Assembly (NCBI RefSeq): GCF_030643905.1 | Contig: NZ_CP121446.1 | Location: 930,001 to 994,000 of the forward strand | DNA length: 64,000 bases | Reading direction: 5' to 3' | Source of the DNA: Flavobacterium sp. IMCC34852 | GTDB lineage: Bacteria; Bacteroidota; Bacteroidia; Flavobacteriales; Flavobacteriaceae | Part shown: positions 1 through 64,000 of the stretch, piece after piece | Layout of the letters: each line of letters begins with the position of its first letter | Position numbering within the stretch: the first letter of the stretch is position 1 | Translations under genes and position numbers: made by a program | The notes under the pieces: generated by a model | Told to the model about the DNA's origin: nothing | Database searches by the model: none | The model's input: only the letters and a program-made list of their open reading frames with translations

Positions 1-2514
1 AATGCGCTTGTAATCTATACTAATGCAGGTACTGATCCTTATACCACTATGAACAATTGGAATAACCAATTGCAAACAACTTTGACCAATATAATCGGGG
101 AAGATAATTATGATGTTGGACACATGTTTGGTTCCACCGGTGGTGGAGGAAATGCCGGATGTATCGGTTGTGTATGTGTTGACGGAATCAAAGGAAGGGG
201 AATTACGTCACCTTCAAATGGGGTACCAATGGGTGACACTTTTGATATTGATTATGTAGCTCACGAATTGGGACATCAGTTTGGCGGGAATCATACTTTT
301 TCTCATAATGTGGAAGGTAGTGGAGTCAATGTTGAAGTAGGTTCTGGATCAACCATCATGGGATATGCCGGTATTACAGGACAAGATGTTCAGCCTAATT
401 CCGATGCTTATTTTGTGTATGCATCTATCAAACAAATTGAAGATAACATGGTTGGTAAAACTTGCCCAACCAGAATTACTTTGACCAATATTGCGCCTAT
501 AGTAAGTGCAGGTTTAGATTATACTATTCCAAAAAGTACGCCTTTTATCTTAACAGGAACAGCCACTGATGCCAATGGAGATGCAATGACTTACTGTTGG
601 GAACAAAATGATTCTGCTACCAATCAAACCGGTGCAGCCAGTGCTGCGTCAGCTACTAAAACAGCCGGACCAAACTGGCGTTCATACAATCCGAGTACTT
701 CACCAAGCCGTTATTTTCCTCCTTTGGCAAGAGTAATCGCTAATCAATCTACAACTCAAGGAACTGATATTGTTGTGGAAGCATTGAGTTCGGTAGCCAG
801 AACATTAAACTTTGTTTTTACTGCCAGAGATAATTATGCCGGAGCCGGTCAGACTGCTTCTGATGGGATGACAGTAACCGTAAACGGGACAGCCGGACCA
901 TTTTTAGTTTCAGAACCCAATACGGTAGTTAGCTGGACAGTTGGAACCAATCAAAACGTAACTTGGGCTGTGGCCGGAACTACAGCAAATGGCGTAAACG
1001 CTCAATATGTTGATATTTACCTTTCTACTGATGGAGGAAATACTTATCCGATATTATTAGCCAGTAAAGTACCTAATGATGGTTCGGAAACGATAACCGT
1101 ACCTAATAATGTGGGTACAACCAATAGGGTAATGGTTAGAGGATATCGTCATATTTTTTATGACATTTCTAATGCCAACTTCACCATAACGGCTCCGACA
1201 ACAACATTCGGGGTGAGTTTTAATCGAATAGCTGAGCAACAAAACAAGCAAATTTGTACCGGAAGCATAGTGTCATATATTATTCCATATACAACTTATG
1301 GCGGTTTCAGTGATGCCACTAATTTCACAGTTACCGGTCAGCCGGCAGGAGTAACCGCAACCTTAACGCCAAATAGTCTTTCGGCCAACGGAGAAGTTAC
1401 TTTAACCTTAAGCAATACAGATGCAGCTGCCCCGGGATTCTATTCCATTGTGGTAACGGCAACTTCAGGTGCTACCTCCAGAACTGTACCTTTTTATTTA
1501 GAGTTGTTTAATTCTAATTTTCCAACTCAAACTTTAACTTATCCGGCACATTTACAAATTGGAATTCCAACTACAATTACGTTGACTTGGCCGGCCAATT
1601 CAAATGCGACGGCTTACGATGTACAAGTAGCCACCGATGATAACTTCAGCAATATAGTGGCTTCTGCTACCGTTACAACCAACTCATATAATGTGACAGG
1701 ATTATCAGATTCAACGCAATATGTATGGAGAGTTTTACCAAAGAACAATTCTTGTGTGGGTAATTATAGCGCCGCTAATCTGTTTAAAACAGGACAGCCA
1801 GATTGTACTGTTTTTAGTTCAACTAACGTACCTATAAACATTCCAACTACAGCAAACGTAACAGTTAATTCGACACTTAACGTTGCTTCAACCAATGTTA
1901 TTTCTGATGTAAATGTAACCATGAATATTGCTCATACTTGGGTAAACGATATGACCATTACATTAATAAGCCCAACAGGAACTCAAGTGCAATTAGTTGC
2001 CCAACCTTGTGTTAGTGATAGTTTGTTAAATATTAACGCCACTTTTGACGATTCGGGAATTCCTTTAGTATGTCAAGTTAATCCGGCAATTTCAGGAACT
2101 ATTCAACCGGTTCAATCGTTAACCGCTTTCAATGGTCAGACGATGAACGGTGTTTGGACTCTTAGAGTTTTAGATTCGTTTAACCAAGATGGTGGTGCCA
2201 TCAACAGTTGGAGTTTGAGATTGTGCAGTACTGTTGCAGTTCCGCTTGGGGTTGATGAAAATACTATTAAAGATTTTAGTTTGTATCCAAATCCAAACAA
2301 CGGAGATTTCAACATTCAATTCAACTCAACTTCATCTGAAAAAATTGAACTTTCAATATATGACGTTAGAGGAAGACAAATTTATTTGAATACTTATGCC
2401 AATAATGGCTTCTTTAACGAAAATATTCAATTAAACAATTTACAGTCCGGCGTTTATTTAGTAAAAGTAAAAGACGGTAAAAATGAAATTACTAAAAAAT
2501 TCATCAAGCAATAA
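1..2514 (+). CDS. Secreted zinc metalloprotease with T9SS sorting domain (5' truncated)
   Basis: The frame is open from base 1, so the start lies upstream of the window and 837 residues are visible. A metzincin zinc site, HELGHQFGGNH, sits near residue 90 (counted from base 1), followed by a Met-turn, SGSTIMGYAG, about 25 residues later; this fits reprolysin-like M12 peptidases. The middle is beta-rich, with Ig/fibronectin-III-like stretches. About residues 610-760 resemble a proprotein-convertase P domain, with a motif for a new fold opening (STLNV..TNVISDVNVTMNI) and ending WSLRLC. The last 75 residues match a T9SS type A sorting domain: LYPNPNNGDF, then SGVYLVKV and a basic tail. Inferred role: an extracellular protease exported through the Por/Gld secretion system. 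Substrate unknown. An intrinsic terminator follows the stop codon. Confidence 0.9.
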   Translation, partial: NALVIYTNAGTDPYTTMNNWNNQLQTTLTNIIGEDNYDVGHMFGSTGGGGNAGCIGCVCVDGIKGRGITSPSNGVPMGDTFDIDYVAHELGHQFGGNHTFSHNVEGSGVNVEVGSGSTIMGYAGITGQDVQPNSDAYFVYASIKQIEDNMVGKTCPTRITLTNIAPIVSAGLDYTIPKSTPFILTGTATDANGDAMTYCWEQNDSATNQTGAASAASATKTAGPNWRSYNPSTSPSRYFPPLARVIANQSTTQGTDIVVEALSSVARTLNFVFTARDNYAGAGQTASDGMTVTVNGTAGPFLVSEPNTVVSWTVGTNQNVTWAVAGTTANGVNAQYVDIYLSTDGGNTYPILLASKVPNDGSETITVPNNVGTTNRVMVRGYRHIFYDISNANFTITAPTTTFGVSFNRIAEQQNKQICTGSIVSYIIPYTTYGGFSDATNFTVTGQPAGVTATLTPNSLSANGEVTLTLSNTDAAAPGFYSIVVTATSGATSRTVPFYLELFNSNFPTQTLTYPAHLQIGIPTTITLTWPANSNATAYDVQVATDDNFSNIVASATVTTNSYNVTGLSDSTQYVWRVLPKNNSCVGNYSAANLFKTGQPDCTVFSSTNVPINIPTTANVTVNSTLNVASTNVISDVNVTMNIAHTWVNDMTITLISPTGTQVQLVAQPCVSDSLLNINATFDDSGIPLVCQVNPAISGTIQPVQSLTAFNGQTMNGVWTLRVLDSFNQDGGAINSWSLRLCSTVAVPLGVDENTIKDFSLYPNPNNGDFNIQFNSTSSEKIELSIYDVRGRQIYLNTYANNGFFNENIQLNNLQSGVYLVKVKDGKNEITKKFIKQ

Positions 2515-2535
2515 TTGGTAAAAACTTAATTATGG

Positions 2536-2564
2536 AAAGGTCGTTTTTTAAACGGCCTTTTTTT
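2536..2564 (+). terminator. Intrinsic terminator of the metalloprotease gene
   Basis: An 11-bp stem (2536-2546 with 2550-2560, one G-U pair) has a 3-base loop and is followed by a run of T. It starts 22 bases after the stop codon. Confidence 0.8.
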
Positions 2565-2613
2565 ATATTATCCATTATTGTTTCCTATTTTTACCGAAAT
2601 AAATCATCGTATT

Positions 2614-3168
2614 TTGGCCAACGAACGCATCATATTAGGAATCGACCCCGGAACAACCATCATGGGATTTGGATTGATTAAAGTGGTCAACAAGAAAATG
2701 GAATTCCTTCAATTGAACGAACTCATTTTGAGCAAATACGATGACCATTATACCAAGCTGAAAGTCATTTTTGAACGTACTATAGAGCTCATCGAAACCC
2801 ATCATCCGGATGAAATTGCGATTGAAGCTCCGTTTTTTGGCAAAAATGTACAATCGATGCTGAAGTTGGGCAGAGCACAAGGCGTGGCAATGGCAGCCGG
2901 GTTATCGCGCCAAATTCCCATTACCGAATACGAACCTAAAAAAATCAAAATGGCCATCACCGGTAACGGAAATGCCAGCAAAGAACAAGTAGCCAAAATG
3001 CTCCAACAACTTTTAAGCTTAAAAGAATTACCTAAAAATCTGGACTCAACAGACGGTTTGGCCGCAGCGGTTTGTCATTTCTTTAATACCGGAAAAGTCA
3101 CCGCCGGAAAAAGCTACAGCGGTTGGGACGCTTTTGTAAAACAGAATGAAGAACGAATAAAAAAATAG
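2614..3168 (+). CDS. ruvC: Crossover junction endodeoxyribonuclease RuvC
   Basis: RuvC resolves Holliday junctions as a dimer working with the RuvAB motor. The N-terminal GIDPG carries the first catalytic Asp, IEAPFFGKN the Glu, and DSTDGLAAAVCH the last two Asp, so all four metal-binding acids of the family are present. The length (184 residues from this start) is close to the family norm. No ATG precedes the GIDPG motif. I chose the TTG at 2614, which gives an N-terminus of type (M)ANERIILGIDPG as in relatives; another in-frame TTG at 2578 would add 12 residues. The C-terminal 20 residues are a short basic tail. hemW follows after a 63-base spacer filled with short repeats. Confidence 0.93.
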   Translation: MANERIILGIDPGTTIMGFGLIKVVNKKMEFLQLNELILSKYDDHYTKLKVIFERTIELIETHHPDEIAIEAPFFGKNVQSMLKLGRAQGVAMAAGLSRQIPITEYEPKKIKMAITGNGNASKEQVAKMLQQLLSLKELPKNLDSTDGLAAAVCHFFNTGKVTAGKSYSGWDAFVKQNEERIKK

Positions 3169-3179
3169 TGTTCGGCGCA

Positions 3180-3228
3180 CAGTGTTCAGTATGCAGTTCT
3201 GACCACTGACCACTGACCACTGATCACT
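3180..3228. repeat. Heptamer tandem repeat between ruvC and hemW
   Basis: Bases 3199-3226 are three copies of CTGACCA followed by one CTGATCA. Just upstream, 3181-3190 reads AGTGTTCAGT, a near inverted copy of the same heptamer theme (ACTGAACACT on the other strand). The block fills nearly the whole gap between the ruvC stop and the hemW ATG. It has no spacer structure and is not a CRISPR. Confidence 0.8.
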
Positions 3229-3231
3229 AAA

Positions 3232-4365
3232 ATGAGCGGCATTTACATCCATATTCCCTTTTGCAAACAAGCTTGTCATTATTGTGACTTCCATTTTTCG
3301 ACTTCATTAAAGAAAAAGGACGAAATGGTTTTGGCATTGGCCAAAGAAATTGACTTGCGAAAAGACGAGTTTAAAGATGAAACAGTTGAAACTATTTACT
3401 TCGGTGGCGGAACTCCGAGTATATTAGAGATTGCAGATTTAAGATTGTTGATTGATGAGGTGTTTCAGAATTATAATGTAATCGATAATCCAGAAATTAC
3501 CGTCGAAGCCAATCCGGATGACCTTACAGAAACCCGAATAACCGAATTGGCGAATAACCGAATTAACCGCTTAAGCATCGGAATCCAATCTTTTTTTGAA
3601 GACGATTTGAAACTGATGAATCGCGCACACAATGTCGAGGAAGCCAAAAAATGTTTGGAGATCGCCACCCAATATTTCGATAATATCACCATCGATTTGA
3701 TTTACGGCATGCCCAATATGAGTAACGAAAAATGGCTACAGAACATCGAAACGGCTTTGTCTTATAATATTCCGCACATTTCGAGTTATGCGCTCACTGT
3801 TGAGCCGAAAACGGCTTTGCACAGGTTTATTAAGCAAGGTATCATTCCGCCACTCGATGATGAATTGGCGCAAGAACATTTTCACCTTTTGGTAGACAAA
3901 TTAGAAGCCAACGGATTCATTCATTATGAGTTGTCCAATTTTGGCAAAGAAAATTATTTTTCCAAAAACAATTCGAGTTATTGGTTGGGCAAAAAGTATA
4001 TCGGAATTGGTCCGTCAGCACACAGTTATGATGGCGAAAAACGAGGTTGGAATGTGTCTAATAATTCACTTTATTTGAAATCTTTAGCCGAAAATAAAGT
4101 CCCGATCGAAACCGAAACCTTAACCAAAACCGACCGTTACAACGAATACATTATGACGGGTTTGCGCACCATTTGGGGTGTTTCTTTAGATAGAATCGAG
4201 ACTGAGTTTGGGCCAAAATATATTGACTATTTGAACCAACAATCGGCCAAATACATCGAAGACCATTTGCTTTTTATTGATGACAATATTTTGCGAACCA
4301 CCAAAAGCGGGAAGTTTTTGGGAGACGGAATTGCGTCCGATTTATTTTTGCTAAATTTGGAGTAA
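3232..4365 (+). CDS. hemW: Radical SAM heme chaperone HemW
   Basis: HemW is a radical-SAM protein related to HemN that binds and transfers heme; it is often misnamed coproporphyrinogen III oxidase. Residues C11, C15 and C18 form the CxxxCxxC iron-sulfur motif in the context PFCKQACHYCDFHF, and the order C-x-Y-C-D-F is the HemW form. GGGTPS near residue 65 contributes to SAM binding. The C-terminal part has the HemN-C type fold with YNEYIMTGLRT. At 377 residues it has normal length. The ATG directly follows the heptamer repeat block. The next gene begins 11 bases after the stop, so they are probably co-transcribed. Confidence 0.92.
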   Translation: MSGIYIHIPFCKQACHYCDFHFSTSLKKKDEMVLALAKEIDLRKDEFKDETVETIYFGGGTPSILEIADLRLLIDEVFQNYNVIDNPEITVEANPDDLTETRITELANNRINRLSIGIQSFFEDDLKLMNRAHNVEEAKKCLEIATQYFDNITIDLIYGMPNMSNEKWLQNIETALSYNIPHISSYALTVEPKTALHRFIKQGIIPPLDDELAQEHFHLLVDKLEANGFIHYELSNFGKENYFSKNNSSYWLGKKYIGIGPSAHSYDGEKRGWNVSNNSLYLKSLAENKVPIETETLTKTDRYNEYIMTGLRTIWGVSLDRIETEFGPKYIDYLNQQSAKYIEDHLLFIDDNILRTTKSGKFLGDGIASDLFLLNLE

Positions 4366-4376
4366 AATCAAATCCA

Positions 4377-5150
4377 TTGAAAGCATTAATCGACAATAAA
4401 TTCCAAATCGACTTATCTAAACCCATTGATATTTCCCTTCCATTATCAAATACTGAGGCCAATCCGATTGCGTGGTATATTGACAAACCCGAAATCAAAC
4501 CGGTAAAATTCGGAGATTGGGTTGGAAAAGTATCCGAAGGCAGTTCGACCAATTTTAATAATATTTTCTTCAATCCACACGGACATGGCACGCACACGGA
4601 ATGTCTCGGACATATTACCAAAGAATTTTACAGTATTAATCAATGTTTGAAACAGTTTTTCTTTACTGCCGAATTGATTTCGATTGTACCAAAAGAAATG
4701 AATAATGATTTCGTTATTACTTTGGAAAGTATCTCGACTGCGCTCGATGTGACACTAAAGAATGGCGTTCCAAAAGAAGCTTTAATTATCAGGACTTTAC
4801 CAAATCTGGAAGCGAAAAAGCACAAAAATTACTCTCATACCAATCCGCCGTATTTAGCCGAAGACGCAGCGATTTTTATTCGCGAAAGCGGTATCCAACA
4901 TTTACTCATTGATTTGCCAAGCGTGGATAGGGAAGAAGATGAAGGCAAGTTATTGGCACACAAGGCCTTTTGGAATGTAAAGGATATCAACAATCTTAAT
5001 GCTGACGCACGATTAAACTGCACGATTACCGAAATGATTTATGTGGAAGACGATGTTAAAGACGGAAGTTATATTCTGAATTTACAAATTGCTTCGTTTG
5101 AAAATGATGCTTCGCCAAGCAAACCGGTTTTGTATAGAATTGAACACTAA
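4377..5150 (+). CDS. Cyclase family protein (kynurenine formamidase-like)
   Basis: The motif HGHGTHTECLGH around residues 67-79 is the metal-binding signature of the cyclase/kynurenine formamidase superfamily (HxGTHxxxPxH type). A second acidic patch, LLIDLPSVDREEDEGKLLAHKAFW, with its His, fits the C-terminal active-site segment of that fold. The start is TTG at 4377, giving (M)KALIDNKFQIDL; no ATG lies near. The protein is 257 residues, slightly longer than the bacterial KynB norm, and no other tryptophan-degradation gene is adjacent, so the substrate is not assigned. It lies 11 bases after hemW and 3 bases before the MmcQ-like gene, suggesting one transcript. Confidence 0.82.
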   Translation: MKALIDNKFQIDLSKPIDISLPLSNTEANPIAWYIDKPEIKPVKFGDWVGKVSEGSSTNFNNIFFNPHGHGTHTECLGHITKEFYSINQCLKQFFFTAELISIVPKEMNNDFVITLESISTALDVTLKNGVPKEALIIRTLPNLEAKKHKNYSHTNPPYLAEDAAIFIRESGIQHLLIDLPSVDREEDEGKLLAHKAFWNVKDINNLNADARLNCTITEMIYVEDDVKDGSYILNLQIASFENDASPSKPVLYRIEH

Positions 5151-5153
5151 AAA

Positions 5154-5525
5154 ATGAACGTCCAACAGCTTTACGAATTCTGTCTTTCCAAAAAAGGCGT
5201 TACCGAGCACTTTCCGTTCGACGAAGATACTTTGGTGTTTAAAGTCGGTAGTAAAATGTTTTGCCTCACTTCTTTAAAAGAATGGGAAAAAAATACACCT
5301 TCACTCAATTTAAAATGTGACCCGGAACGCGCTGAAGAACTTCGGGCTGAATTCGAGGCGATACAACCCGGTTATCACATGAGCAAAATCCATTGGAATA
5401 CCATAAGTTTTAACAATGATGTTACCGATAAAATGATGTGTGAACTGATTAATCATTCCTATGAATTGGTTTTCAAAAGTTTGACTAAAAAAACTCAAAA
5501 CGAAATTCTTCAAAATGAGAATTAG
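5154..5525 (+). CDS. MmcQ/YjbR family protein
   Basis: A 123-residue protein with the features of the MmcQ/YjbR fold: N-terminal LYEFCLSKKGVTEHFPF, a central LVFKVGSKMFCL strand pair, LNLKCDPERAEELR, and the conserved PGYHMSKIHWNTI segment before a C-terminal helix ending in SYELVFKSL. The family has a CyaY/double-wing-like fold and is described as DNA-binding, but its role is not established. It begins three bases after the cyclase stop. No regulatory partner is seen nearby. Confidence 0.85.
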   Translation: MNVQQLYEFCLSKKGVTEHFPFDEDTLVFKVGSKMFCLTSLKEWEKNTPSLNLKCDPERAEELRAEFEAIQPGYHMSKIHWNTISFNNDVTDKMMCELINHSYELVFKSLTKKTQNEILQNEN

Positions 5526-5570
5526 GCATTACTTTTGCTAAAAATATTGCATCAAATTAAAACACAAACC

Positions 5571-6278
5571 ATGTTAGACAATTTAAAAAAGATATTAAAC
5601 GAAGACCAAGACCCAAAAGCGATTGAGAAAATCACCGCTAAGTTGGATAATTTATTGATGTCTAATGAAGAAGTGGGTTACATCGCGGTACAGAAAAAAC
5701 CGGCGGTAAACATTTTTCCCGACAGCATAGTCGTGACCAATAAAAGAATCATCCTTTGCAAGCCTAAAAATTTGGGTTTGTCGATGGAATTCATTGATTA
5801 TGATTGGGATGATATTGAAGCTAGTTTTGTAAAGGAAGGAATTTTAGGAGCCGATTTTACGTTTTCAACCAAATCAGATTTAACGCATACCGTAGATTAT
5901 TTGCCTAAAAATCAAGCGCGAAAATTATATACTTTTGCCAAAGAGCAATTGGATTTACTCAAGCATCCGAAGGTTGAAACACCGGTTGCTGAGCAACCCA
6001 AACCGTTTGAAGATGCAGAAACGCCTATAGTTGCAGAAGCCGAAATTATAGAAGAAGTAGCCACAGAAGAAGTGACTAGTTTTGCCGAAATCATTCCGGT
6101 AGAGCAATCAGGGTATCGTGATGAAAAGCAATTTCCGGATGATAGATCTGGTTTGGCCGAATTATCACAGGATGAATTGTTCGAAAAATTACAGAACTAC
6201 AAAAAATTATTAGATAATGGTTTGATTCTGCAAGGTGAATACGATGCTTTAAAGAAAGAAATCCTAAGCCATATGTAA
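5571..6278 (+). CDS. PH-domain-like protein with C-terminal SHOCT-like segment
   Basis: Residues about 30-120 (YIAVQKKPAVNIFPDSIVVTNKRI, then a Trp-containing strand YDWDDIEASFVKEG) look like a bacterial PH domain (bPH/YdbT-like). A Glu/Ala/Pro-rich linker follows (about 135-195). The last 35 residues, LSQDELFEKLQNYKKLLDNG then a short basic helix, resemble a SHOCT domain. There is no signal peptide or membrane helix, so it is probably cytoplasmic. I chose ATG 5571 (MLDNLKKILNE) over an in-frame upstream TTG-type codon at 5535 because it starts a clean helix. Function unknown. It converges with the DUF4407 gene across a strong hairpin. Confidence 0.75.
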   Translation: MLDNLKKILNEDQDPKAIEKITAKLDNLLMSNEEVGYIAVQKKPAVNIFPDSIVVTNKRIILCKPKNLGLSMEFIDYDWDDIEASFVKEGILGADFTFSTKSDLTHTVDYLPKNQARKLYTFAKEQLDLLKHPKVETPVAEQPKPFEDAETPIVAEAEIIEEVATEEVTSFAEIIPVEQSGYRDEKQFPDDRSGLAELSQDELFEKLQNYKKLLDNGLILQGEYDALKKEILSHM

Positions 6279-6321
6279 TTTAGGGAATTAGTAATGACCC
6301 GAGGCGAAGCCGAATTGAGCG

Positions 6322-6371
6322 AAGCAAAAAGGGAATAGTTAATTATATTTTTAACTATTCCCTTTTTGCTT
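6322..6371. terminator. Bidirectional terminator, 21-bp perfect stem
   Basis: The arms 6322-6342 and 6351-6371 are perfectly complementary over 21 bases with an 8-base AT loop. A-rich and T-rich flanks give a U tract on either strand. It sits between the convergent PH-like and DUF4407 genes. Confidence 0.85.
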
Positions 6372-6387
6372 TCCCTTATCCCTTTTT

Positions 6388-7488
6388 CTACATCGATTTC
6401 TTCTGCTTATCTACAAAACCATCGGCTTGGAGTTTGAGTAATTCGATAGCGCCTTTTTTCTTGTAATTGTAGATTTCTTTGTCATCTCTGATATCGGCAT
6501 AGACTTTATCATAGATTTCTGCATCGGTTTTCTTCTGCAGTTCGCTTTGGTAACGATTTTGCGAGAGTACACTTTTGATGCCCATTTCTTGGTCTTCTTG
6601 TTTCAAATCGTATTCGCCTTTGGGCGATAATAATTTGGCAAAAATAGGCGACGTTTCAATCGCTAAAAATAGTAGCATGATAAAGAAAGAAGGCATCCAA
6701 GGCAATTTCCCCAAAGCATTAATTCGTGCCATTAAACCATCAAAACTGTCAATGATGGGTTGGCCTTCGGTAACTTTTTTGTCTAAATCAGTCTGTAGTG
6801 TTTTGGCTCTGGTTTCTTTATCGGCGATGATTTTGGCATTGGAAATTTTCAAGGAATCCAATTGTTTGGCGGCTAAATCATGAGCAGCGCGTTTTTCTTT
6901 GTAAATTGGGCCTTTCCCCATTTTTTTGGTTCCTGCTGAACCTTCGGCTTCGGTGATGTACGAATTGTATAAAGCGGAAACTTCTTTTTCTTTTTTGGCA
7001 ATGGATGATTTTAAGCTGTCGATTTCAGCTTGGTTTTTAGTGACATCGCCTTTGAAATAATTGGTCACCTGATTTTTATTGGCTATAGCCAATTCGTTTT
7101 TCTCCTTCAATAAAACGGTATTGATTTCTTTTTCAAAAATTTTGATTTCCAACGGTTTCGAAATCACTATAGCAATAATAATAGCTAACACAATTCTCGG
7201 GGAAGCTTGGATGAATTCATCTAAAAAACTATCTCTTTTTTTGATGGTGGAGACAATAAATCTATCGAGATTGAAAATTAAAAATCCCCAAATCAGTCCA
7301 AAGAAAATAGCTGTGTAGAGATTGTCAAAAACCGTGTAAAGAGCATAACTACCGGCTATAAAAGCCATAACTGCGGTAAAAAATACGGTGGCGCCAATAC
7401 CTGCGTATTTGTTTTGTTCACCATTGGAACAAGAGTTCACAATGTCGCTATCGACACCGGAACAAAGGAGAAAAAAGCGTTTTAACAT
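6388..7488 (-). CDS. DUF4407 domain-containing membrane protein
   Basis: The start MLKRFFLLCSGVD, the motif NLDRFIVST after the second helix and the overall layout match DUF4407. Three hydrophobic segments lie at about residues 32-55, 60-80 and 95-115. A long charged coiled coil (about 130-255) follows, and then a further membrane segment, FFIMLLFLAIETSPIFAKLL. The C-terminal 70 residues are charged and helical. The family is common in Bacteroidota and has no assigned function. Its promoter region contains a 17-base palindrome at 7505-7521. The gene ends 17 bases from the shared 21-bp terminator. Confidence 0.85.
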   Translation of the reverse strand: MLKRFFLLCSGVDSDIVNSCSNGEQNKYAGIGATVFFTAVMAFIAGSYALYTVFDNLYTAIFFGLIWGFLIFNLDRFIVSTIKKRDSFLDEFIQASPRIVLAIIIAIVISKPLEIKIFEKEINTVLLKEKNELAIANKNQVTNYFKGDVTKNQAEIDSLKSSIAKKEKEVSALYNSYITEAEGSAGTKKMGKGPIYKEKRAAHDLAAKQLDSLKISNAKIIADKETRAKTLQTDLDKKVTEGQPIIDSFDGLMARINALGKLPWMPSFFIMLLFLAIETSPIFAKLLSPKGEYDLKQEDQEMGIKSVLSQNRYQSELQKKTDAEIYDKVYADIRDDKEIYNYKKKGAIELLKLQADGFVDKQKKSM

Positions 7489-7788
7489 GATGATTGGTTT
7501 TGAAACCCGAAAGTTTCGGGTCAGGTTGATGATTAGCTGTTAGTACCAATTTGATGCCAAAAATTACAAAGTGTTGTTATTCTTTTATCTTTTTTTAATG
7601 GAGCGCGGTTTAGGGGCTGTTTTTTTGCTTTTAAAATTAAAAACTGTAAATATTTTATTATCAAATAGATACATTCAATAAAATTTTGTAAATTAGTGCT
7701 CCTCAAAAATTTCCCCCTCAAGTCTTTTTCTGTCCCAAGTTTCAAATTTGTAACTGTAAACCAATTATAAACAACAAATTTTGAAATT
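7489..7788. other. 300-base intergenic region
   Basis: This gap separates divergent genes. It holds a palindrome at 7505-7521 and otherwise AT-rich sequence; an antisense open frame at 7533-7847 has no credible coding features. No clear TAnnTTTG box was found for the gene at 7789. Confidence 0.6.
7505..7521. repeat. Palindrome ACCCGAAAGTTTCGGGT
   Basis: An 8-bp perfect inverted repeat around a single central base, 17 bases upstream of the DUF4407 start. It has no T tract, so it is not a normal terminator. Its CCCGAA/TTCGGG arms match those of the palindrome at 60077-60092. Confidence 0.7.
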
Positions 7789-8604
7789 ATGAAAACAATG
7801 AAAAGCATTTTTTTAGTAGTCATCTTCGGGCTGCTAATGAGCAACACTAGTTTCGCTCAGGAAGAGAAAAGTTACTTAATTACGGTAACTAAACTGCATT
7901 GGAATATGGAGTTGGAAAATTTTTCTATGGATGAATGGAAGGCAACAGAGAAAGAATACTTAGACAAAGTCGTTAAAAAAAATGAATTCATACTAGGACA
8001 AGAGTTTTTAATGCATCATTTTACGCCGGACAATACCGAAATTTTATTGGTCACCACTTATGAAAATTGGTCAGCTGTAGAAAAAGCAGGTAATCGTGAT
8101 GATGAGTTGGTCAAAGCCGCTTGGCCTGATGAAAAAGCCCGAAAAGCATTTTTTGAAAAGAAAGCACTATACTATGCGCACCATCATTCAGATGAAATTT
8201 ATGCCACCATTCCCGGAGCCAAATTACCCAAAGCTAATTTTGACAAAGACATGTTGTATTATGTAAGGGTAAGTCATTTTGCCTATCCCAAAGACGGAAC
8301 CGAAAAAGAATTTACCGAGTTGAGCAAACAATATTTCGATGCCGTAATTAATAAAAACGATTTGATTAAAGCTTATTATCCCAACCGTCATGCTTGGGGT
8401 GCAGACAATACGGAGTTTACCGAAGTGTATGTGGTGGAAACTTTGGCCGATTTAGAAAAAGCTTTGGAGAAAAACAGAGAATTGTTCAGAGCAACTTGGA
8501 ATGATGATGCCAAACGGAAAGCCTTTTGGGATAAAAGAAATAAATATGACGACGGAAGACACAGCGATTACATTTATAAATTGATACACGAACTGAGTAA
8601 ATAG
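7789..8604 (+). CDS. Secreted protein with two repeated domains, function unknown
   Basis: A signal peptide (MKTMKSIFLVVIFGLLMS, cleavage after FAQ at about residue 24) leads into two tandem copies of one domain, about residues 28-140 and 161-265. Each copy has a first strand (YLITVTKLHW / LYYVRVSHFA), a central strand after NTE (ILLVTTYENW / FTEVYVVETL), a segment AW or TW-x-D-x-KA-RKAFF/W, and a closing H-S-D-x-IY. Strand-helix order suggests a dimeric alpha-beta barrel-like fold made from one chain. No catalytic signature is recognised. Periplasmic or surface location is inferred from the signal peptide. The ATG at 7789 or the second one at 7798 could start it. Confidence 0.75.
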   Translation: MKTMKSIFLVVIFGLLMSNTSFAQEEKSYLITVTKLHWNMELENFSMDEWKATEKEYLDKVVKKNEFILGQEFLMHHFTPDNTEILLVTTYENWSAVEKAGNRDDELVKAAWPDEKARKAFFEKKALYYAHHHSDEIYATIPGAKLPKANFDKDMLYYVRVSHFAYPKDGTEKEFTELSKQYFDAVINKNDLIKAYYPNRHAWGADNTEFTEVYVVETLADLEKALEKNRELFRATWNDDAKRKAFWDKRNKYDDGRHSDYIYKLIHELSK

Positions 8605-8608
8605 AAGT

Positions 8609-8636
8609 AAAAAGGCGACCATTTAGTCGCCTTTTT
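8609..8636. terminator. Bidirectional terminator
   Basis: Arms 8609-8619 and 8626-8636 pair perfectly (AAAAAGGCGAC type) with a 6-base loop. It serves the plus-strand secreted protein gene and overlaps the stop of the minus-strand lipoprotein gene. Confidence 0.8.
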
Positions 8637-9061
8637 TAATTTACTTTTGTTTCTGAAATCAGCTCGCCTTTTTCAAATTTTTTAATTCCGATAACTTTAC
8701 CGTTTTGGTCAAAAAAAGTCCATTCACCAATTATATACCAATGCGTTTCATCATTTTCTTCCACCATCATCGATTGACCGGTTGAGGTGATTCGGCCTTT
8801 GAGGTCAAAGGTGGTGATGTGACAAATGCCGTCTTTGTACTTTTCGGTTTTGACCAGTTTTCGGTTTTCGAAATATTTCCAAGTTTTGATTTCTATACTC
8901 TTTTTATATCGGCCTTTTGATTTGTAAAGTACGCCGTTGACGGTGTCTTTGTAAACCCATTTGCCTTCCCGATGATGATTAATGGTTTTGTTGGTTTTAC
9001 AACTGTAAAGTGCAAAAGTCAAAGTACAAGTTAAAAGCAGTAAGAGTCGTTTTAAATTCAT
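8636..9061 (-). CDS. Small lipoprotein with MORN/YwqK-like repeats
   Basis: The N-terminus MNLKRLLLLLTCTLTFALYSC is a lipoprotein signal with Cys at residue 21. The rest has repeated GxWxYKDxxNGxLYxKGxY-like units (REGKWVYKDTVNGVLYKSKG, then TWKYFENRKLVKTEKYKDG, then GEWTFFDQNGKVIGIKKFEKG), as in MORN-type or YwqK-like antitoxin-repeat proteins. A surface or periplasmic lipoprotein is inferred. No partner toxin lies beside it, so the YwqK likeness says nothing about a toxin system here. Function unknown. Confidence 0.75.
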   Translation of the reverse strand: MNLKRLLLLLTCTLTFALYSCKTNKTINHHREGKWVYKDTVNGVLYKSKGRYKKSIEIKTWKYFENRKLVKTEKYKDGICHITTFDLKGRITSTGQSMMVEENDETHWYIIGEWTFFDQNGKVIGIKKFEKGELISETKVN

Positions 9062-9067
9062 AAGCCT

Positions 9068-9098
9068 AAAAAAAATCCGTCTATTACTAAACGGATTT
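9068..9098 (-). terminator. Terminator of the M20 dipeptidase gene
   Basis: On the minus strand an 8-bp stem (9091-9098 with 9073-9080) is followed by a T tract (A run 9068-9075 on the plus strand). It lies 20 bases past the dipeptidase stop. Confidence 0.75.
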
Positions 9099-9118
9099 CA
9101 CATGGTTTTATTGTCTTG

Positions 9119-10507
9119 TTATTTAGATAACTCCACAAAATATTTATAAAATAACGGTATCGTCTCAATCCCTTTTAAGTAATTGAAAACCCCGAAATGT
9201 TCGTTAGGCGAGTGAATCGCGTCACTGTCTAAACCAAATCCCATTAGGATTGTTTTTGATTTTAACTCTTTTTCAAACAAAGCCACAATTGGAATACTGC
9301 CGCCGGAGCGTACCGGAATGGCTTGTACACCGAAGGTTTCAGTATAAGCTTTATTTGCGGCTTTATAACCAATGCTGTCTATTGGCGTAACATAACCTTG
9401 ACCACCGTGATGTGGTGTTACTTTTACTTTTACTGCTTTTGGGGCAATACTTTCGAAGTGGTTTTTAAACAATTCGGTAATTTCTTCCCAGTCTTGGTTT
9501 GGTACTAAACGCATAGAAATTTTAGCGTAAGCTTTACTGGCGATAACTGTTTTTGCCCCTTCACCGGTGTATCCGCCCCAAATTCCGTTCACGTCTAAGG
9601 TTGGGCGAATAGAGTTTCTTTCATTGGTTACATAACCCGTTTCCCCATAAATATCGGCGATATCCAAAGCTTGTTTGTATTTCTCTAAAGAGAATGGTGC
9701 TTTGGCCATTTCTGCTCTTTCGGCAGCCGAAAGCTCTTCTACTTTGTCATAAAATCCCGGAATAGTAATGTGGTTGTTTTCGTCATGCAACGAAGCAATC
9801 ATCTTGGTCAACACATTAATTGGATTGGCCACTGCGCCACCGTATAAACCTGAGTGTAAGTCGCGATTGGGTCCGGTAACTTCCACTTCTACATAGCTCA
9901 AACCACGCAAACCGGTTGTGATACTCGGTTGTTGATTAGAAATCATTCCCGTATCGGAAATTAAAATTACGTCGCAGATCAGTTTCTCTTGGTTTCTTTC
10001 TACGAACCAGCCTAAACTTTTTGACCCAACTTCTTCTTCACCTTCAATCATAAATTTCACGTTGCAAGGCAAACAATTATTGACAATCATGTATTCAAAA
10101 GCTTTCACATGCATGTACATCTGACCTTTGTCATCACAAGCACCACGGGCAAAAATGGCACCTTCAGGATGGATTTCGGTGGTTTTGATTACGGGTTCAA
10201 ATGGTGGCGAAGTCCATAAATCCATCGGATCCGGCGGTTGCACATCGTAATGACCGTAAACCAAAACGGTTGGCAAGTTCTTGTCGATGATATGTTCCCC
10301 GAAAACGATAGGATAACCCGGCGTTTCGCATATTTCGACAAAGTTACAACCGGCTTTTTCCAAACTGGCTTTTACCGCATCTGCAGTGTTAATCACATCT
10401 TGAGCATAAGCACTGTCAGCACTTACTGAAGGGATTTTTAAAAGTTCAATAAGTTCGTCTATAAAACGTTGTTTATTTTGTTGAACGTAGTTTTTGATGT
10501 TGTCCAT
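9119..10507 (-). CDS. M20 family dipeptidase
   Basis: A dinuclear zinc peptidase of the M20/M25/M40 family that hydrolyses dipeptides in the cytoplasm. The zinc and catalytic motifs are in order: GHYDVQPPDP near residue 85, GACDDKGQ near 124, EGEEEVGS near 157, an Asp in ISDTGM, DLHSGLYGG in the lid domain, and a final His in HSPNEHFG. There is no signal peptide. I chose ATG 10507 (MDNIKNYVQQNKQRF); an in-frame ATG eight codons earlier would start inside the likely promoter region. A TACTTTTG box lies about 20 bases upstream. Length (462 residues) is normal. Confidence 0.9.
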   Translation of the reverse strand: MDNIKNYVQQNKQRFIDELIELLKIPSVSADSAYAQDVINTADAVKASLEKAGCNFVEICETPGYPIVFGEHIIDKNLPTVLVYGHYDVQPPDPMDLWTSPPFEPVIKTTEIHPEGAIFARGACDDKGQMYMHVKAFEYMIVNNCLPCNVKFMIEGEEEVGSKSLGWFVERNQEKLICDVILISDTGMISNQQPSITTGLRGLSYVEVEVTGPNRDLHSGLYGGAVANPINVLTKMIASLHDENNHITIPGFYDKVEELSAAERAEMAKAPFSLEKYKQALDIADIYGETGYVTNERNSIRPTLDVNGIWGGYTGEGAKTVIASKAYAKISMRLVPNQDWEEITELFKNHFESIAPKAVKVKVTPHHGGQGYVTPIDSIGYKAANKAYTETFGVQAIPVRSGGSIPIVALFEKELKSKTILMGFGLDSDAIHSPNEHFGVFNYLKGIETIPLFYKYFVELSK

Positions 10508-10528
10508 GGGTTTAAATTTGTTGTGCTT

Positions 10529-10536
10529 CAAAAGTA
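10529..10536 (-). promoter_or_regulatory. -7 box TACTTTTG of the dipeptidase gene
   Basis: On the minus strand this matches TAnnTTTG, the -7 box used by the Bacteroidota primary sigma factor, about 22 bases before the ATG. No convincing TTTG -33 box was seen. Confidence 0.45.
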
Positions 10537-10570
10537 CAAAAATGACGGTTATTTTTTTTAATAATTTTCC

Positions 10571-10600
10571 TTTGAAAGTTTGAAGTTATGATTATATTTG
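10571..10600 (+). promoter_or_regulatory. Promoter of tRNA-Leu
   Basis: A TTTG (10571-10574) and a TATATTTG (10593-10600) are separated by 18 bases, close to the Bacteroidota -33/-7 arrangement. The tRNA starts 14 bases later. Confidence 0.7.
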
Positions 10601-10613
10601 CACTCACCATTTT

Positions 10614-10695
10614 GCGGGTATGGCGAAATTGGTAGACGTGCCAGACTTAGGATCTGGTGCCGCAAGGCGTGTAGGTTCGAGTCCTATTACCCGCA
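10614..10695 (+). tRNA. tRNA-Leu (anticodon TAG)
   Basis: The 7-bp acceptor stem GCGGGTA (10614-10620) pairs with TACCCGC (10688-10694). The anticodon loop is CTTAGGA, giving anticodon TAG. A long variable arm and a T-arm with GGTTCGAGTCC are typical of class II tRNA-Leu. CCA is not encoded. A strong terminator follows within two bases. Confidence 0.97.
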
Positions 10696-10696
10696 C

Positions 10697-10728
10697 AAAA
10701 AAGCTCTAACGAAAGTTAGGGCTTTTTT
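10697..10728 (+). terminator. Terminator of tRNA-Leu
   Basis: Arms 10697-10710 and 10715-10728 form a long stem with a GAAA tetraloop and one G-U pair, ending in a T run. Confidence 0.85.
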
Positions 10729-10847
10729 ATTGGTAGTATTGGTTAATAATATGTTCACAGTTTGTTGTTTTAGAGTGTTTTAATTTTTGAAAATTCGATT
10801 ATTTTTACACCATCAATATTAATTTGAGGTAAAAATCTTTTATTCTA

Positions 10848-11612
10848 ATGAAAGGGAAAAAGCTTATGATAACTGTGGTACTGGGAATTTTTGGATTTGT
10901 TTTATTAGCAGTGTCAGGTTTTTTGCTGTATAGAAACAGTTCCAATTCCATTTCAGCGGAAAAGCAAAAGCAATTGGATGAAGCCATCAAACAAATCGAG
11001 GTTTTAAATGCGGAAATAGTTGAGAAAGACAAGATTGTGGATGAAACGGAACAAAAGTTAAAAAGCCATAAGTTTGATGTTTTTACTTTGGCTCCCGGAC
11101 AAAATATTCCCATCATTGAAATAGTAGATAACGATTTAAGTGAGGGAACTCCAACCGAAGAAGGGAACAAAAAAGTACACAAATTAATGTACCATCACCA
11201 AATCAAATTTTCTTTAGTCAATGCCGGAAAAAGCGCCCTGAAAGACGTCATCTTTTCTATCAAGGATGATTACAACAAAGGCAAGGAGAAAAAGAAAATG
11301 GCTAAAGCAGTAGCCAGTTTTGATTATTTGGGCAAAAAAGTAAATGATGAGGAAATGGGTGAGTATGAAAATATTGAAATCAACACCCTTAATTTAAAGT
11401 CCAAAAAATTGCTCTACACGAGCAATCTACCGGGAAGTTTCGGTGTTGCAGATTACGAATATCATTTGGTGGTAGAATGGAGTCAAGGTTTTTACCAAAT
11501 GTTTATCAAGATTGAAGAAGTTGACGGTAAATTAAAATACAATTACGAATTTTTTGATGTCAACGGCAATACCATTGATTTTAATAATCTCGAAAAGAGT
11601 ATCAGCAATTAA
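10848..11612 (+). CDS. Membrane-anchored coiled-coil protein, function unknown
   Basis: Not recognised. A single hydrophobic segment (about residues 6-28, MITVVLGIFGFVLLAVSGFLL) is followed by a coiled coil of about 35 residues (AEKQKQLDEAIKQIEVLN and onward). A beta-rich C-terminal domain of about 170 residues follows, with alternating strands such as HQIKFSLVNAG and YEYHLVVEWSQGFYQMF. The layout suggests a bitopic inner-membrane protein with its soluble part in the periplasm, though cytoplasmic orientation cannot be excluded. It stands alone between tRNA-Leu and a bidirectional terminator. Confidence 0.7.
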   Translation: MKGKKLMITVVLGIFGFVLLAVSGFLLYRNSSNSISAEKQKQLDEAIKQIEVLNAEIVEKDKIVDETEQKLKSHKFDVFTLAPGQNIPIIEIVDNDLSEGTPTEEGNKKVHKLMYHHQIKFSLVNAGKSALKDVIFSIKDDYNKGKEKKKMAKAVASFDYLGKKVNDEEMGEYENIEINTLNLKSKKLLYTSNLPGSFGVADYEYHLVVEWSQGFYQMFIKIEEVDGKLKYNYEFFDVNGNTIDFNNLEKSISN

Positions 11613-11613
11613 T

Positions 11614-11645
11614 AAAAAAACCTCTCCATTTGGAGAGGTTTTTTT
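11614..11645. terminator. Bidirectional terminator
   Basis: A 14-bp perfect stem (11614-11627 with 11632-11645) with an ATTT loop lies between the convergent plus-strand unknown gene and the minus-strand DUF885 gene, with T runs in both directions. Confidence 0.85.
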
Positions 11646-11649
11646 AGGA

Positions 11650-13416
11650 TTATTTTCCGGAGGTAATCCAAGAGTTGATTTTCTTTTCCAGCAAGGCTAA
11701 AGGCATTACGCCGGATTCTAAAACTTTTTGATGGAAAACTTTGATATCAAATTGGCTTCCCATTTTATCTTGCGCTTGCTGGCGTAATTCTAAAATTTTT
11801 ATCTGACCTATTTTATAAGATAACGCTTGTCCGGGAATGGCCATATAGCGTTCGATTTCAGCTATGATACTGGCTTCGCTTTCGGCTTCGTTGTCTAATG
11901 AATATTGGATGGCTTGCTCACGTGTCCAACCTTTAGCATGAATGCCGGTATCTACTACCAATCGAATCGCGCGGTGCATTTCGTTGCCTAACATTCCAAA
12001 ATATTGGTACGGATCTTTGTATAAGCCCAATTCTTTCCCCAAACTTTCAGTGTATAAAGCCCAGCCTTCGCCATAAGCCCCAAACCAGTTGAACTTTCTG
12101 AAATCGGGCAATTGGGTATTTTCCTGTTGGAGTGAAATTTGAAAATGATGTCCCGGAATGGCTTCATGTAAAAATAAATCTTCATCACCATAATAATTGT
12201 AATTGGCTACATCCGGAATTGGAACATAAAAGGTTCCCGGTCTCGAACCGTCGGCCGAACCTTGAACATATTCTGCACTGGCGGTTTTTTCTCTGAACGC
12301 TTCTGTTCTTTTAACTCGGAAAGCAGTTTTCGGTTGTAAAGAGAAAAATTTGTTCACATTAGGCTCGATGATTTTATGGATACGTTCAAAATTGGCAATC
12401 ACCTCTTCCGGTGTTTTAAACGGTTTTAGTTCGGGTTTGTTTCTTACATGGTCAAAGAACTCAATGATAGTGCCTTTAAAACCGACTTGGGTTTTTACTT
12501 TTTCCATCTCGGCTTTGATACGTGCGACTTCTTTTAAACCCAACTCGTGGATTTCTTCAGGTGTTTTATCGGTTGTTGTCCATTGTTTTACATATACTTT
12601 GTACAATTCATTTCCGCCTTTAATACTGCCAATACCGCTGGTAGTTCGGCAAGCCGGAATGTATTCTGATTTCATAAAGGCTATGAATTTTTCGAATTGC
12701 GGATTTAGTTTGGTATTGATCACCTTGGCATAAGCCTTTGATAATTTGTTTTTTTGCATTGGAGAGAAATCTGCCGGAAACTTTTTGCAACTCGAAAAGA
12801 ATAAATGGTCTTCAGTTTTGGGTGTAATTACCTCTTGAAACTGCGGTACAATTCTTTCGGCCAATGCTTTTGGCAAGACTACTTTTTCCTGAATTCCTTT
12901 TTTCATGTAGACCATGGCTGAGTCAATCCAAACGGAATAGTTGTCCATTCTCTTTAGGAAATTCTGATAATCCTTTACCGTTTTGAATGGTTGCGCACTT
13001 TCTCCGCTGGCAAATTGTCCCATAGTTAAATGCGTTCCCCAAAACTGATGAATCGGCATTAAATTAGCATTTTGTTTTAGTAAATCTTTCCCTATTGAAA
13101 CTTCCCAAGCAATAATGTCAAAGCTGTTTTTTTGCTCTTCAGACAATGCTGTTGTATCAACGGTTGCCAACTCTTTTTCATATTTATCATAAAAAACAGC
13201 TTGCTTGTTGCGATGTGAATCGGTCATTTCAAAAGCCAGTTGGTCATTGAATTCCGTTTGACCGTTTAAGGTGGCTTCCAAAGGGTTTAGCGCATTTTTA
13301 TCGTTAAAATACGACTTGACAATAGTGTTGATGTCACCTGCTTTTTCTTCCGATTTGCAGTTTACTAAAAGCAATGAAGTGATAATCAGTGCAGAAAACA
13401 AATATAAGTTTCTCAT
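11650..13416 (-). CDS. DUF885 family lipoprotein (putative metallopeptidase)
   Basis: A lipoprotein signal with LVNC (Cys20) precedes a long mostly helical protein of 588 residues. The sequence HEAIPGHHFQ near residue 417 and a later Glu-rich helix are the signature of DUF885, a gluzincin-like zinc peptidase family (HExxxGHH type). The residues are intact, so activity is plausible; the substrate is unknown. Expected location is the outer or inner membrane facing the periplasm. It ends at a shared bidirectional terminator. The NTF2-like gene lies upstream on the same strand with a 67-base gap. Confidence 0.85.
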   Translation of the reverse strand: MRNLYLFSALIITSLLLVNCKSEEKAGDINTIVKSYFNDKNALNPLEATLNGQTEFNDQLAFEMTDSHRNKQAVFYDKYEKELATVDTTALSEEQKNSFDIIAWEVSIGKDLLKQNANLMPIHQFWGTHLTMGQFASGESAQPFKTVKDYQNFLKRMDNYSVWIDSAMVYMKKGIQEKVVLPKALAERIVPQFQEVITPKTEDHLFFSSCKKFPADFSPMQKNKLSKAYAKVINTKLNPQFEKFIAFMKSEYIPACRTTSGIGSIKGGNELYKVYVKQWTTTDKTPEEIHELGLKEVARIKAEMEKVKTQVGFKGTIIEFFDHVRNKPELKPFKTPEEVIANFERIHKIIEPNVNKFFSLQPKTAFRVKRTEAFREKTASAEYVQGSADGSRPGTFYVPIPDVANYNYYGDEDLFLHEAIPGHHFQISLQQENTQLPDFRKFNWFGAYGEGWALYTESLGKELGLYKDPYQYFGMLGNEMHRAIRLVVDTGIHAKGWTREQAIQYSLDNEAESEASIIAEIERYMAIPGQALSYKIGQIKILELRQQAQDKMGSQFDIKVFHQKVLESGVMPLALLEKKINSWITSGK

Positions 13417-13483
13417 GGTTAATGGTTTAGTTGGTATAAAACTATAAGTTTTTGGGTAATAGAATTGTTAACAGAATGATAAA

Positions 13484-13846
13484 TTATCCGTGGTATACTC
13501 GAGAAGCGATGATACAGTTTTCCTTAATTTCAAGGACTTCGGCTACTAACATATCGGGTTCGTTGGCAACGGTGCGAATGTATTCCATAAAAACGCGGTC
13601 TGCGTTTGAAGTTAGCGAAGTGACTTTGTAATGCAAGGTTGGCAATCGGTCAAAAGCGTCTTGCCACCAAGCGCGTAAGGCATCTTTACCGGTGACTAAA
13701 CCATTGGTTTCCGGATGGCGGATTTTTAGCTTTGGACTAAAGTGTTCGGCTTCATCGTCATAAAGCGACAATAATTTTTCAAGGTTGTGGGCGTTGAACG
13801 CTTCAAACCAAAGATGGGCAATGGATAAGTTTTTTTCTGCTGACAT
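13484..13846 (-). CDS. NTF2-like (SnoaL-type) protein
   Basis: A 120-residue protein with the cone-shaped NTF2 fold pattern: an N-terminal helix pair (HLWFEAFNAHNLEKLLSLY), DDEAEHFSP, GKDALRAWWQDAFDRLP, then beta strands ending in EVLEIKENCIIASRVYHG. Members range from isomerases to ketosteroid-binding proteins, so no reaction is given. The start ATG 13846 (MSAEKNL) is preferred to one eight codons upstream, which would lie within the terminator of the preceding gene. No signal peptide, so cytoplasmic. Confidence 0.8.
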   Translation of the reverse strand: MSAEKNLSIAHLWFEAFNAHNLEKLLSLYDDEAEHFSPKLKIRHPETNGLVTGKDALRAWWQDAFDRLPTLHYKVTSLTSNADRVFMEYIRTVANEPDMLVAEVLEIKENCIIASRVYHG

Positions 13847-13859
13847 AATGTTAGAAATA

Positions 13860-13886
13860 AAAAGCCTCAATTAATTGAGGCTTTTA
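13860..13886 (-). terminator. Terminator of the rluB-like gene
   Basis: A 13-bp perfect inverted repeat centred at 13872/13873 (GCCTCAATT and its complement with A/T flanks) ends in a T tract on the minus strand. It lies 25 bases past the pseudouridine synthase stop and just before the NTF2-like start. Confidence 0.8.
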
Positions 13887-13910
13887 TCATGGTAAATGTA
13901 TGATAATTTT

Positions 13911-14810
13911 TTATACGTTTTTCAAATTGATAATTTCCTGTTCGGTCAGGAAGCGCCAATTGCCGCGAGGTAAATTCTTTTTGGTCAAACCGGCAAAAGC
14001 AACGCGGTCAATTTTTAAAACATCGTATTTGAAGCTTTCAAAAATGGCGCGAACTACTTTTACATTGGGTGTTCTGAGTTTGAGTCCTATTTCTGTTTTG
14101 GCTTCGCCTTCGATATAGGAGATTTCATCAACATATAATTTGTGTCCGTCAAGTGTTACACCGCCGGCAATTTTTTCTAAATCTTCAAACTTCAGGTTTT
14201 TGTCTAAAGTAACTTGGTAAATCTTGGTGGATTTTTGATTCGGCAAACTGAATTTTCGAACCATATCGGTATCGTTGGTAAAAACCAATAAACCGGTAGT
14301 ATTTTTATCCATACGGCCAATCGGTTGGATTTTAGCTTTTGTGGCTGCTCTAACCAATTCCAATACATTGCGGTGATCGGCATCGTCTTCGTTGGAAGTC
14401 GTGAAGTTTTTAGGTTTGTTGAGCAAGATGTATTCTTTGCGTTCCGGGGTTAAAACAGAGCCGTCAAAGTTAACTACATCGCCCGGTTTTACTTTGTATC
14501 CCATTTCGGTAATGACTTCACCATTGACTTTTACATTGCCCGATTGGATGTAAATATCGGCATCGCGACGCGAGCAAACACCCGAGTTGGAAATGTATTT
14601 GTTCAAACGAATGTCGTCTGATTTTAAAGGTTTCGGGATATTGTTAACCGGTTTAGCTGTTTTTTTGGGTGCGGCTCCATCGGTTGACGGCTTAGCCTTT
14701 TTCGGACCTTGCGCTCTTTTCGGCATGGCTGGTTTAGGCTTATTGGAGCTTGGTCGCGAGCTGTTTGGTCGTGAACCGCCTCTTTTGTTATTGCCTTCCT
14801 TCTTGTTCAT
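13911..14810 (-). CDS. rluB: RluB/RsuA-family pseudouridine synthase
   Basis: This enzyme makes pseudouridine in rRNA (RluB acts at 23S position 2605 in E. coli; the exact site here is not shown). Residues 67-113 form an S4 RNA-binding domain (RLNKYISNSGVCSRRDAD). The catalytic motif is GRMDKNTTGLLVFTND with Asp168. The first 60 residues are a low-complexity Lys/Pro/Ser/Arg-rich extension (KPKPAMPKRAQGPKKAK), common in flavobacterial homologues and likely to bind RNA. The gene follows the mevalonate/UbiA cluster after a 171-base gap that contains an unusual element. Confidence 0.88.
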   Translation of the reverse strand: MNKKEGNNKRGGSRPNSSRPSSNKPKPAMPKRAQGPKKAKPSTDGAAPKKTAKPVNNIPKPLKSDDIRLNKYISNSGVCSRRDADIYIQSGNVKVNGEVITEMGYKVKPGDVVNFDGSVLTPERKEYILLNKPKNFTTSNEDDADHRNVLELVRAATKAKIQPIGRMDKNTTGLLVFTNDTDMVRKFSLPNQKSTKIYQVTLDKNLKFEDLEKIAGGVTLDGHKLYVDEISYIEGEAKTEIGLKLRTPNVKVVRAIFESFKYDVLKIDRVAFAGLTKKNLPRGNWRFLTEQEIINLKNV

Positions 14811-14904
14811 AAATGCTGTATTTAACTTCTTTCCATTCGACCATTTTGGTCTTAGGTGGTTGCAAAGATACGGTTTTAAAGGCTACAAAACCATGGATTG
14901 AAAT

Positions 14905-14984
14905 TAGCCCCGACAGGAGTCAATTACCATGTAATGCGGATGGCGGGAAAATGGTTTAGCAATTGCCCATCACTTTCGCTCCTA
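14905..14984. repeat. Putative dispersed structured element with inverted ends
   Basis: On the plus strand the element begins TTAGCCCCGACAGGAGT, has a core GCGGATGGCGGGAAAA (14936-14951), and ends in GCTCCTAA; AGGAG near 14915 and CTCCT at 14979-14983 are complementary. It overlaps the stop codon of the prenyltransferase gene on the minus strand. From memory of flavobacterial intergenic regions this resembles a recurrent family, but that was not checked. Confidence 0.4.
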
Positions 14985-15908
14985 ACGAACAATCGTTTCT
15001 ACTATTTTCTTGCCGTGAATTAAGACTGACGGATTGATGAGTACAATGCAAAATACGCCTGAAACTACCAGAAATTTAAGGATGTTGTGCAGTTTCAGGT
15101 AATCGGGTTTGGAATTGGATTTCCAGAGTTTTTGCAGGAAGAAAATGAGGACAATCATACTGAGATAGAAATAGATGTCCATGTAGCCGACTTCAAAGAT
15201 TTCGATTAAAAAATAAATCGGTATAACGGTAGAAATCGTTAATAGTGTAATGATTTTTTTAGAAAAAGCTTCGCCAAAAAGCACCGGAACAGTCTGGTAA
15301 TCGTTGGCAATATCGCCTTTTAGGTTTTCTAAATCCTTAATCATTTCTCGGATGAGAATGAGCAGGTATAAAAAGGTAGCGTGGGCAAAGATTTGCGGGT
15401 AAAGATTTTTATAGTACAGCAGAATGGCAAAGAATGGTAAGACGGCCAAGAATGAGGCGGTTAGGTTTCCGATGACTACTATTTTTTTGAGTTTATGAGA
15501 ATAGAACCAAATGAGGAAAATGTAAACGGAAAAAAATAAAACGGCACGAAGCGACACCAAGAAAGCCAACAAAAAGACAATGAAATTGACAGTAAAATAA
15601 ACTTGTAGTTTGGTTTTTTGGCTGACCAGTCGATCCAATTGAGATTTGTTGGGGCGATTGATTAAGTCTTTTTTACTGTCGTAAAAATTATTGATGATAT
15701 AACCCGAAGCGATGGTTAATCCGGAAACGATGACAATGACAAACAAGTTAAAATCGAGTAGGACATCGAGGGCTCTTTTTTCGGGAGCCAAAATGAATAT
15801 GGCCGATAAATATTGGGCTAAGGCAATTACGGGAATATTATACCCGCGAACCACCGAAAACATACTGATGATTTTAAGTAAGGTGTGTTTGGATTTTCGG
15901 CTTAACAT
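14982..15908 (-). CDS. UbiA-family prenyltransferase
   Basis: An integral membrane prenyltransferase with about eight or nine hydrophobic helices. The first Asp-rich motif is NNFYDSKKD (N74, D77, D81) and the second is KDLENLKGD around residue 192. Homologues with this context are often named geranylgeranylglycerol-phosphate geranylgeranyltransferase, but the acceptor cannot be told from sequence; a quinone or lipid precursor is equally possible. It lies 10 bases after mevalonate kinase, so the isoprenoid donor and its user are encoded together. The stop codon lies within the putative structured element. Confidence 0.85.
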   Translation of the reverse strand: MLSRKSKHTLLKIISMFSVVRGYNIPVIALAQYLSAIFILAPEKRALDVLLDFNLFVIVIVSGLTIASGYIINNFYDSKKDLINRPNKSQLDRLVSQKTKLQVYFTVNFIVFLLAFLVSLRAVLFFSVYIFLIWFYSHKLKKIVVIGNLTASFLAVLPFFAILLYYKNLYPQIFAHATFLYLLILIREMIKDLENLKGDIANDYQTVPVLFGEAFSKKIITLLTISTVIPIYFLIEIFEVGYMDIYFYLSMIVLIFFLQKLWKSNSKPDYLKLHNILKFLVVSGVFCIVLINPSVLIHGKKIVETIVR

Positions 15909-15918
15909 TTAGGAGCGA

Positions 15919-16857
15919 TTAAAACTGGTAAACCACTTCCAATTTGTAATCTTTCAGGGATTGTTTTGCCTTTTCTAAATCTTCGGTAAAGCCCAGAATA
16001 TAACCGCCACCACCGGAACCGCAAAGTTTTAGGTAGTAGTCATTGGTGTCAATGCCTTGTTGCCATACGCCGTGAAACTGTTCCGGTATCATGGGTTTGA
16101 AATGGTTTAAGACTACTTTCGACAATTGTTTGGTATTGGCAAATAAAGATTTCATATCGCCGCCGAGGAAATTTTCCACACAAGCGTCGGTATATTTGAT
16201 GAATTGTGATTTGAGCATTTTACGGAATCCTTCTTCTTTAAGATTTTCCATAAAAATATTGACCATCGGAGCGGTTTCGCCTACGATTCCTGAGTCTAAT
16301 AAAAATACGGCACCTTTTCCTGTCGCGCTTTGTGACGGAATGCCGGTGGCTTCGATATTGTCTTTGGAATTGATGAGAATCGGAATGCTCAAATAGCTGT
16401 TTAACGGGTCAAGACCGGAACTTTTTCCGTGGAAGAAAGACTCCATTTGAGAAAAAATCGTTTTGAGTTGCAATAATTTTTCGCGGGTTAGATTTTCTAA
16501 GACCGTGATTTTGTCGTTAGCGTATTTGTCATAAATAGCGGCAACCAAAGCACCACTGCTCCCAACACCATATCCTTGCGGAATACTGGAATCGAAATAC
16601 ATGCCGCGCTCCACATCGGTTTTTAAAGCGTCCAAGTTGAAAGTCACCAATTCGGGTTGGTCTTTTTGGAGTTGCTCCAAATAGGTTACAAAACGACGTA
16701 AACTCGCATTAGATTTAATCGCTTCTTCAGATGGGTTTTCGTCCACTTTCAAAGCGCCGTTGTAAAAGTTGTAAGGAATGGATAAACCTTTAGAATCCTT
16801 TATAATTCCGTATTCTCCGAAGAGAAGAATTTTTGAGTAAAATAATGGTCCTTTCAT
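15919..16857 (-). CDS. Mevalonate kinase (GHMP kinase)
   Basis: Mevalonate kinase phosphorylates mevalonate with ATP in the cytoplasm. It has the GHMP features: the N-terminal KILLFGEYGI, the phosphate-binding loop PQGYGVGSSGAL at 93-104, the Lys/Glu region SSGLDPLNSYLS, and the C-terminal glycine-rich LCGSGGGGYILGF. Length (312 residues) is normal. It begins 4 bases after the decarboxylase stop and ends 10 bases before the prenyltransferase start, forming a compact operon. Assignment to mevalonate rather than phosphomevalonate rests on family resemblance and neighbours. Confidence 0.83.
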   Translation of the reverse strand: MKGPLFYSKILLFGEYGIIKDSKGLSIPYNFYNGALKVDENPSEEAIKSNASLRRFVTYLEQLQKDQPELVTFNLDALKTDVERGMYFDSSIPQGYGVGSSGALVAAIYDKYANDKITVLENLTREKLLQLKTIFSQMESFFHGKSSGLDPLNSYLSIPILINSKDNIEATGIPSQSATGKGAVFLLDSGIVGETAPMVNIFMENLKEEGFRKMLKSQFIKYTDACVENFLGGDMKSLFANTKQLSKVVLNHFKPMIPEQFHGVWQQGIDTNDYYLKLCGSGGGGYILGFTEDLEKAKQSLKDYKLEVVYQF

Positions 16858-16861
16858 ATTT

Positions 16862-17950
16862 TTATATACTAAAGTTTATGGCTCCATCGCCAACTTGATC
16901 ACAAATATAGTTACCATTTTGACAATAGCCAACTAATTCTGTTGTAATAAATTGCATCGCCTCGACTCTAACGTTTTCGGGGTACAAAACATGTACGTTG
17001 GCACCGGCATCGAGGGTAAAACATATAGGAATTTTCGTTTCGTTTCTGAATTGCCAAATTTTATTAATGATTTCCAAGGTGTTGGGTTTCATTAGGATAA
17101 AATAAGGAATCGAGGTCATCATCATTGAATGTAAAGTCAAAGCTTCACTTTCTACTATCTTGATAAACTCGGTTAAATCGCCTTTTTCTAAAACTTTTTT
17201 AATGGCCGATAAATTCTCATGCGCTTGTGCGAATCTTTGTTGGGCAAACGGATGATGGTGCATTAAATCGTGTCCGACTGTGCTCGAAACTTGTTTTTCG
17301 CCTTTGTCAACTAACAGAATGGTATCTTGGTAATTTTTGAAATTGTCGTGAATCTTAGCCGGAAATTCTACTCCGAATAAGTCGGAACTGCCTTCAATTT
17401 CGGCGTGATTTCCCCAAACTACTATATTTCCTTTTACGCTTCGGCAAGCGCTACCTGAACCTAATCGGGCTAAGAAAGAAGCTTTTAGGTTGAAGAAATT
17501 TTGGGTCATTTCAGGATACAACTTTCTTTCCAAACTCATAATATTCATTGCTAAAGCCGCCATTCCCGAGGCTGAGGAAGCAATTCCGGAACTGTGCGGA
17601 AAACTGTTTTCGGTGTCGATAGTGAAATGATAGTCTTTTAAATAAGGACAATAGATTTCGATGCGTTCTAAGAACTTTTGGATTTTCGGTTTGAAATCTT
17701 CTTTGGGTTGGCCTTCGAACAGCAAATCGAAGGAGAAATTACTGTCGTTTTGTTTTTTGGCGAAAGCCAATTTCGTAATCGTTTTACAATTGTTCAAAGT
17801 AAAACTGATAGAGGGATTGGCCGGAATTTGGTGCTCTTTTTTACCCCAATATTTGACTAAAGCGATATTGCTGGGTGCGCTCCATTGAAAACTTCCGTTT
17901 TCGATTACTGTTGAAAATGGTTTTGAAATAAAATCCTTTTCGGAAAGCAT
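16862..17950 (-). CDS. mvaD: Diphosphomevalonate decarboxylase
   Basis: This enzyme converts mevalonate diphosphate to isopentenyl diphosphate with ATP and release of CO2. The diagnostic motif NIALVKYWGKK near residue 29 and the GHMP loop HSSGIASSASGMAALA are present, as is the C-terminal LDAGANVHVLY holding the catalytic Asp. The start ATG at 17950 (MLSEKDFISKPF) is preferred over one nine codons upstream, which lies in the divergent promoter region. It is the first gene of a minus-strand operon: mvaD, mevalonate kinase, UbiA. tspO starts divergently 89 bases away. Confidence 0.92.
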   Translation of the reverse strand: MLSEKDFISKPFSTVIENGSFQWSAPSNIALVKYWGKKEHQIPANPSISFTLNNCKTITKLAFAKKQNDSNFSFDLLFEGQPKEDFKPKIQKFLERIEIYCPYLKDYHFTIDTENSFPHSSGIASSASGMAALAMNIMSLERKLYPEMTQNFFNLKASFLARLGSGSACRSVKGNIVVWGNHAEIEGSSDLFGVEFPAKIHDNFKNYQDTILLVDKGEKQVSSTVGHDLMHHHPFAQQRFAQAHENLSAIKKVLEKGDLTEFIKIVESEALTLHSMMMTSIPYFILMKPNTLEIINKIWQFRNETKIPICFTLDAGANVHVLYPENVRVEAMQFITTELVGYCQNGNYICDQVGDGAINFSI

Positions 17951-18007
17951 AGATTTGAAATTTAGACAAAGATACATTTTTTATAAAAAGAACATTATTT
18001 TGTTTAG

Positions 18008-18015
18008 TATATTTG
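18008..18015 (+). promoter_or_regulatory. -7 box TATATTTG of tspO
   Basis: An exact TAnnTTTG match 24 bases before the tspO ATG. No TTTG is seen at the usual -33 distance. Confidence 0.5.
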
Positions 18016-18038
18016 AACAATATTTAAACAAAAATAAT

Positions 18039-18515
18039 ATGCAAAGGATTTTAAGAATAATATTGGTGGTGTTCACTTGTTTGACTATCGGTTATTTGTC
18101 GGGTATCGTTACTCGCGAGAGTATTACGACTTGGTATCCGACATTAATTAAGCCTGTTTTTAATCCACCGAATTGGATTTTTGCACCGGTTTGGACCATG
18201 CTTTATGTAATGATGGGTGTTGCCGGCGGTATGATTTGGAATCGAATTGATACTGATGAAGAGAATGTTAAGAAGGCTTTTAAGTTTTTTATATACCAAT
18301 TGGCTTTGAATGCGCTTTGGTCTTATTTGTTTTTTGGATTGCAAAATCCGTTATTGGCTTTAATCGAAATTGTTTTGTTGTGGTTGATGATATTTGAGAC
18401 TTACACACAGTTTAAGAAAATAGACAAAGTGGCCGGTATGTTGTTTATTCCGTATTTGGCATGGGTCAGTTTTGCCACGGTTCTCAATGCGAGTATTTGG
18501 TGGTTGAATAAATAA
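18039..18515 (+). CDS. tspO: Tryptophan-rich sensory protein (TspO/MBR family)
   Basis: A five-helix membrane protein of 158 residues. The family motifs are clear: TRESITTWYPTLIKPVFNPPNWIFAP-like N-terminal loop, WTMLYVMMGVAGGMIW, the NALWSYLFFG helix and the terminal WVSFATVLNASIWWLN. TspO homologues bind porphyrins and cholesterol-like ligands and are linked to stress responses; the ligand here is unknown. I chose ATG 18039 (MQRILRIIL), because upstream in-frame ATG 17955 would place coding sequence over the -7 box. It is divergent from mvaD. Confidence 0.92.
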   Translation: MQRILRIILVVFTCLTIGYLSGIVTRESITTWYPTLIKPVFNPPNWIFAPVWTMLYVMMGVAGGMIWNRIDTDEENVKKAFKFFIYQLALNALWSYLFFGLQNPLLALIEIVLLWLMIFETYTQFKKIDKVAGMLFIPYLAWVSFATVLNASIWWLNK

Positions 18516-18549
18516 AAAAAATCCCGTCTGGATGAGACGGGATTTTTTT
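18515..18549. terminator. Bidirectional terminator
   Basis: Arms 18515-18529 and 18535-18549 pair perfectly over 15 bases with a 5-base loop, between tspO and the convergent T9SS protein gene. Confidence 0.85.
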
Positions 18550-18564
18550 ATAATTCTATTTTAA

Positions 18565-21500
18565 TTATTGAATGACTAGTTTTTTAATGGTTTTTAAATG
18601 GTTTTCAGTATTAATTTCTACCAAATAAACGCCTTTGGATAAGTCGCTTACATTTAAATTGATAAGCTCGTTTGATTGTGCCTGAACGGTTTTAACGGTT
18701 TTTCCTAGAAGATTATAAAGTACAATAGTATCAATAGTTTCAGTAGTATTTGTTAAACTGATTTGAACATTGTTGGTTGCCGGATTAGGATATAAAACCA
18801 AATTGCCATCGGCAAAAGTGGTATTGCTCAACGCGTTCAAGAATTTGGTGTTGAAGGTATTGGTAACAATAGCCGGATTAGAATCAAAAATAATCGAGGC
18901 ATTGTTCGGGATGATATCACCCACTTGAAATCCCGGATTGGCTTTGATTTTAAATTGAACAAATCCCATGCTTCCGTTCACATTTACTAAAGAGGAAGGA
19001 AGATAGATGTTTTTGAATTCCCATTCCAAATGATTGCCGTTTCTGGTCATGGTATAGTTGTGGCTGGCACTAACCATTCTAACACTTTCTTCATTTAGTT
19101 GCGAATCCAATAAATCTTCAATATGTACATCTATAGCGCTGGCGGTGCCGTTGTTTTGGAATCTTATAGTATAATACAAATAATCGTCAGCGGTAAACTC
19201 ATTAATGCGAATTTTATCGCCATGCGCTTCCATTTTATCATTAGGATCCCATGAATTCACCACAATCTGTGAATTGGTATTGGTATTATTAACCAAATTA
19301 ATATCACTAGCGATAGCTGTAATGGTAGCAGTTGCGGTTAATAAATCGTTTAAATTTACTGTCGGGCTAGGAGGAACAGTCATAGTAACCGTGATAATTC
19401 GGGTTTCATTTGGCTGAAGATTGGTAAAGTTATAGGTGAATCCATTTGCATTGTTTACAACTCCTGCCTGACTTACAGTGTTAATCGTTACCTGAGAAGG
19501 TTTTACAAAAGTAACTGTGCCGTCTGAAGCCGCTAGTCCAATATTTTTATAAATAATTCTGTTTTGATAAGTTAAGGCAGGTCTTGGCGGACTCAAAGGC
19601 GCTATTGAAATGCTTAAATCAGCATAAGTTTGGGTTAATGTCACCGGGAAATACAAGAACTGAGTTCCGCTTCCTACAGCGATACTCATATCATTATAGG
19701 TTATTCCGGTTGTTGCGTAATAGGTTGTGTATTCTGGTAACAATTCATAACTGAAATCATAAGTATTGTTAGGATTAGTGTCATATAAGGCATACTGACC
19801 TGTTGGAGAATAACCGCTGATGTTGGTTCCTGAATCATTTTGTTGGTAGATAAATGACCCATTAGGAAAAAGTGTTTCGCCGGTATCTCTAATACCATTG
19901 TTATTGTCATCGACAAAGGCTACTAAAACTATTTTGTCTGCATCGGGAGCGCAGGTAACATTGGCTATCCACCCCGGTCGATTGACAGTATTGTCACTTC
20001 TGAATCGGAAGGTCAAACAACCATCAGGACTTGAAGAAGTAAATGGACCGGGAATTGTTGTTCCCCAATATCCGCCGGGTAAACCGCCCGGAACATTGGC
20101 AGCTGCATTTGAACTTGGAATTTGTGGCGCGTTAATTGAATTTCCATCAAAAACGTATAAAGCATCCCAAGTGGCTTCAGTATCAAAAGAGGTAAACACC
20201 ACCGTTACAAGTTCTCCGGGAATAGTTGGACAAATAGTATATGTGTTATCAGAACTATTAGCGTAATTGGCATTAGGACCACCATTATCAACAAATTGAC
20301 CGCCACAAATAGGAGGCAAAGGTTGGGTACAGGCAGAAACACCTACACTCCAATCACTTAAATCACTAGCAGAACATACTGCTCTGGCATAAATGGTGTA
20401 ACAGGTGTTGGGAGAAAGTCCTGTGATAACGAAAGGATTTACAGTAGTTGCTATAAATCCGGTTGAATTAGCATTAGGTGCCGGACTGCCTGTTGGAAGG
20501 ACGATTATATCCCAATTGGTAGCTGAACCAATTTCATTCCAGCCTACAGTAAGCGAGGTATTTGTAATTCCGGAAATAGTTAGGGCTGTTGGTCTTGGGC
20601 ATGTTGGTGGTGGAGCACAAGTCACATTGGCTATCCACCCTGGTCGATTGACAGTATTGTCACTTCTAAAACGGAATGTCAAACAGCCATCTTGACTTGA
20701 AGAAGTAAAAGGACCGGGAATCGCAGTTCCCCAAAATCCACCGGGCAAACCTCCAGGAACATTTCCTGCAGGATTTGTACTTGTTATTTGAGATGCAGCA
20801 ATAGAATTTCCGTTATAAACATATAAAGCATCCCAAGTCGCCTCAGTGTTAAAGGCTGTAAAAGTTACTGTCACTAAATCACCCGGATTATTTGGGCAAA
20901 TAGTTGTTGTCACATCTGAACTATTTAAATAGTTTGCATTTGAACCGCCATTGTCAACAAATAAACCGCCGCAAACTACAGGTTCCATTAATGTTGTAAA
21001 AGTTAAAGGTCCTGACCAATCACTCACTTCGGTTGCGTTGCACATAGCTCTCACATAAGTATTATAGCAAGTAGAAGAGCTCAAACTTGTAAATGAATAA
21101 GAGTTTGTTGTTACGTTTGTTCCGGAAGTATTAGCCGTTGGTGGAGCTGACCCACAAGGTAAAGCAATGACTTGCCATTCGGTAGCTGCGCCCGCTTCTG
21201 TCCAAGTTAAAGTTGTACCCGAAGGGGTAACATTTGTTAAAGCTAATGAAAAAGGTTGAGGACAAGCTGGTGGCGATGTACAAGTTACGTTGGCTACCCA
21301 TCCCGCACGGTTTACGGCATTGTCACTCCTAAATCTGAAGGTGAGACAACCGCTGGCGTTCGAAGAGGTAAATGGTCCCGGTAATGTTGTTCCCCAAAAT
21401 CCTCCGGCCAATCCTCCTGGTACATTGGCAGCTCCGTTAGTACTTGCAATTTGAGTAGCTGAGGTGGAGTCACCGTTAAAAACGTAAAGGGCATCCCAAG

Positions 21501-21717
21501 TGGCTTCAACATCGAAAGCGGTGAAGGTTACGGTAACATTGTCGCCTGTATTGTCCGGGCAAATGGTTACGGTACTATCAGTATTGCTGGCATAATTGGC
21601 ATTAGGTCCTGCCGGATCTGTAAACGTTCCTCCGCACGAAGGGAAATTTTGAGCATAAGAACTTAAAATGGATGTAAAGAATATAGTCCAAAGACTAAAA
21701 AGTAGTTTTGTTTTCAT
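18565..21717 (-). CDS. T9SS-secreted protein with three CUB-like repeats
   Basis: A 1050-residue secreted protein. Signal peptide to about residue 22 (SYAQ). Three CUB-like domains, each starting CGG-x-F and ending GWxANVTC, lie at about 28-146, 248-366 and 470-589, with fibronectin-III-like domains between the first two pairs (TLTWTEAG, LTVGWNEIG). Then comes a short FVDDNNNGIRDTGE motif as in SdrD-B/EF-like loops, beta domains, and a DUF7619-like region (IRFQNNGTASAIDVHIEDLL ... SIIFDSNPAIVTNTF). The last 75 residues are a T9SS type A sorting domain (LYPNPATNN, KGVYLVEI). CUB and FN3 modules suggest an adhesin or carbohydrate/protein-binding surface protein; the target is unknown. It is paralogous to its neighbour. 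Confidence 0.85.
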   Translation of the reverse strand: MKTKLLFSLWTIFFTSILSSYAQNFPSCGGTFTDPAGPNANYASNTDSTVTICPDNTGDNVTVTFTAFDVEATWDALYVFNGDSTSATQIASTNGAANVPGGLAGGFWGTTLPGPFTSSNASGCLTFRFRSDNAVNRAGWVANVTCTSPPACPQPFSLALTNVTPSGTTLTWTEAGAATEWQVIALPCGSAPPTANTSGTNVTTNSYSFTSLSSSTCYNTYVRAMCNATEVSDWSGPLTFTTLMEPVVCGGLFVDNGGSNANYLNSSDVTTTICPNNPGDLVTVTFTAFNTEATWDALYVYNGNSIAASQITSTNPAGNVPGGLPGGFWGTAIPGPFTSSSQDGCLTFRFRSDNTVNRPGWIANVTCAPPPTCPRPTALTISGITNTSLTVGWNEIGSATNWDIIVLPTGSPAPNANSTGFIATTVNPFVITGLSPNTCYTIYARAVCSASDLSDWSVGVSACTQPLPPICGGQFVDNGGPNANYANSSDNTYTICPTIPGELVTVVFTSFDTEATWDALYVFDGNSINAPQIPSSNAAANVPGGLPGGYWGTTIPGPFTSSSPDGCLTFRFRSDNTVNRPGWIANVTCAPDADKIVLVAFVDDNNNGIRDTGETLFPNGSFIYQQNDSGTNISGYSPTGQYALYDTNPNNTYDFSYELLPEYTTYYATTGITYNDMSIAVGSGTQFLYFPVTLTQTYADLSISIAPLSPPRPALTYQNRIIYKNIGLAASDGTVTFVKPSQVTINTVSQAGVVNNANGFTYNFTNLQPNETRIITVTMTVPPSPTVNLNDLLTATATITAIASDINLVNNTNTNSQIVVNSWDPNDKMEAHGDKIRINEFTADDYLYYTIRFQNNGTASAIDVHIEDLLDSQLNEESVRMVSASHNYTMTRNGNHLEWEFKNIYLPSSLVNVNGSMGFVQFKIKANPGFQVGDIIPNNASIIFDSNPAIVTNTFNTKFLNALSNTTFADGNLVLYPNPATNNVQISLTNTTETIDTIVLYNLLGKTVKTVQAQSNELINLNVSDLSKGVYLVEINTENHLKTIKKLVIQ
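19950..21640 (-). repeat. Three in-frame direct repeats (CUB-like units)
   Basis: The same DNA, for example the stretch around TTGGCTATCC, recurs at 19961, 20627 and (as TTGGCTACCC) 21290, spaced 666 and 663 bases. The two copies closest to the 3' end of the gene are the most alike. Each unit encodes a CUB-like domain of about 120 residues. Confidence 0.75.
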
Positions 21718-21774
21718 TATTGGTTGGTTTTGACAACCAAATATAATAGATTTTGTTTTTAGTTTTACAGTTAT

Positions 21775-23784
21775 CTACTTAATAATTAGCTTCTTGTTGA
21801 ATTTGTGGTTATCTTGTGTAGTAATTTCTATCAGGTACAGGCCTTTGGCAAAGGCTGAAGTGTTGATATTCATTTCGGCCGTCAGGTTTTCAGCAAGACT
21901 GTAAATTCTTTTTCCTGAAACTTCAAAAATGTTTACCGCGGTGATTGTTCCGTTTGTATTAGTTATGGTGACATGCTCCTGCGCAGGATTAGGATATAAT
22001 CTTACGGAATCGGCTTCAAAAGTGTCAGTTCCCAAATTCTCCACAAACTCTGTGTTGAAAGTATTGGTAACTATGGCCGGATTAAAATCAAAGTAAATTG
22101 AAGCGGTATTCGGGATTATATCGCCAATAGCATAACCTGGTTTTGGTTTGATTCGGTACTGCACATAACCATGACCATCATCAATATTGATACTGCTTGG
22201 CGGTAAGTTGATTTGATTGAAATTAAAAACCAGCTGGGTTCCATTTCTTAAAGCGTCAACATTATGACTTGATCCGATTAACTCAAAAGTGCTTTCATCT
22301 AATTGATTGTCTAATTGATTGATGACTCTTATAAACTCCGCCGGAGCCGTACCGGTATTTTCAAAGCGAATGGTATAATTCAGATAATCATTGGCACCAA
22401 AATCAGCGAAAACAATTCTTTCACCATGCGATTCGGTTATGTCATTCGGATCCCAAGAAGCCACAATTACTTGTGTTAACAGATCGCTATTATTACTAAT
22501 TAGAATGTCACCTGAAACTTGAATAGATACCTGATGATTAACCAATTGTCCAATAGAAACAGTTGGTATTGTTGGGATTAAATAATAAACATCAATAAAA
22601 CCAGCATGATAAGCTCCCAAATTCGTAAAATCATAGGTAAATCCCGTAGGAGTAGCTACTGTTCCCAATTGAGATATAGAACTAATGGTTAAGTTAGGGT
22701 CTTTAACATAAGTTAAAGTTCCATTTGAAATAACAGTAGTTCCGGTATTTTGGTAATAAATCCTGACACGATAATTGAAACCCGGTCTTGGTGGGATCTC
22801 AGTGATAAAACGAACTTCTGTGTCTATATAAGGATTGGTTAGAATAATAGGAAAATAGAGGAAAGAAATATTATTATTGCCTGTAAAATCTGTGTAAGTA
22901 GTATTACTGCTAAAATAGGGACTATAATTGCTATTTACCTCATAGCTAAAATCGTAAGAATCGGTTAGGATAGGATTGTAAATGTAAAAATCGCCATAAT
23001 TTGAATTAGCGTTTAAATTCGTCCCTGAATCATTGACCTGATAAACAAAATTACCTTGATTGAAAGGAAGTTCACCAGTATTTCTAATGCCATTGTTGTT
23101 GCTGTCTATAAAAGCGGATAAAACAATAATGTTGGAACAACTGTTATTAATAAGGCAATTGCTGTTTTCCTGGACAGTAACTTCGTCGATTAACCATCGA
23201 TCCCCATCTAACGAGCCAGAGGTTTGAGTATACTTTCTAACAAAAGCAATATAAATACTTGTGCCAGCATAGGCCGATAAGTCAACAAATTTTTGCTCAT
23301 AGATGTTAAAAGATGTATTGAGCTCATCTTCTGTAAATTGTATCCATAAAGTATAAGCATTTGGATCATTTTGTTGCGCTGATGCCGGAGCAATTTTTAT
23401 TTGGTATAACGTACCTTGATCACCTGAAGTGTAGCTTCTGTTATAAAAAGCCAGCACACCATTACCCGGAACGGTAATTGCCGGAGTGGCTAAATAATCC
23501 TCGGAAACATTTCCTTGGCCTATGTTTTCCCGGTTGATATAAGCAGAATTTGCGCCTGCATACACAAATGGTGGCGTTGGAGGAACGGATACACTATTAT
23601 TTATTTCCCAGTGATAGACTTGTCCGACACCATTATCAAATACCGCCCAATTTCCACTGTCCAATGTCCAGTTGGTTGAGGGTAAAGGATCGGGACCGTT
23701 GGTGTTTTCAAAGCCTTCGTAAAATTGGGCAGAAACAGAATTTATACTCAACATTAAAGACAAAAGAAGTAGTAGTTTTTTCAT
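21775..23784 (-). CDS. T9SS-secreted protein with cleaved-adhesin-like domain
   Basis: A 669-residue secreted protein. Signal peptide to about residue 19 (VSAQ). Residues about 20-205 resemble the cleaved-adhesin/MAM-like jelly roll (FYEGFENTN, NWTLDSGNWAVFDNG, SAYINRENIGQ, DYLATPAITVPGNG, WLIDEVTV). From residue about 220 the protein parallels its neighbour: FIDSNNNGIRNTGELPF, similar beta domains, a DUF7619-like part (YTIRFENTGTAPAEFIRV ... NTASIYFDFNPAIVTNTF) and a T9SS type A sorting domain (LYPNPAQEHV, KGLYLIEI). Inferred to be a surface or secreted binding protein. The two genes are separated by 57 bases and may form one transcript. Confidence 0.85.
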   Translation of the reverse strand: MKKLLLLLSLMLSINSVSAQFYEGFENTNGPDPLPSTNWTLDSGNWAVFDNGVGQVYHWEINNSVSVPPTPPFVYAGANSAYINRENIGQGNVSEDYLATPAITVPGNGVLAFYNRSYTSGDQGTLYQIKIAPASAQQNDPNAYTLWIQFTEDELNTSFNIYEQKFVDLSAYAGTSIYIAFVRKYTQTSGSLDGDRWLIDEVTVQENSNCLINNSCSNIIVLSAFIDSNNNGIRNTGELPFNQGNFVYQVNDSGTNLNANSNYGDFYIYNPILTDSYDFSYEVNSNYSPYFSSNTTYTDFTGNNNISFLYFPIILTNPYIDTEVRFITEIPPRPGFNYRVRIYYQNTGTTVISNGTLTYVKDPNLTISSISQLGTVATPTGFTYDFTNLGAYHAGFIDVYYLIPTIPTVSIGQLVNHQVSIQVSGDILISNNSDLLTQVIVASWDPNDITESHGERIVFADFGANDYLNYTIRFENTGTAPAEFIRVINQLDNQLDESTFELIGSSHNVDALRNGTQLVFNFNQINLPPSSINIDDGHGYVQYRIKPKPGYAIGDIIPNTASIYFDFNPAIVTNTFNTEFVENLGTDTFEADSVRLYPNPAQEHVTITNTNGTITAVNIFEVSGKRIYSLAENLTAEMNINTSAFAKGLYLIEITTQDNHKFNKKLIIK

Positions 23785-23853
23785 AGGTCAGTAATTTTGC
23801 AACCCAAAGTTAACTGATTTTGAATCAACTACTGTAAAATCATAAGAATTTTT

Positions 23854-24351
23854 TTAATGCAAACTTATCACTTTAGCAATTTTCCATTGGTCATTTATTT
23901 TTTTCCAAAAGATGGTAAACCGACTTATTTTTTTAGGTTCATCTGGTGGATTGGTATTGTTACTGAAAGAATGTAACCCAATTTCAATCGCGCCATAATC
24001 TTTGATCGGATAGACTTCAATACTGCCCTGAACCAGTGTTCGCGTGACTTTACCGCAGATATTTTTCTTGGTGCCTTCGAGGATGTCTTTTTTCGAATTA
24101 GACAATCCGCCATGGTCATGATAAAATTCGATGTCCTCTGCATAGAAATTAGCATAGGTTTCAAATTTTGTATCACAATGATTGTAAGCGTCAAAGAAAA
24201 TACTGTCTTGTTCAGCTATGGCTTTAAACAATTCAGGATTGTCCGGTGTATAGTTTTTGGTCAGTTGATAGTCGTTTGATTTTGATATGCCACAACTGAT
24301 TACTACTATCGAACATGCAATAAGGGTCAATAAAAGAATGATTTTTTTCAT
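23854..24351 (-). CDS. NTF2-like (DUF4440-type) lipoprotein
   Basis: A lipoprotein signal peptide (MKKIILLLTLIACSIVVISC, Cys20) is followed by an NTF2-like domain of about 125 residues: LFKAIAEQDSIFFDAYNHCD, FYAEDIEFYHDHGG, VQGSIEVYPIKDYGAIEIG, and the closing FTIFWKKINDQWKIAKVISLH. The pattern is that of DUF4440/SnoaL-like proteins. No reaction can be assigned. Its ATG overlaps the stop of the flavoprotein gene by four bases (ATGA), which implies translational coupling. Confidence 0.8.
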   Translation of the reverse strand: MKKIILLLTLIACSIVVISCGISKSNDYQLTKNYTPDNPELFKAIAEQDSIFFDAYNHCDTKFETYANFYAEDIEFYHDHGGLSNSKKDILEGTKKNICGKVTRTLVQGSIEVYPIKDYGAIEIGLHSFSNNTNPPDEPKKISRFTIFWKKINDQWKIAKVISLH

Positions 24352-25565
24352 GATGTTGTAATTGAATTAGCCACAATAAACCCGCTGGTCCAGGCGTTTT
24401 GAAAGTTAAATCCGCCCGTAATCGCATCGATATTAACAATCTCTCCGGCAAAAAATAAATTTTCATGCAACTTGCTTTCCATCGTTTTAAAGTTGATTTC
24501 TCTTAAGTCGACGCCTCCCGCGGTAACAAACTCTTCCTTAAAAGTACTTTTGCCATTCACCTGAAATTGGCCATTGGTGAGTTGGTTCGCCAAATTCGTC
24601 AGTTGCATTTTAGTCAAATCAGCCCATTTGGTTTCGGTATCTATTGCGGAAGCTAAAACCAAACTTTCCCAAAGTCTGTTAGGGAATTCAAAAGGAGATT
24701 TTTTACTCACTATTTTCTTCGCGTGTTCTTGTTTGAGTTCTTTCAAACTTTCCATGGCTTCGTCAAAAGTGATGTCGTTGAGCCAGTTGACTTCTAACAC
24801 AAATTGGTATTTTTTCTCTGCCAAAATTCTGGCGCCCCAAGCCGACAGTCTTAAAATTCCCGGGCCGCTCATGCCCCAATGCGTAATCAATAATGGTCCG
24901 GAAGCTTCCAGTTTGGTGCCTTTGACTTTCACATGGGCGAAAGCCGAAACGCCCATCAAATCTTTGATTCGGGTGTCTTTGATATTAAAAGTAAATAGCG
25001 AAGGAACCGGTGGAATAATCGTGTGATTCATGTTTTCCAACAGTTCCCAAATCTTGGGATTGCTACCGGTGGTCATGACCAGTTTTTGACATGAAAATGT
25101 CTCGTGATTGGTTTCTACTTTCCAGTAATTGTCGCCATGAAAAAGCGATTGTACACTTTGCCCTGTCAAGACCTCAATTTTTAGTTTCTGGGTCAAGCCC
25201 AAAAAACAATCGATGATGGTTTGTGAGGAATCCGTAGTGGGAAACATTCTCCCATCGTCTTCGATTTTCAATTCGACGTCGTGCTTTTCAAACCATTCAA
25301 TTGTATCGCCTGAGCAAAATTGGTGAAACGGACCGCGTAATTCCTTTTCGCCACGCGGATAGAATTTGACCAAATCATTCGGCACAAAACATGCATGAGT
25401 AACATTACAACGGCCGCCGCCGGAAATCCGCACTTTCTCCAACACGGTTTTCCCGCGTTCTAAAATGGCGACTTTAAGTTTCGGATTGCTCTCAACGATG
25501 TTAATGGCCGTAAAAAAACCTGCCGCACCGCCGCCTACAATGATGATGTCATAGTTTGAGTTCAT
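24348..25565 (-). CDS. HI0933/BaiN-family FAD-dependent oxidoreductase
   Basis: A flavoprotein of 405 residues. The N-terminal dinucleotide-binding motif is IIIVGGGAAGFFTAI with an acidic strand end AILERG, then RISGGGRCNVTH, the family hallmark. The C-terminal FAD motif is LFFAGEIVNIDAITGGFNFQ-like (shown in part), with TAGGVDLREIN before it. The HI0933-like family includes BaiN/RdsA-type proteins, but the substrate of this one is unknown. It overlaps the GDPD gene upstream and the NTF2-like gene downstream, each by four bases, so the three genes are almost certainly co-translated. Confidence 0.9.
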   Translation of the reverse strand: MNSNYDIIIVGGGAAGFFTAINIVESNPKLKVAILERGKTVLEKVRISGGGRCNVTHACFVPNDLVKFYPRGEKELRGPFHQFCSGDTIEWFEKHDVELKIEDDGRMFPTTDSSQTIIDCFLGLTQKLKIEVLTGQSVQSLFHGDNYWKVETNHETFSCQKLVMTTGSNPKIWELLENMNHTIIPPVPSLFTFNIKDTRIKDLMGVSAFAHVKVKGTKLEASGPLLITHWGMSGPGILRLSAWGARILAEKKYQFVLEVNWLNDITFDEAMESLKELKQEHAKKIVSKKSPFEFPNRLWESLVLASAIDTETKWADLTKMQLTNLANQLTNGQFQVNGKSTFKEEFVTAGGVDLREINFKTMESKLHENLFFAGEIVNIDAITGGFNFQNAWTSGFIVANSITTS

Positions 25566-26209
25566 AGTCGCTCGGGAAAATCAGTAATGATACCGTCAAC
25601 GTTTAACGATGTCACAAAGGTAATATCTTCCGGCTCATTTATGGTCCACGGGAAAATTTTAAAACCTTTTTCTTTGATTTTCAAAACATTTTCAGCAGTT
25701 AGTAAATGAAAGTATGGATGAATAGCCTCGGCTTTGATGAATTTGGCGAAAGCCAAAGCCAAGTCTAAATCGGTTTCTGTCAAAACGCCAATTCGGATTT
25801 CCTCATCGCGAAAACGAACTTCCTGTAACGCATTCCAATCGAAACTCGAAATCAGGATTTTAGTTTTGTCGATTTTGTTTTTATCTATCAAATCCAAAAC
25901 AGCTTGGGTGGCCGAAAACGTTTTGATTTCTACATTGATTTCGCAGCGATTGTCCACTTGTTCGAATACATCGCGTAAAGTCGGAATACCTAACTTTTGC
26001 AATTCTTTAGCGGAATAATCGGTAACCAAGCCCACGCTCGAAGTCGTACGGTCAATGGTTTCATCGTGTATGACTATCGGCACTTTATCCAAACTCAATT
26101 GTACATCGAGTTCAATCATGTCAACGCCTAAAGCAATGGCTTTTTGGAAGGAAGCTAAAGTGTTTTCGGCAGCATGACCTTTCGCACCGCGATGACCGAT
26201 TTTGAGCAT
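25562..26209 (-). CDS. Glycerophosphodiester phosphodiesterase
   Basis: A 215-residue TIM-barrel phosphodiesterase cleaving glycerophosphodiesters to glycerol-3-phosphate and an alcohol. The metal and catalytic motif IGHRGAKGHAAENTLASF, followed by ELDVQLSLDKVPIVIHDETIDRTT in parts, contains the two catalytic His and the Glu/Asp ligands. The last strand, PWTINEPEDI and DGIITDFPERL, is typical of the UgpQ-like group. No signal peptide, so cytoplasmic. Its start lies 2 bases after the stop of the GH13 gene, tying it to the starch operon transcript. Confidence 0.92.
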   Translation of the reverse strand: MLKIGHRGAKGHAAENTLASFQKAIALGVDMIELDVQLSLDKVPIVIHDETIDRTTSSVGLVTDYSAKELQKLGIPTLRDVFEQVDNRCEINVEIKTFSATQAVLDLIDKNKIDKTKILISSFDWNALQEVRFRDEEIRIGVLTETDLDLALAFAKFIKAEAIHPYFHLLTAENVLKIKEKGFKIFPWTINEPEDITFVTSLNVDGIITDFPERL

Positions 26210-26211
26210 GG

Positions 26212-27873
26212 TTATAATTTTTCCAATAAAACTATCGTAGCATTAGTGTCTATAGTTACTTTGCCATTTTCTACCACAGTTGTTACATTAGAATAAGCAT
26301 CTTTCACTTTAGTGCCATTGGCAAAAACAGTTCCGACCGAGATTTCTTTTTTGCCTATAGGTAAATCCAAACCAACGACTACTTGATCGGTATAATTACC
26401 GTTACTGTAACTTCTACTGAAGACATACGGAGATTGCGAAATCATTTGATGAACTCCGCCACCAACGGCAGGATGGTTTTTTCGGAATGTTCCCAAAAGT
26501 TGATAATGCACCAATAATTGGTTTTTGATTCTGTCCGTTTTTAAATCGTCCCAATTCATAAACGAACGCAAAGTAGCATCGCCTTGACTGCCTTCGATTT
26601 CCAAATTACGAGCAGTTTCGTCTCCGTAATAGACTTGTGAAATTCCGGGTGCTAATAACAATTTGGTTCCCGATTCAAAGGTTTTTTCCCGTTTTTTATC
26701 AAATGGATAACCGTCATCATGTGACGTTACGTAGTTCATTACGGTGTTGCCTTTTAAGTCGTTTTGCAAGATTTTTGAATATTTAGAGAACAATTCTTCA
26801 TAGTTCATTTTGGCTTCATTTCTGAAATCGAAATTGATTAATCCCGTGAAACCATTGGCGTAATAATCTACTTTTTTGTCTCCGAAATCATATTGTCTTT
26901 TGGCACCGATATTATAACCATACACTTCTCCCACGGTAAAGAAACCATTGTTGTCCATCACTTTTGATGGGTTGTTTTTCTTGAAATCAGCGAAAGCTTG
27001 GTCACAAACTTTTTTGAAATCGGCCCAAACATCTTCGGTGGTGTGTTTGGCGGTATCGACTCTGTATCCATCAATACCATAATCGGTAATATAATCCGAA
27101 AGCCATTTCATGATGTAATATTTCGGTGCTCTCGGATAGCCGGTTTTTTTGAAAAAGGCATCCAATTCGGCTACTTCTTGGTCGTATCGACCTTCTTTTT
27201 TCCACTTTTCGGCTAACATTGGCGGCAAAGCCACATTGGCATTACTTTCCGTTTTGACGTCAGGAAGATTTTCTACCAGCGTACAATTGATATAAGTGTC
27301 GTAAGATTGGTAAGTACATTTTGGCGAAGTTCGAACCCAATCACTTGGATAAACAGGGTCAATATCTGTTACCGGTCCGGTGTGATTGATTACGGCGTCC
27401 AACATGATGCGAATGCCTTTGGCGTGTGCTTTTTCGACTAATTCTTTTAAATCTTCGCGAGTACCATAACTTGGGTCAACCGCAGTCCAATCTTTGGTCC
27501 AATACCCATGAAAACCATAAGTATTTCCTGTTCCTTCATCGACAGAGCCATGAATTTGCTCAACAACCGGCGTCATCCAAATGGCGTTGATGCCGAGATT
27601 GGTAAAATATCCTTCATCCAATTTCTGAATTACGCCACGGATATCACCGCCTTCAAATCCGCGTAAAATTCCGGTGGGTTTGTTGCGGTTGATGATTTTA
27701 TCGTTGGCCGGATTTCCGTTTTGGAACCTATCGATTAAAAGGAAATAGACGTTGGCACTTTCCCAAACGAATGGGGTTTGAGTTGACACATGTGATTTTG
27801 TTGCCGCTTCTTTGGTACAATTACAACCAAACAATAGGAGTGAAGCGGATAAAGTAAGCAGTATGTTTTTCAT
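26212..27873 (-). CDS. GH13 alpha-amylase lipoprotein
   Basis: A starch-degrading GH13 enzyme anchored as a lipoprotein (LLLFGC, Cys17 from this start). The catalytic triad is in DGYRVDTAKH (nucleophile, about residue 271), VGEVYGYN (acid/base, about 314) and TSHDDGYPF (about 386). Region I is DAVINHTG. It ends with a small beta domain. The start at 27873 (MKNILLTL) is one base past the GH31 stop and is preferred to an ATG four codons upstream. Position at the end of the minus-strand starch operon and the lipid anchor suggest an outer-membrane or periplasmic dextrin hydrolase, similar in role to SusG, though exact linkage specificity is not shown. Confidence 0.9.
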   Translation of the reverse strand: MKNILLTLSASLLLFGCNCTKEAATKSHVSTQTPFVWESANVYFLLIDRFQNGNPANDKIINRNKPTGILRGFEGGDIRGVIQKLDEGYFTNLGINAIWMTPVVEQIHGSVDEGTGNTYGFHGYWTKDWTAVDPSYGTREDLKELVEKAHAKGIRIMLDAVINHTGPVTDIDPVYPSDWVRTSPKCTYQSYDTYINCTLVENLPDVKTESNANVALPPMLAEKWKKEGRYDQEVAELDAFFKKTGYPRAPKYYIMKWLSDYITDYGIDGYRVDTAKHTTEDVWADFKKVCDQAFADFKKNNPSKVMDNNGFFTVGEVYGYNIGAKRQYDFGDKKVDYYANGFTGLINFDFRNEAKMNYEELFSKYSKILQNDLKGNTVMNYVTSHDDGYPFDKKREKTFESGTKLLLAPGISQVYYGDETARNLEIEGSQGDATLRSFMNWDDLKTDRIKNQLLVHYQLLGTFRKNHPAVGGGVHQMISQSPYVFSRSYSNGNYTDQVVVGLDLPIGKKEISVGTVFANGTKVKDAYSNVTTVVENGKVTIDTNATIVLLEKL

Positions 27874-27874
27874 G

Positions 27875-30250
27875 TTAGTATTCAATTTTAATTTCAGGAG
27901 TTGTTCCTTTTTTCCAGGTTATCGGAATTTGTAAAGGTTCGTTAAAAGTTTTGAAAACCATTTCTTGGCTGTTGACAAAAATGCGTTTGGCTTTACAATT
28001 GTGAATCAATACCGAAACAGTTTTGTCGGTTGCGGTATAGTTTTTTCCAACGGTTGAAGTTAGTTTTATAACCAATTCTTTGCCATTGTTGTTGCTATTG
28101 AAATTGAGCATTTCATATTGTCCTTTTTCAAAAGCTTGCGGGGTTTCCCCGTTGTCGTTGTACAATTTTCCGGTGGAAGATTTAACCGTTTCGTCAAAAT
28201 AGAAATGCAAATTGAAGTTTTCTAACGAATATTTTGAAGTGTTTTGAATCGTTTCAATCATTGGGACGAAACTGCCACCGCGAACAAATGTCGGAATATG
28301 GTCTTCCTCTATTTTTACAAAATCAGATTTTCCTCCAAAATGTTTTTCACCAGTGTAAAAATCAAACCAATTGTTGCTTTTGGGGAAATAAATTTCATGA
28401 TAAGTTGGTTCTGGTCCAATCGAATTAGTGATTGGTTTTACCAAAAACGCATTTCCCCATAGATAGCTTTCCTTTTCGTTGAGCAATTTTTCATTCGTTG
28501 GCTCTTCAAAGAATAAAGGTCGCATTAATGGTGTTCCTTTTTGGTTGTTATCGAAAGCCAAAGTGTAATTATAAGGCATCAATTGGTAGCGTAACTCCAC
28601 AGCTTTTTTGGCTTTGGCTTTGGTGTGAACATCTTTATAAGTGACTTCCGAAGCCACGTCTTCTTGCGCATGCGGACGGAAAATCGGGTTGAAAACACCG
28701 TATTGTAACCAACGCAAATACAATTCGTTGTCGAAATAATCTCCGGCAAATCCGCCAAGATCAGAATGCATATACGCCATACCTTGCATTCCCATTTGCA
28801 TCGCGATTTCCATCTGGGATTGTAAACCTCCCCAACTTCTTGAAACGTCGCCGCTCCAAGGCATCATCCCAAAACGTTGCGAACCCGAATAGCCGGCACG
28901 CATTAGGATAAATGGTCTTTGGTTAGGAAAATCTCTTTGGTAACCATCGGCGATTAATTTGGCCCAATTGTGACCGTAAATATTATGCACTTCATCCGCT
29001 TTTCCGGCAGCTGTCATGGCTTTGGAAGGGAAAACTTCCGGTTCGCCCAAATCGCCCCACATGCCGCCAACTCCTTGGTTGATTAAGCGTTTGTAAACAT
29101 TCCAAAACCATTGATTGCCTTCGGGGTTGAAGATGTCGACAACGCTAGTGTTTCCGAAATAGAAATCCCAAGTGGCGGGTTTTCCGGTTTTATCGGTGAC
29201 CAATATTTTTTTATCGACGGCTTCTTGCCACTTCGATGAGGTTGTCAGGATGAAAGGTTCGGTTATTAAAATGGTTTTAACGCCTTTGGCCTTCAAATCG
29301 GCTATCATTTTCTCGGGATTCGGGAATTGGTCCTTGTCCCATTCGAGATTGCCCATCGTGCCTTGAACGGTTTTGCCAAACCAATACAAGTCGAGGATAA
29401 TCGCGTCCACGGGAATTCCGTCAGCATTAAATCGATTGATGGTTTTTTCCACTTCTTCTTGGGTGTGGTATCCAAATCGGCTTGAGAAATTCCCCAAAGT
29501 CCAGCGTGCCGGCATCGGTTGTTTTCCGGTTAAATCGGTGTAGTTGGTTACCAAATCTTCCCAAGTATCGCCTACAATAACTTGGTATGTTTTTCGGCCC
29601 GAAATGGTTTCGTATTCTAACGTATTGTTCTTTTTACTGTCTAAATCCAAATGGCCAATCGCGGCGTTGTCGAAATGTACGGCGTACAATTTAGAAGACA
29701 AAACCAGTGGAATACAGAAGTTCATCAATTCGGCTTTAGTTTCATAGCCATAATGCGCTCTATTGTACAAGGCCAAGCGATTCCCACGACGGTTCATGCC
29801 CAAAGCTCTTGCGCCACCGCCAAATAAAATTTCTGAATTGTCTAAGTTGAACTGTAAAACTTCGGTGCTGTCTTTTTTGATGTAGCCATTTTTCTCGGAC
29901 AATAGAACTTTTCCGTTATTGGAATATGTAATTCTGAATGGCGATTTGTTGATGACAACAGTGATATTATTAGTAAATAGCGAAACGGAATTGGCTGTTT
30001 TGGAAACAGTGGTTTTTACCTTTTCGGGTGTTTTGATTACCGCATGCGAATTCGGATTAAATAATTCTCCATTCGGGACAAATGATGTTTCAATAATTTT
30101 ATCGGAATAAGGTTTTATGCGATAAGTTCCGTCACTGGTTTTTATTTCCAACTGGTTGTTTTTCCAGCTGTGGGAAAGGTAATTTCTATTCGCGTTTTGG
30201 GCGAATGCAAGAGAAGAGACAAGTAAAAGAAAAAGTATTTTTTTACTCAT
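27875..30250 (-). CDS. GH31 alpha-glucosidase
   Basis: A signal peptide (MSKKILFLLLVSSLAFAQ) starts a 791-residue GH31 enzyme. The N-terminal beta domain is followed by the barrel with DLYWFGKT, the nucleophile motif MWGDLGEPE near residue 399 and the acid/base in PWSGDVSRSWGG near 468. The C-terminal part holds beta domains including a DUF5110-like region (VRGGSFVPM, KLYNDNGETP). It should release glucose from non-reducing ends of maltodextrins in the periplasm; alpha-xylosidase activity is less likely in this context. The start at 30250 is preferred over an ATG 15 codons upstream because it gives a clean signal peptide. Confidence 0.92.
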   Translation of the reverse strand: MSKKILFLLLVSSLAFAQNANRNYLSHSWKNNQLEIKTSDGTYRIKPYSDKIIETSFVPNGELFNPNSHAVIKTPEKVKTTVSKTANSVSLFTNNITVVINKSPFRITYSNNGKVLLSEKNGYIKKDSTEVLQFNLDNSEILFGGGARALGMNRRGNRLALYNRAHYGYETKAELMNFCIPLVLSSKLYAVHFDNAAIGHLDLDSKKNNTLEYETISGRKTYQVIVGDTWEDLVTNYTDLTGKQPMPARWTLGNFSSRFGYHTQEEVEKTINRFNADGIPVDAIILDLYWFGKTVQGTMGNLEWDKDQFPNPEKMIADLKAKGVKTILITEPFILTTSSKWQEAVDKKILVTDKTGKPATWDFYFGNTSVVDIFNPEGNQWFWNVYKRLINQGVGGMWGDLGEPEVFPSKAMTAAGKADEVHNIYGHNWAKLIADGYQRDFPNQRPFILMRAGYSGSQRFGMMPWSGDVSRSWGGLQSQMEIAMQMGMQGMAYMHSDLGGFAGDYFDNELYLRWLQYGVFNPIFRPHAQEDVASEVTYKDVHTKAKAKKAVELRYQLMPYNYTLAFDNNQKGTPLMRPLFFEEPTNEKLLNEKESYLWGNAFLVKPITNSIGPEPTYHEIYFPKSNNWFDFYTGEKHFGGKSDFVKIEEDHIPTFVRGGSFVPMIETIQNTSKYSLENFNLHFYFDETVKSSTGKLYNDNGETPQAFEKGQYEMLNFNSNNNGKELVIKLTSTVGKNYTATDKTVSVLIHNCKAKRIFVNSQEMVFKTFNEPLQIPITWKKGTTPEIKIEY

Positions 30251-30299
30251 GCCTAAAATATTGTTTTTCTGGTATTCGTGAATCTTCGATTTCATTGTG

Positions 30300-32129
30300 T
30301 TATTTTAATTCTAAGACTAAAACTGATTTTCCTTCAATCGAAATGTCATTTTTCAAATCAAAAGAAACATCGCTTAACACATCTTTTCCTGATTTGTAAT
30401 TTTTTAGATTTTCTTGAAATCTATTGGTTTTGAAAGTTTGTTTTTCATTACTGTTGTTAACCACGACCATTACGCTTTCTTTTTCGTTATAGCGGAAATA
30501 AACATAGACGTTGTTTTCCGGAACATAATGCGTTGTTTTTCCGAAATGAATAACGTCTTTGGTTTTTCTCCAATTGAATATTTTCGCCGTGAAATCGTAG
30601 AATTTGTTTTGCTCTTCGGTTCGACCGGCTTTGGTGAAGGCATTATTGGTATCGCTATTCCATCCGCCCGGAAAATCGTGACGAATATCGCCATCGCCTT
30701 TGCCTTTGTCACCTGCCATCGCAATTTCGGAGCCGTAATACAATTGCGGAATTCCTCTCATGGTTGCCAAAATAGTCATGGCCATTTGGTATTTTTTGAA
30801 ATCGTTTTTATAAGCTTGATTGATACGATTGGTGTCGTGGTTTTCGGCAAAAATTAGGATGTTGTTGATGTTGGGATACAAAAAGTCATTGGCTAAATTG
30901 TCATAGACTCTAATCATTCCTTTGTCCCATTCGCCTTTGTCTTCGTTGAACACTTTTTCCAAAGCATTGTATAAAGTGAAATCCATTACGCTTGGCAAAT
31001 AGGAATTGTAACTTTGAATGGCGCCAATTTTACTGTCTTTTTGCCAATAGGCCATTTGCGCTTGGTCTTGCATCCAAACTTCACCTACAATATTGAAATG
31101 CGGGTATTCATCGGTGATGGCTTTGGTCCATTTGGCGATACCAACTTTATCATTATACGAATAAGTATCCACGCGGAAACCATCTAGATCGGCGTATTCT
31201 ATCCACCAAATGGCGTTTTGCGTCAGGTAATTTAAGACTAAAGGATTCGACTGATTCAAATCGGGCATCGATTTGACAAACCAACCGTCCATACAATATT
31301 GAGCATCGCGTTCGGAAGCATTCGGGTCGAATTGCGTCGTCATTCTGTAATTAGAATTTGTAAATTCCGGGAATTGGTGAACCCAATCGTGTGTAGGTAA
31401 ATCTTTATACATCCAGTGTTGCCAACCCCAATGATTGGTTACATAATCCATGATGTTTTTCATGCCGCGTTTGTGCAATTCGGCGCTCATACGAACATAG
31501 TCTTCATTAGTTCCGAAGCGTGCGTCGATTTTATAAACGTCGGATTGACCATAAGTGTGATACGAACCTCTTTCGTCGTTGTCTTCGCAAAGTGGTGTTG
31601 GCCAAACGGCTGTCGCACCAAGCGATTGGATATAATCTAAGTTTTTGATGATGCCTTCGATATCGCCACCGTGTCTGCCGTTGTCTTTGGAACGATCCAT
31701 TTTTTCGGTCAAGGCTACATTATTGTCGTTGTTTGGGTTTCCGTTGGCAAATCGGTCCGGCATTAAAAGATAGATTACATCTGAACTGTCGTAACTTTTG
31801 CGGAAGCGTGAATTTTCTCTTCTGGCTTTAAGCGAATAATTTTGAGTAAAAGATTTTTTGCCATTTTTGAAAGTAAAGACAAAATCCTGAGCCGGACTGT
31901 TTTTCGTTTCAATGGTTACAAAAAGATAATTTGGGTTTTCGGTTTTTTGAATGCCTTTGATAATGATGCCGTTGGAAACAGTGACTTCGTTTTGGGCAAT
32001 ATTTTTGCCGTAGAACATAATCTGTACATCGGAAAGTGTCATGTCATTCCACCAAAATGGTGGCTCAACTTTGTCTACTTGGGCGAAAGCCGAAACAGAA
32101 ATCAAGAGAGAGAAGAGTAGTTTTTTCAT
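30300..32129 (-). CDS. GH13 neopullulanase/cyclomaltodextrinase-like enzyme (SusA-like)
   Basis: A secreted GH13 enzyme of 609 residues. Signal peptide MKKLLFSLLISVSAFAQ, then an N-terminal E-set domain of about 100 residues (PPFWWNDMTLSDVQIMFYG) typical of cyclomaltodextrinases and SusA. The barrel shows MPDRFANGNPNND, DYVTNHWG, nucleophile DGFRVDTYSY (about residue 320), GEVWMQD (about 350) and AENHDTNR (about 431). It likely cleaves imported oligosaccharides or cyclodextrins in the periplasm. A terminator-like hairpin lies just upstream, between it and the GH65 gene. Confidence 0.92.
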   Translation of the reverse strand: MKKLLFSLLISVSAFAQVDKVEPPFWWNDMTLSDVQIMFYGKNIAQNEVTVSNGIIIKGIQKTENPNYLFVTIETKNSPAQDFVFTFKNGKKSFTQNYSLKARRENSRFRKSYDSSDVIYLLMPDRFANGNPNNDNNVALTEKMDRSKDNGRHGGDIEGIIKNLDYIQSLGATAVWPTPLCEDNDERGSYHTYGQSDVYKIDARFGTNEDYVRMSAELHKRGMKNIMDYVTNHWGWQHWMYKDLPTHDWVHQFPEFTNSNYRMTTQFDPNASERDAQYCMDGWFVKSMPDLNQSNPLVLNYLTQNAIWWIEYADLDGFRVDTYSYNDKVGIAKWTKAITDEYPHFNIVGEVWMQDQAQMAYWQKDSKIGAIQSYNSYLPSVMDFTLYNALEKVFNEDKGEWDKGMIRVYDNLANDFLYPNINNILIFAENHDTNRINQAYKNDFKKYQMAMTILATMRGIPQLYYGSEIAMAGDKGKGDGDIRHDFPGGWNSDTNNAFTKAGRTEEQNKFYDFTAKIFNWRKTKDVIHFGKTTHYVPENNVYVYFRYNEKESVMVVVNNSNEKQTFKTNRFQENLKNYKSGKDVLSDVSFDLKNDISIEGKSVLVLELK

Positions 32130-32143
32130 GTTGTTTGTTAAAT

Positions 32144-32179
32144 AAAAAACCCTCTCAGAGTTTTATCCGAAAGGGTTTT
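32144..32179 (-). terminator. Terminator between the GH65 and GH13 genes
   Basis: On the minus strand AAAACCCT-type arms (32072-32079 equivalent at 32172-32179 and 32146-32153) form an 8-bp stem followed by a T-rich run. It lies 12 bases past the GH65 stop, so downstream expression may rely on read-through or a separate promoter. Confidence 0.6.
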
Positions 32180-32190
32180 GATTGTTTGAA

Positions 32191-34497
32191 TTATACCGTT
32201 ACCAGGCTATTCGGCTCTACCAAAACCTCTTTGCCGTTGACGAAAACAGAAATCGCTGTTTCGCCTTCCAGGGTAAAGTTGGTTTCGTTTTGGTGAACAG
32301 CAACTTTTAAAATTTGGTTTCTGAAATTGATTTTGAATGAATAGCCGTTCCAGTCTTTAGGAATTCTTGGTTCGAAGTGCAAAGTGTCGTTTTTTACTCT
32401 CATTCCACCAAAACCTTCAACGATACTCATCCAAGTTCCGGCCATTGACGTGATGTGTAAACCTTCTTCGACTTCTTTGTTGTAATCATCTAAGTCCAAA
32501 CGTGACGTTCTCAAATAGAAAGTATAGGCTTGTTCCATTCGGCCTAAAACAGCGGCTTGAATCGAGTGAACACAAGGTGATAATGAACTTTCATGAACGG
32601 TAAACGGTTCGTAAAAGTCGAAATGTTTTTCTAATTGTTCTCTGCTGAAATGGTCTTCAAAGAAATAGAAACCTTGTAAAGTGTCGGCCTGTTTGATATA
32701 AGGCGAACGCAGGATTCTGTCCCAAGACCATTTTTGGTTGATTGGTCTTTGGCTTTTGTCTAAATCATGTACTTTGACCAATTCTTTGTCTAAGAAACCG
32801 TCTTGTTGTAAATACACGCCGTGTTCTTCAGAATAGGGGAAATACATGTGATCAGCTACTTTTTTCCAGTGAAGGATTTCAGTTTCTTCCAAACTTACTT
32901 TGCTCATAATTCTGGAGAAATCAGAAGCGTATTCTTGTTTTACTTTTTCGATTTGCTCGATGGTATAATCGATACACCATTTGGCAATATAATTGGTATA
33001 GAAGTTATTGTTGACGTTGTTTTCGTATTCATTCGGACCGGTTACGCCTAAAATTACGTACTGATTTCTGTAAGTTGAGAATGTCGCTCTTTGGTGCCAA
33101 AAACGGGCAATGCCGATTAAGACTTCTAATCCTTTTTCAGGAATATAGCTATAATCTCCGGTGAATCGGTAGTAGTTGAAAATGGCGAAAGCGATAGCTC
33201 CGTTTCGGTGGATTTCTTCGAAAGTGATTTCCCATTCGTTGTGACATTCTTCCCCGTTCATGGTTACCATTGGGTACAAAGCTGCACCGTTTTTGAAACC
33301 TAATTTTTCGGCATTTTCGATGGCTTTGTCCAATTGGTTATAGCGGTAAGCTAAAAGATTTCGCGCTACTTGTTGGTCTTTAGTGGCCATGTAAAAAGGA
33401 ATACAGTAGGCTTCAGTATCCCAATAAGTAGAACCGCCGTATTTTTCTCCTGTAAATCCTTTCGGACCAATATTTAAGCGGGAATCTTTGCCTAAATACG
33501 TTTGGTTCAATTGGAAAATGTTGAAACGAATTCCCTGTTGCGCTTTGACATCGCCATCAATGGTAATATCGCTCATTTCCCAGATTTTAGCCCAGGCGTC
33601 GATTTGATTTTGTAATAAAGTATCATAGCCTAAAGCCAATCCTTGTTGGATAACTTTTTGTGCTGCCGGAATCAATTCGGCAGCAGCATGATTCATCGAA
33701 ACGGTGTAGCCACCTAATTTTTGGAACGCAACCGTTTGGCTTTTGGAAACCAATTGTTCGTAGGTAAAAATTACTTTGTCAGAAGTAGTATCAACGAAGG
33801 TTGGGTTGGCGTTTTGATTTTCGTTATTGATAAAAATGCTGTTGTGCATATAAGTTGCTACTTCAAAATGGGTTTTGAAAGTACGCGCTACGACAAAAGC
33901 TTCGTTGTTTTGATGTTGGGTTTCTAAGGGTTCCCAAAATTTTTCTTCCCAATTGGCGTCCTCGTTGTGTACTCCGGCATCCAAATAAGGTTTGAAAACG
34001 ATAGTCGCGTCATGATTTTTTGGCGTGATTTCGTATTTGATTACGCCCAATTCATCTAAATCCAAAGACAAGAATCTTCTAACGTTGACATCAATTTCTA
34101 TTCCGTTATACAATGTGGCGGAGAAAGAGCGATTATACCAACCTTCTTTCATGTTCAATTCGCGTTTGAAATTAGTCACTTTACAAGCTGCTAAATCCAA
34201 TGTTTCGCCATTGATTTCAATTAAAATGCCAATCCAAACCGGTGCGTTCAGCACTTTGGCGAAATATTCCGGATAGCCGTTTTTCCACCAACCTACTTTG
34301 GTTTTGTCCGGATAATAAATCCCGGCGATGTAACTTCCTTGGAAAGTATTTCCGGAATAGAATTCTTCAAAATTGGCGCGTTGACCCATGGCACCGTTTC
34401 CGATGCTGAATAAACTTTCGGAGGATTTCACTCTTTCTAAATCAAATCCTTCTTCAATAATCGACCAGTTGTCCGGTTTTATATAATCTTGGTTCAT
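32191..34497 (-). CDS. GH65 maltose (or kojibiose-type) phosphorylase
   Basis: A cytoplasmic GH65 enzyme of 768 residues without a signal peptide. It starts with the N-terminal beta-sandwich (SLFSIGNGAMGQRANFEE), then the helical barrel with GGSTYWDTEAY and the catalytic acid in HNEWE near residue 421. The family splits an alpha-glucoside with phosphate, giving glucose and beta-glucose-1-phosphate. The adjacent beta-phosphoglucomutase makes maltose phosphorylase the best guess, because it consumes beta-glucose-1-phosphate. Kojibiose or trehalose specificity cannot be excluded. Confidence 0.9.
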   Translation of the reverse strand: MNQDYIKPDNWSIIEEGFDLERVKSSESLFSIGNGAMGQRANFEEFYSGNTFQGSYIAGIYYPDKTKVGWWKNGYPEYFAKVLNAPVWIGILIEINGETLDLAACKVTNFKRELNMKEGWYNRSFSATLYNGIEIDVNVRRFLSLDLDELGVIKYEITPKNHDATIVFKPYLDAGVHNEDANWEEKFWEPLETQHQNNEAFVVARTFKTHFEVATYMHNSIFINNENQNANPTFVDTTSDKVIFTYEQLVSKSQTVAFQKLGGYTVSMNHAAAELIPAAQKVIQQGLALGYDTLLQNQIDAWAKIWEMSDITIDGDVKAQQGIRFNIFQLNQTYLGKDSRLNIGPKGFTGEKYGGSTYWDTEAYCIPFYMATKDQQVARNLLAYRYNQLDKAIENAEKLGFKNGAALYPMVTMNGEECHNEWEITFEEIHRNGAIAFAIFNYYRFTGDYSYIPEKGLEVLIGIARFWHQRATFSTYRNQYVILGVTGPNEYENNVNNNFYTNYIAKWCIDYTIEQIEKVKQEYASDFSRIMSKVSLEETEILHWKKVADHMYFPYSEEHGVYLQQDGFLDKELVKVHDLDKSQRPINQKWSWDRILRSPYIKQADTLQGFYFFEDHFSREQLEKHFDFYEPFTVHESSLSPCVHSIQAAVLGRMEQAYTFYLRTSRLDLDDYNKEVEEGLHITSMAGTWMSIVEGFGGMRVKNDTLHFEPRIPKDWNGYSFKINFRNQILKVAVHQNETNFTLEGETAISVFVNGKEVLVEPNSLVTV

Positions 34498-34531
34498 TGT
34501 AATTTTTTTATTGTCCTTTTATCATTCAATT

Positions 34532-35185
34532 TTAGTCGAGGAGCGCTTCTATAAAAGAAAGATCCATAAACGTAAAATCTTTAAAATTGTATTTTGCTTC
34601 GTGTAATATTTCGGCATCACCAATACCGACGCTTATCATGTTGGCCACATTGGCGGCTTGAATTCCGGCAACACTGTCTTCAAAAACGATACAGTTTTTA
34701 TTGTTGGCTTTTACCAACTTGGCGGCTCTCAGAAAAACTTCCGGATCGGGTTTGGCATTGGCTACATCATTACCATCAACGATGGCATCAAAAAAGTGCA
34801 AAATTCCGGTTTTTTCTAAAATAGGTCGGGCGTTTTTACTGGCCGAACCTAAGGCAATCAGTTGTTTTTTTTCTTTAATAAATTGAAGAACGTTGATTAC
34901 TCCCGGTAATAATTCGCTTTCGTCCATATCTACCAAATAGGATAAATACTCTTCGTTTTTTTTGATTAGCCACTTGTTTTTGTCTTCTTGTGAAGCTTGG
35001 ACGTTGCCCAAGGCTAAAATAATGTCAAGAGAACGAACGCGGCTAACGCCTTTTAATTCCTCGTTGTGTTCCGGGGTAAATTCGATTCCCAGTTCCTGAG
35101 CTAATTTTTGCCACGCCAAAAAATGGTATTTGGCTGTGTCAACAATAACTCCGTCAAGGTCGAAAATGAATGCTTTTTTACTCAT
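34532..35185 (-). CDS. pgmB: Beta-phosphoglucomutase
   Basis: A HAD-superfamily enzyme that turns beta-glucose-1-phosphate into glucose-6-phosphate. Motif I is FDLDGVIVDTAKYHFLAW with the nucleophile and acid/base Asp. Other motifs are GSASKNARPIL, then KPDPEVFLRAAK, and FEDSVAGIQAA. The length (217 residues) is typical. Start at 35185 (MSKKAFIFDLD) is preferred over one three codons earlier; either way it overlaps the end of the transporter gene, indicating coupling. It works with the GH65 phosphorylase directly downstream. Confidence 0.93.
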   Translation of the reverse strand: MSKKAFIFDLDGVIVDTAKYHFLAWQKLAQELGIEFTPEHNEELKGVSRVRSLDIILALGNVQASQEDKNKWLIKKNEEYLSYLVDMDESELLPGVINVLQFIKEKKQLIALGSASKNARPILEKTGILHFFDAIVDGNDVANAKPDPEVFLRAAKLVKANNKNCIVFEDSVAGIQAANVANMISVGIGDAEILHEAKYNFKDFTFMDLSFIEALLD

Positions 35186-36707
35186 TAATATCAATCTTTT
35201 TGTTTGTCGATACGGTCAGGGTTAATAAACCTGCCAATATCATAGAGATTCCGCCAATTATGAGGGCATAAATGGGTTTGTCATTAAAAAATGTGTTGAC
35301 CAAGAAGCCTAAAATGGTTCCGGCCACAATTTGCGGGATTACAATAAAGAAGTTGAAAACTCCCATATAGTATCCCATTTTGCTTGAAGGTAAAGAACCC
35401 GAAAGCATAGCATAAGGAATGGATAAGATACTTGCCCAAGCAATACCAACTCCAACCATGGCTAATAATAAACCAACTTTGTCCGACAAAAAATAAACAG
35501 AAATCAACCCTAATCCTCCGGCAATTAAAGCCAGCATGTGAGTGAATTTGTTGCTTGTTCTTTTGGCTAAAACAGGTAATAAGAAAGCGACAGCAGCAGC
35601 CACGCCATTGTAAACAGTGAACATCACGGAAACCCAGTCGGCAGCGTCATTGTAAACTTTTGAGGTGGTGTCATTGGTTCCAAAAACATGGCCGGTAACG
35701 GCTTTGGTAGTATAAATCCACATGGCAAATAAAGCAAACCACGAGAAAAATTGTACCCAAGCCAATTGTTTCATAGTTTTTGGCATGTTTAATAAATCAG
35801 TAATGATAATGGTAAAACCGTTGCGGACTTTGTTTTTTCTCAGTAGGGAGACCAGAGCGAACAAAACACCTGCCACGAGAATTCCAATGGAAAGAATGTA
35901 TAATTCTTTGTGGCTGTTTTCACTTTTGGCATTCATGTCATGAACAAAATAAGACAATATCAATCCGATAACGGATAAAATCACACCGATGTTAAATTGT
36001 CTTTTTTCGGTACAACCTGTTTCAGTGTCGTTTTCATTTGCTTTTTGAGTGTCTTTTTTGGCGTTTTCGAAAGCCTCTAATTCTTCGGGAGAATATTCTT
36101 TGGATTTCATAACAGTCCATAAAACCGCTAAAAAGAAAACAATTCCGCCAACATAAAACGACCATTTTACTGACGGTGGGACAATTCCCTCCGGTGCAGT
36201 ATTTTTGATGTCAAACCAATTGGTAAAAACGTAAGGTAAGGCCGAACCAACAACTGCACCAAGTCCGATAAAGAAACTTTGCATGGCAAAACCCAGTGTA
36301 CGTTGTTTCTCGGATAAATTATCTCCTACAAAAGCTCTGAAAGGTTCCATCGAAATGTTGATAGAAGAATCCATAATCCACAAGGTTCCAATGGCAATCC
36401 AAAGGGTTGGTGAATTGGGCATAAAAATCAGTGCGATGGAAGATAAAATGGCACCGGCCAAAAAATAAGGTCTTCTTCTGCCTAATCGAGTCCAAGTTCT
36501 ATCTGAAAAATAGCCAACAATTGGTTGGATGATTAAACCGGTTAACGGAGCGGCAAGCCAATAAAGTCCTATTTTATCAACTTCGGCGCCTAAGGTGTCA
36601 AAAATTCTTGAAGTGTTTGCGTTTTGCAGGGCAAAACCAAATTGTATCCCTAAGAAACCGAAACTCATGTTCCAGATTTCCCAGAAACCTAACTTACGCT
36701 TTTCCAT
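35178..36707 (-). CDS. MFS sugar transporter (maltose/SLC45-like)
   Basis: A 509-residue transporter with twelve predicted helices. The N-terminus EIWNMSFGFLGIQFGFALQNA and the motif GYFSDRTWTRLGRRRPYFL match the GPH/SLC45-like sugar:cation symporters. A charged cytoplasmic loop near residue 210-235 (ENAKKDTQKANENDTE) divides the halves. It is the first gene of the minus-strand starch operon and overlaps pgmB, so it should import maltose or short dextrins across the inner membrane for phosphorolysis. A LacI-type palindrome lies about 160 bases upstream. Confidence 0.88.
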   Translation of the reverse strand: MEKRKLGFWEIWNMSFGFLGIQFGFALQNANTSRIFDTLGAEVDKIGLYWLAAPLTGLIIQPIVGYFSDRTWTRLGRRRPYFLAGAILSSIALIFMPNSPTLWIAIGTLWIMDSSINISMEPFRAFVGDNLSEKQRTLGFAMQSFFIGLGAVVGSALPYVFTNWFDIKNTAPEGIVPPSVKWSFYVGGIVFFLAVLWTVMKSKEYSPEELEAFENAKKDTQKANENDTETGCTEKRQFNIGVILSVIGLILSYFVHDMNAKSENSHKELYILSIGILVAGVLFALVSLLRKNKVRNGFTIIITDLLNMPKTMKQLAWVQFFSWFALFAMWIYTTKAVTGHVFGTNDTTSKVYNDAADWVSVMFTVYNGVAAAVAFLLPVLAKRTSNKFTHMLALIAGGLGLISVYFLSDKVGLLLAMVGVGIAWASILSIPYAMLSGSLPSSKMGYYMGVFNFFIVIPQIVAGTILGFLVNTFFNDKPIYALIIGGISMILAGLLTLTVSTNKKIDINE

Positions 36708-36733
36708 TATCGTAATGTATTGATTTATAAAAC

Positions 36734-36752
36734 GATAAGCGCTTTGCTTATC
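36734..36752 (-). promoter_or_regulatory. Hairpin in the leader of the transporter operon
   Basis: GATAAGC and GCTTATC form a perfect 7-bp stem with a 5-base loop, 27 bases before the transporter ATG. It lacks a T tract. It may be a regulator half-site pair or a leader structure. Confidence 0.35.
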
Positions 36753-36864
36753 AAAACTTTAATCTATTTTCGAAGTAAAGTACAAGCTTTGATAATTAGG
36801 GTAAAGATAATAAAGAATTTATATTGTGATGATTCTCTTTAAAAAAAATGACATTGACAAGTTA

Positions 36865-36880
36865 CGCAAACGTTTTTTGT
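36865..36880. promoter_or_regulatory. LacI-type operator candidate, transporter side
   Basis: ACGCAAACGTTTTTTG matches the symmetric site at 38017-38032 in 13 of 16 positions with the same central AAACGTTT. It lies between the lacI gene stop and the transporter start. Confidence 0.55.
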
Positions 36881-36894
36881 TGATAAAAACACCG

Positions 36895-37914
36895 TTATTT
36901 GGTGGACTCTCTTTCGACCAATTCGGTTTCGATTACTTCCGTTCTGTATTGTTCTTCGTCTTCTTCTTCGGCTTCCAGTCTTTCTATCAGCATTTTGGCG
37001 GCTTTGCCACCCATTTTCACACCGTTTTGACTAACGGTAGTGATACTTGGAGAAGAATATTTGGAAATAATCCCATCGGTAAATCCTATAATCGAAATGT
37101 CCTCAGGCACTTTTTTACCTAATTTGTTAGCCTCTTTGATGGCGGTTACTGCAAAAAGTTCATTAACGGCAAAAATGGCGTCGATATCATTATTAGCTAA
37201 TAAACCGGCAATAGCTTCTTCGAAGTTTTCGGTGTCTTCTATTTTTAAAATCAGATTTTCGTCTATTTTAATATCGTTGTTTTTTAAGGCTTTGATGTAG
37301 CCTTCCGTTCTTAATTTTCCAACACTTACATAATCAACCGTTGAAATTAGGGCGATTTTTTTAAAGCCTTTGTCTATTAAATGCTGGGTTGCATTAAAAG
37401 CGGCGAGATTGTCATCGATGATTACTTTATCGCAGAGAATTTCATTGGTTACACGGTCAAACATTACAACCGGCATTCCTTGATTAATGACTTCTACGAT
37501 ATGGTGAAAATCTTTTTTTTGTTGGGTTTCCTTGGAAAGCGACATGATGAATCCGTCAATACTTCCGTTAGCTAACATTTCCATGTTAATTACCTCTTTG
37601 TCAAATGATTCATCAGACAAACACACCAATACGTTATAACCGTTTTCATTGGCTACATGTTCCACACCACTGATGACAGTGGCGAAAAAATGATGGATAA
37701 TTTCAGGAATAATAATACAAATGGTTTTGGTTTTTTTGTTTTTTAAACTGAGGGCAATATTGTTGGGTTTGTAGTTGTATAATTTGGCAAAAGCCTGTAC
37801 TTTTTGACGGGTATCTTCGCTGATTTCCAAACTATTTCGAAGTGATTTGGATACAGTAGATATCGATACGTCCAATTCTTTGGCGATTTGCTTTAAAGTG
37901 ACTTTTCTTTTCAT
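36895..37914 (-). CDS. LacI-family transcription regulator of the starch locus
   Basis: An N-terminal helix-turn-helix and hinge (TLKQIAKELDVSISTVSKSL, then YNYKPNNIALSL) is followed by a periplasmic-binding-like sensor domain (ICIIIPEIIHHFFATVISGV, DGFIMSLS, PEDISIIGFTDG). At 339 residues it is full length. It lies between the two arms of the starch locus with a matching palindrome on each side, so it probably controls both. The ligand is likely a maltodextrin or glucose metabolite. Whether it represses or activates cannot be told; the sites are far from the ATGs. The C-terminus is Glu-rich (ERLEAEEEDEEQY). Confidence 0.9.
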   Translation of the reverse strand: MKRKVTLKQIAKELDVSISTVSKSLRNSLEISEDTRQKVQAFAKLYNYKPNNIALSLKNKKTKTICIIIPEIIHHFFATVISGVEHVANENGYNVLVCLSDESFDKEVINMEMLANGSIDGFIMSLSKETQQKKDFHHIVEVINQGMPVVMFDRVTNEILCDKVIIDDNLAAFNATQHLIDKGFKKIALISTVDYVSVGKLRTEGYIKALKNNDIKIDENLILKIEDTENFEEAIAGLLANNDIDAIFAVNELFAVTAIKEANKLGKKVPEDISIIGFTDGIISKYSSPSITTVSQNGVKMGGKAAKMLIERLEAEEEDEEQYRTEVIETELVERESTK

Positions 37915-38016
37915 AGTTTGAGAAGGTGAATATTGTTTTCTGAATAAAGATATAGGATATTTTTTATTCTGTCAATTTTAGGCTTAAAATAATGAAATTA
38001 TGGAAAAGTTTTCAAC

Positions 38017-38032
38017 ACGAAAACGTTTTCGG
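38017..38032. promoter_or_regulatory. LacI-type operator candidate, susC side
   Basis: A 14-bp perfect palindrome CGAAAACGTTTTCG at 38018-38031, with the central CG typical of LacI-family sites. It is 110 bases upstream of the susC ATG. The transporter arm carries a near match. Confidence 0.7.
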
Positions 38033-38140
38033 CAGACATTTAACGCTTGTTTGTTCTTGAGATTGAAAATTTTGCATAAATTTAACATTCGAAGTATAAA
38101 TACAAGCACAAAATTAAATTTTTTAACCTAAACAAAACGT

Positions 38141-41100
38141 ATGAAAACAATTTACAAAAAGTTGTTATTTTTATTCTTGCTGCTGCCTTTTGGCGCTCTT
38201 GCACAGAGCACTTTGAGTGGCGTTGTGATTGACAGCAAGTCAAACCAACCCTTGCCGGGAGTAAATGTAATTGTTCAAGGTGCCAACAACAGCACCACAA
38301 CAGATTTTGACGGAAAATTCCAGTTAGGAGGTCTGAAAAACGGAGACAAATTAGTCTTTTCGTTTATCGGTTATGACTCTAAAACGGTTACTTTTTCAGG
38401 TCAGAAATCGGTAAGCATCAGCTTAGATGAAAGTGCCAACCAATTACAAGAGGTTGTAGTTCAGGTGGGTTACGGAACCGTTAAGAAAAAAGACGCAACG
38501 GGTTCTGTGACTACAGTAACTGCAAAAGACTTTAATAAAGGTGCGATTGTGTCTGCTGACCAATTGTTAACCGGTAAAGTAGCAGGTGTTAGAATTACCA
38601 CCAATGGTGGTCAGCCTGATTCTGCACCAAACATTAGAATTAGAGGAGGAGCTTCTCTTAGCGCCAGTAACAATCCTTTGATTGTGATTGACGGAATTCC
38701 AATCGACAGTAATAGTCCTGCCGGAGTTAGTAACCCTTTTTCGCTTATTAATCCAAATGATATTGAAAGTTTTACAGTATTGAAAGATGCTAGTGCAACG
38801 GCAATTTACGGATCAAGAGCATCCAATGGTGTAATTATCATCACCACTAAAAAAGGAACTACCGGCGATATTAAATTCAATTACTCAGCTAATTTCACAG
38901 GCGGTAAAGTAGGTAAAAAAATTGGAATTATGGATGGAACTACTTTTGTGAAGTTCATTCAGGAATACCATCCAACTTACACAAACTTATTAGGTATAGA
39001 TGATCCGAACAGTTCTTTATCTGATGATTTAGGTACACCTGAAATTGAAGGTAGAATACTTTCAAATACAGATTGGCAAGATCAAATTTTCAGAAACTCT
39101 TTCTCTACGGATCATGCTTTCAGTGCCAGAGCTAATATTTTTGGGGATGTGCCTTTCAGAGCTTCATTGGGATTCAATAAAACCGAAGGGTTAATCAAAA
39201 CAAATGATTACCAAAGAACGACTATGTCACTTAAATTGACTCCGTCATATTTTAATAAACATCTAAAAGTAGACATAAACGCTAAGGGTATTTCAAGTAA
39301 GAAAAATGCGGTTGATGAAGGCGGTGCTTTAGGTAGCGCAGTTTACATGGATCCAACAAAACCTGTTTATGACAATTCTCCGGATAACAGATTTGGCGGC
39401 TATTATCAAAATACCAGATTAAACGGAGGACGTTATATTTTGGACGGAGCATGGAACCCGTTGGCCATATTAGAGCAAAGAGACAGACCGGAAAGAGTGT
39501 ACCGATTTTTAGGAAACGTTGAGTTTGACTATAAATTCCACTTTTTACCGGACTTACATTTTGTAAACAATTTTGGTTTGGATGGTTCAAGAGCTGTTAT
39601 TGAAGAAAAGTATTCTGACAACTCTATTGCGACTTACCGATTTAACCAAGGAACGGATCCTAACACGAATTATGTGTTTAACCCGGGCAGAAATTATTAT
39701 GAAGCACAAAGAATTACTAACACCACTTGGGATTCTTATTTCTTGTATGCTAAAGAATTAAAAGGATTTGTTAACAAGTTTGATTTACAAGGAGGTTACT
39801 CTTATCAAAACTTCAAAAATGACGGCCACAGAGAATTTTACCAATATAACAATGATACCGGTATCAGAGAGTTAGTAATCAACCCTAATAATCCGAATAA
39901 CAGATATTTCAATGTTCTAAACTTACAATCGTATTTCGGTAGAACTAACATTGATTTTGCTAATAAATATTTACTTACGGTTTCCTTCAGAGCTGATGGT
40001 TCTTCATTATTCAGAGAAGATAAAAGATGGGGTTATTTCCCTGCAGCAGCATTGGCATGGAAACTTAAAGAAGAAAGCTTCTTGAAAAATGTAAGTATGG
40101 TAAATGATGCCAAAATCAGAATTGGCTACGGTAAAACCGGACAACAAAATATTACAGATGCGGTAGGTTTTTATCCTTCTACTCCTTTATTTGCTATCGG
40201 AAGTAACTCTAGTCAGTATTTATCAGGTACTAATTTGTATTCTGCTATTGCTTTCAATCCTGATTTGACTTGGGAGAAAACAACTACTTACAATTTAGGA
40301 ATTGATTTCGATTTGTTTAAAAACAGTTTCTTGTCAGGAAGTTTTGATATCTACCAGAGAAAAACAACCGATTTGCTTGCCAGAGTTGCTTTACCACCGG
40401 GACAAGGACTTTCCGATTCATTCGTGAAAAATGTTGGTGCAACAGAAGGAAAAGGATTTGAGTTGAATTTAAACATCAAACCTTTCAAAACAGATAATAC
40501 AAGTTTCGAGATTACATCAAACTTAGCTTATAACTACACAGAAGTAACTGATTTAAATGATGTAACTCAAATTACAGCTTTTGAGTCGGGTATTGGTACA
40601 CAAACTGGAGTGTTTTTAGCACGTCATGCTGTAGGATTCCAACCTTATTCTGCTTGGGTGTTCCAACAATTATATTCACCTGATGGATCATTGATTCCCG
40701 GTGCTTTTGTGGATAGAAATGATGATGGTGTGATTACTAATGATGATAGATATTATAAAGCATTACGTCCTAATTGGACTTTTGGATTCGGATTTAATTT
40801 CAATTACAAAAACTGGGATTTAAGTTCTAATTTCAGAGGACAAATCGGCGGTCAAACTTATAATCAAAGAAAAATGAGTTTGGGATGGGTTGATGCAGCC
40901 TTACCTATAAACACTAATAGTTTAACAAACGTACTTAATTTTTATGGCGGAGAAGCTGATTCTTCAATCCAAAACATTCAAGGAAACGTACCTTTATCAG
41001 ATTACTATTTAGAAGACGCTACTTTTTTACGTTGTGAAAATATCGTAGTAGGCTATAGATTCAACAAGTTTATTAAATCTTCATCATTAAGATTGTATGG

Positions 41101-41227
41101 AGCTTTAAATAATCCTTTTATCATCACCAAGTACAAAGGTCAGGATCCTGAGAATTTCAATTCAATTGACAATAATTTCTACCCAAGACCTAGAATGTAC
41201 ACCTTTGGTTTGAGTTTAGATTTTTAA
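38141..41227 (+). CDS. susC: SusC/RagA-type TonB-linked outer membrane protein
   Basis: A 1028-residue TonB-dependent transporter for starch oligosaccharides. Signal peptide MKTIYKKLLFLFLLLPFGALAQ. Then a carboxypeptidase-like regulatory domain (SGVVIDSKSNQPLPGVNVIV, FDGKFQL, residues about 25-100), the TonB-box/plug region (VVVQVGYGTVKKKDATGSV, IRIRGGASLSASNNPLIVID, IYGSRASNGVIIITTKKG) and a large beta barrel ending in YTFGLSLDF with terminal Phe. It is the first gene of the plus-strand starch arm, with susD 10 bases downstream. It should pair with SusD and energise import by TonB. Confidence 0.95.
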   Translation: MKTIYKKLLFLFLLLPFGALAQSTLSGVVIDSKSNQPLPGVNVIVQGANNSTTTDFDGKFQLGGLKNGDKLVFSFIGYDSKTVTFSGQKSVSISLDESANQLQEVVVQVGYGTVKKKDATGSVTTVTAKDFNKGAIVSADQLLTGKVAGVRITTNGGQPDSAPNIRIRGGASLSASNNPLIVIDGIPIDSNSPAGVSNPFSLINPNDIESFTVLKDASATAIYGSRASNGVIIITTKKGTTGDIKFNYSANFTGGKVGKKIGIMDGTTFVKFIQEYHPTYTNLLGIDDPNSSLSDDLGTPEIEGRILSNTDWQDQIFRNSFSTDHAFSARANIFGDVPFRASLGFNKTEGLIKTNDYQRTTMSLKLTPSYFNKHLKVDINAKGISSKKNAVDEGGALGSAVYMDPTKPVYDNSPDNRFGGYYQNTRLNGGRYILDGAWNPLAILEQRDRPERVYRFLGNVEFDYKFHFLPDLHFVNNFGLDGSRAVIEEKYSDNSIATYRFNQGTDPNTNYVFNPGRNYYEAQRITNTTWDSYFLYAKELKGFVNKFDLQGGYSYQNFKNDGHREFYQYNNDTGIRELVINPNNPNNRYFNVLNLQSYFGRTNIDFANKYLLTVSFRADGSSLFREDKRWGYFPAAALAWKLKEESFLKNVSMVNDAKIRIGYGKTGQQNITDAVGFYPSTPLFAIGSNSSQYLSGTNLYSAIAFNPDLTWEKTTTYNLGIDFDLFKNSFLSGSFDIYQRKTTDLLARVALPPGQGLSDSFVKNVGATEGKGFELNLNIKPFKTDNTSFEITSNLAYNYTEVTDLNDVTQITAFESGIGTQTGVFLARHAVGFQPYSAWVFQQLYSPDGSLIPGAFVDRNDDGVITNDDRYYKALRPNWTFGFGFNFNYKNWDLSSNFRGQIGGQTYNQRKMSLGWVDAALPINTNSLTNVLNFYGGEADSSIQNIQGNVPLSDYYLEDATFLRCENIVVGYRFNKFIKSSSLRLYGALNNPFIITKYKGQDPENFNSIDNNFYPRPRMYTFGLSLDF

Positions 41228-41237
41228 TTAAAAAACT

Positions 41238-42797
41238 ATGAAAAAAATGAAAAAATTAAAATTGTTTAGCATCTGTATTCTCTTCTTTGGGACATTGTCA
41301 TGTACCGAAGATTTAAATACAGAACCTTTAGTAGAATTATCGCTTCAACAGTTGTTGCAAGAAGATCCAAACGCTATTACGGGTATTATGTCAAAACTGT
41401 ATGGTTCATTTGCACTTTCAGGGGCTAATGGCCCGGGAAGTTCAGATATCAGTGATGACGCAGGAGAATCGCCTTTTTTGAGAGGAATTATCAATCTTCA
41501 GGAATTTACTGCAGACGGAATGAAAAACAGATGGGGTGACGATGGATTAGATCAGTTAACCACAACATCTAATTGGGATGCCAATAACAAGTTTTTCAGA
41601 TACTTATATAACAGAGCTTTCTACACTATTCCGCAATGTAATAACTTATTAGCGGTGTTGTCCAGTGTTGATGTTCCTAACAAAGAAGCTGTTGTAAGTG
41701 AAGTTAGATTTTTAAGAAGTTTAGCTTATTTTTATTTGATTGACTGTTTTGGGAAAGGGGTTTTATTAACCGAGGACAACTTAGGTAGCGGAACACCATT
41801 GCCTCAATCATCAAGACAAGAGTTGTTCAACTTTGTTGAGTCAGAATTGTTGGCCATTGAGAATACTTTGCCAACTACCAATGAGTATGGTAGAGCTAAT
41901 AAAGCAGTGGGTAGAATGTTATTGTCAAAATTGTACATTAATGCAGAAGTTTATACAGGTACGCCTAAATACACTGAAGCTCTTACCTTCATCTCTAAAG
42001 TGATCAATGAAGGAGGCTATACTTTGGATCCAAATTTTCAACACATTTTTTCAGGAGATAACAATACTTCGCCTGAAATTATTTACCCTTTAATTGCTGA
42101 CGCTTTAGTGAGTCAAAGTTATGGTAATACTACTTATTTGGTAAATGGAAGTTTGAACTCTGCTACAATGACTTTGTCTGATTACGGAGCAACTGACGGA
42201 TGGGGTGGTCACAGAGCTACAAAAGCTTGGTATGGTTTATTTGGTGCTAGCGCTGGTGAATTAGCTTCTTCTCCTGACCAAAGAGCACATTTGTTTTGGA
42301 CATCCGGACATACTTATGAAATGACTGATTACAGAGAATGGGAGAATGGATATCCTTCGACTAAATTTAGAAACTCTAACTTTTTCTCTAGTTCTTCACC
42401 AACTTCTTTTTCAAGCACTGATTTCCCTTTATACAGATTAGCAGATGCTTATTTAATGTATGCTGAATGTGTTGTTAGAGGAGCAGGAGGAGGATCAATT
42501 TCTCAAGCCGTTGACTATGTGAATCAAGTTAGAACAAGAGCCGGTGCTAATACCATTAGCGCAGGAGATTTGACCTTAGATTTTATTTTAGACGAAAGAG
42601 GAAGAGAATTGATGTTTGAAGGACACAGAAGAACGGATCTTATTCGTTTTGATAAATTTACAGGAGGTAGTTATTTGTGGCCATGGAAAGGAAACACTTT
42701 AAATGGTGCTTCAATTTCTACTACTTACAAACTTTTCCCTATCCCTCAACAAGCTTTAGAAGCCAATCCAAATTTAACTCAGAACCCAGGTTATTAA
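41238..42797 (+). CDS. susD: SusD/RagB-type starch-binding lipoprotein
   Basis: A lipoprotein of 519 residues (LFFGTLSC, Cys22 from this start). It has the SusD pattern: N-terminal helices with ANITGIM-like segment, TPR-like helices (VSEVRFLRSLAYFYLIDCFG), AVGRMLLSKLYIN, the glycan-facing loops, and the C-terminal LADAYLMYAECVVRG and ILDERGRELMFEGHRRTDLIRFDKF followed by LFPIPQQALEANPNLTQNPGY. SusD acts as a lid on SusC and captures dextrins at the cell surface. The second ATG nine bases in could also start it. Confidence 0.95.
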   Translation: MKKMKKLKLFSICILFFGTLSCTEDLNTEPLVELSLQQLLQEDPNAITGIMSKLYGSFALSGANGPGSSDISDDAGESPFLRGIINLQEFTADGMKNRWGDDGLDQLTTTSNWDANNKFFRYLYNRAFYTIPQCNNLLAVLSSVDVPNKEAVVSEVRFLRSLAYFYLIDCFGKGVLLTEDNLGSGTPLPQSSRQELFNFVESELLAIENTLPTTNEYGRANKAVGRMLLSKLYINAEVYTGTPKYTEALTFISKVINEGGYTLDPNFQHIFSGDNNTSPEIIYPLIADALVSQSYGNTTYLVNGSLNSATMTLSDYGATDGWGGHRATKAWYGLFGASAGELASSPDQRAHLFWTSGHTYEMTDYREWENGYPSTKFRNSNFFSSSSPTSFSSTDFPLYRLADAYLMYAECVVRGAGGGSISQAVDYVNQVRTRAGANTISAGDLTLDFILDERGRELMFEGHRRTDLIRFDKFTGGSYLWPWKGNTLNGASISTTYKLFPIPQQALEANPNLTQNPGY

Positions 42798-42815
42798 TAA
42801 AAAATATATTTAAAA

Positions 42816-43865
42816 ATGAAAAAAATATTAAAAATATCTAGTTTAGCTTTCTTGTTAATAGCAGGAGTTGCTTGTGAAAATGATGATCAAACAATAGCTC
42901 AGGCTGTAGGTGGGCCAGAATTAATTACTCCGGCTTCAGGAACAGAGTATGAATTGTCTCCGGCCAATGAAACCAACGAAGCTACAACTTTAGTTTGGAA
43001 TCATGCCGATTATGATGTTCAAACAGAAGTAAATTATGAAGTTCAAGTAGCGTTAGCCGGAACAGACTTCGCTGAAGTTATCTCTGGTGGAACTACCACT
43101 AACAGATTTTTTACTTGGTCAGTTGCTGCTTTAAATCAAGTGGCTATAGATGCAGGTTTGACACCATACACTCCGGGAAATTTAGATGTTAGAGTAAGAG
43201 GAACTTTAGGCGCTAATGCTGAAATGGAGAGTTTTTCTAATGTTATTACCATAACAGTAACAGCCTACACTACTGAGTTGCCTAAATTGGCAGTTCCGGG
43301 TAATCACCAAGGTTGGGATCCTCCGACAGCTCCAAGAATTGCTTCTTCAGGATTTGGAGAAACTGATTACGAAGGATATGTTTGGTTAGATGGAGCATTT
43401 AAATTTGTTGGACCTAATGCAGCCGGTGCCTTTGCTTGGGGTAATACGGATTGGGGTGATGATGGTTCTTTCTCAGGTGTGCTTGCAGAATCAGGAGAAT
43501 CAGATATCACTGCTACTGCAGGTTATTACAGAGTAACTGCTAATACCACTACTTTATTATACAATATTGTACCAACCAATTGGGGAATTGTAGGAGCTGC
43601 AACCGCTGGAGGTTGGGATAATAGTACACCTTTGACTTACAATGCAACTACCAAGAAATGGGAAGGAACAATTGTTATGACTGCCGGAGCTTACAAGTTC
43701 AGAGCTAATAATGCTTGGGATATTAACTTAGGTGCAGACTCAGATTTAGATGGTTCAATGAACTATGGTGGACCGGATTTAACTGTTGATGCTGACGGTA
43801 CCTACAATGTTGTTTTAGATTTAAGTAATCCAAGACAATATACCTATTCTGTGACACTTCAATAA
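42816..43865 (+). CDS. susE: SusE/SusF-type starch-binding lipoprotein
   Basis: A 349-residue lipoprotein (LLIAGVAC, Cys20). The N-terminal Ig-like domain (about residues 30-140: SGTEYELSPANETNEATTLVWNH in part) matches SusE/SusF, and two starch-binding modules follow with aromatic residues, NHQGWDPPTAPRI near 160 and WGIVGAATAGGWDNSTPLTY near 255. These surface proteins hold starch against the cell. It is the third gene of the susCDE operon and is closed by a hairpin terminator. Only one SusE/F gene is present. Confidence 0.9.
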   Translation: MKKILKISSLAFLLIAGVACENDDQTIAQAVGGPELITPASGTEYELSPANETNEATTLVWNHADYDVQTEVNYEVQVALAGTDFAEVISGGTTTNRFFTWSVAALNQVAIDAGLTPYTPGNLDVRVRGTLGANAEMESFSNVITITVTAYTTELPKLAVPGNHQGWDPPTAPRIASSGFGETDYEGYVWLDGAFKFVGPNAAGAFAWGNTDWGDDGSFSGVLAESGESDITATAGYYRVTANTTTLLYNIVPTNWGIVGAATAGGWDNSTPLTYNATTKKWEGTIVMTAGAYKFRANNAWDINLGADSDLDGSMNYGGPDLTVDADGTYNVVLDLSNPRQYTYSVTLQ

Positions 43866-43882
43866 GTAAATTAAGAATAACT

Positions 43883-43914
43883 AAAAAAGGGTTTCTTTTA
43901 GAGACCCTTTTTTT
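43883..43914 (+). terminator. Hairpin terminator between susE and the secreted amylase gene
   Basis: Arms 43883-43895 and 43901-43913 pair (one G-U) around a TTTTA loop and end in a run of seven T. The amylase ATG lies only 13 bases further on, leaving no room for a separate promoter. Confidence 0.75.
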
Positions 43915-43926
43915 AAATTTTAAGCT

Positions 43927-46791
43927 ATGAAAAACTTTATTTTATTTCTTTTTGCTGTCCTTGTTGGAAATTCATCTTTTGCCCAAGTTTCTTGGCAAGG
44001 TGGTTCCAATCCCGATGCAACAGCTGCAGCTACCATACTGTTCGATAAAACAGGTACAGGTTTAGCTACTTACACCGGAACAATATACGCCCACACAGGG
44101 TTAACGGTAAACGGAACTCCTTGGCAAAATGTAAAAGGGTCTTGGGGTAATAATACTACACAACCGGCGCTGACTTTGGTTTCGGGTAATATTTATAAAT
44201 TAGACTTAACTCCAACAATACTTCAGTATTACAATGTAACATCCGGTTCGGTGACCAAGGTTAATATGGTTTTCAGAAATGCAGCCGGTAATGCACAAAC
44301 GGTAGATTTGACTTTGGATGTAGGTGCTTTTCAGGCGGCTTTAGTAACTCCGGTTGAAAATAGTAATACTATTATTAATAGTGGTCAAAGTTTGACTATA
44401 ACAGCTAATAATACAAATGGTACGGCTAATTATAACTTGTTGGCGAATGGAGTTAGTATCCATACTTTTTCAGGAACAAGCTATAATTATACCGATCCAA
44501 ATATTACGGCTAACAAAACTTATGAACTGCAAATTACACAAGGCGCTACCTTCTTTTCAAAAACTTTCGGCGTTATTGTAAACGCAGGAACTACCAATGA
44601 AACAATGGCGTCCGGTCTCGAGGATGGAATCAATTATAATTCATCCGACGCCACTAAAGCTACACTTGTTCTGGACGCACCGGGGAAAGATTTTGTTTAC
44701 CTAGCCGGAAGTTTTAACAACTGGCAACCGGGAACTAATTATTTGATGAAAAAAGACCCCGGAACAGGAAAGTTTTGGTTAGAATTAACCGGATTAACCT
44801 CGGGTCAACAATATACTTATCAATATTGGGTAGTGGATGCTACACCAACAACCAATTCACCGGCAGTTGTAAAAACAGCTGACCCTTATTCAACTTTAGT
44901 ATTATCTCCTTTTGATGACCCCTATATTCCGGCGACTTCTTATCCTAACTTGCCAACTTATCCGGCCGGACAATCAAGAGAAGTTACTGTTTTGCAAACC
45001 GGTCAAACACCTTACAACTGGAGCTCAGCCACTATCAATTTCGTAAAACCAAAAAAAGAAGATTTAGTGGTTTATGAAGTTTTAGTAAGAGATTTTGATG
45101 CCGATAGAAATTACCAAGATTTAATCGATAAAATTGACTATTTCAAAAATCTAAAAGTCAATGCTATCCAATTGATGCCGGTAATGGAATTCGAGGGAAA
45201 TGAAAGCTGGGGATACAATACCTCTTTCCATTTGGCTTTGGATAAATTCTATGGTAACGCTGATAAGTTTAAAGAGTTTATCGATTTATGCCACCAAAAC
45301 GGTATAGCAGTTATTCTGGATTTAGCTTTAAATCATGCTTTCGGAAGAAATCCTATGGTTAGAATGTGGATGAAAGATGCTGATGGTGACGGCTGGGGTG
45401 ATCCGGCTGCCGATAATCCTTATTTTAATGAGTTTGCCAAACATAGTTATAGTGTTGGCTCCGATTTCAATCACGCTTCAGCAAGAACGAAATATTATAC
45501 CAAAAGAGTCATTAAACAATGGATACAAGAATTTAAAATTGATGGTTTCCGTTGGGATTTAACCAAAGGATTTACCCAAGCTTGTTCCGGTGGTGATGAT
45601 ACATGTACTAACGCCTATCAAGCTGACCGTGTCGCTGTTCTTAAAGAATATGCTGATTACTCTTGGCTATTAGACCCAACTCACTATGCTATTTTTGAAC
45701 ATTTAGGAGGTGACAGTGAAGAACAACAATGGGCCAATTACCGTATAGGTGAAACACCAAGTAAAGGAATCATGATGTGGGGCGAATTACACGAAGCCTA
45801 CAAACAACTTACCATGGGTTACTCCACTAATGCCGATATTACAAGAATGGGTCACGTGAGCAGAGGATTTTCAGGCAAACGTTTGTTGGGTTACCCTGAA
45901 AGTCATGACAAAGACAGATTGGTTTATGAAGCAGTTACCTTCGGAAACGGAGGCGGAACAGCACCACCACTAAACAATTTGAATAATGCAGTGGCCAGAA
46001 TGTCAGCCATTGGTGCATTATCTATTTTAGTTCCGGGACCAAAAATGATTTGGCATTTCGCAGAATTAGGCATGAATAATTCTATTTACACCTGTGAAAA
46101 CGGAACTGTAAATTCGGAGAGCGATGTCACTACAGGAGATTGTAAATTAGCCACCAAACCACAACCTCAATGGGTAAACAATTGGTTGACAATGACTACC
46201 CCTAACAGACAACAAGTGTACAACGATTGGAAAAGGTTAATCCAAATGAAAATCGAAGAACAAGTCTTTGAAGGTGATTACGCCATTAGCCCTGACGGAA
46301 ATAACATCAGACAAAGAATTTATGTTTATGACAATTCTTTACCGTCAACGCAATTGAAAAATGTAGTCATTATTGCCAATATGTCGGTGGCTGCTCAAAA
46401 CATTAATCCAAGTTTCCCGTACACCGGAAATTGGTATAACCTAATGGATAATACTCCATATAATGTGACCAACACCACGGCAACAATCAACTTGCCGCCG
46501 GGAGGTTTCAGAGTATATGGTAATCAACCGGTTGCTTTGGCAGCTAATGATTTTGAAGTTGCAAATCAAGTGAGTTTGTATCCAAATCCAACTTCAGGAA
46601 CTTTCAATATCAAAGGACAAGTAGCCAAAGTGGAAATCTATTCCATCACCGGACAAAGAGTTAAATCTTTTGAAAATATTTCCTCTGAAGACTATCAATT
46701 TGATATCAATGAATTAAACAGCGGCGTTTATTTAGTCAAAGCTATCGATGCCAATAATAATTCATCTACTATGAAATTGATCAAACAATAA
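43927..46791 (+). CDS. T9SS-secreted GH13 alpha-amylase
   Basis: A 954-residue extracellular amylase. Signal peptide MKNFILFLFAVLVGNSSFAQ, N-terminal beta domains, an E-set/CBM48-like domain (FVYLAGSFNNWQPGTNY, about residues 250-330), and the GH13 barrel from about 375: LALNHAFG, nucleophile DGFRWDLTKG (about 539), FEHLGG (about 592) and PESHDKDR (about 658). A DADGDGWGD loop near 484 looks like a calcium site. The final 75 residues are a T9SS type A sorting domain (LYPNPTSGTFNI, SGVYLVKA). It supplies dextrins to SusCD. Expression may depend on read-through of the terminator after susE. Confidence 0.93.
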   Translation: MKNFILFLFAVLVGNSSFAQVSWQGGSNPDATAAATILFDKTGTGLATYTGTIYAHTGLTVNGTPWQNVKGSWGNNTTQPALTLVSGNIYKLDLTPTILQYYNVTSGSVTKVNMVFRNAAGNAQTVDLTLDVGAFQAALVTPVENSNTIINSGQSLTITANNTNGTANYNLLANGVSIHTFSGTSYNYTDPNITANKTYELQITQGATFFSKTFGVIVNAGTTNETMASGLEDGINYNSSDATKATLVLDAPGKDFVYLAGSFNNWQPGTNYLMKKDPGTGKFWLELTGLTSGQQYTYQYWVVDATPTTNSPAVVKTADPYSTLVLSPFDDPYIPATSYPNLPTYPAGQSREVTVLQTGQTPYNWSSATINFVKPKKEDLVVYEVLVRDFDADRNYQDLIDKIDYFKNLKVNAIQLMPVMEFEGNESWGYNTSFHLALDKFYGNADKFKEFIDLCHQNGIAVILDLALNHAFGRNPMVRMWMKDADGDGWGDPAADNPYFNEFAKHSYSVGSDFNHASARTKYYTKRVIKQWIQEFKIDGFRWDLTKGFTQACSGGDDTCTNAYQADRVAVLKEYADYSWLLDPTHYAIFEHLGGDSEEQQWANYRIGETPSKGIMMWGELHEAYKQLTMGYSTNADITRMGHVSRGFSGKRLLGYPESHDKDRLVYEAVTFGNGGGTAPPLNNLNNAVARMSAIGALSILVPGPKMIWHFAELGMNNSIYTCENGTVNSESDVTTGDCKLATKPQPQWVNNWLTMTTPNRQQVYNDWKRLIQMKIEEQVFEGDYAISPDGNNIRQRIYVYDNSLPSTQLKNVVIIANMSVAAQNINPSFPYTGNWYNLMDNTPYNVTNTTATINLPPGGFRVYGNQPVALAANDFEVANQVSLYPNPTSGTFNIKGQVAKVEIYSITGQRVKSFENISSEDYQFDINELNSGVYLVKAIDANNNSSTMKLIKQ

Positions 46792-46818
46792 GGTTAGATT
46801 AGTTATATAATTATTTTG

Positions 46819-46855
46819 CAGTAGCCACGTTTTTTAAACGTGGCTACTGTTTTTT
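46819..46855 (+). terminator. Strong terminator of the starch operon
   Basis: A 14-bp perfect stem (46819-46832 with 46836-46849), a 3-base loop and a T6 tract close the secreted amylase gene. Confidence 0.9.
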
Positions 46856-46899
46856 ATAAAATTTTTCCCCTTAAATTTTTTTCTCTTTCAGCGGAATTG

Positions 46900-46907
46900 T
46901 ACTTTTG
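46900..46907 (+). promoter_or_regulatory. -7 box TACTTTTG of the AsmA-like gene
   Basis: An exact TAnnTTTG match ends 4 bases before the ATG. If active, the transcript would start at or within a few bases of the start codon. Confidence 0.5.
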
Positions 46908-46911
46908 AACT

Positions 46912-49689
46912 ATGAAAAAACCGTCAAAGTCAATAATAGTCAGGATTTTAAAGATTACAGGAATTACTTTCGGGTCAATTATCCTGCTGATGTTTTTGAT
47001 GCCAATTCTTTTTCCCGGAAAAATTGCCGAAGAAGTAAAAGCTTTCGCCAACAAAAAGCTGAATGGTGAATTAGACTTCAAAGAAGCCAATCTTTCTTTC
47101 TTCAACCACTTTCCGTCATTGACTTTAACCCTTACGGATTTCTCCCTAAAAGGTTCAGCGCCTTACCAAAAAGAAACCTTAGTTTCCGCCAATGAAGTGG
47201 CATTCGGAATCGATTTAGGGTCTCTTATTTTTGACAAAAGTGTCACCATTGATAAGATTTACGTCTCCAATGCTTTAATCAATGTAAAAGTCAATGCCAA
47301 AGGAGAAGCCAACTATAACGTCTATATTTCCGAAGAAGAAACCACTAAAAAAGATACCACCGGGAACACTTCGCTTCGTTTGGATAAAATTGCCATCGAA
47401 GACAGTCATTTGGTTTACAACGATCAATCGACTAAAATTTTAATTGATGCCAATGGCTTTAATTATATAGGAAACGGCGACTTAGACCAAGCCATTTTCG
47501 ATATTTATACCGAAGCTGAAATCGAAGACTTTGATTTTGCTTATGATGGGCAACAATACCTCAAAAACAAAAAAGTAAAAGCCGATTTGATCACCAAAAT
47601 CAACACCAATTCCCTGGCGTTTGTCTTCCAACAAAACAATTTAAAAATTAACAAACTTCCGGTAGAATTCAACGGGAAATTCGACTTCCTAAGCAATGGC
47701 TACGATATGGATTTCAATATCAAATCGGAAGACAGCAAACTCAACGATTTCTTTACTGCTTTGCCTCCGGCGTATGTCACTTGGCTCGATAAAACCAAAG
47801 TCAAAGGCAGTACCGATTTGTCCTTTACGTTAAAAGGAAAATACATCGCTTCTAAAAATCAAAAACCCGATGTGGCTTTCAATATGAAAATTCGTGACGG
47901 TTTGATTGAATACAAAGATGCACCGTTTCCGGTATCCAATATCTTCCTGAATTTCGACACCAAATTACCGTCATTAGATACCGAGAAATTAAGAGTCAAC
48001 ATCGATTCGATTTTCTTCAATGTCGATAAAGATTACGTCAAAGCCATTATTAAATCGGAAGGTTTGTCAACGCCGAATATCTCTGCCAGAATCAACTCCA
48101 AAATCGATTTAGCCCAAATGGACAAAGCACTGGGGTTGCAAAACATGGATTTACGCGGTGTTTTGAATATGGATATTAAATCGAATGGTGTTTACGACCA
48201 AAAAAACGGTAAGATTCCGGTAACCAATGGGAAAATCAATTTCAAAAACGGTTACGTAAAAACCGATTATTATCCGAATCCGATTCAGAACATCAATGTC
48301 GTCGCGACGGTTTTAGACCAAAAAGGCTCTCTCGATGACTTGAAAATCAATATTACGCCGGCTTCTTTTGAGTTCGAGGGCAAACCGATTTTTGTCAATG
48401 CCAAGTTACAGAATTTCGAAAATATCAAGTACGATATCAAAGCCAAAGGCGAATTAGATTTAGGCAAAATCTATAAAGTCTTTTCCCAAAAAGGATTAGA
48501 CCTTGAAGGTTATGTCAACGCCGATGTTGCCTTCAAAGGTGCGCAAGATGACGCCATGAACGGAAGATATGACAAGTTGCAAAACAGCGGAACACTGAAG
48601 CTGAGAAATATTAAAACCACTTCGGAATATTTACCCAAACCATTTGTAATCAAAGACGGGACATTTGTGTTTAACCAAGACAAAATGAACTTTAATGATT
48701 TTATAGCGACCTATGGTCAATCCGATTTTAAAATGAATGGCTATTTGCAAAATGTAATCGATTTTGTGCTAACCAATAAAGCCATACTGAAAGGCAATTT
48801 CCAATTGCATTCGGATTATATCAATGTCGATGAATTCATGACACAAACCAAAGCGACAACGGTTTCTGATACTATCAAAACCGCAGAACCAACTGTAGCT
48901 TCAGGCGTAGTCGTTATTCCGTCTAATTTCGATTTGCAGTTCAATGCCACGGCGAATAAAATCAATTTGGATGGTTTGGCGATTGACAATCTCAAAGGCA
49001 ACATGAAAATCAACCAAGGCCAATTGGAACTCAAACAATCCGGTTTTGATTTGATTGGTTCCAATGTTAAAATGGATTTGGTTTACGGTAGTCAATCCAC
49101 AGAAAAAGCCTTTTTCGACTTTAAAATCCTCGCCAAAGAATTTGACATCAAACGCGCTTACAACGAAGTAAAAATGTTCCGCGAAATGGCTACTGCAGCC
49201 GAAAGTGCCGAAGGAATCGTTTCCTTAGACTATAAAGTAGCCGGAATTCTCGATGCGAATATGGCACCTATTTATCCATCTCTAACCGGAAAAGGAACCT
49301 TGTCTGTAAAGAAAGTCAAAATGAAAGGCTTTAAAATGTTTGGCGCCGTAAGCAAAAAGACAGGCAAAGACGCCATCAAAAACCCCGATGTTACTCAAGT
49401 GGATATCAAAACCACCATTAAAAATAACATCATCAATATTGAGCGTTTCAAGTTCAAAGTCGCGGGTTTTCGTCCGAGAATTGAAGGACAAACCAGTTTT
49501 GACGGGAAGTTGAATATCAAAATGCGTTTGGGTTTACCGCCATTCGGCATCATCGGTATTCCGATTAAAGTGACCGGAACGCAAGATGAACCCAAAGTGA
49601 AATTGGGCAAACAAACCGAAGACTTACAAGAAACCGAATACGAAGGCGAAGTACCGCAACCCATTTCAGCCGAGCCTAAACCGTTGTAA
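46912..49689 (+). CDS. AsmA-like family protein
   Basis: A 925-residue protein with one N-terminal membrane helix (ITFGSIILLMFLMPILFP, about residues 17-35) and a long repeating beta structure as in AsmA/YhdP/TamB-type lipid-transfer proteins. The opening AFANKKLNGELDFKEANLSFFNHFPSLTLTL-like segment and the C-terminal AsmA-2-like region (SLTGKGTLSVKKVKMKG, FKVAGFRPRIEGQT) support this. It is expected to span the periplasm from the inner membrane and aid phospholipid or outer-membrane transport. Single-gene unit with its own promoter and the HMG-CoA reductase promoter directly behind. Confidence 0.85.
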   Translation: MKKPSKSIIVRILKITGITFGSIILLMFLMPILFPGKIAEEVKAFANKKLNGELDFKEANLSFFNHFPSLTLTLTDFSLKGSAPYQKETLVSANEVAFGIDLGSLIFDKSVTIDKIYVSNALINVKVNAKGEANYNVYISEEETTKKDTTGNTSLRLDKIAIEDSHLVYNDQSTKILIDANGFNYIGNGDLDQAIFDIYTEAEIEDFDFAYDGQQYLKNKKVKADLITKINTNSLAFVFQQNNLKINKLPVEFNGKFDFLSNGYDMDFNIKSEDSKLNDFFTALPPAYVTWLDKTKVKGSTDLSFTLKGKYIASKNQKPDVAFNMKIRDGLIEYKDAPFPVSNIFLNFDTKLPSLDTEKLRVNIDSIFFNVDKDYVKAIIKSEGLSTPNISARINSKIDLAQMDKALGLQNMDLRGVLNMDIKSNGVYDQKNGKIPVTNGKINFKNGYVKTDYYPNPIQNINVVATVLDQKGSLDDLKINITPASFEFEGKPIFVNAKLQNFENIKYDIKAKGELDLGKIYKVFSQKGLDLEGYVNADVAFKGAQDDAMNGRYDKLQNSGTLKLRNIKTTSEYLPKPFVIKDGTFVFNQDKMNFNDFIATYGQSDFKMNGYLQNVIDFVLTNKAILKGNFQLHSDYINVDEFMTQTKATTVSDTIKTAEPTVASGVVVIPSNFDLQFNATANKINLDGLAIDNLKGNMKINQGQLELKQSGFDLIGSNVKMDLVYGSQSTEKAFFDFKILAKEFDIKRAYNEVKMFREMATAAESAEGIVSLDYKVAGILDANMAPIYPSLTGKGTLSVKKVKMKGFKMFGAVSKKTGKDAIKNPDVTQVDIKTTIKNNIINIERFKFKVAGFRPRIEGQTSFDGKLNIKMRLGLPPFGIIGIPIKVTGTQDEPKVKLGKQTEDLQETEYEGEVPQPISAEPKPL

Positions 49690-49730
49690 TTTACCATAGT
49701 TTTTCTGAAAAAAATTCAAACGCTATAACT

Positions 49731-49738
49731 TATCTTTG
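49731..49738 (+). promoter_or_regulatory. -7 box TATCTTTG of the HMG-CoA reductase operon
   Basis: An exact TAnnTTTG match 24 bases before the ATG at 49762. The upstream TTTTCTG near 49701-49707 is only a loose -33 candidate. Confidence 0.5.
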
Positions 49739-49761
49739 TAGCCAACAAACTTTTATTGTCT

Positions 49762-51078
49762 ATGAATAATGCAGTTGCCGGTTTTTCCAAATTGTCCAAA
49801 GAAGAAAAAATCAATTGGATTGCCCAAGAGTATTTCAGTAATCCGACAGAAGCGATTACTACCATCAAACAATATTGGAACAACGATGCCCAATTGCAAC
49901 AATTGCATGACGAATTCATAGAAAACACTATTACCAATTTCTATTTGCCGATGGGTATTGCTCCCAATTTCCTCATCAACGGAAAATATTATTCGGTGCC
50001 AATGGTCATTGAGGAAAGTTCTGTTGTAGCTGCGGCAGCCAAATCGGCTAAGTTTTGGAGCACACGCGGCGGATTCAAAGCCACCGTTTTGAATACGGAG
50101 AAGATTGGACAAGTTCACTTTTTGTTCCCGGGCGAAACGGCTAAACTGAAAGCCTTTTTTAATGCTGTAAAGCCTACATTAATCGATTCGACCGAAAGTA
50201 TTACCAAGAACATGCAAAAGCGTGGCGGTGGTATTTTAGGATTGGAACTTCGAGATAAAACTTCCGAGTTAGACAATTATTACCAACTCCATGCCACCTT
50301 TGAAACCAAAGACAGTATGGGAGCGAATTTCATCAATTCGTGTTTGGAGCAATTGGCTAAAACGTTAAAAGAAGCAGCACAAAACCATGCCGACTTTAAC
50401 GAAGCAGAAAAGAACATTACGGTTGTCATGAGTATCTTGTCAAACTATGTTCCGAATTGTATAGTACGTGCCGAAGTTTCTTGCCCGGTAGAAGAATTAG
50501 CCGAAAAGAAAATCGAAAACCCACAAGAGTTTGCCGAGAAGTTTGTGCAAGCTGTTCGTATCGCCGAAATTGAACCTTTCCGTGCCGTTACGCACAACAA
50601 AGGCATCATGAATGGTGTTGATGCCGTAGTCTTGGCCACCGGAAATGATTTCCGCGCCGTAGAAGCCGGAGTACATGCCTATGCTTCCCGCAACGGACAA
50701 TATTCGAGCTTGTCTCATGCTCAAATTGAAAACGGTATTTTCACTTTTTGGATGGAAATTCCTTTGGCTTTAGGAACCGTTGGCGGATTGACTTCCTTAC
50801 ATCCGTTGGTTAAAATGGCTCTGGAAATCTTAGGCAAACCTTCTGCACAAGAATTGATGCAAGTTGTCGCCGTTACAGGATTGGCACAAAATTTTGCGGC
50901 TTTGCGTTCGCTTACCACAACCGGAATTCAAGAAGGTCACATGAAAATGCACTTAAACAATATTCTCAATCAATACCAAGCAACTGCCGAAGAGCGAAAA
51001 GTAATTGCCAAACATTTCGAAAAGAATACGGTTACTCATGCCTCTGTGGTGGAGATGATTGAGCATTTAAGAAAATAA
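49762..51078 (+). CDS. Hydroxymethylglutaryl-CoA reductase (class II type)
   Basis: HMG-CoA reductase makes mevalonate from HMG-CoA. Class II motifs are visible: ENTITNFYLPMGIAPNFLING near residue 55, the catalytic Glu in PMVIEESSVVAAAAKSA, DSMGANFINSCLE, the nucleotide-binding region near MNGVDAVVLATGND, and GTVGGLTSLHPLVK and EGHMKMH with the catalytic His. Relatives are often labelled degradative, but here it lies with a GHMP kinase and the genome encodes a mevalonate route, so biosynthesis is inferred. Start at ATG 49762 (MNNAVAGFSKLS) rather than a TTG two codons earlier. The kinase gene follows after 20 bases. Confidence 0.92.
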   Translation: MNNAVAGFSKLSKEEKINWIAQEYFSNPTEAITTIKQYWNNDAQLQQLHDEFIENTITNFYLPMGIAPNFLINGKYYSVPMVIEESSVVAAAAKSAKFWSTRGGFKATVLNTEKIGQVHFLFPGETAKLKAFFNAVKPTLIDSTESITKNMQKRGGGILGLELRDKTSELDNYYQLHATFETKDSMGANFINSCLEQLAKTLKEAAQNHADFNEAEKNITVVMSILSNYVPNCIVRAEVSCPVEELAEKKIENPQEFAEKFVQAVRIAEIEPFRAVTHNKGIMNGVDAVVLATGNDFRAVEAGVHAYASRNGQYSSLSHAQIENGIFTFWMEIPLALGTVGGLTSLHPLVKMALEILGKPSAQELMQVVAVTGLAQNFAALRSLTTTGIQEGHMKMHLNNILNQYQATAEERKVIAKHFEKNTVTHASVVEMIEHLRK

Positions 51079-51098
51079 TATTGTCAGGTTGAGCAAAA

Positions 51099-52013
51099 AT
51101 GAAACAAACTTTTTATAGTAACGGGAAATTGCTAATCACCGGAGAATATTTGGTTCTCGACGGTGCTAAAGCTTTTGCATTGCCTACCAAATACGGTCAA
51201 AATTTAACTATTGAAGCCGGTGAAAGCAATACCATTCAATGGACAAGTTTTGACAGCGATGGTAGTGTTTGGTTTGAAGATACTATTTCGTTTGACGCCA
51301 TAGTCAGAAAGCAACGCCATGAAGATACTAAAAGCATTAAAAATACTTTAATCGAAATTTTACACGAAGCGTATTTGATGAATTCCGATTTTATTTCGAC
51401 TTCAAAAGGATACAAAATCACGACCGAATTGACTTTTCCAAAATCATGGGGTTTAGGAACTTCTTCTACACTAATCAACAATGTGGCTCAGTGGTTGCAA
51501 ATTGATGCCTATGAGCTGCTTAAAAGAAGTTTTGGCGGGAGTGGCTACGATATTGCTTGCGCCCAAAATGATTCGGGGATTTTATACCAAATTGTTGATG
51601 AAAAACCTTTGGTAGAGATAGTAGATTTCAAACCTGATTTTACGGGTAAAATTTTCTTTGTTTATTTGAATAAAAAGCAGAATAGCAGAAATGCAATAGC
51701 GTCATACTATAGTAATCAAGTTGACATTCGTAAAACAATTCCGGTGATAAATGAAATTACTAAAACAGTGATTGATGCCGAAGAACCAAAAACATTCGCA
51801 TTGGCTTTGGCCCAACACGAGATAGCCTTGAGCAATATTTTAGAATTACCGACGGTTAAAGAAACGCTATTTCATGATTTTGACGGCGTGATAAAAAGTC
51901 TCGGCGCTTGGGGGGGCGATTTTGTGCTGAGTATCTCCAAAGAAAATCCAACGGATTATTTTAAAGCAAAAGGATTTGATGTTGTCATACCGTACCAAGA
52001 AATGATCTTATAA
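51099..52013 (+). CDS. GHMP kinase of the GYDIA type (putative phosphomevalonate kinase)
   Basis: A 304-residue GHMP-superfamily kinase with the N-terminal GKLLITGEYLVLDGA, the phosphate loop SWGLGTSSTLINN near residue 112, and GGSGYDIACAQ near 150, which names the GYDIA group. The C-terminal LGAWGGDFVLSIS matches the glycine-rich GHMP motif 3. Location behind HMG-CoA reductase suggests a mevalonate-pathway step, most likely the phosphomevalonate kinase step, since mevalonate kinase and the decarboxylase are encoded elsewhere in the window. This is inference; the substrate is not demonstrated. Confidence 0.85.
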   Translation: MKQTFYSNGKLLITGEYLVLDGAKAFALPTKYGQNLTIEAGESNTIQWTSFDSDGSVWFEDTISFDAIVRKQRHEDTKSIKNTLIEILHEAYLMNSDFISTSKGYKITTELTFPKSWGLGTSSTLINNVAQWLQIDAYELLKRSFGGSGYDIACAQNDSGILYQIVDEKPLVEIVDFKPDFTGKIFFVYLNKKQNSRNAIASYYSNQVDIRKTIPVINEITKTVIDAEEPKTFALALAQHEIALSNILELPTVKETLFHDFDGVIKSLGAWGGDFVLSISKENPTDYFKAKGFDVVIPYQEMIL

Positions 52014-52014
52014 T

Positions 52015-52044
52015 AAAAAACCCCGAAGTCAATTCGGGGTTTTT
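52015..52044. terminator. Bidirectional terminator
   Basis: A 12-bp perfect stem (CCCCGAA core, arms 52016-52027 and 52033-52044) with a 5-base loop lies between the GHMP kinase gene and the convergent PpiD-like gene, with A and T tracts on both sides. Confidence 0.85.
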
Positions 52045-52065
52045 ATTATTTATGGTGATTTACGA

Positions 52066-54162
52066 TTAATAGAAATCAGCTCTGTTGTCTTGGATGTCTG
52101 CTTCGTTTTTCAACGCTTGCATAAATCTTCCGGCATTACCGGTAGCTTGTGGTTTTAATTTATTAACGTAATCAGTATATTTTGGAAGCGCCGGTGCTTT
52201 TGTAACAGTTTTAGTTACCAATACATATACACCTGAATTACCATCAATAGCTTTAGAAACTTGTCCTGCTTTTGAAGAGAAGGCAGTTCCAACCACTTTT
52301 GGCTCAAATCCCGCACCCGGAACAGCCGGACTTTCAAGAGTTAAATCAACAGCGTTAACTACGGTAACTTTATTGGCAGAAGCGATAGCCGCTAATGAAC
52401 TTCCGGTCATTTTAGCTTTGATCATTTCAGCTTTCTTTTTGTTTTTCAAAAGTCCTTCAACTTGAGGTCTGGCTTCTTCAACAGCCATTAAGCCTTTTTC
52501 GTTTACTTTTTTCAATTTAACAATCACATGCCCAATATTAACTACTTCAAAACGTTTTACGTCACCAATGTTAGTGTCGTCAGCAAATGCCCATTTTACG
52601 ATTTGTCTTTGATTGCTAACGGTACCAAAACTTTCGTCAACAGCTTTAACTCTTACCGAAGGATTAACAGTCAATTTAGCTTCTTTAGTCAAAGCAGCAA
52701 AATCTTTACCGGCAGTAGCATCCATTTCGAATTTAGTAGCTTGGGTGTAGATTTTATCGTTAGTAGCTTCTGATGGTTCAATTTTTTCAGCAATGGTAGC
52801 CAATTTGATTGCGTCTTGCTTATCCGTTACATTGATGATGTGGTAACCGAATTCAGTTTCTACTAAACCAATTTTTCCAACCGGATTATTGAATACAAAA
52901 TCATTAAACGGTTTTACCATTTGGCCCGGACCGAAATAACCCAAATCACCACCTTGTTGTGCTGAGGAGTCATCAGAGTTAGACATCGCCAAAATCATAA
53001 ACATTGATGGATTGGCTAAAGCTTGGGCTAATAAACCTTCCGCTTTGGCTTTGGCTTGTTCTTTAGTTCTTTTTTCTTTTTTATTAGGAACTTGAGTGCC
53101 TTCCCAACTAATTAAGATATGACTGGCTTTTGATTTGGCGCCTGCTTTTCTTCCTAAAGCTTTTGAAATGCAATAGTAGTTGCTAAACATGTAAGGTCCG
53201 TAAATTTGACCGGTTGCCAATCCAAACAATTGTTCAGCATGTTCAGCCGGCAAATCTTGTTTAGCAATATAAGTTGAGTCAAAAGGAATGTCTGAATTTT
53301 GGTTTACAAATTCGGCTATGTTGGTTGCCGATTGGAAACTTGGAATGGTATCGTTTTTACCGTCTTTAAATTCAACACGTGAAGTCAATAACGAGTTGAT
53401 TTTGTTTTTAACTTCGGCTTCGTCTTGCGCTGATGGTTTTTCTTCTATCAATACATAGTCCAATTCACGAGATTCTTCAGATTTGAATTTTTTCTCTTTG
53501 GTTTTCATGTAGGCGATAATTTCATCGTCGCTGATTTTAACATCACTGTCTTTAATACTTGAGTAAGGCACTGATACAAAGTCAAAAGTTACTTTGTTCA
53601 TTTCGGCTTCATATTTAAATTTACCTTCAGTCTCTGTGGTATACATGGCGCCTTTTACCAATGAATTGTAAATTTGGTATTTAGCATTCAATTCAGCGTC
53701 TTTTTCTCTTTCTTTTAAGATTTGAATTCCTTCCGGATTCGATTTGAAGTAGTCTTTAAATTTGGTTACGTCAAATTTTCCGGCAGCGTTCATAAACATT
53801 TGGTTTTGTCCAATGTTAGGATCAGCTTTAAATACTTCAACTATGTGCTTTTCGCCAACGCGCAAACCTAATTTTTCGAATTCAGCTGTCAACAAAGCCA
53901 CACTTACTTCTTGGTTCCAAACTTGGTTGGAAGCTTGCATAGAAGTCATGGGTTGACCATTTTGTCCGTTTTTTTCAACGTTTGCTACTTTAATTCTAAA
54001 GTCTTCAAAAGAAATATCTTTTCCGTTAACACTTCCTACGTCAGTTGAGATGCTTTTAAAGCCGTTGCTAAATAAATCTTGCACGACAAAAGCCAATAAT
54101 GCAAAACCTATAAGTATTAAAAGTAAGCCTGAGCGATTTCTAATTTTTGATAAAATTGCCAT
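52066..54162 (-). CDS. PpiD/SurA-type peptidylprolyl isomerase
   Basis: A membrane-anchored periplasmic folding factor of 698 residues. One N-terminal helix (LLLILIGFALLAFVVQDLF, about 12-31) follows a short positive tail (SKIRNRSG). A SurA-N-like chaperone region comes next (VNGKDISFEDFRIKVANVEK, about 45-150). A parvulin (PPIC) domain lies at about residues 345-460: SHILISWEG, NSDDSSAQQGGDLGYFGPGQ, FGYHIINV. A second, degenerate region follows. It should assist outer-membrane protein folding. An AT-rich 108-base gap separates it from the CNNM/CBS gene. Confidence 0.88.
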   Translation of the reverse strand: MAILSKIRNRSGLLLILIGFALLAFVVQDLFSNGFKSISTDVGSVNGKDISFEDFRIKVANVEKNGQNGQPMTSMQASNQVWNQEVSVALLTAEFEKLGLRVGEKHIVEVFKADPNIGQNQMFMNAAGKFDVTKFKDYFKSNPEGIQILKEREKDAELNAKYQIYNSLVKGAMYTTETEGKFKYEAEMNKVTFDFVSVPYSSIKDSDVKISDDEIIAYMKTKEKKFKSEESRELDYVLIEEKPSAQDEAEVKNKINSLLTSRVEFKDGKNDTIPSFQSATNIAEFVNQNSDIPFDSTYIAKQDLPAEHAEQLFGLATGQIYGPYMFSNYYCISKALGRKAGAKSKASHILISWEGTQVPNKKEKRTKEQAKAKAEGLLAQALANPSMFMILAMSNSDDSSAQQGGDLGYFGPGQMVKPFNDFVFNNPVGKIGLVETEFGYHIINVTDKQDAIKLATIAEKIEPSEATNDKIYTQATKFEMDATAGKDFAALTKEAKLTVNPSVRVKAVDESFGTVSNQRQIVKWAFADDTNIGDVKRFEVVNIGHVIVKLKKVNEKGLMAVEEARPQVEGLLKNKKKAEMIKAKMTGSSLAAIASANKVTVVNAVDLTLESPAVPGAGFEPKVVGTAFSSKAGQVSKAIDGNSGVYVLVTKTVTKAPALPKYTDYVNKLKPQATGNAGRFMQALKNEADIQDNRADFY

Positions 54163-54270
54163 TTCTAATCTTGTTAATTTTTAATTCAGTTTGCGAAAAT
54201 ACAATTATCTGTGAAATAATAATACTCACTTAGTTATAATTTCATCTATTTTTTAATTTTTTTACAGAAA

Positions 54271-55530
54271 CTAATCGATTAGTGTCATTTTGACCAATTC
54301 GATTTTCTTATTTGTGGCTTCTTCAATGGTGAATTGAAAGTTTTCAATGGTAATTTGATCTCCTTTTTGGGGAATTTCTTTGAAGAAATCTACGATAAAT
54401 CCGCCTAAAGTTCCGTAAGAATCGGCTTCGGGGATATTTAATTTATAAGTTTCATTTAAGTATTCAACTTCTAATCTTGTGGAAAACAGGTAAGTAGTCT
54501 CGTCGAGTTGTTTTTCAGTGAAAGCTTCGTCTGAATCGTGTTCGTCTTCTATTTCACCAAACAATTCCTCTACTATGTCTTCGATGGTGACAATTCCTGA
54601 AGTGCCGCCGTATTCATCTAAAACTACCGCCACACTTTTTCGCTTTTTGGTCAGCAAATTCATCATGTCTTTGATGTAAATAGTTTCGGGAACAAATTCT
54701 ACGGGTATCATCACCGATTTGATGGTTCTGGGTTTTTTGAAAAGTTCAAACGAATGTACGTAGCCTACAATATCATCCATCGTATTGAGGTACACCAAAA
54801 TTTTAGAATAACCGGTTTTAATAAACAGTTGTCTCAACTCGGCCACAGAACTGTATAGGTCAATCGCTACTAATTCGGTTCTCGGCGTCATAATGTCTCT
54901 GGCTTTTACCCCGGAAAATTCGAGTGCATTTTGAAAAATTTGAATTTCAGAGTCAACAGTTTCATGGTCTTGCACCGCGTTCATTTGCTCTGTTATGTAA
55001 TTGCCCAATTCTACTTTACTGAAAGAAAGGGTAATTTGGTCACCTTCGGTTTTAAAGAATTTCTTCAAGATGAAATCGGAAATCCAAATCATAAAAGAAG
55101 AAATGTAGTAAAAGAGTTTGTAAAAAAAGTAAGCCGGCAATGCAAAAAACTTCAGAAAACTATTGGCATAAATCTGAAAAAATACTTTGGGCAAAAATTC
55201 CGAAGTCATCAAAACGATCAAAGTGGAGATTGCGGTTTGCAACAATAAATTGGATAAATCAGTAAATTGATATCCTAAACGGACAAACCATTCCATCAGC
55301 AAATCGCCCATGAAAAAACCGTAAACAACCATCGCTACATTGTTGCCAACCAGCATAGTGGCAATAAATTTCGATGGTTTTTCGGTAAGCTTGGTTAGTA
55401 TTTTGGAAATAAAATCATCTTGTTTTTTTTCAATTTCAAGATAAATTTTGTTGGAAGAAATAAAGGCAATCTCCATTCCGGAAAAAAAGGCGGAAAGTAT
55501 CAAACACAAGATAATAATTCCGACTTCCAT
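54271..55530 (-). CDS. CNNM/CBS/CorC-type hemolysin-family protein
   Basis: A 419-residue membrane protein of the HlyC/CorC family. The CNNM (DUF21) domain has three to four helices (about 1-140: LILSAFFSGMEIAFISSNKI, TMLVGNNVAMVVYGF). A CBS pair follows with KARDIMTPRTELVAID near 205, and the C-terminal CorC domain (about 335-415) has EYLNETYKLNIPEADSYGTLGG. Members are linked to Mg2+/Co2+ efflux or resistance and to gliding motility in relatives (GldE), but the type of transport here is not shown. Four bases separate it from the small membrane protein gene upstream. Confidence 0.88.
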   Translation of the reverse strand: MEVGIIILCLILSAFFSGMEIAFISSNKIYLEIEKKQDDFISKILTKLTEKPSKFIATMLVGNNVAMVVYGFFMGDLLMEWFVRLGYQFTDLSNLLLQTAISTLIVLMTSEFLPKVFFQIYANSFLKFFALPAYFFYKLFYYISSFMIWISDFILKKFFKTEGDQITLSFSKVELGNYITEQMNAVQDHETVDSEIQIFQNALEFSGVKARDIMTPRTELVAIDLYSSVAELRQLFIKTGYSKILVYLNTMDDIVGYVHSFELFKKPRTIKSVMIPVEFVPETIYIKDMMNLLTKKRKSVAVVLDEYGGTSGIVTIEDIVEELFGEIEDEHDSDEAFTEKQLDETTYLFSTRLEVEYLNETYKLNIPEADSYGTLGGFIVDFFKEIPQKGDQITIENFQFTIEEATNKKIELVKMTLID

Positions 55531-55533
55531 GCT

Positions 55534-55731
55534 TTAAGGTTTTTTGTTGCGCTCTTCAAATTTTTTGGCAAAATTCCTGCGAAAGAAAAACATAAAAATA
55601 CCTACGAATGTAAACAGAACCAAAAGAATGGCTTTGTTTGTTTCTCCGGCTTTGTATTGGTTAAAGGCTTCAATAGCAAATAAGACGGCAGCAATAAGAT
55701 AGGCGTATTGGGTAAATTTTAAATAATTCAT
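55534..55731 (-). CDS. Small membrane protein between lptC and the CorC gene
   Basis: A 65-residue protein with two hydrophobic helices (TQYAYLIAAVLFAIEAFNQY and AILLVLFTFVGIFMFFF) and a basic C-terminus (RRNFAKKFEERNKKP). It is not recognised. The start is 2 bases after the lptC stop and the stop is 3 bases before the CorC gene, so it is most likely real and co-translated. Its size and position suggest an accessory membrane protein, not a stray frame. Confidence 0.7.
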   Translation of the reverse strand: MNYLKFTQYAYLIAAVLFAIEAFNQYKAGETNKAILLVLFTFVGIFMFFFRRNFAKKFEERNKKP

Positions 55732-55733
55732 AG

Positions 55734-56285
55734 TTATTCTGATGATTGGACTAGTCCGGATACTTTTTGAGAATTTACTTTTTTGAAATCTTTACTGAAA
55801 TCAATTCCTTCGCCATAAGAAACACCTTTTGGAGAAGTAAATTTAAACTTTTTTTCGGTAAAAAACCATTCGTTTTTTTGATCGTAATACAATTGCTCGG
55901 TTTCTAGTTGTTCCCCGTTTTGGTTTGAAATTTTTACATGACCTTGTAGGTCAATCATATCAGTGATTTTGTATCTAACGGCATAATCAGCATCAATGTA
56001 GGTTTGCTTTCCGTTTTTGTCGTATAAAGTCAAATGCATGCCTTTCGGGAATTCGGTAAAAGGAAATTCAACCGTGGCGTAATCCAGCATTTTTGGACTG
56101 ACTAAATTGGCGGTAATTCTGCCCGAATCAGTGTACTTGAGGTTGATGGAATCGGCATCACCGCTTGGGGTAAATTCGGATATGCCCATTTTTTGAACTT
56201 CTTTAAAATTGCTCTCACAAGAAGCAACCGTCAAACAAGTCGGTACAAATAAAACAAGGAGACTATTTTTGAAAAAAGCAGTCAT
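55734..56285 (-). CDS. lptC: LPS export protein LptC
   Basis: LptC links the LptB2FG transporter to LptA in lipopolysaccharide export. The 183-residue protein begins with a hydrophobic anchor ending in VASC (a possible lipoprotein Cys at about 23) and carries the beta-jellyroll pattern: ARITANLVSPKM-like strands (YTDSGRITANLVSPKMLDY), LYDKNGKQTYIDADYAV, LQGHVKISNQNGEQLETEQL and DQKNEWFFTEKKFKF. The ATG overlaps the stop of the TPR gene (TAATG), so translation is coupled. Confidence 0.87.
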   Translation of the reverse strand: MTAFFKNSLLVLFVPTCLTVASCESNFKEVQKMGISEFTPSGDADSINLKYTDSGRITANLVSPKMLDYATVEFPFTEFPKGMHLTLYDKNGKQTYIDADYAVRYKITDMIDLQGHVKISNQNGEQLETEQLYYDQKNEWFFTEKKFKFTSPKGVSYGEGIDFSKDFKKVNSQKVSGLVQSSE

Positions 56286-57559
56286 TATTTGGCCGGAAAG
56301 GTAATGGTTTCGTTAATCCAGCATTCAATTGTGAATGATTTACCATTCATTTTAGCGGCATTGATTTCGCTTTTCGTTAAAGCTTTTGGAACAAAATCTT
56401 CTGCCATTTTATCGGCGGCCGTTTTTAATTTAGGATCGGCAATACCGGCTTTTTTGGCAGTTTCTACGGCCAAATAAAAAATGGCTTTCTTTTCAAACTC
56501 GGTTTTACCACATTCTTCCGGCGCATAAGAGTACAATTGGGCCAAAAACAAATACGCTCTTCCCATTTTAGGATCAGCTTGTAAAGCTTTGTTCAAAGTT
56601 TCTTTAGATTTGGTCATGTCATTTGCCAATAATCCTGTGGCCAGCGTGTAATAAATTTTAGCTTTTTCCTGAGGATTGGTTTCTAAATCGGCTGCTTGGT
56701 TGTAAAATTGGATGGCTTCGGTGAATTTTCTTTGTCTCAAATTAGCCAAAGCCATAAAATAAGCCGATTGTGAAGTAGCTTTTGCAGCGTATAATTTTTC
56801 TGCCATAGTTGCAAAAATCGGTTTGGAACTGCATTTAGCCGAAAGATTGGTCAATGCGGTAATTATCCATTCGCTGTTTTCTTTGTTTTGCGTGAAGTTT
56901 TTCTCGTAATAAGAAGCCAAATTGTCGCAGTTAACTAAGTCTTTCGACAGAGCATTGATACCGCGTTGCGCCGTTTTGTATTGGTCTAATTTCTCTGTTT
57001 GGGTATTTTGCAATTGGGTAAGCATGTAATTCACCAAAGTATATTTGTCTAATACCAAATCAGCCGTGTATTTTTTATCGCCGGCTTTGTATTTTTCATA
57101 ACAAAGACTAAAATAAGTATAAATGGCATTGGCATTAGTTATACTACCCGAAGCTTTAGAAAAACCGCTTTCCAACAAGTTGAAAATTTCTTCTTTAGCC
57201 TCAATCTTGTTGTCGTGTAAAGCCATGGCTTTGCTTACTTCAAAATCGGCTGTTTTTTCAGGGTAGTTTTTATGGAATTGGTCATAAAGGGCTATAATTT
57301 CACGAACCAGTTTTTCTTTGTCTTCAGCATTAGAAGCATTGTCTACTTTATATTGAAGAATACTAAGTCCGTCAGTGTAAACTAATTCACTTTGTTTGGG
57401 GCAATTTTTTTTGACTTCGTTCCAAGTTTCAAAAGCGGCTTCAATATTTTTTGCTTTAAACGAATCTTGGTAAGCTGTCATTTTTGATGAACAGTCAAAC
57501 TTTTGAGCGTTGATACTGGTAATAAATAAAATAGCAATCAGAGAAAAAATGGCTTTCAT
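56285..57559 (-). CDS. Secreted TPR-repeat protein, function unknown
   Basis: A 424-residue protein with a signal peptide (MKAIFSLIAILFITSINAQ). It has helical repeats through its length, clearest as TPR units at about 255-345 (AYFMALANLRQRKFTEAIQFY, EKAKIYYTLATGLLANDMTKS, GRAYLFLAQLYS). It is predicted periplasmic. Position between an outer-membrane protein gene and lptC suggests a part in envelope assembly, but this is only context. It starts 12 bases after the outer-membrane protein stop. Confidence 0.8.
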   Translation of the reverse strand: MKAIFSLIAILFITSINAQKFDCSSKMTAYQDSFKAKNIEAAFETWNEVKKNCPKQSELVYTDGLSILQYKVDNASNAEDKEKLVREIIALYDQFHKNYPEKTADFEVSKAMALHDNKIEAKEEIFNLLESGFSKASGSITNANAIYTYFSLCYEKYKAGDKKYTADLVLDKYTLVNYMLTQLQNTQTEKLDQYKTAQRGINALSKDLVNCDNLASYYEKNFTQNKENSEWIITALTNLSAKCSSKPIFATMAEKLYAAKATSQSAYFMALANLRQRKFTEAIQFYNQAADLETNPQEKAKIYYTLATGLLANDMTKSKETLNKALQADPKMGRAYLFLAQLYSYAPEECGKTEFEKKAIFYLAVETAKKAGIADPKLKTAADKMAEDFVPKALTKSEINAAKMNGKSFTIECWINETITFPAK

Positions 57560-57571
57560 AGTGAAAAAGTT

Positions 57572-58822
57572 TTAGTCATATTTACGTTTTACAAACCATC
57601 TGTCGCTTAGCGATAAACCAACACTAATGTTGAAATAGTTTTCTTCGACTAAGTTATAATATTTTGTCCCTCTTTTACCCATTTCGAAATTAATATTGAT
57701 TTTAGAAAAAGTTCCGCCCAACGGAAGACCAAAACCAACATTGGCTCCAAAATCAGTAATCGATTTGTTTTGAATAACCAATCCGGTATTTTCATACCTT
57801 ATTCCGGCGCGGTAAGTTATTTTTTTGAAATAGTTAGCGTAGGAGTTGAAATTAGGAATATAATAACCACCTAGACTATAACGAACAGAGTTTTCAAAAG
57901 TAGCACCGTTAATGTCGTTAAAACGATTAGACATTACGCTGTTGTTGATAAGGGTAACTTCAGCACCAACCAACCATTTTTTTACAACACCCAAACCGGA
58001 ACCAAAAGAGAATTTTGATGGCAATTTGATACTGGTATCTGCAACCGTTACATCTTCACTTTGAATAGTGGATATGCCACCGGTACTTAAAAATTGAATA
58101 AGTTCAATGTAGCGTAAGTTATTGAGTTCTATTTTTGATTCAGGAGAATAGGTTAAACTGCTGAAGAAGTTGAGTTTGTTTTTAATTTTTGTTTGATAAG
58201 TAGCGCCAAAATCAACATTAAATCCTTGAAGAGTAGATTCATTTCCTTCACGGGTTCCGTATTGAATTTCGTTTTGGTATCTTAAGTTAGTGGTTTCTAC
58301 TGTTCCAAAATTATATTGAATATCCGCTCCGATGTTGATTTTTTTGGTCAATTGGTAACCCATTCCGAAAAACACTTTGTTGACACCGCCAACACCACTG
58401 TATCTGGAATAAATAGGCACTTCGTCTGTGGAAACACTTTGAATTTTATAGCCAACCGAAGAATAGGGAATAAGTCCAAATCCCAAGCCTAATTTGCCGA
58501 TAGGCACTCCAACTGCAAGATAATCAAGCGCAGTTCTTCTGGCTTTTTCTTCTTGGGTTTCGGTTTTTGATTTGGTATTGGCGTAAGTACCTCCGATAGC
58601 GAATGCGGTAAGTTTCAAACTCGCCAAGTGCGCCGGATTTTGAAGGTTTAGGTGAATACTGTCCGGAAAAATAGTCAGGCCGCCCATAGAGCGTGTTTCG
58701 GCAGTTCCTTTAAATTTAATATCACCAATTCCGTAATAAGAATAAGGGGAAGAAGTTCCTTCTTGGGCTAAGGCAGAGAATGAAAAAAGTAAACCAAGGC
58801 TTACTATAATTTTTTTAATCAT
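57572..58822 (-). CDS. Outer-membrane beta-barrel protein
   Basis: A signal peptide (MIKKIIVSLGLLFSFSALAQ) precedes a 396-residue barrel-like protein. The N-terminal SSPYSYYGIGDIKFKGTAETRSMGGLT and NLQNPAHLASL resemble FadL/OMPP1-type proteins of Bacteroidota. Alternating strands continue to an aromatic C-terminus, SLSDRWFVKRKYD, which is not a classical terminal Phe. Transport role and substrate are unknown. The start overlaps the coaX stop by four bases (ATGA), indicating a shared transcript. Confidence 0.8.
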   Translation of the reverse strand: MIKKIIVSLGLLFSFSALAQEGTSSPYSYYGIGDIKFKGTAETRSMGGLTIFPDSIHLNLQNPAHLASLKLTAFAIGGTYANTKSKTETQEEKARRTALDYLAVGVPIGKLGLGFGLIPYSSVGYKIQSVSTDEVPIYSRYSGVGGVNKVFFGMGYQLTKKINIGADIQYNFGTVETTNLRYQNEIQYGTREGNESTLQGFNVDFGATYQTKIKNKLNFFSSLTYSPESKIELNNLRYIELIQFLSTGGISTIQSEDVTVADTSIKLPSKFSFGSGLGVVKKWLVGAEVTLINNSVMSNRFNDINGATFENSVRYSLGGYYIPNFNSYANYFKKITYRAGIRYENTGLVIQNKSITDFGANVGFGLPLGGTFSKININFEMGKRGTKYYNLVEENYFNISVGLSLSDRWFVKRKYD

Positions 58823-59547
58823 TTTTGATTGTATTGAAATGTTTGGTTCAAACCTTCCAGCAGAAAATTTGAATTGGCAAATATGGTATTTTTTAATCGT
58901 TTAGCCAAAAATTCTGCATCGCCACCCGTTAAAATTATGATAAATTTAGCGTATTGGGCTTTATACTGTTCAATAAAGCCGTCAATTTCAAGAGTAATCC
59001 CATTAACCACACCCGAATGTATTGATTCTTGGGTAGTATTTCCAATGAAATTTTCAGGATTTGAACAACCTAAAAGGGGAAGTTTGGCTGTGAAATGATG
59101 TAAGGCTTCATAGCGCATTCGAATTCCGGGAGAAATAGCACCGCCAAGGTATTGGTCATTTTGATTTACAAAGTCATAAGTAACACAGGTGCCGGCATCA
59201 ATAATCAATCGGTTTTGATTGGGGAATTGCAAAGTGGCGGCACTGGCCAATACCATCCGGTCTATTCCTAAGGTTTCCGGAGAGGAGTATAAATTTTGAA
59301 ACGGAAAATCACTTTCACGTGAAATCGGATAAACTTTGACGCGTTCTTTAAAGTAATCGAAGGTGTTTTTATCCAAATTTCCCACCGACGAAACAACCAA
59401 TGTCGCTATTTTGGGATACTGTTTTAAAATAAAATTTATTTTTTCGATGACTTCTTTGTGTTCAAAAACAAACAGCTCCAAAAGAGTATTGTGTTCAAAA
59501 ACAGCGCTTTTAATTCGGGTATTCCCAACATCAATGGCTAAAAGCAT
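58819..59547 (-). CDS. coaX: Type III pantothenate kinase
   Basis: CoaX phosphorylates pantothenate in coenzyme A synthesis and needs a monovalent cation. The ASKHA features are DVGNTRIKSA near residue 6, GIDRMVLASAA near 95, and IIDAGTCVTYDFV with YLGGAISPG near 130. The C-terminal ILTGGDAEFL completes the ATP site. Length (242 residues) is normal. The stop overlaps the start of the barrel protein gene, and it heads a minus-strand run of genes for envelope functions. The tRNA-Phe gene is divergent from it. Confidence 0.92.
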   Translation of the reverse strand: MLLAIDVGNTRIKSAVFEHNTLLELFVFEHKEVIEKINFILKQYPKIATLVVSSVGNLDKNTFDYFKERVKVYPISRESDFPFQNLYSSPETLGIDRMVLASAATLQFPNQNRLIIDAGTCVTYDFVNQNDQYLGGAISPGIRMRYEALHHFTAKLPLLGCSNPENFIGNTTQESIHSGVVNGITLEIDGFIEQYKAQYAKFIIILTGGDAEFLAKRLKNTIFANSNFLLEGLNQTFQYNQK

Positions 59548-59599
59548 GGTAAGGTTTTTAATGAGGCTAAGTTACGAATAGATTTTTTTTATTATTTGT

Positions 59600-59630
59600 T
59601 TTGGATAAATTAAAAATCGTTCTATATTTG
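59600..59630 (+). promoter_or_regulatory. Promoter of tRNA-Phe
   Basis: TTTG (59600-59603) and TATATTTG (59623-59630) lie 19 bases apart, an exact fit to the Bacteroidota -33/-7 arrangement. The tRNA starts 18 bases later. Confidence 0.75.
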
Positions 59631-59647
59631 CACCCGCAACAACGCAA

Positions 59648-59723
59648 GGTATCTTAGCTCAGTTGGTAGAGCAATGGACTGAAAATCCATGTGTCCCTGG
59701 TTCGATTCCTGGAGATACCACCA
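59648..59723 (+). tRNA. tRNA-Phe (anticodon GAA)
   Basis: The acceptor stem GGTATCT (59648-59654) pairs with AGATACC (59713-59719), the discriminator is A at 59720, and CCA is encoded at 59721-59723. The anticodon loop CTGAAAA gives GAA. The D arm and anticodon stem are standard. In the T arm both strands read CCTGG, so the middle pair is T-T (positions 51-63), while the loop TTCGATT is normal. The 3' part from 59689 is repeated downstream at 60062. Confidence 0.95.
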
Positions 59724-59759
59724 CAAAACCTCGATAAGAAATTGTCGGGGTTTTTTGTT
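59689..59759 (+). repeat. Direct repeat, copy 1: tRNA-Phe 3' part plus terminator
   Basis: Compared with 60062-60143: 59689-59703 is identical over 15 bases, 59704-59708 (5 bases of T-loop) is replaced by 16 bases in copy 2, and 59709-59759 matches 60093-60143 over 51 bases with one mismatch (59744). Confidence 0.95.
59725..59756 (+). terminator. Terminator of tRNA-Phe
   Basis: The arms AAAACCTCGATA and its partner across AAGAAAT form a stem with two G-U pairs and end in six T. It is part of the direct repeat and recurs at 60109-60140. Confidence 0.75.
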
Positions 59760-59770
59760 ATTTTTACAAT

Positions 59771-60058
59771 ATGCATTTCTTGTATATTATTTATTCTTCG
59801 TCAGTCAATAAATTCTATGTCGGTGAAACAGACGAAATGGATAAGAGATTATTGAAGCATAACAAACATTTATATGAAGGCTCTTTTACTAAGATTGCCG
59901 AAGATTGGAAAGTTATTTTGTTATTCGAATGTATCTCTAAAGATCAAGCTGTTCGACTTGAGAAGTTTATAAAGAGAATGAAAAGTAAAGTATTCATCGA
60001 AAAGGCCATTGCTAATCCCGAAATTTTAGCAGATATTATTTTAAAAAATAATTTTTAG
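59771..60058 (+). CDS. Small GIY-YIG nuclease-family protein
   Basis: A 95-residue protein that is little more than one GIY-YIG domain. The signature strands are LYIIYSSSVNKFYVGET (residues 4-20). The catalytic Arg is in MDKRLLKHN (Arg26), and the metal-binding Glu is in RLEKFIKRMKSK (about residue 65). An Asn in IANPE follows. All key residues are intact, so nuclease activity is plausible. The gene starts 12 bases after the tRNA-Phe terminator and ends 3 bases before the second copy of the tRNA-Phe 3' part, so it lies exactly between two direct repeats. Similar proteins are seen near tRNA genes in Bacteroidota (recollection, not checked). No recombinase or integrase gene is beside it. Confidence 0.88.
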   Translation: MHFLYIIYSSSVNKFYVGETDEMDKRLLKHNKHLYEGSFTKIAEDWKVILLFECISKDQAVRLEKFIKRMKSKVFIEKAIANPEILADIILKNNF

Positions 60059-60061
60059 TCT

Positions 60062-60107
60062 ATGTGTCCCTGGTTCCCCCGAAGCTTCGGGGCTGGAGAT
60101 ACCACCA
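60062..60107 (+). pseudogene. tRNA-Phe 3' remnant with disrupted T-loop
   Basis: The remnant covers the 3' anticodon-stem edge, variable region, T arm, acceptor 3' strand and CCA. It lacks the 5' acceptor strand, D arm and anticodon. The T-loop GATTC is replaced by a 16-base palindrome, so it cannot fold as a tRNA. Confidence 0.85.
60077..60092. repeat. Perfect 16-bp palindrome CCCCGAAGCTTCGGGG
   Basis: The palindrome stands in place of the five T-loop bases GATTC of the intact tRNA-Phe. Its arms share CCCGAA/TTCGGG with the palindrome at 7505-7521. Confidence 0.9.
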
Positions 60108-60108
60108 C

Positions 60109-60140
60109 AAAACCTCGATAAGAAATTATCGGGGTTTTTT
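60109..60140 (+). terminator. Second copy of the tRNA-Phe terminator
   Basis: The same hairpin as 59725-59756; the single change (A at 60128) replaces a G-U pair with a normal pair, so the stem is slightly better here. It can serve the GIY-YIG gene. Confidence 0.7.
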
Positions 60141-60257
60141 GTTTTTCGGGAAATTCTGAAGCCTAAAATCCCTGTTGAAAATGCATTTAACACAAAAATG
60201 TGTGGTGGTTTCTAATTTTTTCACTAAAATTGACCTCTTTTATAACACCTCTTTACA

Positions 60258-62426
60258 ATGAAATTAAAACAAACAGTCGTACTGTTCCTTTTATCTTGTT
60301 TTTCTTTAACAGCACAGCAAAAATTAAGCGTTGAAGAAATATATTCAGGAGCTTTCAGACCTGAAGCCATGGACGAATTGATCGCCATGAAGAATACCAA
60401 TCAATACACTGTGCTCAATTTTGATCGAACATCAAGATCCATGCAAATCGATTTGTATGATTTTGCCACGCTAAAAAAAGTCAGCACCTTAATAGACACT
60501 AAGAGTTTTCCTGAATTGGCTGACGGTATTGACAGTTATGTTTTCAGTAAAGATGAAAAACAATTGTTGATAGCCAATAATTCCAATCCGATATTTCGAC
60601 ACTCGTTTACCGCCGATTACTTCCTTTACAATTTGACCACCAAAAAACTAACCAAAGTATTGGAACAAGTGCAAGAACCAACCTTTTCTCCCGATGGTTC
60701 TAAAATAGGTTTTGCCAAAGCCAACAATCTTTTTGTTTATGATGTTGCTTCCGCAAAAGTGACTCAGGTAACTTCAGACGGAAAGAAAAACAGCATCATC
60801 AACGGGATAACCGACTGGGTTTATGAAGAAGAGTTTGCCTTTGTCAGAGCTTATGATTGGAGTGCCGATAGTAAAAAGTTGGCTTATATTCGTTTTGACG
60901 AAAGTGAAGTGCCTGAGTTTTCTATGAATGTTTTCAAGAAAAACTTATATCCAACAGTGGAAACGTTCAAATACCCAAAGGCAGGTGAAAAAAATGCTTT
61001 GGTTTCTTTGCATGTTTACGATGTGACTTCGGCCACCGCTAAAGTCATCAACTTAGGGAATTACAATGATTTCTACATCGCGAGAATGGAATGGACTAAT
61101 GACGCTAATGTGCTTTCAGCTCAAGTCTTAAATCGCCATCAAGACAATTTAGATTTGTTGTTTATTGATAGTACAACCGGAACGGCAAAAGTGGTTTTGA
61201 ACGAAAAAGACAAAGCTTATGTTGATGTAACCGACAACCTGACATTTTTAAAAGACAATAGTTTTATTTGGACTTCAGAAAAAGACGGTTACAATCACAT
61301 CTATTTATACGACAAAACCGGAAAGTTAAAAAACCAAGTAACCAAAGGCAATTGGGAAGTGACCGCTTACTACGGTTTTGATGAAAAAAACAAAACTATT
61401 TTCTATCAATCAGTTGAGAATGGTTCAATAGTAAGAGATGTTTACCGCATAGGTTTAGACGGAAAAAATAAAATTAAATTGTCAAAACAAGTCGGTACCA
61501 ATGGCGCGACCTTGAGTCCGAATTTCGAATATTTTATCAACCGATATTCCAGCGCTACCCAGCCAACTGTTTATACTTTAAACAGTGCCAAAGACGGAAA
61601 ACAAATCCAGTCTATTGTAGACAACAAAGCTTTGGCAGAAAAAATCAAAAAATACGATTTACCAGTTAAAGAATTCTTCGAATTAACTACCGAAAAAGGG
61701 CACAAACTCAATGCATGGATGATTAAACCCAAAGATTTTGACGCTACTAAAAAGTATCCGGTTTTCATGTTCCAATACTCCGGGCCGGGTTCGCAAGAAG
61801 TAGCCAATAATTGGTTGGATTCTAATGACATGTGGTTTATGATGTTGGCACAACAAGGTTATATAGTAGCTTGTGTAGACGGAAGAGGAACAGGATTTAA
61901 AGGTGCGGCTTTCAAGAAATGTACCCAAAAAGAATTAGGAAAATACGAAGTAGAAGACCAAATAGATGCTGCAAAAGTCATTGGAAATTATGCTTATGTT
62001 GACAAAACCAGAATCGGTATTTTCGGTTGGTCTTATGGCGGATTCATGAGCAGTAATTGTCTTTTCAAAGGTGCTGATGTATTTAAAATGGCTATTGCTG
62101 TTGCGCCGGTGACCAATTGGCGTTTCTACGATAGTATTTACACCGAAAGATATATGCAAACACCTCAGGAAAATGCAAGCGGATATGACGACAATTCACC
62201 AATCAATCACGTGAGTAAGTTGAAAGGAAATTTTCTTTTAATTCACGGAACGGCTGATGATAATGTACACGTTCAAAACACGATGCAAATGGTAGAAGCT
62301 TTGGTACAAGCCAACAAACAGTTTGATTGGGCCATTTATCCCGACAAAAACCATGGAATTTACGGAGGCAAAACCCGAATCCAATTGTACAATAAAATGA
62401 CCAATTTCATTAAAGAGAATTTATAA
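60258..62426 (+). CDS. S9 family peptidase (DPP4-like dipeptidyl peptidase)
   Basis: A 722-residue secreted serine peptidase. Signal peptide MKLKQTVVLFLLSCFSLTAQ. The N-terminal beta-propeller (about 30-470) includes the segment DWVYEEEFAFVRAYDWS that resembles the Glu-Glu motif of dipeptidyl peptidase IV, which binds the substrate amino end. The catalytic domain has GWSYGG with Ser592, Asp at about 667 in GTADDNVHV and His699 in DKNHGIYGG. It likely removes X-Pro or X-Ala dipeptides in the periplasm. The peptide transporter gene follows after 26 bases, so products could be imported by it. Confidence 0.93.
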   Translation: MKLKQTVVLFLLSCFSLTAQQKLSVEEIYSGAFRPEAMDELIAMKNTNQYTVLNFDRTSRSMQIDLYDFATLKKVSTLIDTKSFPELADGIDSYVFSKDEKQLLIANNSNPIFRHSFTADYFLYNLTTKKLTKVLEQVQEPTFSPDGSKIGFAKANNLFVYDVASAKVTQVTSDGKKNSIINGITDWVYEEEFAFVRAYDWSADSKKLAYIRFDESEVPEFSMNVFKKNLYPTVETFKYPKAGEKNALVSLHVYDVTSATAKVINLGNYNDFYIARMEWTNDANVLSAQVLNRHQDNLDLLFIDSTTGTAKVVLNEKDKAYVDVTDNLTFLKDNSFIWTSEKDGYNHIYLYDKTGKLKNQVTKGNWEVTAYYGFDEKNKTIFYQSVENGSIVRDVYRIGLDGKNKIKLSKQVGTNGATLSPNFEYFINRYSSATQPTVYTLNSAKDGKQIQSIVDNKALAEKIKKYDLPVKEFFELTTEKGHKLNAWMIKPKDFDATKKYPVFMFQYSGPGSQEVANNWLDSNDMWFMMLAQQGYIVACVDGRGTGFKGAAFKKCTQKELGKYEVEDQIDAAKVIGNYAYVDKTRIGIFGWSYGGFMSSNCLFKGADVFKMAIAVAPVTNWRFYDSIYTERYMQTPQENASGYDDNSPINHVSKLKGNFLLIHGTADDNVHVQNTMQMVEALVQANKQFDWAIYPDKNHGIYGGKTRIQLYNKMTNFIKENL

Positions 62427-62452
62427 TCAACCAATAAACTAAAACCAATTTT

Positions 62453-64000
62453 ATGAGCGAAACTACAGTAAAAACAGGACATCCAAAGGGACTTTGGGTG
62501 CTATTCGGAACCGAGATGTGGGAACGATTCAACTTCTACGGAATGCGAGCGATTCTAACCTTGTTTATGGTAAATTCATTACTGATTAAAGAGGCAGATG
62601 CAGCTATCATTTACGGAGGATTTTTAGCGCTTTGTTATCTCACTCCGCTGTTAGGAGGCTTCATTTCTGACAAATACATAGGCAACAGATACAGCATTAT
62701 GTTAGGTGGAACTTTGATGGCAATCGGACAATTTTTGTTGTTTATCAGTGCTTCTACTTTCGATTCCAGTATTGGTAGTGCTAAGTTATTCATGTGGGTA
62801 GCCTTGTTTATCATCATTTTTGGAAATGGGTTTTTTAAACCAAACATTTCTTCTATGGTAGGAAGTTTGTATCCCAAACAAGAAAAAAATAAATTGGATT
62901 CCGCCTTTACGATTTTCTACATGGGAATTAATATCGGAGCCTTTTTAGGACAGTTTATTTGTCCATGGGTTGGAGATGTTAAAGATGCTGAAACCGGAGT
63001 TCGTGATATTTTTGCTTTCAAATGGGGTTTCTTGGCTGCTTCTATTGCTATGGTAATCGGAACTATAACTTTCTTTTTGTTGAAAAACAAATATGTAGTT
63101 ACTCCGGAAGGCAGACCTATTGGAGGATTGCCAAAAAATAATGCAGCGGACGATTATGAAGAAGGAGAAACACAAACGGCTCAATTCAGCAGTAAAGCTA
63201 TAGGTATTGCTTTTGTGTTATTTACGGCTTTGTTTTTTGTTTTCAGATATATTTTGGTGGGAGAATTTGGATTCACTTCGGTAGAAATGGGACAATTAAT
63301 CAAAGGAATTATTTATCCGTTTATTTATTCTGCCGGTATTTCATTAGCTTATTTAATCATGAGCTCAGCGGAAACTAAAATTGAAAGACAAAGAATTTGG
63401 GTTATCTACATTGTGTCTTTCTTTATCATTTTCTTTTGGGCTGCTTTTGAACAAGCAGGTTCTTCCTTAACTTTTATTGCGGATAATCAGACAGACAGAA
63501 ATATTTTCGGTTGGAACATGCCGCCTTCAATGGTTCAAATTTTCAACGGAATCTTTGTGGTAATGATGGCTTTGCCTTTCAGTTTGTTATGGGATAAATT
63601 GAGAGCCAACGGAAAAGAACCGGTTTCACCTTTAAAACAAGCCATAGGTTTAGCCTTGATTGCTTTAAGTTATTTCATCATTGCCCACAATGTAAAAGAT
63701 TTAGGGAACTCAGGTTTATTGGCCATCAAATGGTTAATGTTGTTGTACTTTATCCAAACCTTGGGAGAGCTTTGTTTATCGCCGATTGGTTTGTCATTGG
63801 TGGGTAAATTAGCGCCAAAAAGATTTGCATCTTTGTTGTATGGGGTGTTCTTTATTTCCAATGCAGCCGGTTATGCTTTAGCGGGCTCTTTGGGAGCTAT
63901 TATTCCTGCAACCGGAGACAAATTTGCCAAAGCAGAAAAAATAGGGGTCAATTTACAAGACGTTTTGGACAAAAAAGTTACTTTAACTCCTGAGCAAGTA
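62453..64000 (+). CDS. POT-family peptide MFS transporter (3' truncated)
   Basis: The frame is open from ATG 62453 to the window end (516 codons) and therefore has no visible stop. The motif GTEMWERFNFYGMRAIL near residue 20 is the ExxERFxxYG proton-coupling motif of proton-dependent oligopeptide transporters. Other POT features: GGFISDKYIGNRYSIMLGG, FGNGFFKPNISSMVGSLY, FYMGINIGAFLGQF, and the late FFWAAFEQAGSSL, and QTLGELCLSPIGLSLVGKLAP. About 12 or more hydrophobic segments are expected. It imports di- and tripeptides with protons across the inner membrane. Its position after the DPP4-like gene fits coupled peptide breakdown and uptake. Confidence 0.93.
   Translation, partial: MSETTVKTGHPKGLWVLFGTEMWERFNFYGMRAILTLFMVNSLLIKEADAAIIYGGFLALCYLTPLLGGFISDKYIGNRYSIMLGGTLMAIGQFLLFISASTFDSSIGSAKLFMWVALFIIIFGNGFFKPNISSMVGSLYPKQEKNKLDSAFTIFYMGINIGAFLGQFICPWVGDVKDAETGVRDIFAFKWGFLAASIAMVIGTITFFLLKNKYVVTPEGRPIGGLPKNNAADDYEEGETQTAQFSSKAIGIAFVLFTALFFVFRYILVGEFGFTSVEMGQLIKGIIYPFIYSAGISLAYLIMSSAETKIERQRIWVIYIVSFFIIFFWAAFEQAGSSLTFIADNQTDRNIFGWNMPPSMVQIFNGIFVVMMALPFSLLWDKLRANGKEPVSPLKQAIGLALIALSYFIIAHNVKDLGNSGLLAIKWLMLLYFIQTLGELCLSPIGLSLVGKLAPKRFASLLYGVFFISNAAGYALAGSLGAIIPATGDKFAKAEKIGVNLQDVLDKKVTLTPEQV

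Follow-up and report, generated by a model that had tools for sequence, protein, structure and literature searches.

The tRNA-Phe gene of Flavobacterium sp. IMCC34852 is followed by a GIY-YIG nuclease gene and, after it, a broken repeat of the tRNA 3′ end, an arrangement that is probably one member of a phylum-wide set of intronless homing cassettes residing in tRNA genes, which replace the end of the gene they enter, restore the tRNA and displace the native end. We are slightly inclined towards a more specific description, i.e. a class of cassettes of about 0.38 kb that parasitises structural RNA genes with neither intron nor integrase, carries a replacement tRNA end and places a hairpin at the presumed cut site, by which the displaced native end would be disabled. 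The presence of relatives at many other tRNA genes of the Bacteroidota suggests a widespread self-spreading element. The locus was analysed within a window of 64 000 nucleotides (contig NZ_CP121446.1, positions 930 001 to 994 000), to which the coordinates below refer unless otherwise indicated.

The intact tRNA-Phe(GAA) gene (59648..59723, + strand; ARAGORN) is followed by a first terminator copy, a hairpin with a T run (59725..59756, +) that is repeated at 60109–60140, and by a gene encoding a GIY-YIG nuclease of 95 amino acids (59771..60058, +). The broken second copy of the tRNA 3′ end and terminator spans 60059–60146 and comprises a part 5′ of the hairpin that corresponds to tRNA nucleotides 39–56 (60059..60076, +), the palindrome CCCCGAAGCTTCGGGG (60077..60092) in place of the T-loop bases GATTC, a part 3′ of the hairpin with the T stem and acceptor end (60093..60107, +) and the second terminator copy (60109..60140, +), which by analogy with the informative loci described below would be the displaced native end. 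The repeat search returned two direct repeats, 59709–59762/60093–60146 (54 nt, 96%) and 59686–59703/60059–60076 (18 nt, 94%); their length and the recurrence of the same layout in other genomes rule out a chance origin. This order of tRNA-Phe, nuclease gene and second tRNA 3′ part, each tRNA piece with its terminator, had been proposed in the first-pass annotation and was confirmed by ARAGORN, the ORF and the repeat search, as were a 51-base repeat with one mismatch (59709–59759/60093–60143) and an ORF that starts 12 bases past copy 1 and ends 3 bases before a 15-base identical stretch. What had been called a replaced T-loop is a perfect 16-base palindrome. The repeat spacing of 384 bases (a 380-base piece, hence a cassette of about 0.38 kb) likewise supports the earlier proposal of a minimal cassette with the nuclease as its sole gene, and no second ORF of at least 60 amino acids was found between the repeat copies. 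The two terminator copies are 93% alike over 40 nt and, as at most Flavobacterium Phe loci, too alike for the origin of each to be read at the locus itself. The next listed tRNA-Phe match outside the locus has 74% identity; the window gene is the only close match in the genome and a complete copy presumably must therefore be kept. A type III pantothenate kinase gene (58819..59547, −; PF03309, 3.3e-43) lies to the left and served as a marker for the same locus in relatives, while the right-hand neighbour outside the cassette encodes a dipeptidyl peptidase (DPP) IV-like S9 peptidase (60258..62426, +; PF00930 and PF00326).

The 95-amino-acid protein matches the Pfam GIY-YIG family (PF01541, 7.5e-13). 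Residues Y5, Y16, G18, R26 and E64, whose counterparts in I-TevI are catalytic, are invariant in an alignment of 40 sequences including that of the window. The predicted structure (mean pLDDT 94) has extra C-terminal helices at residues 73–81 and 84–93, and its nearest solved relatives by profile and fold are the small UPF0213 proteins (PDB 1zg2 and 1ywl), the At-HIGLE domain, the SLX1 group and the catalytic domain of I-TevI, all with weak E-values (best 2.4e-6 by profile and 2.9e-3 by fold); the top fold matches overall are predicted viral GIY-YIG proteins (best 3.3e-4). Median dN/dS was 0.14 over the 45 usable of 171 pairs, with values below 0.5 in 38 pairs and of 0.5 or more in seven. Twelve tandem arrays were also examined: the eight with synonymous changes gave pN/pS values of 0.00–0.44 (L030 on one change only), all differences were amino-acid-changing in L015, two further arrays had no differences and one had no comparable pair. 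Judged from these ratios, the nuclease gene is under purifying selection, and the cassette carries an intact, selected GIY-YIG catalytic domain, as in a homing endonuclease element.

In a draw of 61 genomes from the genus, tRNA-Phe lay beside the same pantothenate kinase gene at 29 of the 30 loci fetched; the nuclease gene was present at three of the 30 tRNA-Phe loci and absent from the other 27, one of which (L045) is a remnant holding a hairpin-bearing copy without the nuclease gene. In F. chungbukense the flank past the second copy is colinear with the empty locus at 86% identity after skipping 380 bases, and in F. ginsenosidimutans the same match reaches 93%. An order-wide draw of 246 genomes gave the gene at one of 30 fetched tRNA-Phe loci and, by reading, three more loci with remnants (L218, L222 and L232). 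Cassette-free alleles exist at the same site, as for a homing endonuclease element; the first-pass annotation had proposed a search for them, and a situation in which all relatives carry the arrangement with no empty site was not encountered. Empty sites may also stem from precise loss through the repeats. At two Phe loci (L041 and L046) the complete tRNA that accompanies the cassette does not differ from the tRNA of empty loci, L038 being an example. The idea that the complete tRNA is recoded as protection was rejected, no recoding being present at these two loci. Because of this identity, the proposed target persists beside the nuclease, and nicking, tight control or low activity must be assumed.

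A search with the window protein alone against 60 related genomes gave matches in 27 of them. Among 30 fetched loci, 26 were tRNA-linked (two of the loci belong to one array), with a same-strand tRNA at most 130 nt upstream in 24 and one within 450 nt in two more. The tRNAs were of the types Phe, Asn, Ala, Val, Pro, Met and His, and most tRNA-linked loci had, downstream, part of that tRNA a second time together with the terminator. Profile A1 comprised 19 members; 18 of these lie beside a tRNA, and L022, at a contig end, lies beside partial tRNA copies. Applied to a phylum-wide draw of 148 genomes, it gave matches at E ≤ 1e-10 in 89 of them, which represent 58 of 82 genera, and a scan of named genomes gave 79 loci in genera including Flavobacterium, Psychroflexus, Maribacter, Mesonia, Winogradskyella and Pedobacter. 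Draws based on A1 lean towards tRNA-linked loci, a lean from which the draw with the window protein only is free; one set consisted of 20 hand-picked places, 19 from the phylum-wide A1 list and one from the window-protein draw.

After dropping six loci seen twice, we counted 153 distinct Bacteroidota loci, 114 of which have an intact tRNA on the same strand within 130 nt, either upstream (104 loci, median distance 51 nt) or downstream (10 loci). A further 10 have one within 450 nt, and at one locus the tRNA lies inside the array. No intact tRNA was found near the remaining 28 loci (13 cut by a contig end and 15 not cut): 15 of these have a partial or undetected tRNA copy by BLAST and two more by reading, one abuts RNase P RNA, and for ten none was found, i.e. 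seven at contig ends, L163 with a tRNA-Leu 700 nt away, and L025 and L027 with nothing. No opposite-strand tRNA occurred within 400 nt at any of the 159 loci. By simple arithmetic (40 tRNAs in 3.17 Mb), the chance of a same-strand tRNA at most 130 nt upstream is about 0.1% per gene. On a nuclease tree of 153 proteins, with few columns and many weak forks, tRNA type clusters, with 45 changes over 16 groups against a shuffled mean of 103, none of 200 shufflings being as low.

A mirror layout, with a broken 5′ tRNA part, the nuclease gene and then the complete tRNA, was also seen (L085, L091 and L092). At two mirror-type cassettes at tRNA-Cys, L131 (Mesohalobacter) and L144 (Psychroflexus), the nuclease falls in or beside the Phe group, which suggests a switch of target tRNA. 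In several loci the stop codon of the nuclease comes from tRNA-derived D-arm sequence (e.g. ..GAATTAG^CTCAG), and the gene runs into the broken tRNA in L070, L086, L068, L008, L096 and others. At L108 (genome G146) a related GIY-YIG gene (positions 1043–1246 of that locus) abuts an RNase P RNA gene (1266–1644), and no repeated RNase P piece was found there. Cassettes similar to that of the window, whose absence from other tRNA genes would have spoken against the first-pass annotation, include one at tRNA-Leu(CAA) of this same genome (contig position 783847). Its T loop contains the palindrome CCTGCCTGCCGGCAGGCAGG, the local terminator is duplicated, and its nuclease sits in a different region of the tree from the window nuclease. 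A third relative in this genome, at 2559320, has by reading no tRNA link, and a fourth is weak (2.8e-5).

The origin of the two tRNA ends could be assigned where cassette and empty-locus terminators differ. Seven of the cassette-free Flavobacterium tRNA-Val loci that were read have a terminator of the type actccttaag.aattaaggagt, and ten Val cassette loci were compared with 19 empty-locus terminators. In L030, L019 and L245 the terminator behind the complete tRNA is 0.86–0.95 identical to those of other cassettes and at most 0.77 identical to empty-locus ones. The last copy, which bears the hairpin, has identities of 0.89–0.93 with an empty-locus terminator and of 0.61 with the first copy at the same locus, and in the L030 array the inner copy belongs to the cassette type. 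Two further Val loci with a cassette-type first end were not counted as informative: in L067 the displaced copy has decayed and another complete tRNA-Val carries the native-type end, and the hairpin-bearing copy of L270 ends in a terminator of a third type, the native type occurring only on a farther acceptor scrap. The first end is native-like too in L009, L010 and L020, and no later copy was seen in L021 and L023. A clear native displaced end was thus found in three of ten Val loci. By reading, one terminator type accounts for the first copy and any inner ones at three Maribacter Phe loci (L149, L152 and L156), and the last terminator has, or comes close to, the type seen at the related empty loci L216 and L217; the last copy of L156 looks hybrid.

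At these six informative loci, with a cassette-type first and a native-type last end, the cassette end has therefore, as far as terminator types tell, been inserted and the native end pushed out; that is, the cassette brings its own tRNA end and terminator. The inserted end is clearly foreign and the displaced end native in the three of ten Val and the three Maribacter Phe loci. The order of restored gene, endonuclease ORF and displaced 3′ end, to which the window and the 104 of 153 loci with an upstream tRNA conform, is that of a mobile ORF of the fungal mitochondrial type that replaces a 3′ end.

The Maribacter loci also bear on movement. L149 and L152 are 94.8% identical over the nuclease region, compared with 76.9% over the upstream 1 kb and 59.5% downstream, whereas L149 and L156 are 96.2% identical upstream but 91.3% in the nuclease region, a pattern that points to transfer of the cassette between Maribacter species. 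Outside Maribacter, vertical descent or exchange among near kin is the rule, both in the Phe group, where nuclease and neighbouring pantothenate kinase distances are correlated over 36 loci (Mantel r = 0.71), and in the Val cassettes, where GIY and coaX identities are similar in 15 pairs from six genomes. Horizontal spread beyond the flanking genes is thus apparent in Maribacter; it was not seen in the Val cassettes of the six genomes, and the Phe cassettes look mostly host-like. With nuclease matches of at least 150 nt spaced 250–600 nt apart as the rule, tandem arrays occur in at least 35 of the 153 loci, with up to 8 units and a median period of 370; two or more nuclease matches were present in 45 of the 153, some being pieces of one gene.

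Of 178 units scanned, from 124 loci, 133 units (96 loci) have a hairpin within their copy of the tRNA of that locus and 45 have none; a control scan with a tRNA for another amino acid gave 14 of 178. Its place depends on tRNA type. In Phe copies it stands at position 56 to 61, in the T loop and at the same site as in the window, in 45 of the 46 hairpin-bearing units (56 scanned), whereas it lies in the anticodon arm in 21 of 21 such units for Ala, Pro and Lys (27 scanned; Pro in both layouts) and in 12 of 18 for Val (24 scanned), the other six Val matches being four native T arms and two further hairpins in the T loop. The motif CCCG...CGGG is present in 103 of the 133 hairpins. The Phe junction, (t)ccctggttc followed by the hairpin and ctggaggtacca or a near variant, recurs in 34 of 38 loci (two of them seen twice) and spans Flavobacterium to Maribacter and Moheibacter. 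An additional hairpin occurs in some broken copies, within the T loop for Val (L009, L020, L070 and L096) or within the terminator loop for Phe (L119, L120, L132 and L133), as though loops had been marked in succession.

The homing model is directly supported in its anatomy, the selection on the nuclease, the tracking of tRNA type, the end types at six loci, one transfer case and the arrays; the cutting, the place of the cut and the role of the hairpin are steps that we infer. In this model the nuclease would nick or cut a cassette-free tRNA gene in the arm marked by the hairpin (the T loop for Phe), and repair from the cassette-bearing allele would bring in the donor 3′ end, the terminator, the nuclease gene and the hairpin-bearing stretch. 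The donor end would make the tRNA gene whole and the native 3′ end would come to lie downstream, where the hairpin would either protect this displaced copy from cutting or make it unfit as a partner for repair. Further rounds, or unequal recombination between the repeats, could then both multiply the cassette into tandem arrays and remove it precisely. The persistence of the presumed target in the complete tRNA would be explained by a nickase or by tight control. In a bolder form of the model, the hairpin-bearing tRNA copy would be transcribed and would itself be a working RNA part of the nuclease, as guide or antidote.

Homing has to be weighed against other origins of the repeated tRNA end. 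It is unlikely that the cassette arose by site-specific insertion, in which a recombinase or the nuclease itself would cut the tRNA 3′ end with a wide stagger and fill-in would duplicate the local end with its terminator. Phe terminator copies from one locus do resemble each other more closely (median 0.90, 50 copies) than those from different loci (0.67), and the first and last ends of L009, L010 and L020 are both native-like, but at the three Val and three Maribacter Phe loci a cassette-type first terminator, of a type that different species have in common, stands against a native-type last one, the unit has no integrase and bases are replaced by a hairpin at one spot. The first-pass annotation had taken the second copy for a duplicated target end of the kind that integration leaves, a view that the displaced native ends of the six informative loci do not bear out. 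We regard it as distinctly unlikely that the tRNA was duplicated in tandem long ago and that the gene residing there has since been inherited vertically, i.e. that the arrangement is ancestral, has only been lost or homogenised by recombination and has little or no present mobility. The Mantel correlation of the Phe group, the similar identities of the Val cassettes and the remnants, which show loss, all fit such a history, to which the transfer pattern of the three Maribacter loci, the occurrence at several tRNA types and in both mirror layouts, and the cassette-type terminators are opposed.

Very improbable, in our view, is a system acting at the RNA level, in which the nuclease acts on the tRNA and the hairpin-bearing copy, once transcribed, is a decoy, antidote or guide, much as in a toxin–antitoxin pair. 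GIY-YIG enzymes are known to act as nucleases on DNA, Phe copies hold about 11–18 nt 5′ of the hairpin and no tRNA fold, and cassette-free relatives live without the cassette, although tRNA-like parts are kept around a hairpin at a fixed place in the broken copies and the presumed target is kept in the intact tRNA. Three further candidates were rejected. Rfam matches at gathering level in 29 loci (10 + 19) comprised tRNAs, one RNase P RNA and two unrelated sRNAs (Flavo-1 and Acido-Lenti-1), with no intron family among them, which speaks against an intron of group I or II, or another known RNA, within the cassette; the unit holds the nuclease ORF alone, against an island borne by an integrase (tyrosine recombinase); and neither the window protein nor alignment A2 gave a match indicating carriage by a phage, plasmid or viral contig.

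The closest parallels to the proposed homing cassettes are mobile ORFs of fungal mitochondria, described for Allomyces atp6 and for Glomus atp6, atp9, cox2 and nad3 (PMC3630166). As in the cassette, an inserted foreign 3′ end completes the gene and is followed by a GIY-YIG or LAGLIDADG ORF and the displaced native 3′ end (PMC3630166). According to that source, the fungal elements lie in mitochondrial protein genes and measure several hundred bases to about 1 kb, whereas the cassettes lie in bacterial tRNA genes and measure about 0.38 kb; the cassettes have a hairpin in the displaced copy, arrays and 5′ mirror forms, whereas no hairpin mark or arrays are noted in the passages on the fungal ORFs (PMC3630166). 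In phage T6, the GIY-YIG homing endonuclease SegB is encoded beside tRNA genes, cuts inside them at the motif RAWTSGAAC and drives tandem amplification (PMC13096335). SegB resembles the cassette nuclease in its GIY-YIG domain, its tRNA-gene neighbourhood and the tandem repeats. Read on the opposite strand, its motif becomes GTTCSAWTY, to which the tRNA-Phe T loop GTTCGATTC, the site of the hairpin, conforms; this fit is weak evidence because the T-loop motif is near-universal in tRNAs. In that description SegB is a phage protein and a full-length tRNA gene is amplified, whereas the cassettes have broken tRNA copies (PMC13096335). The window protein had no match in 50 697 phage records and is likened to SegB by description, not by sequence. 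Integrative elements and islands that target tRNA genes also have the tRNA 3′ end repeated at both sides, but the cassette differs from them in its lack of an integrase, its size of 0.38 kb, the hairpin in one copy, the tandem arrays and the 5′ mirror forms. Titles and abstract openings of open-licence literature, a scope outside which most subscription papers fall, gave no description of such cassettes in bacterial chromosomes among the matches listed.

If the homing reading is true, essential tRNA genes across a major bacterial phylum house very small selfish elements, each of which rebuilds the gene that it enters, in a natural cut-and-rescue scheme of the kind known in fungal mitochondria. 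It would explain why tRNA fragments and small GIY-YIG genes are repeated beside tRNA genes, would offer compact nucleases with targets specific to a tRNA type and would make testable how a nuclease lives beside its own uncut target.

The palindrome was considered as a sequence private to the cassette and this was rejected: TCCCGA-N0-6-TCGGGA occurs 40 times in the genome of Flavobacterium sp. IMCC34852 (reversed control, 0) and 4–103 times per genome in 13 Flavobacterium genomes (reversed control, 0–1). This family is dispersed and over-represented in Flavobacterium, the element at 60077–60092 of the window being a related stem (own-genome sites e.g. L199–L213). Six or seven of 15 such sites that were read are terminator-like and the rest not clearly so, and in L211 the palindrome is nested in the loop of another terminator hairpin. 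In the same genome, CCCGAAGCTTCGGG also adjoins a longer repeated intergenic sequence with tagccccgatt... arms (L033, L034 and L036).
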